DNA from: Nilaparvata lugens
Taxonomy: Eukaryota > Arthropoda > Insecta > Hemiptera > Delphacidae
Direction of reading: 5' to 3'
Length of the DNA: 64,000 bases
Assembly (NCBI RefSeq): GCF_014356525.2
Contig: NC_052515.1
Coordinates: forward strand, 24,373,212 to 24,437,211
The notes under the pieces were generated by a model. That model was not told the DNA's origin. It saw only the letters and a program-made list of their open reading frames with translations, and searched no databases. Each line of letters opens with the position of its first letter. Within the stretch, counting starts at the first letter, position 1. Of this stretch, positions 1 to 64,000 are shown in pieces. Made by a program: the position numbers and the translations under genes.

Positions 1-430
1 CTTAAACTTTATCAGTAGAGTTGAATGTCATTGGTAACCTCCCACCACTGCTAAAGTGGGTGTGACAGGTCTCGGCCAATCACAGTGAAGCATGCTTCAG
101 CCTATCAAGGATGTCTACTTTACCACTTGATCCAACCATAGAATAGAAAAGAACAATCAACAATTATTATTGGATTCAATGTAAAGAGTATTTCTTGACT
201 TGGAAAATAGTTTTGCACAGTATTAATTTATACAGTTGGAAATACTTTTGAAAGATCTTCACGAATCCATCTCCACTAGAATTAGAATATTTTCAGTGAA
301 ATTATCTCAAACTTTATCAGTTAACATGAATGTCATTGGTAACCCCCACCACCATGGGTGAGACAGCTCACAGGCCAATCACAGAGAAGAATGCTTCTGC
401 CTATCAGAGGCATCACAATCCCAGCCAATG
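1..430. repeat. Two diverged direct copies of a ~105-bp repeat
   Basis: The segment at about 3-115 recurs at about 305-410 in the same orientation: both start AACTTTATCAG, carry GAATGTCATTGGTAAC and CCCACCAC, then CCAATCACAG and ATGCTTC.GCCTATCA. They are separated by about 190 bp of unrelated AT-rich sequence. The units are clearly diverged with small indels, so the duplication is not recent. No coding potential is seen. The family is not recognised. Confidence 0.6.
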
Positions 431-1795
431 GCGTTCGACCTTAGTCAAGCCAAGATGGTTGCCACATTTCCAATCGAAACTGTCAATATCTTGATGAAAA
501 ACTATTACAACAGAATATTCTTCATTGAAGAGCAATTATCACGATACCGTAACTGAAACCTTCTAGGAATCATAGGTAACACAGGGATTATAGGCAAAAA
601 TACGAATAAGTAGAACAATTTATTTAACTTTTAGTGAGAGCGGTGTAGTTAGTGTGTACCAGAAAGGGTATCTGAAAGGTCTAATAATAATGAAATAATC
701 TGAAAGGTCTGGTAATAATGCAATATTATCCAAATGTCTCCTCTTCCTTCCTCCAAAGAGTACAATTGATTTTCACTGTAGATTCTATTTTGATAAGTTT
801 ATACAGACGAGAAGATATATCTATATATCTACTGTGGATTCTATTTTCATGAGTTTATAAAGACGAGAAGATATATACAGTAGATTCTATTTTCATGCTA
901 TGCTTCTGCCTTCTACCACAGAGTACTGAATAACAACTTTTTCACTTATTGTTTCTTTTTCATGTACTTCTATCCTACCTTCACTGCACTCATAATATGA
1001 TCGGACACATATTAATGTATACATTATTATCAACACACTCTGCTACCTTCTCTGAAACAATCCGCTGATGCAATACTCCTTCCTCGCTCACTGTGTTTTG
1101 ACCCTAAGACGAAGTAACATTGATGTTATAGAGCCTTGACCAAGAACTACACCTGATGAGTAGACCGAATGACCCCTCAATGAATACCGTGTTTTCAATA
1201 TACCAGTTACGTTGTCGACGGTACGACTTTACCGTTTTCCGTATCACTTTCTCGCTTTCTTCTGTATCTTCCACTCATAACTAGTCCTATTCCTTTCTCT
1301 TTCTACAGAGAAAGTGATTTTCAGTGTCTGCTAAGTTCGCTCATACGCACGCATAAACACCTCAACCTTCAGATATAGAATTGTATTAAGGATGGTAAAT
1401 ATCCTTTTGTACATAGTCTACAGATAGATATAGAGTTAAGGTACTGTACTGTATAAACGTGCTGTATATATTCAGGTTGAGTATATTATTATTTATTCAG
1501 AAATCCATTAGCCCAGAAAGTCAGTCTAGAAACGTTTCGTACGAGACTTCACTGACAATAGTCAAGTAATTACATATCTATTATAAGGTTGGGACCGCAA
1601 AGGTTATGTATGACATTTGCGAGCTTGCCAGGTAAAATGCCAATGAGCAATCAATCATTGCATATAATATGAGTTATCTGTCATATTTTGAGCAAGGCCA
1701 GTAACATTTAAGTGTGAGGTAATTCTACTTGGAACTTGTTCCCAACATGACATATAATTTAATCTATATTTATACAATTTTTCTCAAGGTCCTTA
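431..1795. other. Non-coding, minor local repeats
   Basis: No open frame of note. A short duplicated motif (CTGAAAGGTCT followed by TAATAATG) sits at 674-721. A ~60-bp unit beginning GATTCTATTTT and containing GACGAGAAGATATAT is repeated two to three times at 780-895. The rest is unremarkable AT-rich sequence. Confidence 0.6.
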
Positions 1796-1799
1796 TCTT

Positions 1800-1968
1800 T
1801 AATTTCTCCATTTCACAGAGATTGAAATTTTTCTCTGGCTGTACCTTTTATTATCTCTCATGAACTCAATCTCTCACTGAATCTTTCATTTAGGATTGTG
1901 TGGCAGAGAGGACCTGGAGTCCTAACTCCGCCCTAATAAAGGCAAAAAATCAATCAATCAATCAATTA
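1800..1968 (+). mobile_element. 3' tail of a non-LTR retrotransposon, (AATC)n end
   Basis: The segment contains TGTGGCAGAGAGGACCTGGA, then an AATAAA-containing stretch (CCCTAATAAAGGC), and ends in a short AATC tandem tail at 1950-1967. A unique segment with a polyadenylation-like signal followed by a short tandem tail is the usual structure of LINE or SINE 3' ends. No reverse-transcriptase reading is preserved upstream, so this is a heavily 5'-truncated copy. Family assignment is not possible from this window. Confidence 0.4.
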
Positions 1969-2029
1969 GTTTCTAGCATAAAATAAGCCTAGGATATCAC
2001 AGAAAGCATTGGGTATGTTCTCTCAATGA

Positions 2030-2345
2030 TTCCAACTTCTCTTTCTTCCGTTTTTTTATTCTGATCAGATTTACCCCCTCCTCCTATTATAAACTTTGTT
2101 TTCAATCTCTAATTTCTCACCATCTTGATCATTTCTTATGTTTTTTCTCCTGGTACTCCTCTTACCACTATTCCTGTTACTTTCCTCATCCTTTCCTCAT
2201 TCCTCTCAACTTCTAATCTAATATAATCTCTTTCTTCTCCTCCTCCTCCTCCTCCTCCTCCTCCTCCTCCTCCTTCCTTTGATTTTGTCTTCTTCCTCCT
2301 ATTTCACTTCCTCTTCATTCTTCTCCTCACTCTCTTTTTTACTTT
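2030..2345. repeat. Pyrimidine-rich tract with (CTC)n microsatellite
   Basis: The + strand is strongly C/T biased. At 2237-2276 a perfect CTC/CCT trinucleotide repeat of about 13 units occurs. It resembles the larger polypyrimidine tracts elsewhere in the window and contains no gene. Confidence 0.85.
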
Positions 2346-2460
2346 CCTTGACCTATTACCATAGGTAAGGAAAGTATTGCTTTCCAAAAAAATTAAGGTA
2401 CCCTAATTTTATGTTATCTATACGTTTCAAGGTCCCCTGAGTCCAAAAACATGATTTTTT
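2341..2460 (+). repeat. Truncated copy of the ACTTTCCTTG repeat family
   Basis: ACTTTCCTTG, CCATAGGTAAGGAAAGTATT, ATACGTTTCAAGGTCCCCTG and GTCCAAAAACATGATTTTT occur in order, matching 8348-8468 closely and 38750-38850 more loosely. Only the first ~120 bp of the family is present here, followed by unrelated sequence. The full-length relative at 8348 continues into a 166-bp tandem array. Confidence 0.75.
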
Positions 2461-3474
2461 CATTTGAACAGTTTTCAATTTCCAAAATCGGTTCCAGACA
2501 TCCTAATCAGTATTTATTGCAAATTCAATATTTCTCTCAGAACGTTAATCCAGGTGTTTCTGTAGGAATCTAACAGATTGAGACGTTCTGCTTCTGATTT
2601 GTAGTTTCATCGATTATTAGTCAGATTTGGATAAGACAACAGGTTTAAGATCCGAGCTGATTTTTATATTTTTACTGAATAGTGTAAGATGAACAGAATT
2701 ATTACCACAACCATTTTCGAGACTGCTTATAGTATTTCCACAGTGATAATATATATTTGATACAACTGGATTCACACATATCAGTGACAGTGTAAGTACG
2801 TTACAGTGAGAATATGATTCCCTTAGGTTTGAATGTGACTATTCATACTCGCTCAGCCATGCTGAGTGGGAACAGTCCAATTCGCATTCATGAGAATTAT
2901 ATTTTCACGGTGCTGGTCATTTTCACTGTCATTAATATGTGGGAATCCAGCTATATATATTTAGGAATATTACAGAATATATGAACGGAAGGAGCCTGCT
3001 AATAGAAAAATGGAGTACTATATTAATATGCCTCATATTGTCACTATGCTAAACAATATGCCTGCAATCCACTACTGAAAATATAAGACAGAATCACTGA
3101 ATTCCTTCTTGAATCACTGTATCAGAAACGTAATAAATAACGTATTCTGATCACGCATCTAGAACGTCTTCATCCAATAAAATCGCAAGTAGCAAGTGAG
3201 GACGGCGTTAAAAAAATTGTATCACAGATTCTTTCACAATAATATTTCGTTGTGCGTGTGTCAGAAATAGAAGCTGTTTCTTATATAAGATCCTCGTTTT
3301 CTATTCCAATTATACACTTTGATTATTTCTATAGTTGGTAAATTACTATCATACAATGGTTATCATATTCATAATATTCCTTTCTATAACTAGATCCACT
3401 CTAGATCTAATGAACTATAGAACTGAATGATCTGAAGCATGAAGTATCCCTAAAACTTGAAATATAATTCATTT
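2461..3474. other. Intergenic, nothing recognised
   Basis: AT-rich, stops in all frames, no inverted or tandem repeats apparent beyond simple AT-rich stretches. Confidence 0.5.
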
Positions 3475-3628
3475 AATTAATAAAGACAATATAAAAATCT
3501 TGTAGTACCCTTTATTTTTAAAAACTTTGAAATAGTTCAATTATTTAAAAATAAAGGGTACTAAAGGATTTTTATATTATTTTTATTAATTTGTTCAAAA
3601 GTAGCCAATTTGAGTGAAGTGTTTTTCA
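3475..3628. mobile_element. Foldback MITE, AGTACCC family, copy a
   Basis: A palindrome whose arms read TTAATAAAGACAATATAAAA and TTGTAGTACCCTTTATTTTT on the left and the inverse AATAAAGGGTACTA...TTTTTATTAAT on the right, with a centre of only a few tens of bases. The right flank continues with AGTAGCC and GTGAAGTGTTTTT, which match the outer left arm of the copy at 8132, so the true inverted repeat is longer than the AGTACCC core. Other copies lie at 8132, 29408, 36050 (divergent) and 52746. No transposase is encoded. Confidence 0.75.
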
Positions 3629-4210
3629 ATTCATTTAATCTATTGATTTTCAGGCTCTGTTCATTTATTCATTTTTATTCAGATTTTTTGTTAATGGTAA
3701 TTAATTAACGACTATCTTGCAACATTATCAAGTAGAAATATAGTTAAACATTCCAATACAGAAACATCCAGCAAAATATGAGTATTTTTTGATAGAATAC
3801 TACTAGAACCCTTTATTCTTTCTTCGAAGACACTAGTAATAGTTATTACAGTTACTATATCGAATAATTTTTTTTATATTGTGTAGAACTACTGTGGTAA
3901 TTATTTTAAAAATATAATGTAGCCTCATAGAGATAATAAAAATATGAGTAATTATAGATTTAGCTGTCTTCTGGCTCATCTAATGGCTCCTATAACATTT
4001 ATAACGTTAGCTAGGTTCCATTAACGTCAGTTTCGTTATGATTGTAACACTCAGAAAATTTCCAACATTGGATAATATTATAATGATTAGTGTAGGAGCA
4101 ATGAATTATTTCATTTTTACACCAAATTTTCACATCTTTGGGACAATAAAATCAATAACGAAAGATATAATTGTGTAATTGAAGTTCTAACAAAGACATT
4201 AAAGAGATGA
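3629..4210. other. Intergenic, nothing recognised
   Basis: AT-rich, no meaningful open frame and no clear repeat. Confidence 0.45.
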
Positions 4211-4780
4211 TCAGATCTCTCAAAGCAAAGTAAAATATTAGACATTAAATTACTTAGGGTCCTTTACTTTGCCTATGTTCAATCGGTGCTGCAATATGGG
4301 TTAGTGGTATGGGGAGGAGCGTATGATGTTTTCATGAATAAAATTTTTACATTTCAAAAAATGATAATAAAAGCAATTCTTAATAAGCCAAGGGCTTTTT
4401 CTAGTAGTGAAACATTTGCCGAATTTAAAGTGATGACAGTACGTCAAATTTATATAAAGAAACTTCTCTATTATGCATGGATGAGGAAGGAGGAATTTAC
4501 AGTGAATAATAACGTTTCTATGTATAACCTGAGAGTTACATCTCATAACATTTATAATATTAACTATTCAGATTTGACAATAGTGAGAAGACAATTGGGG
4601 TATCTTAGCTCAAAAATAATAAATATAATGCCAAATGCATTGTCAGAATATCTTTCTAATAGGGGTAGACAGAGGATGGAACAGATAAATAAGTGGGTGA
4701 TACAAAATTTTTCTTCGACATCAGTCAAATATTATAATTACAAGACTAGTAATTTATTGTTAACTTCGATTTTTTTGTAG
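4211..4780 (+). pseudogene. LINE reverse transcriptase, C-terminal fragment
   Basis: The frame is open from 4211 (after a stop at 4208) to the TAG at 4778, about 189 codons. It reads LLRVLYFAYVQSVLQYG followed by VVWGG, then KMIIKAILNKPR and VRQIYIKKLL. This run is characteristic of the region just C-terminal of the catalytic palm in jockey/CR1-type reverse transcriptases (the 'YFA..QS...YGi.vWGg...qkk..r.il.kpr' pattern). The polymerase YxDD box and the endonuclease lie in the missing 5' part, so no activity is expected. No frameshift or internal stop is seen. Any ATG or GTG inside is irrelevant because the frame enters from the truncated side. Confidence 0.85.
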
Positions 4781-4977
4781 CTTTGATTATTAGTAAATAA
4801 ATTTTTTATATTGTCTAACAGCTGATACTCTCACTCAGCGGTCAGGGTTTTGCCCTTGCTGGGTGGTGCCATGTAATTTTAATTTATATGTAAAATAGCA
4901 TAATATATTAATATAATCTAGAATATTTCTTTTGTAAGTTTTTTATTTTGTATTTTGTTTTTATGGGCAATAAAGAT

Positions 4978-5012
<35 letters not shown>
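4211..5012 (+). mobile_element. 5'-truncated jockey/CR1-like LINE with poly(A) tail
   Basis: The coding end of a reverse transcriptase (stop at 4778-4780) is followed by a ~200-bp 3' UTR, an AATAAA hexamer at about 4970 and a run of about 30 A residues at 4981-5012. This order defines the 3' end of a non-LTR retrotransposon. Everything upstream of the last ~190 codons is missing, the usual outcome of incomplete target-primed reverse transcription. The long uninterrupted A tail suggests a fairly young insertion. I could not identify a target-site duplication. Confidence 0.85.
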
Positions 5013-5014
<2 letters not shown>

Positions 5015-5029
5015 CTACTCGAATTTGAA

Positions 5030-5260
5030 TTTTTAGTGCTTGCGTAGCAGCATAGAGATCCCGGGTTTAAACCCTCTTATTACCAAAAGTTTTTTAACTA
5101 GAGCACTCTTGTCATATCGGATGAGCACGTTACTATCGGTCCCGGCTGAAGTATGACAGTCGTAAGGCCCATTGACGGCTTAAATGATATATTCAGGCGG
5201 TGAGACCTTTCCGCAAGGGACTCCCACCAACAAAAGCCATACAAATTTACTTTTCACTAG
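5030..5260 (+). mobile_element. SINE-like / RTE-tail-like retroelement copy
   Basis: GATCCCGGGTTTAAACCC at about 5057-5075 resembles a degenerate pol III B box. Downstream come GAGCACGTTACTATCGGTCC, CGGCTGAAGTATGACAGTCG and CCGCAAGGGACTCCCACCAA. The motif around CACGTTA..(G)TCGGTCCCGGCTG is shared with the copies at 42391 (+) and 35811 (-). The order tRNA-like head, conserved body and conserved tail suggests a SINE, but the A box is not convincing. It lies directly after the LINE poly(A) tail. Confidence 0.45.
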
Positions 5261-6271
5261 AATTTCTTTCAACCGGAAACAGATAATAATCTTGTCAAAT
5301 TGCTATTTCAATATTAAATTATTTTTGTATTTAGAATGTATTGACTTTACTAGATCACTCCATCTCAAAGAAATGGCTATTGGAATTATTATAATAGATC
5401 ACATTGATGGCTACTTGGCTACCATTACAATATTCGTTCACTCATAATATAAATAATAAGCTAGAACTTTCTCTATGGAACAATAGACAAAACAATTCAT
5501 GACACTAAACATGTCTTGAAGTGATAAATCAAAGCCCGCTTTGAACTGAATGTAGCCAAGGCATACTGGACTACAATGTGCGTTTTGATTACAATCACGA
5601 ACCGTTTATTGAGTAATTAATTTTATCTTTGAAAACTAATCACTTAGCCAATTTGGGTTCGCTTGGGACCTCGAATAATGACACACTTATGACAAGATTA
5701 ATGACTTGACGAAAAATATCGAAATAAAACAATAATAATTAATGAGGAGGTTGATGCTTGGTTTAGGCTTCCTCCATCACATTGCACTTTATCGTCAACT
5801 CTTCTCCACAGACACTCTCTCTCACTTACTCTCATCTCTCCTTCTTACTGTTTCTTTCTCATTTTATCTCTCATGTTTGTTTTGAAAGCTTCTCCTTCAC
5901 TTGATAACAATTAGTTTTTCTGTACGTATTTTTAGATTTAAGTACAGCTGTATTGTTCCAGTTTGAAGAATCATTCCAGAAATTATCAGAATAATCAATA
6001 AAGATGTAATTTGAATTATGACTAATTTTCCAGATAAGAAGCTTTCCTGCTCCAAACTTCACTCTCTTTTCCACTGCTTTGTGATCGAAAGTAGTTTCAT
6101 ATATTCAACTAGTGAACAGATTTGGGAGTTGCTGATTTAGTTAGATTTTTAAAGAATCACTGTATTTGTATTTAAGAAGATGAATGATGATATTGATATT
6201 AATTATATCGATGATATCAGTTAATTAGTTACATTTGCAGTAAAGCATAAGATGAAATAGAGTCTTCATTA
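5261..6271. other. Intergenic, nothing recognised
   Basis: No supported gene or repeat. Short open frames on both strands have no recognisable composition or motif. Confidence 0.5.
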
Positions 6272-6279
6272 TGATGAGG

Positions 6280-6533
6280 CAAAGACCTTAAAGATGCATA
6301 GACTCACATGCAGCGCTAGTGTCGTACTTGGAATTGAAATCCGCCATTGAGGGGGCAACCCATACGATTATTACATACCAATGCCACCAATGCCTTTGTG
6401 ATCTATAGTATTACAAATATATAGTATATAATATCTCGTGCTAAAATACCCCAATGGCGGCCTTCAATTTCAAGTACGAGCTATCATTGGGAAGGCATAG
6501 GCATTGTGGGTCTATATCTCTTTAAGGTCTTTG
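6280..6533. mobile_element. hAT-type MITE with 8-bp target duplication
   Basis: A 254-bp element with terminal inverted repeats beginning CAAAGACCTTAAAGA at the left and ending TCTTTAAGGTCTTTG at the right. The inverted homology continues inward (left CGTACTTGGAATTGAAAT, right inverse). The flanks are an exact 8-bp direct repeat TGATGAGG (6272-6279 and 6534-6541). An 8-bp duplication plus a YARNG terminus is the signature of hAT elements. There is no coding capacity, so mobilisation would need a transposase in trans. Confidence 0.88.
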
Positions 6534-6819
6534 TGATGAGGTATCCAAGATTATAGAATTTCAAGTATTATCACTTCAAGTCAGGTCAACGACTCCAAGA
6601 AGAGATCATCAGAAATCATTTTTTCTATTTATCGATCTATCTATTACAAACAGTTCATGAAATTTTCGGGGAAGAACAACTGGCTAAAGCCCAAAACTTT
6701 TCATTTTTTCGATTTTCGCAACTAATTCAAAAAATATATTCTATATGGGTTACATTTCTATAATTTAAAATTCGAAAAAATCAAGCTTTTACAATATTCT
6801 CATTGTATTAGCCTATCCA

Positions 6820-6960
6820 TCAAGATATTGAAAAATATTGAGAGATATTTGAAATTTGGGAACGGAATAGTTTTGGGCTGTGCCTGTTGTTCTATCCCGA
6901 TCATATTCATATGATTTGTAATTATATCAACAAATAAATAAATAAATATTGACTTTATTC
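6820..6960 (+). mobile_element. Short retroelement tail, GTTTTGGGC..CCTGTTGTTC family, (AAAT)n end
   Basis: ATAGTTTTGGGCTGTGCCTG followed by TTGTTC and an AAATAAATAAATAAATATT tail. The same body and tail recur at 20131-20360 (two units), 27722-27875, 41900-42010, in reverse near 22800 and 36755, and in tandem at 37445-38272. A conserved body with a simple tandem tail in both orientations indicates a SINE or LINE 3' end. No protein is encoded. Confidence 0.6.
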
Positions 6961-7139
6961 CATTCAGGTACACACTTACACACTTCTACATAAATTCAAA
7001 ACATTTTAAACCGCATTGTTTTCAGATTGTTGCTAAACACGATCGAACGCGTTTTATTGCCCACTTTGTATGTCTGTGTGGGTTAGTAATTCGTGAACAT
7101 ATGCCAAGTAGTTTGCTAGTACGCCCCTGTGCACGACTC

Positions 7140-7600
7140 AGAGATAGAGAGATTCACTCAAAACTGTCAGCATAAGTTGAATAGGGGAAGATTAATCTCA
7201 TTAATAAGGAATTGCTGACAGCTGATAATGTACCTCTTTCCACTCTTTTCATTTTTTAAATTGTCAGCATTGATTAAATGGGAAGAACCGGTGGTATTAA
7301 TGAAAGAGAAGCTGACAGTTTAAAGTGAATCTAATCACAGCAAAGGACCAGATAACAGGCGGTTCAGAAAAGACCTTGCACAACTCAAGTCAGTTGGGCT
7401 GCCAGACAGTACGTTTCACTTAAATCAGTCAGCATTCCTGATTAACAACTTCAATATGCTTCTCATTCAACAAATGCTGACAGGAAGATGTTAATTTCAT
7501 CTTAGCTGCAACTGGTTCAGCTGCGCTGGCTCACTTCCTCGTGAATAGCATGGATGATTTGCATTCAACCTGTGCTGACAGATAGAAGTGAGACTGGTGT
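7140..7600. repeat. Alternating CTGTCAGCAT / ATGCTGACAG modules
   Basis: ACTGTCAGCAT (7168), GCTGACAGCTG (7224), TTGTCAGCATTG (7261), GCTGACAGTTT (7312), AGTCAGCATTCC (7430), ATGCTGACAGG (7474) and GTGCTGACAGA (7573) occur at intervals of about 50-110 bp in alternating orientation, so neighbouring modules can pair. Similar clusters lie at 20570-20760, 28225-28415 and 53215-53285. No coding capacity. Confidence 0.6.
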
Positions 7601-7853
7601 CGACCTGGTTCGGTGGCCTTTCACCTCTGCTAAAGATGTTGACCAGAGCTTAGAGCTGAGAGCAACTCAGAGCAACCTTAGAGCAACCTTAGAGCAACTT
7701 TGACTGGGTTGGTGGGTCGTGGTAACGCCTTCACGGTAACAATAAGAGCAAACATACTGGAGGAAACAGCCATGTGGAATAAATACATGTATGGACAGTG
7801 GTAAATATTGATATTATTGTTGTGGGAAGGAAGATTGATTGATTGATTGATTA

Positions 7854-8007
7854 AGTGCCGGTTGCACAAAAGCCGGTTGAATTTTAATCGTATTCAATTG
7901 CACTAGAACCAATCACAGAAGCCGTCTTATGAGAAATGTCTTCTCTGATTGGTTCTCGTGAAATTTATCACGGTTGAATTTAACCGGTTTTTGTGCAACC
8001 GGCACTG
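7854..8007. mobile_element. GTGCCGGTTGCAC MITE, copy 1
   Basis: A 154-bp palindromic element: left arm AGTGCCGGTTGCACAAAAGC, right end GTGCAACCGGCACT, with inner inverted motifs AGAACCAATCACAGAAG and CTCTGATTGGTTCTCGTG. It is the most symmetric of eight copies in the window (also 11772, 26354, 28930, 32862, 50091 and 61991). It encodes nothing. A clear target duplication could not be assigned. Confidence 0.85.
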
Positions 8008-8131
8008 AGTGCTTTATTTACGCAGATTACAATATGTACTGACTTATACACTTCTATATAATAGCTTATAATAACACAAAGTTTTAGATAAATTTACATG
8101 ATATAAACTAAAATCATAATTATTAAACTAT

Positions 8132-8347
8132 AAAAACACTTCACTTGAATAGGCTACTTTTACGAATTAATAAAAACAATATAGCAACTTGAAGTACCCT
8201 TTATTATTCAAAATATTACAACGAGTAGTTTCGACCATAACTTAGGTCATTTTTAAGTTGAAATGTGCACATTTGACCAAAATGGTCGAAACTAGTCGTT
8301 GTGATATTTCAAATAATAAAGGGTACTACAAGTTTCTATATTGTTTA
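8132..8347. mobile_element. Foldback MITE, AGTACCC family, copy b (long centre)
   Basis: Left arm AAAAACACTTCACTTGAATA, GGCTACTTTT, AATTAATAAAAACAATATAG and AGTACCCTTTATTATT. The right arm has AATAATAAAGGGTACTACAA and TATATTGTTT. The centre holds a second inverted pair (GTTTCGACCATAA and ATGGTCGAAACTAGTCG). The right end stops where the ACTTTCCTTG element begins, so the copy appears truncated by that neighbour. Confidence 0.75.
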
Positions 8348-9770
8348 TACTTTCCTTGCCCTACTACCATAGGTAAGGAAGGTATTGCTCTCCAAAAAAA
8401 ATTAAGGTACCCCAATTTCAAGTTTTCTATACGTTTCAAGGTCCCCTGAGTCCAAAAACATGATTTTTGGGTGTTGGTCTGTGTGTGTGTATGTCTGTGA
8501 ACACGATAACTCCATTCCTTATTAACCGATGGACTTGAAATTTTGAACTTAAGGTCCTTATACCATGATATAAACTACATATGACAATAAGAAATTCAAT
8601 AAAATTAAATTCAAGATGGCGGAAAAAATGGCGGATAATTACTAAAAAGCCATGTATTTCACGGTTTTCTCGAAAACGGCTCTAACGATTTTCTTCAAAT
8701 TTATAGCATGGATAGCTATTTATAAGCCCTATCAACTGACATGAGTCTCATTTCTGGGAAAATTGCAGGAGCTACGTAATATTCTTGAGAAAAATGGCGG
8801 ATAATTACTAAAAAACCATGTATTTCACGGTTTTCTCGAAAACAGCTGTAACGATTCTCTTCAAATTCATAGCATGGATAGCTATTTATAAGCCCTATCA
8901 ACTGACATGAGTCTCATTTCTGGGAAAATTGCAGGAGCTACGTAATATTCTTGAGAAAAATGGCGGATAATCACTAAAAAACCATGTATTTCACGGTTTT
9001 CTCGAAAACGGCTCTAACGATTTTCTTCAAATTTATAGCATGGATAGCTATTTATGAGCCCTATCAACTGACATGAGTCTCATATCTGGGAAAATTGAAG
9101 GAGCTCCGTAATATTCTTGAGAAAAATGGCGGATAGTTACTAAAAAACCATGTTTTTCACGGTTTTCTCGAAAACGGCTTTAACGATTTTCTTCAAATTT
9201 ATAGCATGGATAGCTATTTATGAGCTTTATCAACTGACATGAGTCTCATATCTGGGAAAATTGAAGGAGCTCCGTAATATTCTTGAGAAAAATGGCGGAT
9301 AGTTACTAAAAAACCATGTTTTTCACGCTTTTCTCAAAAATGACTCAACCGATTTATTTCAAATTCATACCCTCTATACTTATTTATCAGCTCTATCAAC
9401 TGGCATGAGTCTTTTTTCTGGGAAACCAATGTAGTCCACCCCATTCTTGAGAAATGGACTTTGTAAACTCCCTCTCGTGCATGAGGTAGTTAGGTAGAGC
9501 ATTTTATAAAAAGAACACATAGTCGAGATATTTCATCTGTAGAACAGCTGTTTTGACGACTTTTAAAAAATCATCGAATTTCACAATTTACACAAAGAAA
9601 AAAGTACTCTGAAAACAATTATATATACACATATACAGTAGTCTTATCGAGTTTCAAATATGTTGCCGCCAATAGTCATTATGTTATTCTCCTAAATTAT
9701 TCTTGTTTAAGAATGAGGTTCACAGTTCAATGAGCAAGGAAAGTTGTGTGAGTTTACCACACCAGATTTT
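8348..9770 (+). mobile_element. ACTTTCCTTG element carrying a 166-bp tandem array
   Basis: It starts ACTTTCCTTGCCCTACTACC and ends near GAGCAAGGAAAGTTGTGTGA (about 9731-9750), so the two ends carry a short inverted ACTTTCCTTG / CAAGGAAAGT motif. Between them lie a ~270-bp unique head and a tandem array (8625-9455). Truncated relatives lie at 2341 and 38750. There is no transposase, and the class is unknown. The boundaries are estimates. Confidence 0.55.
8625..9455 (+). repeat. Five-unit 166-bp tandem array
   Basis: The anchor AAAATGGCGG begins at 8625, 8791, 8957, 9123 and 9289, giving a period of exactly 166 bp four times. Each unit contains CACGGTTTTCTCGAAAACGG, ATAGCATGGATAGCTATTTA and ACTGACATGAGTCTCAT. 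The last unit is diverged. Point differences occur but no indels between anchors, unusual for an old array. Short open frames crossing the array are by-products of the repeat. Confidence 0.92.
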
Positions 9771-9819
9771 TATTTATAGAACTATACATGATATAAAAAA
9801 ATGCTATTTCGAAATTACT

Positions 9820-10680
9820 CTAAGATAAGAGAGTTGGACGAGTAGGTGAAGGAGTAGGTTGTGGGGATGAGGGAGAGGAGAAGGAGGTGGGAATAGAGAG
9901 AGAGGAGTAATGCAGAAACAGGATTGGAAAAAAGAAGAAATGCTAGAAGGAAATGACTTGCAAGGCAAAAGGAAGATTCAGAAGAATCACTAATAGCTGA
10001 ATGGGGAGGAAGCAAGTTAGATAAATGACATATAAGGTAGGGAAGGAGAACTGGGGCAAAAAGAAAAAGAAAAGCGGAGAAGGAAGGAGGAGAAAAAAGG
10101 AAAGGAAGAAGAAGAAAAAGAAGAAGAGAGAAAACTTCAATTTATCAGATGAAACAATCGATAAATTAGTTTGGGATAGAACAAAAAATAAATAAAATAC
10201 AACGAAAAGGAGCACCTGATAAAAGCCTGGGGAGAGAGGATATGAGTTTCACATGATACCAGAAAGGAGATTTAAGAATAGGAGGAGGATGAGAAAAGGA
10301 AGGACAGTACATTCAAGACTTGACCCTTTTTTCATTAAATAGAATACCTCAAATAAGCATGATGGACAGGAGAAAACATAGTAAAGGAAGAAGGAAGAAG
10401 AATAAAATTGAGGAAGAAGAGGATGTTTGTGGAAGAATGTAGCAAGATATTAATGGAATGAAATGAGTAGAAATACTCTGAAGAAACTGAAATTATCACT
10501 TTCTTTTACTGAAAAGAAATTGGATGAATTAGAGAACAAGGAGAAAATTATGCAGGAAAAGATCATTGAAGTAAGAAACTAGAAAAGAATAGATAAGATA
10601 GGGAATCGAAAATGAGGATATGAAATGCAGCCTTATAAAAGAAAAAGAAGAAAAATTGAGGATAAGATTGAGAAAAAGTA
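9820..10680. repeat. ~850-bp purine-rich tract
   Basis: The + strand is dominated by GGA/GAA/AAG stretches (for example GGAGGAGAAAAAAGGAAAGG). The complementary frames give Ser/Phe/Leu-rich peptides that are compositional artefacts. No gene is called. Confidence 0.8.
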
Positions 10681-10901
10681 AAATGGGAATAATCTGAGTT
10701 ATGTTGTATTGAACCGATCCAATTGTATTGAACTTGCTAGGTTATGTTATGTAAATGTATACGGCGCCTTTATATTGGTCCACAGGCCACAAAGTTCAAG
10801 GAGATCCAGTCTGCAATATGCCACAATTCTGGGTCAATTTCCGGAGTATATCCATTAACATATTTATATTATTTCCACAGAATAAGAAAATCGACAATTC
10901 A

Positions 10902-11618
10902 TCTATATATATATATATAAAAGCGAAATGGCACTCACTCACTGACTGTCTGACTGACTGACTGACTCACTCACTCACTCACTCACTCACTCGCATAACT
11001 AAAAATCTACCGGACCAAAAACGTTCAAATTTGGTAGGTATGTTCAGTTGGCCCTTTAGAGGCGCACTAAGAAATCTTTTGGCAATATTTTAACTCTAAG
11101 GGTTGTTTTTAAGGGTTTAAAGTTCGTCTTTTAGCATGTATATTCTTCTTCTCCCAATCTCTTAATTATAACTGAAATTTCCATATCATATGTTACTATA
11201 GAACTATAATCTAGATAGAGTACCTCTTCGAAACAGTTGTTAACTGGCAACTAAAATTAATAATTTTGTCAGGTTGGCATTAAGTTGAGTTGACTTTGTT
11301 AGGTTGGCACCAAGTTGAAGATTTAAATGCATTTATCGCGGAAAAATTGATTGGGCACTGCTACTTCAATCCTGGGAATGTTATATTACTAGCAGTGAAG
11401 CTCGCTGCTCGCTTCGCTCGCCATATCCGTTTAGCCAGCCGTTTAGTCTGGACCCCCGACTGGATTGTCCTAACATTATGATAAAAATGCCCAAATGAAA
11501 AATGCAGGCGAGCGAAGCGAGCCTGCTGATCTCATTCTTGGACGATCCAGTCGGGGGTCCAGGGGGCGGAGCCCCCTGGCTAGACGGATATGGCGAGCGA
11601 AGCGAGCCTGACGGCTAG
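10902..11618 (+). mobile_element. Non-autonomous Helitron, copy A
   Basis: A 717-bp element inserted between A (10901) and T (11619), starting 5'-TC (TCTATATATATATATATAAA) and ending CTAG-3'. Just inside the 5' end is ATGGCACTCACTCACTGACT with an ACTC/ACTG microsatellite, then ATCTACCGGACCAAAAACGT. The 3' part has a perfect hairpin CCAGGGGGC-GGA-GCCCCCTGG (about 11560-11580) and GGCGAGCGAAGCGAGCC close to the end. TC start, CTRR end, 3' hairpin and A^T insertion without target duplication are canonical for Helitrons. No RepHel protein is encoded. The segment 11399-11475 is an inverted partial copy of the 3' end. Confidence 0.9.
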
Positions 11619-11771
11619 TGATGGAATATAAGAGCAAATGTATTGATTTCTCTGAGTATTAACATATTTTTATCATATGGAAGAGGAGCAGAGGATCTTC
11701 CGATTGAAGCTTTTGATTAATTTATCATTTGAGCTAAAATACATTTCTGTAGCTTATAAATCAATGATTAT

Positions 11772-11908
11772 GGCCCGGCTGTACAAAGGTTATTCGAAAT
11801 TTTAATCATGATTTGAAATACTTTTCTGAAAGGAAAGCTTCTCTGATTGGTTCTCGTGGAATTTAATCACACTTAAAATTTTAAAAAACTTTTGTGCAAG
11901 CAATCCTG
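11772..11908. mobile_element. GTGCCGGTTGCAC MITE, degraded copy 2
   Basis: GGCCCGGCTGTACAAAGG at the left, CTCTGATTGGTTCTCGTGG in the right half and CTTTTGTGCAAGCAA at the right end. The same layout as the copy at 7854 but strongly diverged in the arms. Confidence 0.65.
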
Positions 11909-12164
11909 TAAGTTGGAAATTTGTTCATGTTTATTAAATTCTTTCATGTTTATCAAATTTGTTCATGTACTCGAGGGAGGAAATTACACACATATCAATT
12001 CATGGGCGTACGATTTTCTGCCGTTCTTAAAACTTCTAAGATCAAGCATAGCTTGGCAAACATATGATGTGTATATGAAGACTTAATTTGTTTGCAAAGT
12101 TTCATAAAATCTGATAGAATTTATACCGACGGAAAATTCGTATTTCCAAAAAGAGATATGTGTG

Positions 12165-12372
12165 AGAGAAACAATATCATAAGTAGATATCCCATGGTAT
12201 AGGGCGTTTATGTCGCAACTTTTACTGTTATCTCAAGCTGATAATCCAAGGAATTCTTTCATGTGAAGCTTTATGACGACAATAATTGAAAGTAATCGGC
12301 TTGAGATAACAGTAAAAGTTGCAACATAAACGCCCTATACCATGGGATATCTACTTACGCTATTGTTTCTCT
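12165..12372. mobile_element. Foldback element with 78-bp arms
   Basis: The arms at 12165-12242 and 12295-12372 are inverted with few mismatches; both contain GTAGATATCCCATGGTATAG or its inverse, GGCGTTTATGT.GCAACTTT and ACTGTTATCTCAAGC. The spacer is ~52 bp. A loosely related degenerate stretch lies at 47850-47930. No gene. The element could form a long hairpin RNA if transcribed. Confidence 0.8.
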
Positions 12373-12879
12373 ATGGTGTAACTGGCTTAACTGCCTCAAT
12401 TGTGAATTATTTACTTACTTTTAACTTTAGGCGTATGTGAAAAGTAAACGTATGGGAGAACTCTTCAAGTAGATAATAGTTCTGTAATTAGCAACAGTTG
12501 TTGTCAATGTTTTAAAATCAAATAATGAAGCCATGAGACCGCAAAAATCGTCTCGATGAGATGGTCCTCTGAGATGGAAAATTCGCCACAATAATTAATA
12601 GGAGGGCGTTGCGATAATTGAGGTCGAATATCTCCTCCACTGACCCAGAAACAAGACAAAGAATTGCATGTCATTCTGCAAGGCGAACGCTAACCGTGGC
12701 ATTGTTTGTTTGCTTGCTGGTTGACAAACGGAGCCATCAAACATTCGATAATGTCCAGCTGAGAAACATTTCCCTTCTCCCCTTGACTCCCTCTCACAAC
12801 AACCATTATCGGATAATTAAACCAAGTACTGGACCAAGGATTAGGAGATGTCGTTTTCATCTTCTTCGCCCTATTAAAC
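12373..12879. other. Intergenic, short unique GC-richer patch
   Basis: 12600-12800 is less AT-rich than its surroundings and shows no repeat relation to the rest of the window, but no exon with plausible splice sites could be supported. Confidence 0.4.
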
Positions 12880-13935
12880 ACTCATCTCTCGTGTTTCTTA
12901 TCCTTCTTCTACTTCACGTTATTTCTCTCTCCCATCACGTCTTCCTTATTCCCAAATACGTACTCCTTATCCTCTTCACCTCTCATTCACCCCTGACCTC
13001 CACCAACCTTCTCCTTCTCTACTGTTTCTTCTTCTCCTCTTTCTCCTCTTCTTCCTCATCCAACGCTCCCTCTTGATGATCCTCACCACTCCTCTTCTTC
13101 CTCATCCAACGCTCCCTCTTGATAATCCTCACCCCTCCTCTTCCTTATCACTTCTTTTCTCCTCCTTCTCTTGATCATTTCCTTTTCCCATCTTCCTCCT
13201 CCGGCTCACCCAACCTTCTCCTTCACCCTATCTTATCTTCTTCTTCTCTTCTCCTCCTCAATACTCTTCTGTTTCTTCATCACTTTTATTCCCTTTCTCT
13301 ATCCTTCTCCAATCAATCCTCCTTCTTCTAATCATCCTCTTCTTCTTCTTCTTCTTTTCCTTTTTTTTCTTCTCCTCATCCTCCTTCTATTCCTTATCCT
13401 CTTTCTTTTCTCTTTGTGCTTCTCCTTCTCTTAATCCTCCTTTTTTCCTCCTCTATCTCTTCTTCGCCTCATCCATCACTTCAATTACTCTCTCCTTTCC
13501 CTTTCTTTCTCTTCTACACTCTTTGCTCCTCCCATCCATTAACTCCTCTCTCCTCTTCTCCACCTTTCTCATACATTTTCTTCTTTTCCTAATCCTCTTT
13601 TACTTCTTTTTCTCTTTCTTCATTGATCACCACTCTCTCCTCCTCCTCTTCTTCTCTTCTCCTTCTCCACTGCTTTCTATTTCTATCCATCAACATCTTC
13701 TCTCCTTGTCCACCTTGTTCAGACTCCTTTCTCTTTTCCTCCTCCTTCCCATCTTCTTTTTCTTGCTCGTTTACTCCTCCTTCACTTCTCTTTCTTCTGT
13801 TCTCCCACTTATCTTGCTCTTGACTCTCCATCTCCTTCTCTTGCTTTACCTAGCCTTCTTCGTGTAGCTATTGTTTTTTTCATTTGTTTTTCCCCCCTTA
13901 CTTCCTGTACTCGCTATTTTCATTTTTCTTTGTTC
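12880..13935. repeat. ~1.05-kb polypyrimidine tract
   Basis: The + strand is almost entirely C/T (for example TTCTTCTTCTTCTTTTCC around 13341). Long Leu/Ser/Phe-only frames result from this composition and are rejected as genes. A ~49-bp unit containing CATCCAACGCTCCCTCTTGA is tandemly duplicated at about 13043-13140. Confidence 0.9.
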
Positions 13936-15150
13936 AACTAATCATGTTAGTGGAGCAGATAATTATTTGCCAATATTTCAGGCTGCAACTATAATTTTCC
14001 CTCTTTATCGAGGTCTGTGATGCGTTGATAGTGGGACACCCGTCATCTAGTTTCCAACTAAAAATATTGGTACGAAGAAATGGTGTCGCAAATGACCCAA
14101 TACTGCAGTTCCAGGATTTAGGTGGACTCCGAAACATTATGATGTGATTATTGACGTTCATAATAACATAATAATGTTTAACTTGCAAATCCTATCTTAG
14201 CAGTGAGTGATCGAATGAGATGTTTTTAAATTATACCATTTTAAATTTATTTCATATCTCAACAGAGAATAAAATTGAAAATATATAGTGTATAATATGT
14301 AGACATTTGAGACTAATGAGGTTTATATGTGTTGTGTATCTGCCATACGATATATGAATAAATGAATAAATAAATCTTAACAAAGTACATTGAATTTATT
14401 GAAAGATACCAATTTAATTGCAATGTTTAATTCTTGTTCATTGTCTTTATTTGTACATAATTGATTTGGGAATAAATTCTTGAGTTTTCAGTCCACACGT
14501 ATCCCGTTTTGGATTGAAACTACTGTATTACTGACTCATAAATATCAATCATAATATATGTATCTATATATGTACTAATATGTATTGTTATCTATGTCTA
14601 CTGAGTGATGAAGATGATTTCAAACTCCTGGCGTCTTGGGCCTATTGCATGTTCAAATACAGTCTTATAATATTAATAGTCAGCTAATATTAGTATCAAT
14701 TTATTAGTTGGTTAGAGATTACTGAAGTAGTTTAAATTTAAAAATTTTCAAAAATAAAAATTTAAATAATATTTTTTATTATTTCAGAAAATTACTGAAC
14801 TATTAACATGTGTTTTCTCATGCAACAGAGGGCCCTGGTCCATTTGGAAGTCCAAGCTTCAATTTTGATTGAAGCTTTCCTGCTTCAAGTTGTTCAATTT
14901 TTCCTCATCTGAACTCAGCTACTCTGAAATATTATATTCTACGCTGAACGCGAGTTTCAATCTCAGGTTTTGGGGTATACAATATGAAAATATGAGTATG
15001 ATACAAAAATATGAACAATACCAGTACAAATTATTAAATTATAATATTCTAATGAATCCATTATGAATTATAATTAACCCATGTCTGGTTTTGGATATTA
15101 AGGTGATAGTATAAGTAGCATCTGTAGCATAAGTAATAATTTTGGAGATA
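13936..15150. other. Intergenic, nothing recognised
   Basis: AT-rich with scattered TGAATAAATGAATAAATAAA-like simple repeats at 14354-14375. No supported gene. Confidence 0.5.
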
Positions 15151-15405
15151 TATTAATTGACCGAGCGAAGTGAGGTCTAAGATTCAAGTCGACGGTTTGG
15201 CATTTCTCTTAATGTTTAAATGTTTGAATGTTTATATATTTATATGTTGCGCATTTACGGCAAAACGCGGTAAGAGATTTTCATGAAATTTGACGGGTAT
15301 GTTACAAGACAATACGACGTATATACAAGGTTTATGGAAATTTTGCATTTCAAGGATAATAGGCCTATAAGAGGAAAAAGGAGCCTCCTTCATACGCCAA
15401 TATTA

Positions 15406-16073
15406 GGCTATGTACACATGGTAGCGTCGCACCGCGCGGTGCGACGCGCGTCCAAAATTTTGCAGTTGTACACATGCAAGCGTTTTATACGCGGCGTCCA
15501 CCTCCAGTTTAGCAATGGAACTTGAAGAGGTAACATGTATGTGTCTTGTGTATTGTAGATATAAAGCGAGAAAACGAAGGCAAAGAAACTTTTGCGTTCA
15601 CCCTATTTTGACCATGACCAATAGATTAACGCATGGTGCTTTTGTGACACTTTACCCTAACTTGAGGAAATACGAACCCAAATTATTTAACTATTTGCGA
15701 ATGTCAATTTCATCTTTTGACGAGTTGTTGGAGATCGTAAAAGACGACTTGGCATCAAGTTCTTGTTCTGTTCTTGTAATCAGGACTCGCCATATCCCAT
15801 ATGACACGTCGACTTTTTACTTCTTCTATAAACAATTCTGTGTCAAAATTGTTCATTTCCATGGCTGCACACTGAACAGAGTTGCTGTAAAAACACTACA
15901 CAAAACAAGTGAACTAGATCAAAACTCGCGTCCGACTGCTCTCATGTGTACAGTCCAACTGACTGTAGTGTACTGGGAACTGCGCTGTCGCCGCGCGGTT
16001 CAGGTTGAAAGTTCAGGTTGGTCGTACGCGCGTCTCAAGCCGCGCGGTGCGACGCTATCATGTGTACATAGCC
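15406..16073 (+). mobile_element. PIF/Harbinger derivative, copy 1
   Basis: A 668-bp element flanked by TTA (15403-15405 and 16074-16076), with inverted ends GGCTATGTACACATGGTAGC and the inverse of ATCATGTGTACATAGCC, followed inward by the palindromic GCACCGCGCGGTGC. TTA/TWA target duplication is the PIF/Harbinger signature, and the interior encodes part of a Harbinger transposase. It is internally deleted relative to an autonomous element: the catalytic DDE region is absent. Confidence 0.88.
15515..15760 (+). pseudogene. Harbinger transposase N-terminal fragment
   Basis: After ATGGAACTTGAAGAG the sequence reads a basic stretch KARKRRQRNFCVHPI, then NYLRMSISSFDELLEIV. The Arg-rich segment, then xVHPI, then a 'yLRMS...FDELL' helix is typical of the region before the DDE nuclease domain of PIF/Harbinger (HARBI1-like) transposases. 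The frame remains open to 16090, but past about 15765 it leaves transposase-like sequence and runs into the inverted terminal repeat. A TATTGTAG/ATATAAAG boundary at about 15551-15566 looks like an intron acceptor. No catalytic residues are present. Confidence 0.75.
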
Positions 16074-16097
16074 TTAGGCTTCTCTTCTAAGGCCTTA

Positions 16098-16740
16098 GGC
16101 TTAGACCGCGCGGTGCGATATACAATGAAGCTAATGGCAGCGTCCACATGCACCACTCACTCAAATGTGGACGCGCCGCACACTGCGCCGCCCAGACTTC
16201 CAACCTGAACCGCGCGGCGACAGCGCAGTTCCCAGTACACTACAGTCAGTTGGACTGTACACATGAGAGCAGTCGGACGCCAGTTTTGATCTAGTTCACT
16301 TGTTTTGTGTAGTGATTTTACAGCAACTCTGTTCAGTGTGCAGCCATGGAAATGAACAATTTTGACACAGAATTGTTTATAGAAGAACAGAACAAGAACT
16401 TGATGCCAAGTCGTCTTTTACGATCTCCAGCAACTCGTCAAAAGATGAAATCGACATTCGCAAAATAGTTAAAAAATTTGGGTTCGTATTTCCTCAAGTT
16501 AGGGTAAAGTGTCACAAAAGCACCATGCGTTAATCTATTGGTCAAAATAGGGTGAACGCAAAAGTTTCTTTGCCTTCGTTTTCTCGCTTTATATCTACGA
16601 TACACAAGCATGGTGCCTCTTCAACTTCCATTGCTAAACTGGAGGTGGACGCCGCGTATAAAACGCTTGCATGTGTACAACTGCAGAATTTTGGACGCGC
16701 GTCGCACCGCGCGGTGCGACGCTACCATGTGTACATAGCC
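16098..16740 (-). mobile_element. PIF/Harbinger derivative, copy 2, inverted relative to copy 1
   Basis: The right end CCATGTGTACATAGCC is followed by TTA (16741-16743), and TTA also precedes the degraded left end (16095-16097, then GGCTTAGACCGCGCGGTGCG). The interior is the reverse complement of copy 1: GCACCATGCGTTAATCTATT, CTGTTCAGTGTGCAGCCATG and CCGCGCGGCGACAGCGCAG all match it inverted. Copy 2 lacks a ~50-bp segment found in copy 1 (around 15775-15823). Together the two make a ~1.33-kb palindrome. On the minus strand, 16430-16640 carries the same transposase fragment with more decay (AAAATTTG in place of AAATTATTT). Confidence 0.82.
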
Positions 16741-17186
16741 TTAGAGTAAAAATCAGACTATAGAATTATTCATCATAAATCAGCTGAAAAGTGATTACAC
16801 AGATGTGTGGAGAAGCCAGTCTATTGCTGTATTTCCATAAGGTCTATAGTACTGTGTCAATCAGGTACTTGTGGATGAGAATACTGCGTGAGGTCTACTG
16901 TTCACAGAACTACTAGTAAAATAGAGTAGCCTACTTGACTACAAAATAACTCTCAATCTTCAATTGAACCAGACCACGCTAGAACCATTCCACCTCTATT
17001 TAACACATTGTAATTACCTTGAAATTACTCTATCACCTCTTGTCTTTCTTGATCGTAAATACTCTGATAATCAATGGTTGTTACCAACACAATCACGTGT
17101 ACGCTTTACATATGGCGATCTACTTTCTGTTTACTTATTTGCCAATTATTTGCTGGAATTTTCCCAGGCAAGTAGGTAACGTATCT

Positions 17187-17415
17187 AATTGTAAGGTTTA
17201 TGGGTCGGTTGAATCTCAATTACAAAAAGACTGGGGGTTTTATTTGTTGTTTTTTGTTACGTAGATTATATTTGTGGAAATACACTGGTGGGATACAATT
17301 TAATACACGCACCTAACTGTATATGGGTCGGTTGAATCCCAATCACGAATTGACTGGGGTTAATTTGTTGTTTTTTGTTACGTAAATGAGATTAATGGAA
17401 AAACACTTGGTTACC
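17187..17415 (+). repeat. ~120-bp tandem duplication
   Basis: TATGGGTCGGTTGAATCTCA and TATGGGTCGGTTGAATCCCA begin two successive units. Both contain GACTGGGG..TT and TTTGTTGTTTTTTGTTACGT. The copies have diverged by several substitutions and small indels. Non-coding. Confidence 0.8.
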
Positions 17416-17586
17416 ATGTACAATATAACTAAAATGTTGATAATAATAATTATGTTAGTGATGGGATGGTCCATCCAAAGGTGATCGGATGATAATAATA
17501 TTATCAGAATGATGAGATGAAATTAAGTTTCAATTTCTAAATATTACATCAAGTTTTAACATAAAAATGACGACTTGCAGAATTGT

Positions 17587-17730
17587 GAAAAATATAAAAT
17601 ATTCACCCACTGACTGAAGCCTGCTTTCGAATTACATCGGATTTATTGTTGACAATGTTGACTGTTGAAAAAGAAACCGATGTGATTCGAGAGCATCCTT
17701 TAGTCAGTGAGTGAATATTTTATATTTTTC
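17587..17730. repeat. Inverted repeat with ~55-bp arms
   Basis: GAAAAATATAAAATATTCAC...CACTGACTGAAGC on the left pairs with GTCAGTGAGTGAATATTTTA...TATTTTTC on the right. The inner parts are ATTACATCGG and CCGATGTGATTCGAGAGCA. The loop is about 35 nt. The stem has mismatches and a bulge, so it resembles either a small MITE or a pre-miRNA-like hairpin. Confidence 0.75.
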
Positions 17731-18564
17731 AGAAATTAATATACTCCTCAATTTATCATTTTAGTGTTAGAACTTCATGTAACAAATAGCAGCTTGTGAT
17801 GGATAGAGGAATTCAAGCTTTCTAGTCTTGAAATGAATTTATAACACAAATGAATAAATAAAATTGGTATAGTATATGGGAATGAGGAAATTGATTACTT
17901 TTTCCTCACTCTCTTTCCGGTGCTGCTATTTTGTAGTTCAATTTTAAGAATTTCAAAATTGGTGTTCATTGAATCCACGTTGAAGTGTAGGTTCAATATT
18001 CTCTTATCATCATTATTTCTCTAAACGCATGCACAAGTCTGGAGCTTATGTGAGCTCATCTTAAACTCTAATGGATATAGTAGATGATAAGAACATTACA
18101 CTTTGATAGAGAGAGATGATACGCCTGTCCAGCACGAATACTTTTTTTGAGTATTCTGTATTTGGAAATATATGAGGGATTGCATTTCTTCAAATGCTAA
18201 TGAATGTATAGTATCATAATATAGCCTAATCATGCGACAGCATTTTGTAAATTTATTGTTCAATTATTATTATTTTGTAATTTTGAATTTCGTCCAATCA
18301 TCAATTAGTATACTGTGAATCCAAACTCAAACATGACCCATAAAACGAAACAGTTGAACTCATTCATTTGAATCAATTTTCTCATTCGGAAGTACTAGAT
18401 TTTATTTCTGGCATATTATGCTGTTTTCCAAACTCTGAATTGCCTATTATAACACACTGTTTGGCAGCACACCTACAGGTTACAACGTAACAATATGTGT
18501 GCTTTACGTATGTAACCTGGACAGAATGCAATGCCCACTGATTATGAAATTACAAGGTGTGAGC
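17731..18564. other. Intergenic, nothing recognised
   Basis: AT-rich sequence without repeat structure or exon-like open frames. Confidence 0.5.
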
Positions 18565-18834
18565 ACGCGTTCCTGCTCTTTTCCTCTTCTCTTCTTCTTC
18601 TTCTTCTTCACCTCTCGTCTTCTTGTTCTTCTTATTCTCGTTCTCCTTCTCCTTTTTCTCCTCCTCATCCTGCCCCCCTTCATTACACCTTTTTTTTCTT
18701 CTCTCGTCTTCTTGTTGTTCTTGTTCTTCTTATATTCTTTTTCTCCTCTTCCTTCTCTTTTTTGTCTTCTATCGTCCTTCTCCTTCTTCTACCTTTTCTA
18801 CCAACTTCCAACAAAAGTCTGTTGGTTAGTGGTC

Positions 18835-18865
<31 letters not shown>

Positions 18866-18960
18866 CTTCTTCTTCTTCTTCTTCTTCTACTCTTCCTCCT
18901 TCTCCTTGCTCTTCTTCACTGCATTCTTATCTTGTGTCACTTTCTTTGACTTGTCTTTGC
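18565..18960. repeat. Polypyrimidine tract with (CTT)n microsatellite
   Basis: C/T-rich on the + strand, with a perfect TTC repeat of about 17 units at 18838-18888. Frames here encode poly-Ser or poly-Phe and are rejected as genes. Confidence 0.92.
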
Positions 18961-19389
18961 GAGTCTTCTCTGGCTAAATGGAAATAGCTGGTTGCCAGTA
19001 GGCTAGTTGGTTGACTAGAATGTGTACCAGTTGTAGTTATGTTATTTCCGGTTATGTGATCCGGACTGATTTTTAACTACAATAATTATTTATACAATCC
19101 TCAAAAGTTCCGTGTTTCCAGCATTTTGAATTACTCTATTGCAGTTATGTTATAGGACTACCGGATATTAGGTGTTTAATAAAATTCACTTGTAATAGTT
19201 GGAGGTAGAAAATAGAAATAGAATAAGAATACTTGTGAAGTTCCAATTTGTTTCAACTGATTGTCAAAATTTGAGAATTGGATTAATTGTTCAATTGATA
19301 ATTCAACTTCTCACAATATCGTAGGTTACTTGATTAAGTTATTACATTAACATTGAGTACTTATAACATTAAGAACTTATAACATTGAG

Positions 19390-19551
19390 AACTTATAACA
19401 TTGAGAATAACATCTCATTTTCATTCCAAAGAGTTGTAGAAGAATAAATTAAACCACCACTGACCGAGTTAGTTTGGTCAGTGGTGGTTTAATTTATTCT
19501 TCTACAACTCTTTGGAATGAAAATAAAATGTTATTCTCAATGTTATAAGTA
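19390..19551. repeat. Near-perfect 76-bp hairpin
   Basis: Left arm 19390-19465 and right arm 19476-19551 are reverse complements with two mismatches (CATCTCATTT versus CATTTTATTT), joined by a 10-nt loop. The outer part comes from a local tandem motif ACTTATAACATTGAGA that also occurs two to three times just upstream (19352-19391). Unlike the other foldbacks, no second copy exists in the window. A transcript would form a ~75-bp duplex. Confidence 0.92.
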
Positions 19552-20130
19552 CATTGGAGTAACTGGGCATAATGGAAGAAAGTAGAGGATAAAACTTGAA
19601 GATTCTTCTCTCAAAATAATTTCTTATGAATCGTAACGCTTGAAATTGATCTTCATGATACTCATAAGGACTGAAAACAACTGAATATTGCGATTGATTT
19701 ATAATATGAGGGGTTTTCTCTAATGATTCCCACATAAGTTTATGACTTGTGCGTGGTATCGGATGATATTTGAAATCAGAAAGAAAAACCATTCAGTAAC
19801 CCACAAAATTCAACTATGAGAGGTTTTACAGACCAAGAAAAATAATTCATAAATGAAATAAAAACTAACTGAAATAGGCAAATAAATTTTGACACTGGAG
19901 AAATAATAGAATATTATTCATGGTTATTATTATATTCATATTATAAACATTTTTTTGGACTTGGTTTTAATTTCTGGTTTTTAAATTTCGAAATAACTCA
20001 ATCTTTTAAAGTTTTGAATTACAGTTTGATGCAATATTTTTATTCTTTTCGGTTTTCAATCTAATTAAATTCTAAATTTTAGTTTGCATATTTCTGGACT
20101 CGGAATTCGATTCAAAGTGAAGCAACATAA
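19552..20130. other. Intergenic, nothing recognised
   Basis: AT-rich. A 96-codon minus-strand frame at 19502-19792 runs through the right hairpin arm and shows no recognisable domain. Confidence 0.4.
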
Positions 20131-20360
20131 CCTACCTTTTTGACATTGGCTTATTACTATCAAAATTCGGAAAGGGAACAGTTTTGGGCTAGGCCTGTTG
20201 GTCCTTTTCTAATCATGTATTTGATTTGTGGATTGTTAAATGTAACAAATAAATGTAAAATTGGGGGTAGAATAGTTTTGGGCCAGTCCTGTTGTTCCAT
20301 CCCAATCATATCCTTAATAAATTATGATCTCTGATTTATATCCTCAAATGAATGAATAAA
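20131..20360 (+). mobile_element. GTTTTGGGC..CCTGTTG retroelement tails, two in tandem
   Basis: Unit one has ACATAACCTACCTTTTTGAC, ACAGTTTTGGGCTAGGCCTG and TTGGTCC. Unit two has ATAGTTTTGGGCCAGTCCTG and TTGTTCCATCCCAATCATA, and ends in TGAATGAATAAATAAATG. It is the same family as 6820 and 37445. Non-coding. Confidence 0.6.
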
Positions 20361-20569
20361 TAAATGTTTATTAGAATATGGAAGAAAATATAAGGAACTT
20401 CACAGCTACAAAGAAATTACAAGGAGCCAGGAAGAGATGAAAATTAGAAATACGTAATTTATGTTGTAGAACACAGAAGAAACAAATCATATGCAAAGGC
20501 TATCCACAAAATACACATCTCCATACAAAGAAACGCATCCAGTTCTTGCAAATGCTACATTAAGATACA

Positions 20570-20760
20570 CTTCAAACTGTCAGTATCCCTATGAAAAACA
20601 TCAATGCTCTCCATTGTAACCTATTCTGACAATTTGAAGTAAATCTCACTATAGCTGCAACTTGTTCAGTTATAGACTGACTTCCTCATAAAAATCATCA
20701 ATGATTCCCATCTGAACAATGCTGTCAATTTGAAGTGATTCCATTGTAGCCAAATATGTA
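20570..20760. repeat. CTGTCAG/CTGACA hairpin modules
   Basis: TTCAAACTGTCAGTATCCC at 20571 pairs with TTCTGACAATTTGAAGT at 20624-20640 across a ~35-nt spacer. A further ATGCTGTCAATTTGAAGTGA follows at about 20720. Same motif family as 7140, 28225 and 53215. Confidence 0.55.
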
Positions 20761-21184
20761 TTTGATGGACTCTAGAACCAAGGAACTGTTCTTTTATTGG
20801 CGTTCTTGAACTATAAGGGAAGAGGTAACTGTTCAGGTGACCTCCGACGCAATAAATTCGAACAGTGTTCATCGAGCAAGCTAGTTCTGCTCATCGAGGC
20901 AGCTAAAAGTCAAGTGAAATGCGAGCAAGAGTCAGGTTTGTAAATAATTTAAACCACAACATTTAAAAGTTGAATCGTCTTGTGAATAACTCAGGCGCTC
21001 AGACTCAGACATTCACGGTTGTTGATAATGTCAAGGTTGTATATTGTAGGCTAGTGTCATCTCGGCAACAATTGGAAGAAAATGTCATCTTTTCTTGGTG
21101 AAACGAGAAAAATTCGTTCGGTTCAATATCACTTTGTTTCAAGCTTCACCAGAATTTCAAGGTTCTCTCATATTACTTGTCTTT

Positions 21185-21300
21185 ATTATTATTATTTTTT
21201 TTTAATTAATTCATACAAAAAGTACATCATAAAAATTAAAGGGAGAGAAGAAATAAGGTAGCCTTGTGCTATTCCTCTCCCAAATTTATTGTTAATTTAA
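21185..21300 (-). mobile_element. Possible LINE/SINE 3' tail, reverse orientation
   Basis: ATTATTATTATTTTTTTTTT at 21185-21204 followed by AATTAATTCATACAAAAAGT and GGGAGAGAAGAAATAAGG...CCTCTCCC looks like a reverse-oriented retroelement end with an A-rich tail on the minus strand. The GGGAGAG/CTCTCCC pair can form a short stem. Assignment is tentative. Confidence 0.35.
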
Positions 21301-23007
21301 TATAATTTGTAAGTCTTGTAGTTGTTTACTTCACAAAATTTTCAGTCTTCAATTATTTTCACAATGTGGATTTATAAATTTAGTTTCAAAACCAAACATA
21401 GGAATATATTTCACATTATTATCACTAAAATAGTGAATATTCACATTTTAAAGAAATAATTTTGAAGTACCAAAAATCAAACTTAAATTTATAAGCACAG
21501 CAATAAATACTAAAGCTTCATTTTTGACATCTTGATTTTGTAATCGGGGATTTTAAAATACCAGAGACCATTTCTAAGAAATAAACTTCTAGGAAGTACT
21601 GTTGTGAAGAAATTCAGAAAGTGCCGAAAATTGTCTCTATAGCTTTCTAGGAAGAAGGAACGTCCAGTGGCGTTTCCAGGGGGGGATATGGGGATGTATC
21701 CCCCCCCCCCCCCCGGAATGGAACATGAATTTTTTTGTGGCTGGATCAGATACAAAAATTAGCATCTAATACCATATTTCCGTTACATTGTATTATGTAA
21801 GTCGAGAAATATATAAGGAATGAGAGAATAGCACTTCAATAGCATAGTAATGATGATAATAATAATGAGCTATCTTCTTATAGACAGTGATGAGTAGTGT
21901 AGTGAGTAGGGACTAGATAGCAGAGGATAGAGAAACATACAGATAGCACTTTTCACCATCTATTTTATTATAAAGGAATTTAATATAGCATATATTGCTC
22001 TAGTAGATTATAGTTTATTCAGTTTCATGCATATCCTTAAACAAAGCTCCAACAGCTTCTTCAAGAGAGTTCCACCGAAAATTTCACAGTTATGATGAAG
22101 GGGCGTAGCTTCTACCGTGGACAGGACGGACACATCCCTCTGATATTTGAAAAAAAAATGTTTTATCCCCCCCCCAAAACAATTTAAGTTTGAATACTCA
22201 AGTGCGAATCAAGTAAATTTGAAAAAATTGTTAATCAAGTTAAAACTAAGCCTATAAAGTTGGTTGAAATAGTGCTTTATTGGAGCCAAATTTTAAGCAT
22301 TCTAGCTTGTTATCAGAACAATAATGAATAGGCTTTCTACAAAATCACTTTTTTAACAATTGAATAACAAATAAAATTCTACTCCATTCCATTCTATTTG
22401 TTATTAAATCAAAAAACATAGACCTATAAAATTTTCAATTTTCGAAATAATAAGTGGCCTACCAATCAACAAAAAAACTTGAATGGAATGTTTGTTTTCA
22501 AGTGGAAATTGCGTGAAATCGCATCAAATTGAAGGTATATTTCCAACATTTTCCGCCCCCTTTGGTGGTAATACCCCCCACACCCCCCGGTGACTCCCTC
22601 AAAGTTAAGTGTTTTCTACTCCAATGTTATGATCCCCCCCCTGAATTTTTTCCCTGGGAAAATCAGTGGTATACTATAGAAGACAACAGGTCTTCTAAAC
22701 TTTCATCAAACAGGCCTTCAAGTACCTATGCTTCAAGTCTTTTGACATATTGAAGAAATATTCATCTATCAATATTCAATCAATTAGTATTACTCAATTT
22801 GCAGAAAAGTACCAAAGCCTTAAGCCCAAAATAGTTCTAATTTTTACAATATTACTGAGACTTATGAAGTTTTCCATTTCATGTATTTACAAAAAAATAA
22901 AATAAATTGTGTAATAGAACACACTGCTCTGTTAATATAGAGCAAACGAGAGACAATATTGTGTCAATACGACTTATATCAAATATTGATCCCAAAAGAG
23001 TCATGTA
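21301..23007. other. Intergenic with C-homopolymer-rich patches
   Basis: Three patches carry C runs: 21675-21714 (GGGGGGG, then a run of about 14 C), 22168-22178, and 22553-22645 (CCCCCCACACCCCCCGG). They share the context GGCGT(A/T)(G/T)C(T/C) nearby (21667 and 22106) and may be pieces of one dispersed repeat. A reverse tail of the GTTTTGGGC family lies at about 22798-22850. No gene. Confidence 0.45.
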
Positions 23008-23675
23008 TCTACAGGAATATAATTATATAGAAGCGAAATGGCACTGACTTACTGACTGACTGACTGACTCACTCACTCGCAGAACTAAAAATCTACCGGA
23101 CCAAAAACGTTCAAATTTGGTAGGTTTGATCGAGAACAAATGAACAGAAAATGTTCAAATTCAGCACAGAAGCTCAGCTAGGGTGTAAAAATGTTGTGTT
23201 TGAAGGAATTTGCAATAACGTCGAAGATACGCCAAAAATTAGCGTTTTTTTTTGCTTTTTCACAGATTTATGGAGAACAAATGAATAGAAATTGTTCAAA
23301 TTTAGTACAGAAGCTAAGCTAGGGTGTAATAATGTTGTGTTACAAAGAATTTGAAATAACGCCAAGGATACGCCCAAATTTAGCGGTTTTTTGCGTTTTC
23401 TCAGTTCTTTCATCAAGTAAAAGACGGAAAATGTTCAAATTTGGTACGGAGGTTTAGCTAGGGTCTAAAAATTTTGTGATGAGGTGACTTTAATATTAAT
23501 TTGATCAAAGATACGCTCAAAATCAGCGATTTTCCAACGTTTTTCTCAGCTTTTCTGCGTTTTCTCAGTACCGCTGATGGCGCTGATCTCATTTTTGGAC
23601 GATCCAGTCGGGAGTCCAGGGGGCGGAGCCCCCTGGCTAGATGGATATGGCGAGCGAAGCGAGCATGACTGCTAG
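23008..23675 (+). mobile_element. Non-autonomous Helitron, copy B
   Basis: A 668-bp element between A (23007) and T (23676), starting TCTACAGGAATATAATTATA and ending CTAG. It shares with copy A GCGAAATGGCACTGACT, ATCTACCGGACCAAAAACGT at the 5' side and, at the 3' side, GACGATCCAGTCGG, the CCAGGGGGCGGAGCCCCCTGG hairpin (written here with its loop) and GGATATGGCGAGCGAAGCGA. The interior is different: three ~140-bp units anchored on ATGTTCAAAT or TTGTTCAAAT (23152, 23293, 23432). An 80-codon minus-strand frame over these units is a repeat artefact. No RepHel protein. Confidence 0.88.
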
Positions 23676-25309
23676 TTACTTTTATAAAAAATAAAATTTA
23701 TTATTTGGAGGAAACATTGTGATTATTCGATTGTTTTTGTGTCCTCCCGAATTTTTTAATTAAATTTTCTAATAGTTATATTTTAAAAATATATACTTTT
23801 TTATCAATCCAAACATTTATTAACATGATTCTCGTTTATCATTTTTATCAGGTACTTCACAACAATTGAAGCCATACGAATATAATTATTTTCTTCATTT
23901 ATTCATATTTTGCGAGCTCTTAAGAATAAAATATTAAATTTATTGTTGCAAAAATGTAATCCTTGATAATGATTTTAACATTTTTGAAAAGAAATCACAA
24001 ATATTAGTAGCTCTTTTATAATGTATAATGTGATATTCTATTATGAGTCGAATTAGCATTGCTTTATAACTCGTATATTGTATTGTGTTTCATTGAGATT
24101 ATCTCATAAATATGTTGGAAATAGGAAACATTTTTCAGAAATTCACTTTCTTCCGGCTATAGTGAGTAAAGAAACACTACAGTTTATAATATTTATAGTC
24201 ACTGTACTTCTGGCTGCAAACTCCTGCTACCTATCGTGCAAAATACGAACTATCTACGCTTGTATCAGAGAGTGTTCCTTTCACAGGATTTCATAATGGA
24301 GAAGCATAGTACACAAGTAACGTAGGCTGAAAACTTTGCTCGTTTAAACTTGTGTATACTACTTAGAATAGACACCGTACATTACTTTATCAGTATCTGT
24401 TGGTTTTTGTGTCTGGTGTGTTGATGTGGCACAGTTCAACCCTAAATTTCTGCATAGGCAATATTGGTGATGGTATAAACCTAATAGTAAATATTAACCA
24501 AATTGTGAATAGTATAAGTCTAAATATTTAGGTGGATTCAAAGTCACTGGGAGATAATTTCACCGCTCATAGACGTCATTCCTCTAACGTATCTACTTCG
24601 CCCTTCCAACGGGAAAACTGATTGCAAGGCCCATGGCATCAATCTTATCTGTGAGATTAGACAACTCTATGAGAGCTCAAACACTCTACATCTTTTTGGG
24701 CATATTCTAGCATTGTATAGGCTAAACATACCCTTCGTTGAATAATTTTGAAATTCCTCAATCCATTCAGATGAGCCCTAATTTACAGGCCAAATCATAC
24801 TGTAACAGTTTTGTTTAGAATAGTTTCAGATAAAATAGGTTCTCCAACCTCAAATCTACAATTCTCTACTGAATCTAAAATTTTTCACTAAACTGTAGCC
24901 TATTTCAATTTATGAAAAATTTCCTAACGCATCTTCAGCTTCAACCCAATGGAGATAGTCACGGGGATGTTTCTTACATCGAATGAGGTCATGACGGTTA
25001 TTCCTATAAGGTCATAGGTTATGAAAATCATGTGGGTTGGAATCGCAGAGTAAATTACATCTCCACTCCACCCTTTCCATTGTCGGCTATGAACTGTTAT
25101 TCAATTATTATGACATCTGAATCACAACTAGATTAATCACTCTTGATCATAGATGTGAACATAATAGATAATAAGTAAGATAATTAAGTGATGCAGTTCC
25201 AGTCTTGTGAGTTCTTATTAAATTCTTGTAGGTCTTTGAAGCAAGTATTCGAATCAATGGAGAAAATCAAAATCAAGAAAATGCTTACCAGAAAATCATA
25301 ATTATTATT
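23676..25309. other. Intergenic, nothing recognised
   Basis: AT-rich, with scattered short frames lacking recognisable motifs. 24540-25080 is slightly less AT-rich and free of repeats seen elsewhere in the window. Confidence 0.45.
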
Positions 25310-25426
25310 AAACGAAAATCACAATTGAATGCTGTAAATCACCCTGAAGGCTTCTGCTATATTTGTAGTAGAAGTCTTCGGGGTGATTTATAGCATTTAA
25401 TTGCGATTTTCGTTTAATAATAATTA
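25310..25426. mobile_element. AATTATTATTAAACG foldback MITE, copy 1
   Basis: Arms of about 53 bp: AATTATTATTAAACGAAAAT, GCTGTAAATCACCC and GAAGGCTTCTGCT on the left, the inverse on the right (GTAGAAGTCTTCGGGGTGAT, then TTTCGTTTAATAATAATT). The loop is about 8-10 nt. A second copy with a longer loop is at 41612. Confidence 0.85.
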
Positions 25427-25633
25427 TTCATTAATTGGCATTTGAACAAATGCAACTTCCAATTCATTACCATCTGTAAAATCATAATTATTTCATTTAG
25501 TTATTATCACACTGAAGATCTGGAATATTTTAGGTTTAATAGTATAGATAGTTGGTAATGTGGCTTTTTATGATTTCAACTTCATTAAAAATAAACATTA
25601 TTTCCTCCAATCCACTCCTATTATTATCATCTA

Positions 25634-25996
25634 TAGTGACGTCCACGTTATAATGGCAGTGTTTGATCAGCAATGGTATTGCTATCCTTGTCTATCATCC
25701 AACAAAGCGGATAGCGCTATCTCTTTCTCGCTTTGATCTGTTGCTAGATAGTCTTTTAACAATGTAGAATTAGCAATTGATTAACAAAATATTTCATCAT
25801 AATTATGAAATTATTCAAAAATATAATTTCCTGTTAAATAAAATATAACAGATTATTTCAAACGAGAATGAACAGTTAATATTACATCAATAAACTTGTA
25901 TCAGCTACCGTCTATAGAAGACATTGACAAGACAGAGGCAACGGCAACGTTGATCTCCTATCTTTCTCCACTGCCATTATAACGTGGACCTCACTA
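25634..25996. mobile_element. TA-flanked MITE, TAGTGAGGTCCACG family, copy 1
   Basis: A 363-bp element with inverted ends TAGTGACGTCCACGTTATAA (left) and the inverse TTATAACGTGGACCTCACTA (right), flanked by TA at 25632-25633 and 25997-25998. Terminal homology continues through TGGCAGTG/CACTGCCA. The TA duplication and simple ends suggest a Tc1/mariner-type MITE. No coding region. It supplies the uninterrupted reference for the copy at 27099. Confidence 0.8.
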
Positions 25997-26002
25997 TAAA
26001 TA

Positions 26003-26644
26003 TCCTATACTATTAAACGAGAAATTTATGTTTATATGTTTAGATGTTTGGATGTTTATATGTGTATGTTTGCATTTCACCGGATCTCGAAAACGGCTCT
26101 AACGATTCTCACGAAATTCAGAACATAGTAGGTTTATAATATAAAAATTCGATTGCACTAGGTCTCATCCCTGGGAAAACTCGCTGAAGGACATTAAAAG
26201 GATAATTATTATTCATCCTTGGAAAAACAGCTGATAATAATATTATTTCGTCGTCTGTTAATGATGGAAGTGAGTGAGCAAGTCATGTGTGTGGGACCGT
26301 GTCAAAATTATGACTCAGCTGTTGAACTTTTGTAGTCATTCAATCAGGTACTTAGTGCCGGTTGCAAAAAAGCCTGGTTATTTTCAATCCTGATTAATTC
26401 CAGTTGACCCATCTTTTTGAAATGGTCTTCTCTGATTTGCTTCACGTGAAATCAATCAGGATTAAAATTTAACCGGCTTTTGTGCAACCGGGCTTTTGTT
26501 AGTGAAATTTTTGCATTCCTCTGGGAATTAATCTCAATTTACTGTGATTAGATAGAACATTTCAGTAATGTTATTATAATTTCTTCTTTCGTAATAAATT
26601 TTTTTATTCTTTTGTACTCCAGAGCGAAGCTCGGTCCCCGATAT
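26003..26644 (+). mobile_element. Helitron-like TCCTATACTAT element, copy I
   Basis: It starts TCCTATACTATTAAACGAG after an A and ends AGCGAAGCTCGGTCCCCGAT (with AT) before T. It contains TTTCACCGGATCTCGAAAAC and GGTCTCATCCCTGGGAAAAC. The TC start, A^T insertion and lack of duplication recall Helitrons, but the end is not CTRR, so it may be a Helentron-type relative or another class. Carries a GTGCCGGTTGCAC MITE at 26354-26494. Confidence 0.65.
26354..26494. mobile_element. GTGCCGGTTGCAC MITE, copy 3 (nested)
   Basis: Left AGTGCCGGTTGCAAAAAAGC, right CGGCTTTTGTGCAACCGGGC, inserted inside the Helitron-like element after CAATCAGGTACTT. The copy at 28930 sits at the same internal position of the inverted sister element. 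Confidence 0.85.
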
Positions 26645-27098
26645 TTGGTTACCGCAAAACCGCAACAAATCTCTAATATTATTCAACATCAGCCATTCTA
26701 TCAATAATATTAGTGACCCTATTATCATTACCTAATAATGATTATTCGAAAGCTTCGTGTATGATATATTATTATCAATATTTTTCCAGTAATCTTCATT
26801 TATTCATCACAGCACTACATGAAAGTTATTATCAAAATATTTCAGCAATCGATGATATACTCAAACTTTATTCAAATCCCCGATTCCCAAATCCCGAATT
26901 TCCGAATCATTCTTATTTCATGACCTGATTTAATCCTCTTAATAATCGAATTGCAATGAGCTGGGGAGATGCATAATCGCATATGACTATGCTCAACCAG
27001 AATATCACCTGAATTAATATTAACTGTCGGTTAATATCCTGTGGAGTTTGATACGGTTACGAATAGTGTTTTCTCACTTCAAAATGTCAGCAATCCTA
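26645..27098. other. Intergenic, nothing recognised
   Basis: AT-rich, no gene or repeat apparent. Confidence 0.45.
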
Positions 27099-28165
27099 TA
27101 GTGAGGTGCACGTTATAATGGCAGTGGAGAAAGATACCACAACGTTGCCGAACTTCGGTCTTGTCAATGCCTTCTATAGACGGAAGCTGATACACGTTTA
27201 TCCTATACTATGAAACGAGCAATTTTTGTTTAAATGTTTAGATGTTTGGATGTTTAGATGTTTGTATTTCACCGGATCTCGAAAACGGCTCTAACGATTC
27301 TCACGAAATTCAGAACATAGTGGGTTTAAAATATAAAGATTCGATTGCACTAGGTCTCATCCCTGGAAAAACTCTCTGAAGGACATTAAAAGGATAATTC
27401 ATCCTTGGAAGAACAGATTTCGTTGTCAGTCGATAACAGAAGATGCGTGTGCCTGTGTGGGAGATCAGCTGTGTAGTAATCATTCAAACAGCTTACCGTA
27501 TCTCGCGAGAAATATTATCTAGAAATTTTAATAGACTCTTCCAAATAATCTGATTTGTTGACATGACATGGTTTATCACTCTAAATTGGAGTATAATATT
27601 CAAAGTTGATCATTATTTTACAGTTTTAAGTGATTAGTGAGTGTTATTTTGTTATTCAATTTGGTTTGTAAACAATCTAAGTTAGAACTTTCCTGTTTTA
27701 TAAATATTTTGACTGAAAATTGGACCTGAATTCAAGGGTATGAGACATAACCTACTTTTTGGACCATTTATAGTGTATAAATCAAAATTTGGAGAAGAAA
27801 CAGTTTTGGGTTGTGCCTGTTTGTCCTCCCCCAATCATTTTGAAGAATATTGTGCTCTGTTTATCAATAAATAAATAACAAGCGAAGCTCGGTGCCCCGA
27901 TATTCAATGTAATATTAACTGTTTATTCTCGTTTAAAATAATCAATTATATTTTATTAAGCAAGAAATTATATTTTTCAACAATCTCATAATTAATTTTC
28001 ATAATTAAGATAAAATATTATGTTAATAAATTATTAATTCTACATTGTTGAAAGATGATCTTGCAACAGATCAAAGCGAGAAAGAGATTCGCTTTGTTGA
28101 ATGATAGACAAGGATAGCAATACCATTGCTAATCCAACACTGCCATTATAACGTGGACCTCACTG
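27099..28165. mobile_element. TA-flanked MITE copy 2, split by a nested insertion
   Basis: The left part (27099-27200) begins TAGTGAGGTGCACGTTATAA and the right part (27904-28165) ends TATAACGTGGACCTCACTG. TA occurs at 27097-27098 and 28166-28167. Joined in order, the two parts match the reverse complement of copy 1 (25634-25996) over its length. The intervening ~703 bp is the Helitron-like copy II. Confidence 0.82.
27201..27903 (+). mobile_element. Helitron-like TCCTATACTAT element, copy II (nested)
   Basis: It starts TCCTATACTATGAAACGAGC and ends AGCGAAGCTCGGTGCCCCGA (with TAT). The first ~220 bp match copy I, with TTTCACCGGATCTCGAAAAC present, but the interior then differs and includes a GTTTTGGG..CCTGTTTGTCC retroelement tail with (AAAT)n at 27722-27880. 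It lies in the TA-flanked MITE between GTTTA and TCAATG, with no duplicated target bases. Confidence 0.75.
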
Positions 28166-28224
28166 TAATAGATAACATCTATACTATTTTAATCCAACCA
28201 ATGCTGAAAAATTAAATTATTTAC

Positions 28225-28415
28225 TCAACTCTTAACTGTCAGTACTCACTTAATCTTTAACTGTCAGCATTCTCTATATAAAGCAATCAATGTTTCTCAT
28301 TCATTCAATGCTGACAGTTAAGAGTATTCACTTCGAACTGACAGTATTCCTCATGAAATAACATCGATGTTTCCCATTCATTCAACACTGTCAGTTTGGA
28401 GTGAATGTGTCTACA
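28225..28415. repeat. CTGTCAG/CTGACAG hairpin modules
   Basis: AACTGTCAGTACTCACTTAA, AACTGTCAGCATTCTC, CAATGCTGACAGTTAAGAGT, CTGACAGTATTCCTCATG and AACACTGTCAGTTTGGAGT occur within 180 bp in alternating orientation. The pair at 28258-28325 can form a stem (CTGTCAGCATT with AATGCTGACAG). Confidence 0.6.
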
Positions 28416-28466
28416 GATCGGTGCTATCTTTTCACCTATGCAACCTTTAACCTTTCATCCCACATG

Positions 28467-28483
28467 TGACCTCTGGGTGACCT
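28467..28483. promoter_or_regulatory. Possible DR5 nuclear-receptor half-site pair
   Basis: TGACCT (28467-28472) and TGACCT (28478-28483) are separated by 5 bp, an inverse AGGTCA direct repeat. It lies in a short unique, less AT-rich patch. No adjacent gene is identified, so a regulatory role is speculative. Confidence 0.2.
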
Positions 28484-28770
28484 CTGGCTGAGCCCTGTTA
28501 GTTACACGCTTGACAAATTCATCAGCCGATAGGTGCTATCAGTTTGAGTGGACTCTATCAATAATCAAGAGCCAACAATGATGATTGTTATTGATGAAGT
28601 GGGATTTCATTGATGAATATGGATGGATTAGTCACGGTGAATCAGTGAGGAATAGTGAATTAGATCGCGGAGGACCTATATTGAAATTATAGTGAAATAT
28701 TGATAATAGTGATTATTCAAAAGTTGAAAATACTGAAATGACTTCACTTATATGGGCAACTTTATTCAAA

Positions 28771-29408
28771 ATATCGGGGATCGAGCTTCGCTCTGGAGTA
28801 CAAAAGCATAAAAAATTCATTACGAAAGAAGAAATTATAATAACATTCATAGTTTATACAGAAATGTTCTATCCAATCACAGTAAATTGAGATTAATTCC
28901 CAGAGGAATGCAAAAATTTCCCTCACAAAGGCCCGGTTCAACGAAAGCCGGTTAAATTTTAATCCTGATTAATTCCACGTGAACCGAATCAGAGAAGATC
29001 ATTTCAAAAAGATGGATCTACTGGAATTAATCAGGATTGAAAATAACCCGGCTTTTTTGCTACCGGCACTAAATACCTGATTGAATGATTACAAAAGTTC
29101 AACAGCTGAGTCATAATTTTGACACAGTCCCACACACATGAACTCGCTCACTCACTTCCATCATCAACAGACGACGAAATAATTATTTTCAGCTGTTCTT
29201 CCAAGAATGAATAATAATTATCCTTTAAATGTCCTTCAACGAGTTTTCTCAGGGATGAGACCTAGTGCAATCGAATCGTTATATTATAAACCTACTATGT
29301 TCTGAATTTTGTGAGAATCGTTAGAGCCGTTTTCGAGATCCGGTGAAATACAAGCATATAAACATCTAAACATTTATAAACAGAAGTTGCTCGTTTTATA
29401 GTATAGGA
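28771..29408 (-). mobile_element. Helitron-like TCCTATACTAT element, copy III
   Basis: Reverse complement of copy I end to end: begins ATATCGGGGATCGAGCTTCG and ends ATAGTATAGGA at 29408. Both copies contain the same nested MITE at the same place. With copy I it makes a ~640-bp inverted repeat separated by ~2.1 kb. Confidence 0.75.
28930..29070. mobile_element. GTGCCGGTTGCAC MITE, copy 4 (nested)
   Basis: Left GGCCCGGTTCAACGAAAGCC, right TTGCTACCGGCACT, inside copy III at the position equivalent to 26354 in copy I. Confidence 0.85.
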
Positions 29409-29515
29409 TTAATAAAAACGATATAAAACTTGAAGTACCCTTTTATAAAAACATTTAAAGTTTTAATAAAAGGGTGCTACAAGTTTTATATTGTTTTTAT
29501 TAATTTGATAATACT
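29408..29515. mobile_element. Foldback MITE, AGTACCC family, copy c (short centre)
   Basis: ATTAATAAAAACGATATAAA, CTTGAAGTACCCTTTT, a short AT-rich centre, then AAAAGGGTGCTACAAG and TATTGTTTTTATTAATTT. It abuts the end of copy III of the Helitron-like element. Confidence 0.8.
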
Positions 29516-29801
29516 AGTAATTGAGGAAATTTTAGTGGTCAGTAGTGTGGGGTCTGTCAATTTGCAATGAAGAAAGATAAAAGAATCATTATATAAAATC
29601 TTATTTGTCTGTGCTATTTGTGAGTGATTCCTTGCTAACACTCAAATCTAAAAAATCACAATCCTCAGAGAACACAACCCAATCGAAAAACTGGAATTGT
29701 AGTTATTAAATTTGTAACTGACTTTCTACACTCTCATCATTACATGCTTTATTAATCTGATCTGAAAACTCTCAGAAATTCAGATTTGACGTATGATTCC
29801 A

Positions 29802-30704
29802 CAAAATGCGCCAGAGAAACTTATTTATTTGAAAAACATCCTGTACGTTGAATTGACCGTGTGGAGGGTCAGGAGGGGGCGCATCTGGTGGGGGAAGTTC
29901 TCAAATTTATCCTCCCTCAAGTAAATTGGCCATCATTCTCTGGCCCAGAAAGCAGCGGGCCTTCGCAGTTGAGAGTTTCTTTTCTAATGGTCGATCACCT
30001 TCCGCGCTCGATTTGAAATTCCTCCTCACAGACTCGTTCCTGGCCATAATTCGATTCTGTCGTAGGTTAACTAATTTCAGGAGTGTGGAAGTATCGCTGA
30101 ACCCAGAAATAGACTTCAACAAACCATCAGAACTCCAGAAAATATCAACAGTTTAGGCAGTCAGTTGTGCGTTCTCCAAGGCGTTCGGCTCGCAAACACG
30201 CAGCTGTTATAGCAATTTCTGACTCCACTGTTCGACGAATTTTCCATGAAGACCTTCAACTTCATCCCTATAAATTGGCTGTTGTGCAAGAATCGACTGA
30301 ATGCGATTTTTTTGCCCGTCAAAATGCATGTGATATGCTGATTGACATCATGCCTGAAGACGCGGTCATTTTTCTAGTGACAAGGCTCATTTCCGCATGC
30401 GATTGTTCAGTGGGTTATTTGGAATCTCTGTTTTATGTCGATCGACCACGGACCATAGCACACCTCAAGAACAACATTCGCGACGCCATTCCCAACATAC
30501 CGATTGATATTCTGCAACGAAATTTCAAAAATCGACCTCATCAGCGTATGCACAATGGAGGTCGCCATTGATTTGATCTCATTTTCAAGACTGCATGGAA
30601 AAAAATTGAGATATTGTATTCTCATAAAAAAGATTAAAACAATATCTGAAGTACTTTTGTTTTTATTGACCTTTCAAATAAGTAAGTTTCTCTGGCGCAC
30701 TTTG
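29802..30704 (+). mobile_element. Internally deleted mariner-like transposon
   Basis: A ~903-bp element with ~30-bp inverted ends: CAAAATGCGCCAGAGAAACT (left) and AGTTTCTCTGGCGCACTTTG (right). TA follows the right end (30705-30706); the left target reads CA, presumably mutated. The interior encodes both ends of a mariner-family transposase with the catalytic middle deleted. The ends are well preserved, so it could still be mobilised in trans. Confidence 0.85.
29926..30571 (+). pseudogene. Mariner transposase, frameshifted and internally deleted
   Basis: The N-terminal part (29926-30128) reads QRAFAVESFFSNGRSPSA and LTDSFLA, a mariner helix-turn-helix region. The frame changes at about 30129 (RTPENI) and again at about 30146, entering QFRQSVVRSPRRSARKHAAV and STVRRIFHEDLQLHPYK, typical of the second DNA-binding segment and linker. 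After PEDAVIF the usual DEAHF-type catalytic segment is missing, and the frame jumps to a C-terminal motif YVDRPRTIAHLKNNIR and ILQRNF ending in GRH. The DDD/DDE triad is absent. Both frame changes are equivalent to a single lost base. Confidence 0.85.
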
Positions 30705-30706
30705 TA

Positions 30707-31200
30707 TTACAAATTCAATTTCAATTAATTTTTGATCAATGTATTGATAGAATTTAACTTTGATTTATTGATTAATCCACTTACTTGAGAAAATTTACTA
30801 CCTTGAGAATAATTCTCTAAATAATCATCATTCATTCATGATAGCATGAAGTTAATTCAAATTCACAGTAAAATGTCCAGTAGGTTTCTTGGTTAGACTA
30901 TTAGAGAAGAATCTCAGGTTTCTATCTCAGCTAAAAGAAATATTTTCCTGTCAATTATGAAATGGAATAAGGTCATATTCCCAGAGATTCCTGGAACTTA
31001 ATACTTTTGGAAAAACTCACAAAAACTTACCTTGTGATTAAGTGGTTATTTATTTTTAACCATCAATCTTTAATAGATCCAGACGTTGATTATTCCAGAC
31101 TTCTCAATTCAACAATTTTCAGTATATTATTCAACTGGTGGTGGTACGCCCTTTCTTCCCTGATAATTCTACTGGAAGGGGAGTATTCAAAACTCGCGCC
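30707..31200. other. Intergenic, nothing recognised
   Basis: AT-rich, no convincing gene or repeat. Confidence 0.45.
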
Positions 31201-31561
31201 CACCCCGGTATAGTTCCGGAAAACGCCACCAGAGTGCTCCTGTGCTGAGTTTCCTTCCCGTAACCATGTCTTGACAGGACACGTTCCCTTTGCTTTAGTA
31301 TCGAGCAGGCAACTGAACAGTGAACATCACAGCCTGCAAATTTATTTGCTAACGGTTATCGCGAGTGAATTATCTGTGATTTTGAGTGATTCAAGCTGTT
31401 ATCGTGAGTAATCGTGTGGTAGGAGAGTGTATCAGTTATCCGATTCGATATTTCGTGAGTCAGTTATCGGTTTTGTGAATAAAACTCCCTGTCTGGCGTG
31501 AAGGTCCCCCCAGTGCAGGTTATTGATAAGCTGCAGATTTCATTCAGTAAATTCTCCAACG
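31201..31561 (+). promoter_or_regulatory. Candidate 5' UTR / promoter-proximal region
   Basis: A single-copy stretch with more G+C than its surroundings (for example GGAAAACGCCACCAGAGTGC and TCTGGCGTGAAGGTCCCCCC), just before a short open frame ending at a strong splice donor. No TATA box is obvious. An initiator-like TTCAGT occurs at 31542. A retroelement 5' UTR is an alternative. Confidence 0.3.
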
Positions 31562-31610
31562 ATGGGAAAGCTAAAAAAAGTAGATTCTACAACTGATGAC
31601 ATTATCTTAG
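31562..31610 (+). CDS. Candidate first coding exon of an unidentified gene
   Basis: ATG at 31562 in the context CAACGATGG opens a frame MGKLKKVDSTTDDIILG that reaches a good donor (TTAG/GTACGT at 31611). Without splicing a stop follows two codons later. A strong acceptor (CTTTTCTTTTCACAG) ends at 33135. Joining the two gives six further codons and a TAG at 33156-33158, so the predicted peptide would be only 23 residues. That suggests a different acceptor outside the window, a short upstream ORF, or a non-coding transcript. The sequence is not repeated elsewhere in the window. Function unknown. Confidence 0.3.
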
Positions 31611-32861
31611 GTACGTAGTCTTCTTATAACCTATTTCATTCACTGCATTTAATCTATTTGGTTGGAAAATTCGTTCTGTATCAGGTTTCCTAACCTGAAC
31701 CAAGACGTTCCCAACGACTGGGAAACCTTGGGAATAAATTCAACATAATTACATTCCCACAGATTATAGCATGATTTATTGGAACCAGATTCTTCCACTA
31801 ATTTCTATGTCAAATTTGATCTGTAGCAGAATTTCCTACTTTTTTATAAATTTACAACGATGATAATTTCCAACAGAGGTTACATTATCTCTAGTGTGTA
31901 ATGTAGATAAAACATTTTTCTAATATTATGTATTTCGTGGAAAACTTAGTATTTCATTTTATTTCTCAGCCTGAAATTATTTTTGTGCATAGCTTTGTGG
32001 GATTTTGAGTTCATCTTCTCTAAAAGTCCCTCTCCGACTGGTTTCTAATTGTTTTTTTTTTTTTTTAATAATTTTATTTGATTGTTCTTCCTTGCAGTCT
32101 ATAACTTACTATCAATGATCCAACTGATTGACATAAATGAGCGATTATTGCTATCTAAATAAGAGTGGAGCAGAATTCCATTGTAATTCAATGGAATTAC
32201 AATCAATCTAATGGATTCAATCAATCTATTTGTGATTCCATTCAAATGCTGGAATTTTTCCAAAATCGAATCCCAAACATTAGTTGCATATTGTTTCATT
32301 TAAATTTGTCAAATGTACATCTTTATTTTTAGGAGTGCAAGAGCAGAAAGTATTATTCATCTTGACATGCAACATTGTTGAAGACCAATATTTATCTAGA
32401 AGTTGATTGATAAGCAATACACAACAAATAATTAACTTGGATTAAGAGAATAATAAATAAATTAGGAGCGTCACTTTTTCGTTGTTTCTCCTGGAATGGA
32501 TACATTCAATTGAATAATATATTAATTTACAATGTATATCCACTACTTATTTCAATTCACTTCCATATGAATTGATTGCTAGTGCACATTGGTTAATTAA
32601 GAGGTGGCCTCTCAAATGAGACCAAAGGAAACTCATTTAATTATTAAAATAATGTTCAGCTTCTACCTCCCTCACAAATTGGGAAACAGAAAAATGTTAG
32701 TAATTTTAAACACTGTTGACCCCTAAATGATTTCAATGGTTCAATGGATATTCGTTCCACTGAAGACGTAAAATATCTTCGAACGTCCATATTTTTTGAC
32801 AGAACATAACCTTTCTTGAACTAATTTTAAATCGAAATTTAGGAATGAAATGGTGAGGGCT

Positions 32862-32980
32862 AAGTGACGGATACATAAAAGCCGGTTGAATTTTAACCGT
32901 CTTTCCAAAAACGCCTTCTCTGGTTGGTTCTCGTAAAGTTAACCACGGTTAAAATTCAACCGGCTTTTGTGAAACCGGGC
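32862..32980. mobile_element. GTGCCGGTTGCAC MITE, short copy 5
   Basis: AAGTGACGGATACATAAAAG at the left, GCCGGTTGAATTTTAACCG, then GGTTGGTTCTCGTAAAG and AACCGGCTTTTGTGAAACCG at the right. The central CCAATCACAG half is deleted. It lies inside the candidate intron 31611-33135. Confidence 0.8.
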
Positions 32981-33135
32981 CTATATCTGTTGTTTATCGT
33001 TTCCAATCATTCTATGAACCTCTATGATTACAGTATGCGTTTTCACATACAGTATGTTGTTGTGATTACAGTATATGTCATTGATTGATGATTGAATAAA
33101 TAAATTCCAATTCTGAACTTCTTTTCTTTTCACAG

Positions 33136-33505
33136 GATCACCAATGAAACCTCGTTAGCAGATCACGTTTAACACTAACACAGTGCTACGTCCAAAATCC
33201 ACAGTATTATGGATGTGCCTTGTGATATTATGTCTCCTGCCACCTTCAGGAAGTGAACACGTGATTTAACAATTTAGAAACAATTTGAAATCTTTAAAAA
33301 TGATGGGGGACTTTCCAGGTCACCTGGAAAGCGCCTCCACTAAAGCGGTTTCAGTACAACAGTTTTCCATTTTGTGCCACAGTATTAGTACCACAGTTTT
33401 CCGGCAGTTTTCCGACGCTTTTCTTTCGAAAACTCTGGTGGGTGATAGGAGGATGGGGTCACAGGAAAATCCACTTGTGAAGACTACGAGATTTCAATGC
33501 TAATT
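33136..33505 (+). other. Candidate second exon
   Basis: It follows a strong pyrimidine-rich acceptor at 33121-33135 and ends before GTAAGT at 33506. Single-copy and less AT-rich than the flanks. It contains an in-frame continuation of the 31562 exon for six codons, and separately a 72-codon open frame (33285-33503) with no recognisable domain. Splice sites alone are weak evidence. Confidence 0.25.
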
Positions 33506-33511
33506 GTAAGT

Positions 33512-35810
33512 TGGACCAATTTTTCTACATTTCTACATTTTTACATTTCTACAATTCATATATTTAATCAATTAGTCTATATTTTTGTAAATCTTCCGTA
33601 CAATTTATAGAAAAAAAATAATAGTACCCTTTAAAATTAATAAAATAATAAAACAAGAATACAAATTGTACTCCGTACAAAATATTTCCAATTCCTACGA
33701 AAAATATAAACTTTATTGAAATGCTGGTGTATAATCTGAGAAATCCGTGGTGACTGTTTTCAATTTGAAATGATGTGTATGTTCTAGTTTTGTAATATTA
33801 TGGGATCTAGTTTCTTTGTTAGATACATTTCTATATCTATATTGAATAATATATTCAGAATTGTGGTGCTCAATTGGAAGATTTACAGTGAACTCAGTCA
33901 GTTCTTGTATGGTCATACAAGGTGTAGCATGTGGAACTATGATCCATTGTTCAATTATTCAAATCCAACTAGTACTGTCCTGATTGAGTGATTGGCTCTT
34001 AAAATGTGAAGTTACCAAATTTAGAAAGATAAATTATAACCACAAAGTATATTTCTCAGATCTATAGTAAGAAGAATGAGTGAATTTTAAGAAAATTAGA
34101 GCGATAATTGGTTTTCAAATAATAATAATTTGGATTCAAATGTTCAATTCGGAAACAGATCTCAATTCTTTTTGCATAAATTTTTCGCTATGCAATTTTC
34201 CTCTCGACTCCCTCGTTATATCTTTCCATTGGAATATGAGTGAGGGAATCAATTAGCATCAAATGTATTTGATAAACATTCAAGCCTAGTTAATCTCATG
34301 AACCGATTAAACTTGATGATGATAAACATTATTCGAGTACTTTTCTTCTTTTTGCACTTTATCAATAATTTTTTTGAGTAACGCTCGTGTTGACTCTACT
34401 TATATAGAGTTCAGTGCCCTCTCCAACCCTAATATTCTTCCAGGAAGGCAGAGTTGCATTAGAATTGGTAATGTGAAGTCAGAATCATTTTTAAATTAGT
34501 TTTTTTCGAGAGAAATTCTACAAACAGGGTGCCAAATGTCTTGTCCTGGATGCAATATTCATAACTCGTATTATTCAGAAAGTTATCGTGATGCTTTCAA
34601 CCTTAAACCAATTCCTCGAAGAAGGCGAGCTTCATGTTCTTAGAATCTACAACTTTCACTCGCATTGAGTTTTGAAAAATCAATACACCTATTTTATTCT
34701 CCACGCTCAATGGTACTTATTTAAATCTCTTCTATGATCTTTTACCTACCAAAACTAGGATTTTTGCATTCTCCTATTCACTGAGAATTATACTCTCCTA
34801 ACGTTTGTGCGTGAGTATGGTGATGTTATATTGGAAGAATCATGATGAGAGATATTTTTTGCTAAGAATGGTGTAAAATTTGGGCATGGCAATTAGACAG
34901 TTTTTTTTCTCTTCAAATCAACAAAATAAATATAGCATTTGAATTATTTACCCATAATATGAACAATTAAATTTTTTCAATTCAAAAAATAATTTATTCC
35001 GCACAACATAATATTATTACAAAACATTGTTCCATCTAAAAAAAAACAAAAGAAAATACTAATACTAAACCTCAAGGGTCTGTATTTGGGTCGACGAATC
35101 AGCAGTCGATTTTGTTTGAAATGGTTGTATCTTGAGAACAAAACGTAGACCAGGTGATATTAATAATTATTTTTGTATACTATCAACAATGAAATTGAAA
35201 ATTATTACTATAAGCTACATACCATGATAATCTACTTCAGGGATTATTTACTGGAAATAAGAGTGAACCGATAGAATCATTTCATCATCATTCAAAGATT
35301 GTCTCATTGAATCTTGAAAAAGGATATATTCTCATTATTAATTTTTAGTCTGGCAAATTAAGTGAAACGAAATAAACTGGCAACACAGAGGTTTCAACTG
35401 GAGCGAAACACTTGAAAGTTTTCATGGATTCTATTTATTAGAAATAGTTTACTGTTTTAGGGGTAACTAAAGTTCACTGTCTCAAAACGTTACTATTTCA
35501 TCAATCCTCACACCACCTCCTCCACGCAATGACACAATCGAATGATTGATTGTCTATTGAAATATTAGAGCGATTGGAGTTCATTTGACTTGGCGGAAAA
35601 GACTTATCGCTTCCATATTTCACTAATTGATTTTTCATGAACGTGAATTCAAGCATTGATTTGAAATAGATTATGTCATTCTCCATCTCTCATAATTTTT
35701 TTTATTCCATCCATTAGCCAAATCGATATATTGATTCTCGTTTGGATTGTACTCACTGTATCATCAAAAAGTTAAAAGTTCATAAGTGACACAAAACTTT
35801 TCAATAGAAA
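33512..35810. other. Intergenic, nothing recognised
   Basis: AT-rich sequence. A short AGTACCCTTTAAAATTAATA at 33630 may be a relic of the AGTACCC foldback family. No gene supported. Confidence 0.45.
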
Positions 35811-35990
35811 AATAATAATATCGAGTGACCTGGCTGGCTCAGGTCTGGTTCCAGAGTTGTCAGGTCGCAACAATTTCAGGGCCTCTGACATGACCTAATG
35901 ACTGCTTTGTAGACAGCCGGGACCCACAGTAACGTGTCCATCCGAAACACGGGAGTGGCCCGAGATAAATATCCTGCCCGGGCCGGGTTT
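35811..35990 (-). mobile_element. SINE-like / RTE-tail-like copy, reverse, (ATT)n tail
   Basis: AATAATAATATCGAGTGACC begins the tail side. TGGCTGGCTCAGGTCTGG, AGGGCCTCTGACATGACCTA and CCGGGACCCACAGTAACGTG follow; all match the reverse complement of 42391-42541. The shared ATT-rich tail and conserved body indicate a retroposed family. Confidence 0.65.
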
Positions 35991-36049
35991 TGAAGTTTTC
36001 AAAAACTTCTCAAATTAGCTTCATCTTCAGAAAGTACATACTATCTCAT

Positions 36050-36153
36050 ATAAATAGAAAGAAAAATAAAAATCAAAGTACCCTTTTGGAAACATGTTGT
36101 GATAAAATAATTCAAAAAGGGTACTGAGATTTTTATTTTTCTTCCTATTTATA
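36050..36153. mobile_element. Foldback MITE related to the AGTACCC family
   Basis: ATAAATAGAAAGAAAAATAA, AAGTACCCTTTTGG, a short centre, then CAAAAAGGGTACTGAG and TTTTCTTCCTATTTAT. The AGTACCC core is kept but the outer arms differ from the other copies. Confidence 0.65.
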
Positions 36154-36399
36154 TCACAAGTAGCCCTATACAGAGAAGCGGCAATATCTCAAATAATTTT
36201 CAGAAAAGAGCAGAGCAACAGAAATCCATGTTACTTGTAGCCTATTCTATACCGTTCGATTCAGAATGGAATTTCCTGGCAGAGTAACTTCAGAAACATT
36301 CATTTAAAAAACAGGTTTAGAGAAGGTGCTTTTTGTATCAGAAATTGAATACTCATATTCTGAGATTCAATAATATACATAAGAAGATTGCTTGCAGAT

Positions 36400-36490
36400 T
36401 TATTCATAAATTCTATAAAAAATGGAGAGCTAAAATGTTGAGATTTATTCATGAATTCTATAAAAAATGGAGAACTAAAATTTAAAGTTG
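36400..36490. repeat. 45-bp tandem duplication
   Basis: TTTATTCATAAATTCTATAA and TTTATTCATGAATTCTATAA start two units, each followed by AAATGGAGA.CTAAAAT. The length is a multiple of three, so a minus-strand frame crossing it shows a repeated FSSPFFIEFMNKS, but no gene is recognised. Confidence 0.8.
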
Positions 36491-36749
36491 TATGGACATA
36501 AATAAATAATGTTAAAATGGTTCTTTGATTTTTATGTAAATACAAGTAGCCCCAAACAAGAAAGTGAACATGTCTTAGTGAATACATTACTTTTGTGCAA
36601 TTTTATTCATACTGTCAGCATTGGTTGGATAGGATTAATTGAATCTCTGAGCTTTAGAGGCATTTTCACGAATTCACCTTTCTACCACCACCTTTCTTCA
36701 TGTAAAGTGTAGCAACTACTGAATTCATTTAATCATTCAGAATAATTAC

Positions 36750-36880
36750 ACAACTTACAGAAAAGTACCACAGGCTTATAAGCCCAAAACGGTTCCAATT
36801 CTAATTTATACAACAGTCCAAATGTAGGTAGGTTATGTGTTACTTAACATTCATCAATTACACGCTCAATTTACAATTCA
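36750..36880 (-). mobile_element. GTTTTGGGC retroelement tail, reverse copy
   Basis: CAGAAAAGTACCACAGGCTT, AAGCCCAAAACGGTTCCAAT and GTAGGTAGGTTATGTGTTAC are the inverse of the ACATAACCTACC...CAGTTTTGGGC pattern seen at 20131 and 27722. Confidence 0.5.
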
Positions 36881-37444
36881 AAACACACAAAAATCATTTT
36901 TAAATTAAAAAAATACTTCTCAACTAAATAAAATAATTCACAATTAATTAAAAAATTCGAAAAAAAAATTTTGAGACCGAAAAGACAAATACACTATTTA
37001 GAACTTATCACCAATTGAACGTTGTTTATTCAACGTGCCAAGCAACTCGCGAGTGTCAAATTCATTATTATTCGAGGAGATAAGAAACATTATTATCATG
37101 CATTTCCCGATTTTTACAAGCTTACTCGTTCCCTCTTTCTTTTCCATTCTAATGGAATCTTATTAACACATTACAGTTCTAAATATATGAGCGTGAGGTA
37201 TGGATGTATAAATAAATTTAGCATTTCGAAATATTAATGTATAAAGTTATTCCCCAATGCATTTACTCTTCTTAGGTGAGTGAATTGGCCTCTCAGCTCC
37301 AATGCAGCCTATGCTGAAGAGCCATTTCATCAACGAGCTTTCAAACATCACATTGCTGCTGCTCTCGGCCTCCCTCATATTATCTGGAGCATTCCTGTAT
37401 AAAATAGTTACTGTTCTAGATTTTTTGATTTTAGACTCTAATAG

Positions 37445-38272
37445 TACCTATTCAATTCAAGATTTACTCGTTTATCTTAGTATTGAAGAGCGTAACTTAA
37501 ATTGTATTTTGAAAAGTGAAAGTGACGTAACCACCATTTGGACAGTATAGTATAAATTGGAAATGAGACAGTTCTGGGCATGAGCCTGTTGTGCCTTTCC
37601 TCATGTTAAGTACCTATTCAATTCAAAATTTACTCGTTTATCTTAGTATTGAAGAGCGTAACTTAAATTGTATTTTGAAAAGTGAAAGTGACGTAACCAA
37701 CATTTGGACAGTATAGTATAAATTGGAAATGAGACAGTTCTGGCATGAGCCTGTTGTGCCTTCCTCATGTTAAGTACCTATTCAATTCAAAATTTACTCG
37801 TTTATCTTAGTATTGAAGAGCGTAACTTAAATTGTATTTTGAAAAGTGAAAGTGACGTAACCAACATTTGGACAGTATAGTATAAATTGGAAATGAGACA
37901 GTTCTGGGCATGAGCCTGTTGTGCCTTTCCTCATGTTAAGTACCTATTCAATTCAAAATTTACTCGTTTATCTTAGTATTGAAGAGCGTAACTTAAATTG
38001 TATTTTGAAAAGTGAAAGTGACGTAACCAACATTTGGACAGTATAGTATAAATTGGAAATGAGACAGTTCTGGGCATGAGCCTGTTGTGCCTTCCTCATG
38101 TTAAGTACCTATTCAATTCAAAATTACTCGTTTATCTTAGTATTGAAGAGCGTAACTTAAATTGTATTTTGAAAAGTGAAAGTGACGTAACCAACATTTG
38201 GACAGTATAGTATAAATTGGAAATGAGGCAGTTCTGGGCATGAGCCTGTTGTGCCTTTCCTCATGTTAACAC
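37445..38272 (+). repeat. Five-unit ~166-bp tandem array of a retroelement tail
   Basis: TACCTATTCAATTCAA begins units at 37445, 37611, 37775, 37941 and 38106 (periods 166, 164, 166, 165). Each unit contains AGAGCGTAACTTAAATTGTA, AGTGAAAGTGACGTAACCA, GACAGTTCTGGGCATGAGCC and TGTTGTGCCTTTCCTCATGT. Units 2 to 5 are almost identical, so amplification is recent. The last unit runs into an (AAAT)n tail at 38278-38300. Each unit has a TGACGTAA motif. Unrelated in sequence to the 166-bp array at 8625. Confidence 0.93.
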
Positions 38273-38749
38273 AATGTGATAAATAAATAAATATTTATTA
38301 GTAATGGAAAATCTGAGCTAAATAGTATGGTGATTTGAGTTCAATCCCGTTTATCAATCTAGGTATAGAATATCCATGGTTGTTTCTGTGTCGTGTTTGA
38401 TCATTATGTTCGATATTGATGAATAGATCTACTTTATGTTTCTTAATATAAATGAGTAGTGTTTTAATGTATATAGTTGTCTGATGTTGAGCAAAGGGAA
38501 GTCATTATATATATTTATATGCATATGCATTCATAGGCCAAGGTTAAAAAAATAATTTTACACATAATATGTTAAATAGTAATAGAATCTAGTAAGTTGT
38601 GGAGCCACTGACTCTGACATGCCTCTTACCCAGCATCATGAACTTCTGTCAGCCCTCCATGATAGGAGTGTAGTGGACACTCAGATATTAGGTGATTCAT
38701 TCACAGGGAATTTTGACAATATTAGGTAGACTGCATTATTTTTACTTCA

Positions 38750-39715
38750 CCTTCTACTATAAGTAAGGAAAGTATTGCTTTTCAAGAAAATTTAAGATAC
38801 CTCAATTTCAAGTTTTTCATACGTTCCAAGGTCCCCAAAAAATGATTTTTCAAAATCGATGTAAGAAAAAAGAATGACCTCTCATTTTTAAACCTATCCA
38901 AGGTTCCCAATAATAGTTATTTGTATATCTAGAGTGAAAAGTACGACTTTTTCTCCCTATGGGAAAAAGTTTAAAGCCCGAGGCGAAGCCGAGGGTAACA
39001 ATTTTCCTGAGGGAGAAAACGTATTTTTCGCTCGTGATGTACACAACATTTTTCCTCCATCTACATTTTTTTATAGAAACTGCAAATAATATAATTTTAA
39101 TAACTTACGTATTGGTGACAATGTTTCCTAACAACATAACCTAAAATCTGAAACCTAAAAACCGGTCGTCTGATTAGCACTGCCGATTGCGCTATCTATC
39201 GGCAAAAGTTGTAACAATTAGGCCTATATCAGCTGGGCGTCTACCAAAAATGGCTGACTCCAGATCACGCGGTTCAGATTTGAATTGCAGATCAAAAATA
39301 TTTGTTGGCTGGTATTTTGAATAGAATAAAATATTTTTAAAATTGTATAAATTTTTATCGTCTACTAATATTAAGAATATAATATCATACAAACATATAT
39401 TTCATGAGTTGATCAAATTTCTGGTTGTGGTATTGAATTCAGTTGACTCAATGACAGACACCTCTATTATGCTTTCTCATTTGAGCTTAGACCTTCTAAC
39501 CTATTACAATGTAAGTTTTAAAATAGAGATGCTTCCCATGTTATTTAAATGGAGTCACTTTTCCTCCCTAGGGAGTTTTTCTGTTTTTTACTACCGAGAG
39601 CGAAAAAGTGACACTTCAGTATTATGTTTCAGGGAGTAAAGTAAGTACTTGAGACAGTAGGTGGAGGAAAAATAATTTTTCAAAATCGATGTGAGAAAAA
39701 AGAATGACCTCTCAA
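38750..39715 (+). repeat. ACTTTCCTTG-family relic interrupted by ~790 bp between direct repeats
   Basis: The start (TAAGTAAGGAAAGTATTGCT, CATACGTTCCAAGGTCCCC) is a diverged copy of the family at 2341 and 8348. A ~43-bp stretch (ATTTTTCAAAATCGATGTAA and AAAGAATGACCTCTCA) at 38842-38884 recurs at 39673-39714 with one or two differences. The segment between holds CTTTTTCTCCCTATGGGAAA, GCCCGAGGCGAAGCCGAGGG and, near the other end, CTTTTCCTCCCTAGGGAG and GTAGGTGGAGGAAAAA. No coding region recognised. Confidence 0.6.
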
Positions 39716-40019
39716 TCTTTTCAAGACTGTAGATATCTTGTATCTTTACAGATTTGCATATGTTTTATATCGACTGACTAAGTATGTACCAGGGTGGAGG
39801 ATTGGAAGACTTTGTGGGGGTGTAACTTGGAGGGGTGGGATTTTTGGGGGCTGATGGCAATGAGGGAATGGAGGGGTTAAGCAGACAGATCTTACCCCGG
39901 CAGGCGACCTCCCAGTGACCCAATTTCACTCTTTGGGTCACACTCCACCCCCTCTCCTCAACACACAGCACCACCCAACCCTCCCTCCATCACCCGCAAC
40001 ACAAAGCCAGAAATAGAAA

Positions 40020-41115
40020 CGTTGCGTTTCATGGGAGAAGCAGAAGCAGAAGAAGAAGGAGAGGAAGAATAAGAAGAAGATTAAGAAAGGAAGAACATAA
40101 AGAAGAAGAAGAAGAAGAAGAAGAAGGAGAGCAGGAAGAAGAAAACGAGGAGAAGGAGAAGAACAAGTAGGTGAAAAAGAAGTGGAAGAATGACGAGGAA
40201 TAAATGGATAAAAATACAGGAGAATAAGAGCCAGGCGAAAGAAGAAGAATAAGAGAGAAAAGAGGGAGAAGAATATGAAGGAATGGAATGAAACTGCAAG
40301 AGAAACATGAAGAAATAAAGAAGGTGACGAAGAAGGAGGATACAAGTGGAAAAGAAGAAGGTATAAGATAAAACGAAAGGTGAAAAAAGAAGGATAAATA
40401 ATCATCTTCCAGTCATTCTTTTGTACTTCTTCTTTTCCTTCCTATTCTTCTTGGAAGAAGATTATGAAGAATAAGAGAGAGAAAGAAGATAAAGTAAGAT
40501 AGAAAGAGAAGAAGACGGGATATGAATAAGATGAAGAAAAAGAAACAGAAGAGCAAGTAAAAAAAGAAGATAGGAGTTGAAGAACAAGGAGAAAATGATT
40601 AAGAAGAGGAAGAAAAAGAAAAAGCAGAAGAAGAGAAGGAGAAGAAAAAAGGGAAGATGATGAAGAAGAGGAAGAGGAAGAGGAAGGAGAAGGAATACAC
40701 CAGATGAGAATAAGAAAGAATAGAAGGAGAAGAAGACGGGATATGAATAAGAAGAAGAAAAATAAACAGAAGAGCAAAAAAAAGAAGATAGGAGTTGAAG
40801 AACGGAGAACATGATTAAGAAGAGAAAGAAAAAGAAGAAGAAGAGAAGGAGAAGAAAAAAGGGAAGATGAAGAAGAGGAAGAGGAAGGAGAAGGAATACA
40901 CCAGATGAGAATAGGAAAGAGAGGAAGAGGAAGGAGATGAGTGAAGGAAAAGTAGGAATAGGATAAAATGGAAAAAGAAGAAGAAGAAGATGAAGAGGGA
41001 GGAGGAGGAGGAGAAGAAGAAGGAGGAGGAGGAGGAAGAGAAGGATAAGGAGATGGTGATGGTGAAGGAGAAACAGAAGCAAAAGCAGAAAAAGAAGAAG
41101 AAGAAGAGTAGTATA
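40020..41115. repeat. ~1.1-kb polypurine tract with internal 221-bp duplication
   Basis: The + strand is nearly all A/G (for example AAGAAGAAGAAGAAGAAGAA at 40101). A 221-bp unit starting GAAGACGGGATATGAATAAG is tandemly duplicated (anchors 40511 and 40732, ending about 40920); both copies share GATAGGAGTTGAAGAAC and GGAATACACCAGATGAGAAT. The long Ser/Leu/Phe-rich minus-strand frames are compositional and are not genes. Confidence 0.92.
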
Positions 41116-41611
41116 GCATGATATAAAGGTTCCATGCAACAGCCCTCACATCCGGATGTTCTGTTTCCCAGGATTTTAGGATGAATGTGGTGCTGTTATA
41201 ATACTTGCACGGTAGTCGAATTTAGCTCCACTTTCCCTGTCAACGGTTATCAGAAACTGTGAAGCCTCATCAGTCGAAACCTTTCCAGCATATTTATTCT
41301 AGTCTAATCATGATGGTGCACCCATCACAGTTGAACTACTATCGAGTTGAGAACTTGATGAAATGAATATCCTATTTTGGGCCAATTTCGCTCAACTCAG
41401 TTGAGCTACAAAAGTTATGAACTAAAAAAATTATAGCAACTACAATAGATTATTGTCTCAATGGTTGAGGGTAGGGTCAGATTTACATTTTTGTCGCCTC
41501 TAGGCCCAACAGGTTTTGTCACCCCATAAACTTGAAATTATTTTGATTGAAATTATTTACTTATAGATGGAAATTATTGAGATATTTCATTCATTTAAAT
41601 GCTAATGGATT

Positions 41612-41810
41612 AATAATTATTATTGAACGAAAAACCAAATTAAATGTTGTAAATCACCCCGAAGACTTCTGCTGCTGCAAATATTGACAACATGGTGAAA
41701 TGTTACGAATTTTCATCAAGCTGTTTCCCTGTTGTAAATTTTTGGAGAAGCAGAAGCCTTCGGGGTGATTTACAGCATTTAATTTGTAATTTCGTTTAAT
41801 GATGATTATT
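41612..41810. mobile_element. AATTATTATTAAACG foldback MITE, copy 2 (long loop)
   Basis: AATAATTATTATTGAACGAA, GTTGTAAATCACCCCGAAGA and CTTCTGCTGCTG pair with GAAGCAGAAGCCTTCGGGGT, GATTTACAGCATTTAAT and TTCGTTTAATGATGATTATT. The loop is ~80 nt, much longer than in the copy at 25310. Confidence 0.85.
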
Positions 41811-41899
41811 ATTTACTTATCATTAAGTTATTGAACATAACTACTTTATAGAGTTACATTTTGCTACACATTGCTAATGCATCATATATATCACCTTTA

Positions 41900-42010
41900 T
41901 TTGGACACTTTATTTTATGAAATTGAGATGAAAAGAAGTTTTGGACTGTAGTCTGTTTCTTTGTCCTTAAGTTGATTGTAAATGATTATTAAATAAATGA
42001 ATAAATATTA
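41900..42010 (+). mobile_element. GTTTTGG retroelement tail, divergent copy
   Basis: AGAAGTTTTGGACTGTAGTC, TGTTTCTTTGTCC and a TTAAATAAATGAATAAATA tail. Same arrangement as 6820. Confidence 0.45.
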
Positions 42011-42390
42011 CACCAATTCCGGATGTTATTATATCACTTCAAGAGATCATTTTTGTTGATTTTAATTGAACAGATAAAATATTTCACCTTATTTTTTTAA
42101 TCTTCACTTGAATAGACTGTACTACTCACACGAAAATATGAAACTGTCACTGTTCCATCTACGCAAGCTATTTTCACAAAAGTAGCTGTTCTAACAAACA
42201 TGATTATTTAATTTTTTAAATAATACATATTAATATACTGATTAAAGAGAGCATTTTATCACTTACATGAACCGGATCCACTATTCTCACAAAATAATAT
42301 TGTCTTCTCACTGTTGGTTGGTTGGTATTGCTAAATTACAACCCACAAAATGAAGTATATGACGTTGGTGATTTGTCATCGAACAATGTG

Positions 42391-42541
42391 TCGGATGGAC
42401 ACGTTAAGCCGTCGGTCCCGGCTGCCTAAAACGCAGTCTTTAGGTCATGTCAGAGGCCCTGAAATTGATCAGCTGCGACCTGAAAACTCTGACACCAGAC
42501 CTGAGCCAGCCAGGTCACACGATATTATTATTATTATTATC
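42391..42541 (+). mobile_element. SINE-like / RTE-tail-like copy with (ATT)n tail
   Basis: TCGGATGGACACGTTAAGCC, GTCGGTCCCGGCTGCC, AGGTCATGTCAGAGGCCCTG, CCTGAGCCAGCCAGGTCACA and an (ATT)6 tail at 42523-42541. Matches 35811-35990 inverted. Its head motif also occurs at 5117. Confidence 0.7.
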
Positions 42542-42779
42542 GACCAATAGGATTGAAGGGCGTGTGCTAGAACGAAGCTGATCGCTTGGGATTGGTGGAA
42601 CAGGTGTTGAATATAGTTAGGCGTATAGTAGTATTGTTTGTCCGGTAGATGGTGGAAGTTGAATCAACGATTTGTTTATACTCTACAAAAATAGTAATTG
42701 CTTTGTTTTAGTTTATTGAATTACTACACTCATTATTTCTAGGAGCGAATAGTTTTATATTGTGAGTTCAATTATTAGC

Positions 42780-43215
42780 CTACTTATTACTTCGTCGTCG
42801 TCTTCCTACAAGGATTAGGCAATTTGCCTGTTTTGACTTCAAACTCACCATCGCATCAATCTTTTACGGGGTCTGCCCACACTTCTCCTCACAACCGGGT
42901 TATACAACATGAATGTCCTGGGAATCCTGTCGCTCTCCATCCTTTCAACATGAGTTTTGCCGATTTTCTTCAATCTTCTGCCATATGGAGATTATGTGGA
43001 GCTCACTTCTTATAACGACACTATGAAGCCTATCTCCCCTTGTGCACCCTTTAACTGCTCTTGAAAACCTCATTTCGGCAGTCTGTAACCTACTCCATTC
43101 TTTCTTCTTAGGTATCCAAGATTCAGAGCCATATACGAGCGTTGGAATAGCCATAACCTTATAGAATTTGAGTGTTGTCTCTCTCCTGGCTCTGTTTCTC
43201 AAAGTCCTATTTATT
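42780..43215 (-). pseudogene. RTE-like LINE, reverse-transcriptase C-terminal remnant
   Basis: The minus strand reads RTLRNRARRETTLKFYKVMA, then PTLVYGSESWIPKKKE and AEMRFSRAVKGCTRGDR, down to IEENRQN. This matches the widespread insect LINE pattern 'LKFYK.ma.PtllYGsEtW..k......qaaEM.flR.vkGcTr.D'. After a frameshift at about 42955 it continues as THVERMESDRIPR and RRSVGRPRKRLMRW before a stop. The 5' end stops at two TGA/TAA codons just above 43208. The catalytic palm is absent. Confidence 0.85.
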
Positions 43216-44121
43216 TATCACAAATGGATTGGAATCTATTCAATTTCAATTCTAATTTTACTTAATACTTTGAAGTCTCAATCATTGTTTTGCCTTTATT
43301 TCTACCTAAGAGGGCGGAATTGGGGCGCAGCCGATCCTCTCTTACACTCAAGTCTAATAGAATGTGAGATAAACTGCTAACACTAGAGTATGAATACTGA
43401 ATACTCTCTAAACATCATATGAGACATATTTCAAATCTACAACTCATATATTTTTAAATGCATTTTCACTTCAAAAGTTCTAAAAGTAGTTCAACCTATG
43501 ACCTATCATCTAGCCTAAAACCTATCGTGTTACCCAACGCCTACTTAACGTTAAACTCACCACTTGAATAGGGGAAAGATAGATTCATCATGAAGAAACT
43601 TACTGGATCATAAATAGGATTATTGATTGGGAAAATATTACCTGCCAAACTCTCAACTATCGTGCCAGCTTTCAATATGAACCCAACAAAGTTGTGAAGG
43701 CCTTTCTACGGCCCTTCAATCACTGCCATCGGATGAAGGGCTTATATTCAAATAATGCTGGCTGCCAGATAGAGAAATCAATATGTCATTGCCCTTATCT
43801 AACCGTCTGCTGCCAATAATGTAGTTTAGCGTTACGCTTCCCCTCCACTCTGCACTCACCAACCATAAAGCTTAAACGAGTCTATTTGGCCGTAAGCGAA
43901 ATCTCCAATATCCACGCGATCCTAAAATAGACTCTGTCCGCAATGTTTTTCAATCAAAAACGTTGAAAATTTTTGGAAAATGTCCGAAAATCAATAAAAA
44001 TTATAACTTTAAAAACTAATACATAGATTGAAAATGTTTATTCTCCATTACAGTAATGTTTCTACGATCCTTGGAAACGGTTATAACTGCTCAATTCCAG
44101 ATGGAGATAAGCAAGATCTCA
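43216..44121. other. Intergenic, nothing recognised
   Basis: No repeat from the window recurs here. 43540-43930 is somewhat less AT-rich but has no supported exon. Confidence 0.45.
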
Positions 44122-44731
44122 TTATGGCTGTGCAAAGGCAAAAAAACTTTCCAATGGTGACATATTTTTAAGTTTTTCAATTCGTATACAATCAAGCTAT
44201 CAAAATGAAAAAGTTTTCTCAGGAAACATTTTTTTCTGCGATCATTATTTTTTGAGATATGAGCGCGTAAAATTAAAATTTTTGGACAGGTCATTTCAAA
44301 TTCGGTAAGAAATGAATCCATGAAATTTCGAGGATAAATTCTCCTTTCTCATTGTTGATTGAATGAAACAAAAAATTTCTGCGAATATCAATTTTTGAGA
44401 ACGTTATTCCATTTACCAAATATGACCAAAAATAATGTTGGTAAATTGAATAACTTTCTCAAAAACTGATATTTTTAGAAATTTTTGTTTTATCCAATCA
44501 AAACCCTGAAGAATTCACCCTCAAAAGTTCATGGTTTCATCTTCTACCGAATTTGAAATGAACTGTCCCAAAAATTTTAATTGTATGCGCTCATATCTCA
44601 AAAAGTAATGATCGGAGAAAAATGTTTTTCCCTGAAAAAACTTTTTCATTTTGATAGTAATGGCCTACGAATCGAAAAACTTTTGAAAATTTCGCCAGTA
44701 GAAAGTTTTTTTAGCCTTTGCGCAGCCTTAA
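44122..44731. mobile_element. 605-bp foldback with ~290-bp inverted arms
   Basis: Left arm GGCTGTGCAAAGGCAAAAAA, ATCAAAATGAAAAAGTTTTC, GATATGAGCGC, TCATTTCAAATTCGGTA and TTTTGAGAACGTTATTCCAT; right arm the inverse of each with roughly one difference in five. The spacer is about 30 bp. The right end is followed by TTA and the left preceded by TTAT, so a TTA-type target (PIF/Harbinger) is possible but unproven. No coding capacity. Confidence 0.82.
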
Positions 44732-45482
44732 ACCTCGCATGATTCTCATATCCTTGAGTAAGGCGGATTTCAGAGGCCTGGTTTTGGGGGGGGGAACTCT
44801 AGACCTTTGCGTAAATGGGACGGTAATGCATGTAACTACAGTTTCAGATGTGATCCGAATCACGAGGAAGTGGTTAATCAAATAGAATTTAATAGAGTAT
44901 TTTCATTTTTTGCACAGAAATTGATGCACTATTGTATGGTATAGTCATTTTTGAAAAGATATGATTGAAAAGGTGAAAGTATTATTGTCCCTTTATCTAC
45001 ATGACTGTGTTCAGGATAACTCGCTGAAAGACCAGATAGTCAACCTTTGAGAAGCAGATGATCAAGGCACAGATTGCCATCCCTGTGCCTCTGTATAAAT
45101 TAAAGTACTTTCAAGTGGAACTCGATTTATATGTTTTGTGTTTTGGTAAATTCATGGTTTTGACAATATCAGGTCGTTTCCATTTGGATATGGTCACGAG
45201 AACAACAACATAATGAACTAACAAACCTCATGGATAATATGTGAGAGGATGGAAGCATTTACAATTTGAAAGCCAGTAAACAAGAAAATATAAAATTGAA
45301 ATACATTCAAAGGATGGATATCAGTATCTTTCTTCATATCAATTTTCGAAATTTTGTTTTTTGTTGCAGATTTTGTATTCTCGTGTTACTGGTTTTCAAA
45401 TTTTATATTATTACATTTCTTCCTGTTCCCACCTCAATCCTGAATCATTCAAGGATTTTTTCAACTCAAAGATTCTTTCAAC
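44732..45482. other. Intergenic, nothing recognised
   Basis: Includes a G run (GGGGGGGGG at about 44787). No gene supported. Confidence 0.45.
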
Positions 45483-45665
45483 TCATTAAATTACAATAAA
45501 TAACTTCTACATTATTATCGGTTTTCACGTATTGCTAACAAATATAACCGCGGTTAAATAACGTAGATTCTCATTAAATTTTACAATAAATAACTTATAG
45601 TCTAACATTATTATCGGTTTTTACGTATTGCTAACAAATATAACCGCGGTTAAATAAGGAAAATT
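45483..45665 (+). repeat. ~90-bp tandem duplication with AACCGCGGTT palindrome
   Basis: CTCATTAAATT.ACAATAAATAACTT, CATTATTATCGGTTTT, ACGTATTGCTAACAAATATA and ACCGCGGTTAAATAA occur twice in tandem (palindrome at about 45549 and 45644). The copies differ by a few indels. Confidence 0.85.
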
Positions 45666-46943
45666 CTATGATTTAGGAATGTTGTAATTGATTCTAAGTT
45701 ATACGATTTATTTGATCTACGATTTTTATGAACTACGTTTCTTGTCATCTATTGTTTCCATGATCTATAAAATCAGATTGCCAAGATTCTAAAGATCTAT
45801 TATTTTTATTTACTATAATTCCCTCTATAATGAGTCCAATATAAGATCTTAAATTCTCATAGAAAAACAAAAATTCCAAAAATGTTTATTGAACGAACTC
45901 AAGTTCAATGATTTTGCGATTCCCATTATTAGTCCCCTGATCTCTCTTGAGTCTTCTTAGTTAAATCCCCCTTGAGTTATTTGAATGCTCATTGAAAAAA
46001 CTTCCTCACCATATAGCTTGGTCTAAACGAAATAACATCAGACAAGATTCCAGTCAACGTGCCGACCATGGATTTTCAGTTTGTTTGCTAAGAATGCCAT
46101 GCTATCAATTTACAGTTCGACCAGATTATTGGAGTCGAAACAAACGAATAGCGACTCATTGTGGATGAGCGGAGAATTCTTTCGCCTCAATTAGAGAACA
46201 ATGAATCACTCTGAACGAATTACAGTTGTCGTTGGTGAGGGGGGCATTCCGAAATGTATAGAATCAATTAGAGCTCTCCGAATGCTCTACGCGTCAATAT
46301 TTATCACTAGGCTTACAAATTTCTCGTATTTACCAGTGAATGAGGCTCCGTCCTTGGTATTGAGAATTGAATTGAGGATATTTGTTTTTGGTTTTAAATT
46401 GGTAGACGAATGGGACAAGGTTACCTTAATTTTCTTCTCCCTATCATTTTGACGATGTACTTATTGTATGAATGAATAAAGAATAAAGATTTTTGATAAT
46501 TTTCGACCACACCACAATGACACACCACTGACAATCATACTTTTAAAAGAAAAAATAACATAAAATCAAAAAATAATTTTCGATAAAAGTATGAACAATC
46601 GAGAAAATTGAATGAATTCTCTTGTAACCATCGTTTGAAACTCCAAATTCACATGAACAAAACAAAACCCACGAGGGAAAGCGTCATTCAAATTTCCCGC
46701 CACATATTTTATACTATCAACCTTAGACCAGTCACTTTGATGCTTGCCATTTATATTGTATTTATATTGATTTTTTAATATATTATTTGGATGTATGAGA
46801 GAAGTCCAGAACCAATTTCTCCATGCAAAATTTCCTTGTGCTAGATACAGAGTGGACCAAAAACCTCGTATTTTCTGTTCATTTTCCAGTTTTCACCTAT
46901 TTCTGCCAAATACAGTGATCGGACTGAAATATTTGCTCTCGAA
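45666..46943. other. Intergenic, nothing recognised
   Basis: An 83-codon frame at 46201-46452 shows no recognisable motif. The remainder is AT-rich. Confidence 0.4.
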
Positions 46944-47050
46944 TTTTTTTAAACTATAAAATTCTAAATGAAATCATTCGGAGCTCTATATCTCCATTTT
47001 TTTAAACTATAAAATTCTAAATGAAATCATTCGGAGCTCTCTATCTCCAA
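46944..47050 (+). repeat. 53-bp tandem duplication
   Basis: AAACTATAAAATTCTAAATG and AAATCATTCGGAGCTCT occur at 46951 and again 53 bp later with one or two differences, indicating a recent duplication. Confidence 0.9.
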
Positions 47051-47399
47051 TGAGTACTGAGATATGATTTTTCAAAAATGAGTAAAATTTATTGAGAAAA
47101 TCAATACTGATGAATTTTAGTTTCTGATCAACAATATCTTCCGATTGTTATCATTTAGATGTATAATTCAGAATCCCTCTGGGCGTATTTTTGTGCTCTA
47201 CAATCTGAGACCAGATAGAGCGCTCTATCTCATATAGATTTCCAGGTACACCTGACAACAATGCTCCTTGTATTGTGAGACACCTAATTTTTCAGGTATG
47301 AGGCGTTTGTGTTCCAAATTTCAATGTTAACTGGAGCTGATAGTGCATCCTGATGGCTTTCTTCGTGACGCTGGTAGTTACTCATACTGTGTCGTTCAT

Positions 47400-47540
47400 A
47401 CACTCTCACCCAAACAAAACTAATTATTTATTTATTTATCTATTCATTTATTTATATTTTTTCATTTATTTATTTGAATATTACAACAGTGCGATAGTAT
47501 CCCTCTAGCTGTAAGCTATTTGAGGGATTTATAAAAATAA
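47400..47540 (-). mobile_element. Possible retroelement tail, reverse, (ATTT)n
   Basis: An (ATTT)n-rich stretch at 47422-47476 precedes GTGCGATAGTATCCCTCTAG and CTGTAAGCTATTTGAGGG. Read on the minus strand, a unique body ends in an AAAT tandem tail. No second copy is in the window. Confidence 0.35.
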
Positions 47541-48159
47541 TCTATTACATCATTAACAATAGTTATGTTTTCTTAATCAACCTGATTATATATTTCTTCA
47601 TTTTTTTGCAACTGATTGTTTTGTCCATTGCAACATAATTTAAATAGAAAAAGACTTTGCTCGGTAAGCGACAATTAACAATGGAATATTACCTGAAATT
47701 ATTCACTCTGACACAAATATTTTTATTAAATCATAATACATTTTCATTCTAAACGTAAAATCATTTTAAACTCAACAATACATAATATTGAGTTGAAAAT
47801 TATTAAACGGTAGACAGTAGAAGACTGTAATCGGCTCTAGTTAACAAAATATCGGCTTGAAATTTGAAAAATAAACGTCCTAAACCATGAGGTACTGTAT
47901 CTTCTTATGCTATCTTTTCTCTAGGGTCCCACCTTCATTTCATATTCCGATAAAGCTGAACTGTGGCAGAAATATAAACTCATCTAAAACCGTCAATGAA
48001 TTCGTATTTACACATTAATATTCAGTAGGCTATTTGATAAATATTTATAAACAATAAAAACCGAAATGGCTGATAGCACGCATATTGAACCTATTCAGCG
48101 ACTATAAATGGTCTAGTGCTTCAACCCTTCTCACAGTGACCCCCGCTTACTTATTTCAA

Positions 48160-48370
48160 CGCAGTAAGGGGTTTTGGGACTGGGGGAGCGACTTTGAGGG
48201 GTGTTTGGGGGTCAGGGCAACCCGGGGTTGGTGAGAAGGGGGATGCTACAACGGTTTGACGTCACGCAATGACGTAATTCGGGGGTGTCTGTGGGGGTGG
48301 CGAGGGGGAAATCATCCCCTCGATGATTTGGTGGTTGGGGTAGGAGCAGCTAAAGGAGGGCGGGTTTTCT
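48160..48370. promoter_or_regulatory. G-rich island with CRE sites and G-quadruplex potential
   Basis: A perfect CRE palindrome TGACGTCA (48257-48264) is followed 5 bp later by TGACGTAA (48270-48277). On the same strand 48198-48227 has four G runs of three or more with loops of 5, 3 and 6 nt (GGGG-TGTTT-GGGGG-TCA-GGG-CAACCC-GGGG), meeting the usual quadruplex pattern. Further G runs flank it. No adjacent exon was identified, so promoter function is inference. Confidence 0.35.
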
Positions 48371-49540
48371 GCGACTAGCACACAAAATAGTGATGAAAAA
48401 CACTTGATGGCATCACATCGACGTCAGAAAATGTTAGCATGCGATCAGCCGGATGTCGATTAACGTATCAGATTGTTTTGATTTTAATTTGATTAACTTC
48501 ATTGTTTTGATTTTCATACCTCAGAAAGTTGAAGAAGATATACATTAGTGTACTATACTGAAATATACATAATTATTAAATTGACTGATATAAGTTATTG
48601 ATTAAGTGATAAGAGATTTTTCAATTGAATAACTTTGACCGAAATTGTAATTTAGGTATCTTCAATTGAAAGGCAACGTGAGAGATTAGTCCAGGCAACG
48701 AATGCTCAGAAAAAGGCATAGAAGGAAAGGTTTGGAACACAATTTTTGACGCCGCAGCTCTATTAAGGATAGTAAGGAGGTAAACATATCAAAAGTCCTC
48801 ACTCCTACCCCCTGTGCTAAGGGGTGGGGGTGGTTTGAAAGTACCATATTTTGCTTCTAATTCTAATCAATTTATTCTTCAAAATTCACTAATAAATTCA
48901 ATAGTATTACTATTACAAGAATACCCCTACAAGGTGTAAGGGTGAAAACTACTCAATGTATTATAATATGTATGCATAAAATGTTAATTTATAGAATAAA
49001 ATAGCTGTTTGTAATTCGGAACAGGTGATAGCCTAATCCTTGCACGTAAGGTGATGATGATAACTTTGATCACGTGATTTATTTTTTACTAAACACTAGA
49101 ATGGAGTTATAACGGAGTTGGATGTCCTTACCAACAAAGCCTCAAATTGATAAATAAATTACCTATTGGATCATTCATAACTCCGAAATCCTTCGAATTA
49201 GCATATTCCGTGAGAGAAAAACTTTTATTGAAAAAATAAAGAACCACACTATAAAGTAACTTATAATTCATTTTATGTATAATGATTCTCACGTTATACT
49301 GTCAGTCAGCTCCTGTCATGTTATCTTTTTCAACCCCGCACCATTGCAAAATCGTTTGTAGGCTATGAAGAAACATGATAAACTACAGAAAATGAAATCT
49401 CAATAATAAAACTTCATCTATATTACAAACATTTGAACGAGAAACAAATGTCACCGGATGAAGTGTTTCAATCAGCTTTTGATATTATATAATCATGAGA
49501 TGTAATATTAATAGTTGATGTGATATAATTGATCGACATT
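48371..49540. other. Intergenic, nothing recognised
   Basis: AT-rich, no gene or clear repeat. Confidence 0.45.
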
Positions 49541-49917
49541 AGGGCCGATTTCGGAGCTCGTGATTTAGCCAAGTTCTAGACTTCAAACAGCTTGAGCCAG
49601 AAAATTGACTTTCCGAAGCAGGGCGTAGTCGTAGTCAATGTCAAAGTCACGTTTAAATTAAATTTCGAAAAACAAGGAAATTAAACACAAAATAAAATAA
49701 AGAGAAAATAGTATAAAGTCTCAGCTATTTTGAATTAATCAGGAATGTTTCATTTCGTCAAGGAAAAACGTTTTCAATATTATAGAAATGAGAAAATAAA
49801 GATTTATTTTGCTGCACTATTTATTGCGACTACGCCCCGTTTTGGAAAGCCAATTTCCTGACTCCAGCTTTTCAAAGTCTAGAACTTACCTGAATCCCGA
49901 GCTCGGAAACCGGCCCT
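49541..49917. mobile_element. MITE with ~100-bp terminal inverted repeats, AGGGCCG ends
   Basis: Left AGGGCCGATTTCGGAGCTCG, AAGTTCTAGACTTCAAACAG, AAAATTGACTTTCCGAAGCA and GGGCGTAGTCG; right end the inverse (CCGAGCTCGGAAACCGGCCCT; inward, CGACTACGCCCCGTTTTGGA). The interior is AT-rich with no open frame. Length 377 bp. No target duplication is evident. Confidence 0.85.
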
Positions 49918-50090
49918 GCGGTGATAAACAATGAATAATTATATCAGATATACTGAATAGCTTGTTCTACTATAAAAGGTTTTGGAAATAGAATTTTGAC
50001 AACCATGCCGTCCTACTATGCCGTCATTACCATCCACTTTATTACGTGGATCTCTCTATAGGCCTTAACAATCACTCTTAGTGCCGGTTG

Positions 50091-50234
50091 CACAACAGCC
50101 GGTTAAATTTTAACTGTGATTAATTCCACCACGAGAACCAATCAGAGAAGCCGTCTTTTCAAAAACGCCTTCTCTGATTGGTTCTCATGAAATTAATCAC
50201 GGTTGAAATTTAACCGGCTGTTGTGTAACCGGGC
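50091..50234. mobile_element. GTGCCGGTTGCAC MITE, copy 6
   Basis: GTGCCGGTTGCACAACAGCC at the left, GAACCAATCAGAGAAGCCGT and CTCTGATTGGTTCTCATG in the middle, AACCGGCTGTTGTGTAACCG at the right. Both arms carry the same CAACAGCC variant instead of CAAAAGCC. Confidence 0.88.
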
Positions 50235-50562
50235 CATACAGTTATTCAATTACTCACCTTAACTTACTGTAATTTGGGTACAATCTTTTAGAATGAATAC
50301 TTGAAATGAAATTTATTCTAATAAATAAGATGTGAACACAAAATAAATTTCCCCTGTCACAGGTTATAGATACCTTATTTCTGCATTTTATTTCTATCCC
50401 AATTCCGTTCCTTAAGCACATTATTTACCCTGCTGACACAACTAAGTGACAGTGGGATGGACAGTCTATCATAAATCATGGTATGCCAGGCCCAGGCTCA
50501 AGAAGTCAAGTTCATTGTGTAAGCAAAAGGCATGCTTTGTGGGCTGGAGTCGCTGTATTGCC

Positions 50563-52525
50563 GAAAATGCAGTAGAAGAAGACCATTTCCCCCATCAAAC
50601 TACTTCTAACTCACTCTACATCTTTTCTCTGCATATTTTTCTCCCAATCATTTTCAAGAAATGTGTTTTCTGTATTGTAAACTGAGGGGTTGTTTCTACT
50701 CTTTTATGATATTTACCACAATTATGCTATTAAATCTCTATTTGAATCCTTGATTGGTTGGGAGCTTTTAGTGGATTCGTTCATTCAAATGCACAGATTA
50801 TCATCATTATCTAATTGTCACCTACCGTACTTCAACAACTAGCAACAACGAGCCAGGAACTTCAATGAAAAGTACTTTTAAATCTTAAGGTCAGGTTTAT
50901 TGAATTAAAAAAAACGAATCAAACGAATCAATGGAAATCATGTCATATGTCAAATTTTCAAACAAAACAAAGTTATTCGGAAATCGATTCAGGTCAAGAA
51001 GACATAATTCAATTTTTAATCTAAACATTTTGGGAACCTGCTAAATTGCTGCAACTAGATTCGGGTCTCGGTCATTCCATATGTAACCAAAGTTTCAGCT
51101 ATAATACAAAAACAACAAAAGTTTGGCACTCACCATTTTAACAATATCTAAACTTTACTTTTGAGAACACATAATCCAAAACACAATGAACTCAGACGTT
51201 ATGAAACTTACTACACTCTACTTAAATTCACGCACACAATTAACCTCTTAACTTTACATCTACTGATTCTATCTAATCCGGACTTTTACTAAATCAAAAT
51301 TACTGATTACCGAAAAACGTTTTAAATTGTCCCTCTGGATGGGTAACAGACCCATTTAGAAAACCGAGGCTCGCACAACGTTACATGATGTTTTTCCGGA
51401 TACGTCTCAATTCGAACTGTGGCCCTTTCACTGAAAATTATTCCCCCTCCATGAGCGTTGAGCCTAACTTCCAGTGGAAAAGCCAAAGCTGCAAAAAGGT
51501 CCTACGATTACCAAATACAGTAGCTTTTTTGACAAGAAATTGAAAATGCAGTAGAAGAAGACCATTTCCCCCATCAAACTACTTCTAACTCACTCTACAT
51601 CTTTTCTCTGCATATTTTTCTCCCAATCATTTTCAAGAAATGTGTTTTCTATATTGTAAACTGAGGGGTTGTTTCTACTCTTTTATGATATTTACCACAA
51701 TTATGCTATTAAATCTCTATTTGAATCCTTGATTGGTTGGGAGCTTTTAGTGGATTCGTTCATTCAAATGCACAGATTATCATCATTATCTAATTGTCAC
51801 TTACCGTACTTCAACAACTAGCAACAACGAGCCAGGAACTTCAATGGAAAGTACTTTTAAATTTAACGTCAGGTTTATTGAATTGAAAAAAAACGAATCA
51901 ATGGAAATCATGTCACATGTCAAATTTTCAAACAAAACAAAGTTATTCGGAAATCGATTCAGGTCAAGAAGACATATTCAATTTTTAATCTAAACATTTT
52001 CGAAACCTGCTAACTTGCTGCAACTAAATTCGGGTCTCGGTCATTCTATATGTAACTAAAGTTTTAGCTATAATACAAAAACAACAAAAGTTTGGCACTC
52101 ACCATTTCAACAATATCCAAACTTTACTTTTGAGAACACATAATCCAAAACTCAATGAACTCAGACGTTATGAAACTTACTACACTCTACTTAAATTCAC
52201 GCACACAATTAACCTCTCAACTTTACATCTACTGATTCTATCTAATTCGGACTTTTACTAAATTAAAATTACCGATTACCGAAAAACGTTTTAAATTGTC
52301 CCTCTGGATAGGTAACAGACCCATTCAGAGGACAGAGGCTCGCACACCGTTACATGATGTTTTTCTGGATACGTCTCAATTCGAACTGTTGCCCTTCCAC
52401 TGAAAAATTATTCTCCCTCCACGAGCGTTGAGCCCAACTTCCAGTGGAAAAGCCAAAGCTGCAAAAAGGTCAATGATCCTACGATTCCCAAATACAGTAG
52501 CTTTTTTGACAAGAAATTGAAACTG
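50563..52525. repeat. 979-bp segmental tandem duplication
   Basis: GAAAATGCAGTAGAAGAAGA begins at 50563 and at 51542 (period 979 bp). The copies are nearly identical, sharing GAGGGGTTGTTTCTACTC, CGTTCATTCAAATGCACAGA, GTTTGGCACTCACCATTT and TTGAGCC.AACTTCCAGTGG, with scattered substitutions and one 8-bp indel near 50915/51890. The second copy ends near 52525, where GAAATTGAAA is followed by different sequence. No gene is recognised. The flanks give no sign of a transposon end. Confidence 0.93.
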
Positions 52526-52745
52526 CGTTTGAAAAAATGCACGAAAATTGTTCTAATTTTGACAACTAAGCAACAAGTTAGCAAATTCAATAAACATGGT
52601 CATATATTCTCACACTAAAATATGAAAGTACGAATCAAAGTTCATTCCAGTTCAAAAACCTGGAAAATAAGACACACAAAAAAAACAACTACAATATACC
52701 CACTCAATACATGAATATTGTTTTAATGAAATTAAAACACACATA

Positions 52746-52924
52746 AAAATCACTCCACTTATGTGGGGCTACTTATTCAAATTAATAAAAACAGCATAAA
52801 AACTTGTAGTACCCTTGAAAAATAACACATTAACATTTTCATTTCAACTTGAAAATGACCAATGGTTGAAACTAGTCGTTTAAATATTTTGAAGTTTTTA
52901 ATAAAGGGTACTAAAAGTTTTTTT
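52746..52924. mobile_element. Foldback MITE, AGTACCC family, copy e
   Basis: AATCACTCCACTTATGTGGG, AATTAATAAAAACAGCATAA and TTGTAGTACCCTT on the left; AATAAAGGGTACTAAAAG on the right; centre with TTGAAACTAGTCGTTTAAAT as in the copy at 8132. The right outer arm is missing. Confidence 0.78.
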
Positions 52925-53214
52925 TATCAAAAGCACACATATATCATCAAATTCTACAGTTTCATTTAGTAGAGGTCCATGGTTTCGTGGCCACACAGGT
53001 CACATTTTCACGGTTCTACAACATCGACAGTGACTCAGTCGAATTTTTTGAATATCCTTTGTTAATTTTTCCTCCAACCGTCAGTAAGGGGATAATTGTT
53101 TCACAATGCACAAAAAATTATGTAACCTAAGTCTCATGACCTCGGTACGTTTTAAGGCCTCCTGAGTCCAAAAAGGTGCTCTCTTTTGCACTATTCTACA
53201 TATTCAAATTCATT

Positions 53215-53285
53215 TAAGACTGGCAGCATTGGATGAATGGAAAAAATTGATGTCAAATAATATAGGTGATGCTGACAGATTGAAC
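53215..53285. repeat. Single CTGGCAGCATT / ATGCTGACAG hairpin module
   Basis: ACTGGCAGCATTGGATGAAT and GTGATGCTGACAGATTGAAC flank a ~25-nt spacer. Same module as at 7140 and 28225. Confidence 0.5.
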
Positions 53286-53299
53286 TAGAGCTTACTATT

Positions 53300-53702
53300 T
53301 GTTATTTTGCACTCCAATATTATTTCCACTATCTTCCCCCTCTCTTCTTCTTTTTATTTCTCTCTCTTTCTTTTTTTCTCTCTCTTTCTTTCTCTCTACC
53401 ACATTTGTTCCAATCTCCACTACATGTTTTAATATCATCATGTCCTCTCCCAATAATTCCTATCTCCTGTCGAGACTACTGTAAAATCATCTCAATTATC
53501 AGTTATTCTAAGGAAACTATAATTATTTATCATATAGGCCTACATAGTTTTTTTGGGTATAATTGAGTTGTATCTTCCAGTTCTCAATACAGACGATATC
53601 TACAAATTTTTTTTATGGGCATCAGCCCTTCAGTTTTATTATTCAATGAAAACTAGGCTCCGTTAAACAATACAAATCACAGATAATTTTTTTTTTCAAT
53701 AC

Positions 53703-53756
<54 letters not shown>

Positions 53757-54600
53757 CTTCATTAACATACAATAAATTATCACATAATTATTTATTTGGC
53801 TCCAGAGTGATGTTTCCTAAACTCAATAGTGGTATGGCCATATTACAAACATTTTTAATAGGTCAAATTATAAATTTTCAGTGCCAAGTATGATTGAAAC
53901 AGATTCTTCCTCCACCTCGATTTTCAGTTACAATTTCCTTGCTACAGTTTTCATCCAGTCTCTACCTCAACTTTGTTGTGGGCAATAACGTTTTCCGATA
54001 TCGGAAAAACAAATTTCGAAACAACAGAAGGCACAAAATAGGGTCATCCCACCTTCTCTCTCAGTACTCTCTCTCTCTCTTCCTCCTTCACACACACACA
54101 CTCTTTTTCACTGCATCCCTTCTCATTCCTTTTTTCACCCTCACTTCGTCCACAGTCCCCTCTTCTCTATCCTCTCTTTAAATGGAAGAATACGGTTCCA
54201 TTCTGTTTGGTAGAATTCGGATGAATAACAAAACTGTTTTCCCGCTGGCTGTTTTGGGTGGGGGGTGGAGAGAAGTGAAGAAAAGTAGGGGAGGGTAGTT
54301 GGAAGGTGGTTTGAGGTTACATTGAGCTTATCTGTGTGTGTGTGTATGTGTGTGTAGGTCTTCTCTGGAAATGGGGAGGTAGCAGGAGGAGAAAGATGTG
54401 AATTGGATGAGGTGGAGGGATAGTAGGACGAAGAGTGGGAGGAGTAGATGAGCGAGTGGAGGAGGAAGAAAAGTAGGAGGAGGAGGATGGAGAGGAGAAG
54501 GAGGAGTAGATGATAGCGATGAGGAGGAGGAGGAGGAGGAAGAAGAGTCATGGAAGGGATATGACGTGGGAGTATTGATTTTGCGAGAGTTTCCTCTTCA
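53300..54600. repeat. Pyrimidine, (CT)n, (TG)n and purine stretches
   Basis: C/T-rich at 53325-53400; a perfect (CT)n of about 22 units at 53708-53751; C/T-rich at 54040-54180; (GT)n-rich at 54330-54355; and purine-rich (GGA)n at 54365-54550. Strand bias flips around 54200. Frames across these are low-complexity. Confidence 0.85.
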
Positions 54601-54699
54601 ACCCCTCTTCTCATCGATGGTTGGGAGGGGTTGATCGGGTGAAGAGGGGAAGAGAACCATCAGGGCTCTCATTCACTAACCTGTGATACGTTTTTCGAT

Positions 54700-55150
54700 G
54701 ATACACATTTCCAGTTCCGTTGCAAACGAAGATAAGGATGTCTCGTTCCGTTGCAAATTGTGATACAGATGCCAAAGAAACTATAATAAAGGTGCCTCGT
54801 TCCGTTGCAAATTTTGCTATAGATGCCTCGTTACATTTTAAACTATGATGATGGTCTCGATCTGTTGCAAATGGTGATTAGGATGTACCGTTCCGTTGCA
54901 AATTGTGATACAGATGCCACAAAAACTATGATAAAGATGCCTCGTTCCAGTGCAAATTTTGTTACAGATGCCTCGTTGCGTTCTTATGAAAAACTATGAT
55001 AAACTATGATAAGGATGTTCCGATGCTGAAAATGCTGGTGATAAGGATGTACCGTTCCGTTGCAAATTGTGATACAGATGCCTCGTTACGTTGCAAACGA
55101 TGATGAGGATCTCTTCGAGATACAGATCATTCGAATACCGATGTCTTGTT
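54700..55150 (+). repeat. Irregular short-repeat array, CCGTTGCAAA units
   Basis: GTTCCGTTGCAAA or close variants occur at about 54713, 54744, 54799, 54890 and 55043, interspersed with GATACAGATGCC, CTATGATAAAGATGCCTCGT and GATAAGGATGT. Units of about 30-40 bp are arranged in a higher-order pattern. The array lies just outside the left arm of the Foldback/MULE element and may be its outer subterminal repeats. Confidence 0.7.
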
Positions 55151-55157
55151 CGGCTCC

Positions 55158-55510
55158 GTGAACTTGTAGTGCACAAGCCCGAAAAAATTTGAAAAAAATT
55201 GACAATAAACTATGAATTTTGTGTCAGCAGAATATCCAAAAATTAAATTTTGTACAAGCACCGTTTTTTTTTACACGCATTTGAAGTCGCGGTCAAGGTC
55301 ATTTTTCAATGCTAATTTCCCTATGCTGGAAGTGTGAACTTGTAGTGCACATGTCAGAAAAAATCCGAAAAAAATTGACAATAAACTACGAATTTTGTGT
55401 CGTCTGAATATGCAAAAATCGAATTTTGTACAAGCACCGTTTTTTTTTTAGACGCTTTTGAAGATGGAGTCAAGGTCATACATATCATTGATTATTTACC
55501 TATGCTGGCT
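55158..55510 (+). repeat. Two 176-bp outer units of the left arm
   Basis: GTGAACTTGTAGTGCACA begins at 55158 and 55334. Each unit has AAAATTGACAATAAACTA, GAATTTTGTGTC and TTTTGTACAAGCACCGTTTT. The last motif is shared with the inner ~177-bp units, but the rest differs, so these are a distinct outer subtype. Confidence 0.8.
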
Positions 55511-55599
55511 ATCTGCCAGCTACTCTACCGCTCATGCAGGCGTGATAATACGGTTTGTATTACTTTGAATGAATAAAATACTGTATCCAAGTCAAAAAC

Positions 55600-56890
55600 A
55601 TGATATATTGAATCATCTTCAACCACACATGAATTATGTACAAGCACAGTTTTTTCACGAAAAAAAATCAAAGTTCAATATTTGTAATAGTATTACAATG
55701 GGAATTCTTGAATAATCAACAAAAAAAGTCAAGTGCATGGCAATTATACTTTTATTCTGGACTTAATGAAATGATGAACATATATGGAATCACTTCTTTT
55801 CACAAATGAATTTTGTACAAGCACAGTTTTCACGAAAAAAGATTCCAAAGTTTAATACCATTTATAGGTATCCTCTTGGGAATTCTTGAATAATCAACCA
55901 CAAAAGTCAAGTGCATGGCATTTCTCCTGTTATTCTGGACTGAATGCAATGGTGAATATATATTGAATCATCTCTGATCACGAATGAATTTTGAACAAGC
56001 ACAGTTTTCACGAAAAAAATTCCAAAGTCTTATTCCAGTTATAGTGATACTATGAGGAATTCTTGAATAATCATCAACAAAAGTCAAGTGCATGGCATTT
56101 CTTTTGTTATTCTGGACTAAATGCAATGTTGAACATATATTGAATCATTCCTGATCACGAATGAATTTTGTACAAGCACAGTTTTCACGAAAAAAAATTC
56201 CAAAGTTTATTCCAGTTATATTGATACTATGGGGAATTCTTGGAAAATCTACCACAAAAGTCAAGTGCATGGCATATCATCTAATATTCTGGACTAAATG
56301 CAATGTTGAACATATATTGAATCATTCCTGATCACGAATGAATTTTGTACAAGCTCAGTTTTCACGAAAAAAAATCCCAAAGTTTTTTCCAGTTATAGTG
56401 ATACTATGGGGAATTCGTGGAAAATCTACCACAGAAGTCAAGTGCATGACATATTTTCTGTTATTCTGAACTGAATGCAATGTTGAACATATTTTGAATT
56501 ATTCTTGAACATGAATGAATTTTGTACAAGCGCAGTTTTCACGAAAAAAAATTCCAAAGTTTTTTTCCAGTTATAGTGATACTATAAGTAATTCTTGGAA
56601 AATCAACCACAAAAGTTAAGTGCATGGCATTTCTCCTGTTATTCTGGACTAAATGCAATGGTGAATATATATAGAATCAATCCTGATCATGAATAAATTT
56701 TGTTCAAGTACAGTTTTCACGTAAAAGAATTCCAAAGTCTTATTCCAGTTATAGTGATACTATAAGTAATTCTTGGAAAATCAACCTCATAAGTCAAGTG
56801 CATGGCATTTCTCCTGTTATTCTGGACTGAATGCAATGGTGAATATATATTGAATCATTCCTGATCACGAATGAATTTTGTACAAGCACA
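55600..56890 (+). repeat. Left arm: array of ~177-bp units
   Basis: The anchor ACAAGCACAGT (or a one-base variant) occurs at 55640, 55817, 55995, 56172, 56349, 56526, 56704 and 56882, a period of 177-178 bp. Each unit carries GAATGAATTTTGTACAAGC, TTCCAGTTATAGTGATACTA, GTCAAGTGCATGGCAT and ATTCTGGACT.AATGCAATG. The final unit breaks off in the first codons of the transposase frame. Confidence 0.93.
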
Positions 56891-58104
56891 GTTTTCAACC
56901 ACAATGGCTGTGGTTATGGCTAAATACGTTCCACCATACAGCAATTTCATTAAAGATGTATGCTATGATAAATTGAATGTTCATTTCTGGAGCGCTCCTC
57001 AGATACATGCAGAACGAAAATATTGTATGGAGAACGAGTGCTCCAGAATAATTATAGATGCGACTGGCCAAGTTGTAAAGAACGTTATCAGGCCGAATGG
57101 GGAGAGATCTTCCCATATAATGCTATATGAAATCGTCATACATGACAAGCAAAAAAAATCTTTTTTTCCTGTAGGAAGCATGCTCTCTGAAAAACAAGAC
57201 ACAGAGACTATACGACATTGGCTGAATGCGTGGATGAGAGATGGTGCAATGATTCCAAAAGAAATTGTGACAGACATGTCCTTAGCTCTTACAAATGCTT
57301 GTATTCAGGCATTCACCATATGATATCGTTGGAGGAGTATCTCAATAAATGTGAGATCATATAAAGGAAGAAACGATGGACTCTATTCCTCTACCTGCTT
57401 GTTTTATCAGGTATGATGTGGCTCATACAATGAAACTTTTCTCTATGTTCAGTAGTTTAAAAGGGCAGCTGAGAAGAACAAGACATTTTTATTTAAAGTC
57501 ATTGGCTCTTGCTCTCCAATGTACGGATTTGAAGGACTTGAGACAAATTTTGAAGTGTATCTTAACAGTTTGCCTCTCGGAAACGGAAGGAGATGAAGTT
57601 GAAACAGGAGCCCCAACTCCATGTGAAGAGAGCAAGTCATACTTGCAACAAAGAATTGGTAGAATTGCTGATCACTTGTTACTAGAAGAGTGTACTGAAG
57701 AAGAGGAAACGGGAAGAGTAAAAGAAGAAAATGAAGTAGAAAAAGTTGGAGGAGAGAAATTTGAAAGTCAGGAGTGGAAGAAATCAAAGTATGGTGCTGG
57801 GTTTAGAGTTTGGGTGCAAACGATAGTGGAACATGTGGAAAAAAATAAAGAGGGATCTCGAGGGAATCAGCAATTTCTTCCGAAATTGGTTGTGAATATA
57901 CTGAATGTCTCAAAAACAATACCTCTATGGACTGCAATAATGGTTCCACACTTTGGAATTGGAGAGGTAACCGCGAGCAGCACAGCTAGTGAAGGTAATT
58001 TCAACAATTTGAAAAACCGAATTTTTCAAAGAGGAAATTACCAGCTCGATTGGATGATTTCCTCCTCACATACATACCAGCTCTATCCGGGCAAATGGAA
58101 TTGA
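56871..58104 (+). pseudogene. MULE-type (FB/NOF-like) DDE transposase core, frameshifted
   Basis: Predicted to cut and join transposon ends. The first frame (56871-57323) contains RIIIDATGQVVKNV (first Asp, residue 63) and EIVTDMSLALTNA (second Asp, residue 135). At about 57320 the reading moves to MISLEEYLNKCEII, then near 57362 to the frame beginning at 57376, which holds ACFIRYDVAH and, after a long acidic insertion, STASEGNFNNLKNRIF with the probable catalytic Glu (residue 206 of that frame). D-D-E with an IDATG first motif and 'SE.NF..LK' third motif fits MULE/Foldback transposases. Each of the three breaks, including one at a T run (58022-58026), equals one lost base. The usual N-terminal DNA-binding region is absent: the frame starts inside the last arm unit, at an ATG that belongs to the repeat. 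Confidence 0.8.
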
Positions 58105-59318
58105 AGAGAAAGGGAGAGGACATTCCCTCACAAGAAATTGAGGAATCGAGAAAATATGATAAATGCTCTATTTGTAACGGTAAATGTGAAAATAACACCA
58201 AAGAGGATGATAATCTCATATGCTCTTCATGTTCAAACCTCAGTAACGAAGAGCAACATAGAAGATTGTCGCTCAAACATGTTGAGAATTGGCGAGGTTT
58301 AGCACTAGTTAAGACGAGAAAAAGAAAATCACATCTCGAACGAAACAGTGATTGGTCACATGTAGACCTGAGGACCAAAAAACCATACATACCAATCGGT
58401 GTTTTAAAAAATGGAAACTTATCAACTCTTTTACCTCTGAAAATTGATGGAAAGCTGTATGTATTAACAAACACGTGTGCCTTTGATTCCATTTTGCAAA
58501 TACTTACATCCTCTTATTGCGACAGTACCCTTTTCAAAAATGTGGTAGAAGAAGCTGCTGATGAATGGCCATTGGGTGAGATGATCATTGAAATCGTAAA
58601 GAAAGGAATCAGCGCTGCTACATACAGAAAAAGGGCAAAAATCCTTTCTCAAATGGAAAACATTACCGAAAGCCTAGGGATCTATACTATTCATGCTGAA
58701 TGCAATGTGTCATCAGTAATGATTCCTCTAGTGCTGAGAGAGCTCCCAGCGGGTTACGAGAATCGTAAATGCACTTCGCCAACCTGTCCAAGGCCAGAAA
58801 GACACATTCCAATTATAAAGGTGGAACTGGGAATACCAAATAATGGAATCTGCGACTTACAAAAATTCATCGAGCATTATTTATTGAAGGTCCGAGCAAC
58901 AGGCTGTTTCGAAATGTTACCAGTAGGTAACTTTGAAACGAGTTTGAACAAAATAATGGATCCGGAAATTTCAAATCACCCGTTATGTAGTGGAAGCCGT
59001 GAAGTCGAAGTTAATCTCCTGAAAACCCATCTCGTTCTGGACATAACAGAAGACAATATAGAGAGATTATCTCAGTGTTCGTTTGGATTGAGAGATCTTC
59101 CCAAACAACTGCACCTTCAGAATGTAATTTATCATCTACGGGGTGTTGTTGGATTTCAGGGTATAGGATCTGAAGTGACGTCAATTGGTCACTACAAAGC
59201 GTACTGCTTTCGGCTCAACGAAAAATGGGAAGTCTTTGATGATTTGAAAGAGAAGTCCTCTGATACATCAGGACTTGAGAAGATTGATAGCTGCCATTTG
59301 ATCATTTATACAATTTGA
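58050..59318 (+). CDS. Transposase C-terminal half with USP-like cysteine peptidase domain
   Basis: A 422-codon open frame continuing the transposase after the third frameshift; in the correct frame its start reads LPARLDDFLLTYIP, the segment expected just after the catalytic Glu, so it is not a separate gene and the TTG at 58050 is not a real start. It has a CSIC (39-42) and CSSC (58-61) pair, a probable zinc site; a basic stretch KTRKRKSHLER; a Cys box LTNTCAFDSILQIL (Cys143); a CTSPTC motif (241-246); and a His box SIGHYKAYCFRLNEKW followed by FDD (His381, Asp397/398). The Cys box and GHY...W..FDD pattern are those of ubiquitin-specific proteases (C19). No stops or frameshifts occur inside. 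Deubiquitinase or SUMO-protease activity is inference. It ends at a TGA at 59316, followed by non-coding sequence. Confidence 0.75.
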   Translation: MDDFLLTYIPALSGQMELKRKGEDIPSQEIEESRKYDKCSICNGKCENNTKEDDNLICSSCSNLSNEEQHRRLSLKHVENWRGLALVKTRKRKSHLERNSDWSHVDLRTKKPYIPIGVLKNGNLSTLLPLKIDGKLYVLTNTCAFDSILQILTSSYCDSTLFKNVVEEAADEWPLGEMIIEIVKKGISAATYRKRAKILSQMENITESLGIYTIHAECNVSSVMIPLVLRELPAGYENRKCTSPTCPRPERHIPIIKVELGIPNNGICDLQKFIEHYLLKVRATGCFEMLPVGNFETSLNKIMDPEISNHPLCSGSREVEVNLLKTHLVLDITEDNIERLSQCSFGLRDLPKQLHLQNVIYHLRGVVGFQGIGSEVTSIGHYKAYCFRLNEKWEVFDDLKEKSSDTSGLEKIDSCHLIIYTI

Positions 59319-62300
59319 AAGAGTTAGGCTACAGCTTTAAGTGGGACTTACCTGAAATAAGCAACTTATTGTAAATATAGACTATGTTAGGCTGTCATGG
59401 ACTACTAATGAATGATAATGTTTATACTCTTAGAATGAGAGGTTATTATAATCTTTTTTATAATATCATTATACTGTCAGATAACTTTATTCTTCATGGT
59501 CGAGCTCATATTTTTAAAATAGAGATTGTGTAAATATATAGATTAGTTTTTCATTTGAATATTAGATTATTATTAGAATATTAGATATTAGATTAATATT
59601 TTGAAAGTAATAAAACAATCAAACCTACACTGGAATGTTAATAATAATTTCAAAAATCAGTTCTGTATTAGTCCTATGTTTTTCAATTATGTAAATATTA
59701 TTTCCTCAAATAAGCATTTGACATACAGATGTCGTAAAAGAGGATTGGACGCTAAAACTGACATGAATATTTAAACTAATTCAATCATGATTATAATTTT
59801 GTAGAATAAATTATTTTTAAGAGATTTAGAATTAGATTATTCAGGCTAGGAGAATTTATCATTTTTGAGAGCATTAGAATTAGGATATACCTTAATGAAT
59901 GTGAATGCGAAAAAGGAGGGACTTGGCAGTGAACTTCCAAGTTCATACCGTTGGAGTGCTTAGGATGCTTCTCATCCTGGCGCGCAAGGTATCAGTAAGT
60001 AGAATTTGATTGGATTTGATGTATTATGAGAGGTATAATTTTTCTTCTATAATTCTATAACCATTATTGTTCACAATCTATTTTTACTTTACTTTTTTGT
60101 AAATACTTTTTACAATATTATTAATTCCAGTTATTTCTGTTATTGGAATTGCTATTCCATATGTATTCAAATAGGCTGATATCCAATTCATATGACGTCT
60201 TTTGTAAATGTGTTGCATCATGCAAGATACATGTATGATTGAATTCCCCTTTTTAGAAAATCATCCACCGTATTGCCCATGAGTCTGACCATTTACTCAT
60301 TAATTAAAGTAAAGCCAAAGTAGAAATGTATCTAGCCAGTTGGCTACATAATTTTTTGTGCGAATTCAGATGAACCTTTCACAATAATCCACATTATTTA
60401 TTAGATGCGCTAAAATGAAACTTTTGGAAACTAAAAGTACACTTTTGAAAAGGCTTTATTGAACATCAATAAATTACAACATGCATTAGTTACCGTTACA
60501 GCAACCGAAGAATGCAGATATGGGGAGTCAATGATCAGATGCTTTTTAAATCATGATATCAATCAATATTATCATATTAGAAAAAGAAGCCTGATTTAAA
60601 AAGTGTTAACCAATAATCTACTTTTGATTGTCCGATACATATCACTTAAAAATACAGAACCTACGTAAATGTTGATGTTCAAAGTTCATTATTTGTATAT
60701 ATTTAATCTGTCGCAATAGGCCTACAGTAAAAATAATCTGTATATATTTTCTTCTTTGTTTTGTTGTTATTTGCACCATGAGAGATCCTATCTATTTCTA
60801 AAAAATTATAAACGTGTGAATGTGACGATATAAATAGTCTATGATGTTGTAATATTATCTTGGTTAATGAGTTGATATATTAATAATTAGCTACTAGAAT
60901 CACTATTATCCTTATTCTAGGTACTTATTAATAATGTTACAACTGAGGATTCCCTGTGATTTAAAAATTAAAAAATTATGTCGTGTCTCCTGATTGTAAC
61001 GATGAGTAATGAAGATGAAATACAATAATTGTGATGAATGAATATTTACCAGAGAATCATTACTAAATTTTATTCTTAAGCATGCAATGCAGGAATTCAT
61101 TCTTCTATACCCATTCCTTCATTGTTACTACATTTTCAGTTTTAGTTATTGAAGTATATATAACTCGTTCAAGTTATTGATATTTCATATAATTCATTCA
61201 ACTCTTTTTGTAATATTGATCTAATCTTAATCATGAAGGTGCACTGTAAACTTTATCATGATGATGAACTCATTGTGCATATCATTGACAAATCAATATA
61301 TTATACTCATTAATTGTTTTTGCCTCAATAATGAGGCAACCTTGATATTTTTCTGGTATTTCAAACATTTTTTATTATTTCCAATATTGTAATATACTCC
61401 AGATAGTATTGTCTATATGCTGTTACTATTGTAATGTAGAAAAAATCAATTTGCATTATTTCATAGCACGTGTACCAATAACATAAAAAATTATTGTTTG
61501 TATCATAATGATAGCTTTTCACATTAATCATATTCTCAGAATATATTGTGCCATATAAAATAAATATCTTTCATACATTTGAATATTTCGCCATATTGTT
61601 ATGGGATTGCTGATAACTATTACTATTCTGAAGAGGTATTGTTGTAGCCAATTCATTTTCGAATTGATGTACAACATGTGAAATAAATTTTTCAATTTCA
61701 AAAACAGTGTTTGGTGAACTTATTCATCCTCATTCATGGATTCCCTGTATTTTGTGGAAGAGTATCATAGAGACATCCTGACCAATAGAGTACTTTTACA
61801 CTTCGAAAGTTAGGACAATGAAGCAGTTGAAAGACCTAGCAAAATTTTCGATATTTCTATCAAGATAATTCATGATCTTACTTATAAGAATATGCACCCT
61901 GCTCTTGAAAACTTTTAACTGGCAACATTTTTCAAAGCACTGTATTTCCGTTCAGATACTATCAACTTACCTATATGGGATACATTCCCAAGGCGCAGTT
62001 GCACAAAAACCTGTTGAATTTCAATCGAGATTAATTCCACAAGAACCAATAAAAGAAGACATTTTTGAAAAGACGGATCTGTGATTGGTTCTCGTGGAAC
62101 TATGAAGATTTGATTTCAACCGGATTTGTGCAACTGGCACTAATAAACAGATATCAATCTATTGGAATCATAAAACTTTGACCTGGGAGTCTATGTCCTG
62201 CACGTGGCGGCCTTGCTTATGTAGATTGCTTATCTAGATTATCACATCTAAATTAAGGGGATAGCTCTCAATTGAAATTTAAAAATCAAACAAGACACAT

Positions 62301-62334
62301 ACAAACCAGAAACTCTCAATAAGATGAAACATTG
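59319..62334. other. Non-coding spacer between transposase and right arm
   Basis: About 3 kb of very AT-rich sequence with no open frame above ~70 codons and no recognised domain. Contains a MITE at 61991. AATAAA signals occur (for example 59610 and 59806) and could terminate the transposase transcript. It may be decayed internal sequence of the element, or sequence acquired by it. Confidence 0.5.
61991..62141. mobile_element. GTGCCGGTTGCAC MITE, copy 7
   Basis: AAGGCGCAGTTGCACAAAAA at the left, CCACAAGAACCAATAAAAGA and GTGATTGGTTCTCGTGG in the middle, CCGGATTTGTGCAACTGGCA at the right. Inserted inside the Foldback/MULE element, so younger than it. Confidence 0.82.
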
Positions 62335-64000
62335 AACATTAATTCATGATCAGGAATGATTCTATATATAACTTATGTTGAACAATGCAATCAGTCCATA
62401 ATTACAGACAAAAAACAATGAACTTGACTTTTGTGGTTGATTTTTCAAGAATTCCCTTGAGTAGTCCTCAATTAGTATTGAATTTTGACATTTTTTCTCG
62501 TGAAAACTGTACTTGTAAAAAAATCATTCGTGATCAGGAATGATTCTTTATATGTTCATCATTGCATTCAAACCAGGATAACAGGAGAAATGCACTTGAC
62601 TTTTGTAGTTGATAATTCAAGAATTCCTCATATTATCACTATAACTGGAATAAGACTTTGGAGTTTTTTTACGTGAAAACTGTGCTTGTACAAAATTCAT
62701 TCGTGATCGGGAATGATCCTATATATATCCACAATTGCATTCAGTCCAGAAAAACAAAAGATACGTCATGCACTTGACTTTTGTGGTTTATTATTCAAGA
62801 ATTCCCCATAGTATCACTATAACTGGAATTAAATTTTGGAATTTTTTTTTGTGAAAACTGTGATTGTACAAAATTCAATCATGATCAGGAATAATTCTAT
62901 ATATGTTCATCATTGTATTCAGTCCATAATAACTGGTGGAATGCCATGCACTTGACTTTTGTGGTTGATAATTCAAGAATTCCTCATAGCATCACTATAA
63001 CTGCAATAAGACTTTGGAATTTTTTTCGTGAAAACTGTGCTTGTACAAAATTCATTCGTGATCAGGAATTATTCTTCATATATATTCATCATTGCATTCA
63101 GTCCAGAATAACAGGAGAAATGCCATGAACTTGACTTTTGTGGTTGATTTCCCAAGAAATCCTTATAGTATCACTATAACTGGAATTAAACTTTGGAATT
63201 TTTTTTTGTGAAAACTGTGCTTGTACAAAATTCATTCGTGATCAGGAATTATTCTTCATATATATTCATCATTGCATTCAAACCAGAATAACAAGAGAAA
63301 TGCATGCACTTGACTTTTGTAGTTGATTATTCGAGAATTCCCCAAAGTATCACTATAACTAATATAGAAATATGATTTTTTTTTTGTAAAAACTGTGCTT
63401 GTACAAAATTCATTCGTGATCAGGAATGATTCAATATATGTTCAACATTGCATTCAGTTCAGAATAACAAAAGAAATGCCATGCACTTGACTTTTGTGGT
63501 TGATTATTCAAGAATTCCTCATACTATAACTAGAACAAGATTTTGGAATTTTTTTCGTGAAAACTGTGCTTGTACAAAATTCATTCGTGATCAGGAATGA
63601 TTCAATATATGTTCAACATTGCATTCAGTTCAGAATAACAAAAGAAATGCCATGCACTTGACTTCTGTGGTAGATTTTCCACGAATTCCCCATAGTATCA
63701 CTATAACTGGAAAAAACTTTGGAATTTTATTTCGTGAAAACTGTGCTTGTACAAAATTCATTCATGTTCAAGAATAATTCAATATATGTTCAACATTGCA
63801 TTCAGTTCAGAATGAGAGAAGAAATGCCATGCACTTGACTTTCGTAGTAGATTTTCCAAGAATTCCCCATAGTATCACTATAACTGGAATAAAACTTTGG
63901 AATTTTTTTTCGTGAAAACTGTGCTTGTTCAAAATTCATTCGTGATCAGAGATGATTCAATATATGTTCAACATTGCATTCAGTTCAGAATAACAAAAGA
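62335..64000 (-). repeat. Right arm: inverted array of ~177-bp units, runs off the window
   Basis: TGAAAACTGT (or a one-base variant) recurs at 62501, 62674, 62852, 63029, 63209, 63387, 63558, 63735 and 63913, spacing 171-180 bp. Units contain CAAAATTCATTCGTGATCAG, TTCA.CATTGCATTCAGT and CACTTGACTTTTGTGGTTGA, the inverse of the left arm. Period jitter comes from the T run before TTCGTGAAAA or TTTGTGAAAA. No gene; short frames across it are repeat artefacts. Confidence 0.93.

What the first reader, a model, noticed from the sequence alone, without database searches (positions are those of the whole stretch)
58050..59318. USP-like cysteine peptidase domain fused to a MULE-type transposase
The C-terminal half of the transposase carries LTNTCAFDSILQIL and SIGHYKAYCFRLNEKW..FDD, in the order and roughly the spacing of the Cys and His boxes of ubiquitin-specific proteases, preceded by CxxC/CxxC. 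Plant MULEs with Ulp1 (C48) peptidases are known, but a C19-like domain in an animal Foldback/MULE transposase is not something I can place. A transposase that removes ubiquitin or a ubiquitin-like modifier could stabilise itself or counter host silencing.
Basis: partly seen in the sequence, partly recalled or inferred. Interest (0 to 1): 0.85.

Follow-up and report, generated by a model that had tools for sequence, protein, structure and literature searches.

The report
Jumping-gene enzyme carrying a deubiquitinase-like domain
A foldback-type jumping gene makes a transposase whose tail is a complete ubiquitin-protease-like domain with its active site conserved in relatives from insects to fish, which suggests, though no activity has been measured, that removing ubiquitin or a similar tag is part of how these elements move or survive.

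The parts
55143..55151 (.). left target-site duplication GTCTTGTTC (its mate lies at 65127-65135, beyond the window, in L031)
   Evidence: perfect 9-bp repeat directly outside identical terminal sequences (25 of 25 bases)
55152..56897 (.). left foldback terminal inverted repeat, inner part (55603-56897) made of about 7 tandem 177-bp units
   Evidence: 93% identical inverted match 55151-56895 to 63389-65127
56865..57323 (+). transposase frame piece 1: holds the first two acidic residues of the DDE triad (IIDATG, VTDMS)
   Evidence: family columns by way of the sister copy C15_45M
57355..58104 (+). transposase frame piece 2 (shifted frame): rest of the DDE domain with the Glu motif (STASEGNFNNLKN)
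   Evidence: by way of the sister copy C15_45M
57999..59318 (+). frame piece 3 (439 aa): end of transposase, zinc knuckle, USP-like peptidase, stop
58164..58232 (+). CxxC...CxxC zinc-knuckle-like linker (where some homologues have Znf_SCAND3)
   Evidence: for homologues (P0005 E 1.4e-10); in the window itself only DUF4428 at E 0.06, below cut-off
58284..58298 (+). conserved ENWRG linker motif before the peptidase
58386..59315 (+). USP-fold peptidase domain (confident part of the model)
58476..58478 (+). candidate catalytic Cys (NTCAFDS)
58770..58988 (+). fingers-subdomain cysteines (C at 58770, 58785, 58905, 58986), probable zinc ligands
   Evidence: four Cys columns conserved in 25, 25, 23 and 24 of 25 rows (sister copy C15_45M stands for the window there)
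59190..59192 (+). candidate catalytic His (GHY)
59238..59240 (+). candidate third residue Asp (FDD)
   Evidence: Asp in 23 and Asn in 4 of the 27 rows with the His
62338..64000 (.). right foldback inverted repeat (continues past the window end to 65126)
   Evidence: L031

Best explanation
The window holds a decayed copy of a NOF/foldback-type MULE DNA transposon. Its transposase is one long protein: a cysteine-containing N-terminal region (DNA-binding by guess; no Pfam match), an IS256/MULE-like DDE domain, a linker with a zinc knuckle in some members, and a C-terminal USP-fold cysteine isopeptidase. Shown here by sequence and model: the fold, the conserved Cys-His-Asp/Asn residues and finger cysteines, the fusion in intact single frames, and conservation of the active site across animals. 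Inferred: the peptidase is active and, brought to the element's ends by the transposase, strips ubiquitin or a ubiquitin-like modifier from the transposase itself or from proteins at the ends, protecting the transposition complex from degradation or silencing and so helping the element to move.
For: Pfam UCH above cut-off in the window, P0001 and P0027. AlphaFold pLDDT 82.3, pTM 0.81; the 50 Foldseek rows shown of 417 and the 50 VIA rows shown are USP-fold chains, with USPL1 and PAN2's pseudo-hydrolase among them (row 6qw6_U is listed only as a tri-snRNP chain, USP39 by recall). Profile A3: 40 of 43 PDB sequences up to E 1 are USPs or USPL1, best USP36 at 2.3e-7. DDE model best matches: ISCth4, then P element and Hermes transposases. 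Three own-genome copies with a single 1,083-aa frame. Catalytic columns (40 rows): Cys in 32 of 35 rows with a letter (one of them, P0047, by chance), His in 27 of 31, then Asp (23) or Asn (4). Named organisms with both boxes: Rhagoletis, Dryococelus, Pyrocoelia, Knipowitschia, Siganus.
Against: No activity, substrate or expression was tested. The Pfam MULE model is reached only weakly (E 0.022, below cut-off) and by none of 31 members at E 0.1. Most homologues scanned score below the UCH cut-off. The selection measure is modest: second codon positions in the peptidase are 60, 56 and 54% identical for the three pairs, against 51, 50 and 46% in the linker, and one pair (B-C) has 9 of 17 four-fold sites identical, so is not clearly saturated. 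The loop before the His strand is shorter than in ubiquitin USPs (about 14 residues against USP36), so ubiquitin is not assured. The window copy itself is broken. The model rests on 27 sequences.
Confidence: 0.55

Rival explanations
1. The domain is a SUMO-directed isopeptidase of the USPL1 (C98) type, and removes SUMO from the transposase or from SUMO-dependent silencing factors at the element.
Against: Sequence profiles prefer ubiquitin USPs: USP36 2.3e-7 against USPL1 0.0036; no C98 match reached its cut-off; 20 of the 23 His boxes found read GHY and 3 GHF, where USPL1 has Phe after the His.
Confidence: 0.25
2. The peptidase is a self-processing protease: it cuts the transposase protein rather than an isopeptide bond.
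For: It sits at the end of a long single protein.
Against: The nearest structures are isopeptidases; in the three intact frames the protein ends directly after the peptidase, so nothing downstream needs release.
Confidence: 0.05
3. A dead, binding-only domain: it docks ubiquitin or a modifier to bring the transposase to chromatin but does not cut, as PAN2's pseudo-hydrolase.
For: PAN2 pseudo-hydrolase is among the structural matches.
Against: Cys, His and Asp/Asn are kept in insect and fish members, which binding alone would not need.
Confidence: 0.1
4. A host ubiquitin-protease exon captured recently by one transposon copy, without function.
For: Gene capture by MULEs is known; UCH-type matches outside this element are in the genome (91).
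Against: DDE and peptidase in one protein also in a firefly (P0049) and a fish (P0038), and partly in a fruit fly (P0015) and an aphid (P0022); three intact copies in this genome.
Confidence: 0.02

Closest known systems
NOF proteins of foldback (FB-NOF) elements, MULE superfamily
   Same: Two relatives found with the transposase part carry the source names 'NOF-FB transposable element' (P0042) and '120.7 kDa protein in NOF-FB transposable element' (P0054), both fish; foldback inverted repeats of tandem units and a 9-bp duplication in the window
   Different: Those two records do not themselves show the peptidase: P0042 stops in the DDE part and P0054 runs into unrelated protein. I could not compare with Drosophila NOF itself, and found no description of a peptidase in NOF
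Ubiquitin-specific proteases, MEROPS C19 (USP36, USP30, USP12/46, USP8)
   Same: Fold, Cys and His boxes, four finger cysteines
   Different: CxFD in place of the CYMN of the USP row aligned; shorter loop before the His strand; identity 13-21% in the rows
USPL1 (C98) SUMO isopeptidase
   Different: Profile score lower than for ubiquitin USPs; GHY in 20 of 23
Ulp1 (C48) peptidases in MULEs (KIU/Kaonashi of plants; also hydra and lancelet)
   Same: A modifier peptidase travelling with a MULE (passages of PMC2836005 and PMC13317346)
   Different: Another peptidase family; in Arabidopsis KIU is one of three genes of the element, here the peptidase is fused to the transposase
Ginger1 transposases with OTU or Ulp1, and Trichomonas XP_001314237.1 (transposase_11 plus Peptidase C19)
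   Same: A ubiquitin or SUMO protease domain fused to a transposase (passages of PMC2836005)
   Different: Gypsy-integrase-like or transposase_11 (pfam01609) transposases, not NOF/MULE

Membership tests
USP (C19) peptidase | USP fold with palm, thumb and fingers | tested here: met
USP (C19) peptidase | Cys-His-Asp/Asn catalytic residues | tested here: met
   Cys 32 of 35 (P0047 by chance), His 27 of 31, Asp 23 or Asn 4 of those 27; by sequence position, side-chain geometry not measured
USP (C19) peptidase | four finger cysteines for zinc | tested here: met
   25, 25, 23 and 24 of 25 rows; zinc itself not testable
USP (C19) peptidase | Pfam UCH score over its cut-off | tested here: inconclusive
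   met by the window (25.2 > 23.9), P0001 and P0027; below cut-off or no match for the other members scanned; 7 of 31 members match up to E 0.1
USP (C19) peptidase | hydrolysis of ubiquitin conjugates | not testable with these tools
   needs protein
USPL1 (C98) | Pfam Peptidase_C98 score over its cut-off | tested here: not met
   best 19.5 bits against 27
USPL1 (C98) | missing blocking loops | tested here: inconclusive
   about 14-residue gap against USP36 and 10 against USP8 in the alignments; no residue-level structural alignment available
MULE / IS256-type transposase | RNase H-like DDE fold of IS256 type | tested here: met
MULE / IS256-type transposase | Pfam MULE (PF10551) over cut-off | tested here: not met
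   15.6 bits against 27.6; 0 of 31 members at E 0.1; P0047 carries the source name 'MULE transposase domain-containing protein'
MULE / IS256-type transposase | 8-11 bp target duplication (PMC3169594 names 9 bp as common; the range is recalled) | tested here: met
   9 bp (window), 8 bp (C12_15M); 2 of 2 elements examined
Foldback (FB/NOF) element | long internally repetitive inverted repeats | tested here: met
   the window and 4 of the 7 other copies (C15_34M, C12_15M, C15_100M, C15_54M); not found at C9a, C9b and C15_45M. At C15_54M one inverted match overlaps the end of the frame, so that locus is rearranged
Foldback (FB/NOF) element | homology to Drosophila NOF | tested here: inconclusive
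   only through the names of two fish relatives
Phantom MULEs | N-terminal FLYWCH domain | tested here: inconclusive
   no FLYWCH match up to E 1 in the Pfam scan of the 1,083-aa protein

The most novel reading that the evidence does not exclude
NOF/foldback transposases as a clade, across animals, are bifunctional enzymes: transposase plus a built-in isopeptidase that strips ubiquitin or SUMO at the element's own chromatin, so that the element disarms SUMO- or ubiquitin-dependent silencing (such as the nuclear piRNA pathway) exactly where it moves.
Probability: 0.2. Interest if true: 0.88.

Novelty: new variant of a known kind. Interest (0 to 1): 0.66.

Why it matters
Several unrelated transposons have acquired ubiquitin or SUMO proteases (Ulp1, OTU, C19; PMC2836005), and the passages that I read give no tested reason. 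Here is a further, apparently undescribed case, conserved from insects to fish, in a classical transposon group. Three intact copies with a complete triad make the question testable: mutate one cysteine and ask whether the element still moves, whether the transposase lives shorter, or whether silencing wins.

Tried and rejected
Phmmer of the single window protein against the PDB found only chance SRP54 matches (E 1.8); the family profile was needed. A scan of viral contigs found 10 pattern stretches, none confirmed. NCBIfam gave only chance matches. dN/dS proper was not attempted because the copies are either almost identical or very diverged; I used codon-position identity instead, and its signal is modest. 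Recent capture of a host exon was judged unlikely (see rivals). Whether relatives lack the peptidase was checked on some: P0042 and P0047 stop in the DDE part, P0033 and P0059 in the linker, P0045 leaves the family there, P0032 and P0054 continue into other protein sequence and look like gene-model chimeras. P0052 has no peptidase and no DDE acids. P0013's N-terminus does not carry the DDE residues. Rows dropped: the model alignment A3 used 26 of the 29 proteins (without P0011, P0026, P0029); one search used 36 of 60 proteins, the others not aligned there. Host USP loci were not compared further. The window's N-terminal region was not tested for a DNA-binding fold.

Literature: ten searches in an open-access PMC library only. 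Searches matched 4,903 and 11,339 papers and listed 12 and 15, so they add little. Passages (term searches) were seen of PMC6446971 (no occurrence of protease, peptidase, ubiquitin, Ulp1, OTU or foldback), PMC3169594, PMC2836005, PMC13317346, PMC8983731, PMC8277862 and PMC12062965; other papers only as search listings. The Phantom paper and Repbase reports were not seen; a description there cannot be excluded.

Full report
What is there. The frame 57999-59318 (+) encodes 439 aa. Pfam's UCH model (ubiquitin carboxyl-terminal hydrolases) is reached over its curated cut-off, E 1.5e-5. A Cys-box/His-box pattern made from the family occurs nowhere else in the six frames of the window.

Conservation. 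In an alignment of 40 rows (4 own-genome copies and 36 of the 60 proteins found), the Cys column holds Cys in 32 of 35 rows with a letter there. One of the 32, P0047, is the chance end of a protein that stops before the domain; the exceptions are P0045, P0054 and P0032. The His column holds His in 27 of 31; exceptions P0005 and P0007 (proteins that end there) and P0032 and P0054 (chimeric models). After the His come Asp (23) or Asn (4), the two residues that USPs use (PMC8983731 passages). In the 25 rows with both Cys and His, the Thr before the Cys, the Phe and Asp after it, the Gln of the Cys box, one Arg of the thumb and four finger cysteines are nearly invariant. By motif search 45 of the 60 proteins show the Cys box, 23 the His box, 21 both; many are fragments.

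The transposon. The window copy is bounded by a perfect 9-bp duplication (GTCTTGTTC) and runs from 55152 to 65126, 1,126 bp beyond the window. Its inverted repeats carry tandem 177-bp units: a foldback structure. The transposase is split over three frames here. The same 1.085-Gb genome gave 102 matches to the peptidase frame (counts are lower bounds). A sister copy (C15, 45 Mb) has one 921-aa frame with DDE and peptidase, open to its start without the N-terminus. A related subfamily has three copies (C12 15 Mb, C15 100 Mb, C15 54 Mb) with one 1,083-aa frame from the first Met to the stop. Two of the three lie cleanly between foldback repeats; at C15 54 Mb an inverted match overlaps the end of the frame, so that locus is rearranged. 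The one of the three tested (C12) has an 8-bp duplication. At the two C9 copies and the C15 45-Mb copy no long inverted repeats flanking the frame were found in 16 kb.

Selection. Three sequences were compared by codon position: A, the 921-aa frame; B, the 1,083-aa frame; C, the third subfamily (L046). Peptidase, pairs A-B, A-C, B-C: second positions 60, 56, 54% identical; four-fold sites 12/37, 5/18, 9/17; amino acids 38, 32, 34%. DDE: second positions 67, 57, 63%; four-fold 14/54, 13/39, 10/40. Linker: second positions 51, 50, 46%; amino acids 28, 26, 21%. So the peptidase is kept nearly as well as the DDE part and better than the linker, but the difference from the linker is only 6 to 9 points, and this is not a dN/dS test. 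The invariant catalytic and finger residues are the stronger sign of selection.

How it may work. Shown: a USP-fold domain (by model) with a complete conserved triad, part of the transposase. Inferred: it cuts a ubiquitin-like modifier off the transposase or off proteins at the element's ends. Which modifier is open: profiles favour ubiquitin USPs, while the shortened loop, the Asp after the Cys and the weak C98 matches recall USPL1. The Ginger paper (PMC2836005, passages) suggested that OTU and Ulp1 domains act in transposition, perhaps through DNA repair, and named one Trichomonas transposase_11 with Peptidase C19. A review (PMC13317346, passages) says that Ulp1-bearing VANDAL elements escape silencing, with the role of Ulp1 unknown. 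That piRNA silencing depends on SUMO is recalled, not looked up.

Novelty. Modifier proteases in transposons are known; a C19 domain as a standing part of NOF/foldback MULE transposases was not described in what I could search (calls named under Tried and rejected). I rate it a new variant of a known kind.

Noticed in passing
P0052 (Podarcis lilfordi, 725 aa): A NOF-like transposase with an open 725-aa frame in a lizard in which all three DDE acids are replaced (Gly, Ser, Lys by alignment) and no peptidase follows: perhaps a domesticated host gene, or a decayed copy.
   Followed up: partly
P0021 (Austropuccinia psidii MF-1, 9,076-bp contig): A rust-fungus record holds a protein of this family, 81% identical to P0020 of unnamed source and 39% to an aphid protein: horizontal transfer or contamination.
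   Followed up: partly
P0002, P0005, P0025, P0028 and L046: In several members the linker carries a Znf_SCAND3-type zinc finger (P0005 E 1.4e-10; listed for P0025 and P0028) between DDE and peptidase; L046 holds a third, diverged subfamily in this genome with a similar motif by eye.
   Followed up: no
C15:100.92 Mb, L042/L043: A 659-aa frame that reads like a non-LTR endonuclease-reverse transcriptase (by eye) lies between the intact transposase frame and the right inverted repeat.
   Followed up: no
window 30113-30571 (+): Open frame that reads like a Tc1/mariner-type transposase fragment (by eye, recalled resemblance).
   Followed up: no
window 15425-16090 (+): Open frame whose middle reads like the start of a PIF/Harbinger nuclease (by eye, recalled).
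   Followed up: no
window 4211-4780 (+): Open frame that reads like the end of a non-LTR reverse transcriptase (by eye, recalled).
   Followed up: no
own genome, C15:38691129, C2:29007734, C2:64259013, C5:62077101 and others: Dispersed short matches of the same last 74 residues (about 44% identity), as if a 3' end fragment of a relative had been multiplied on its own.
   Followed up: no
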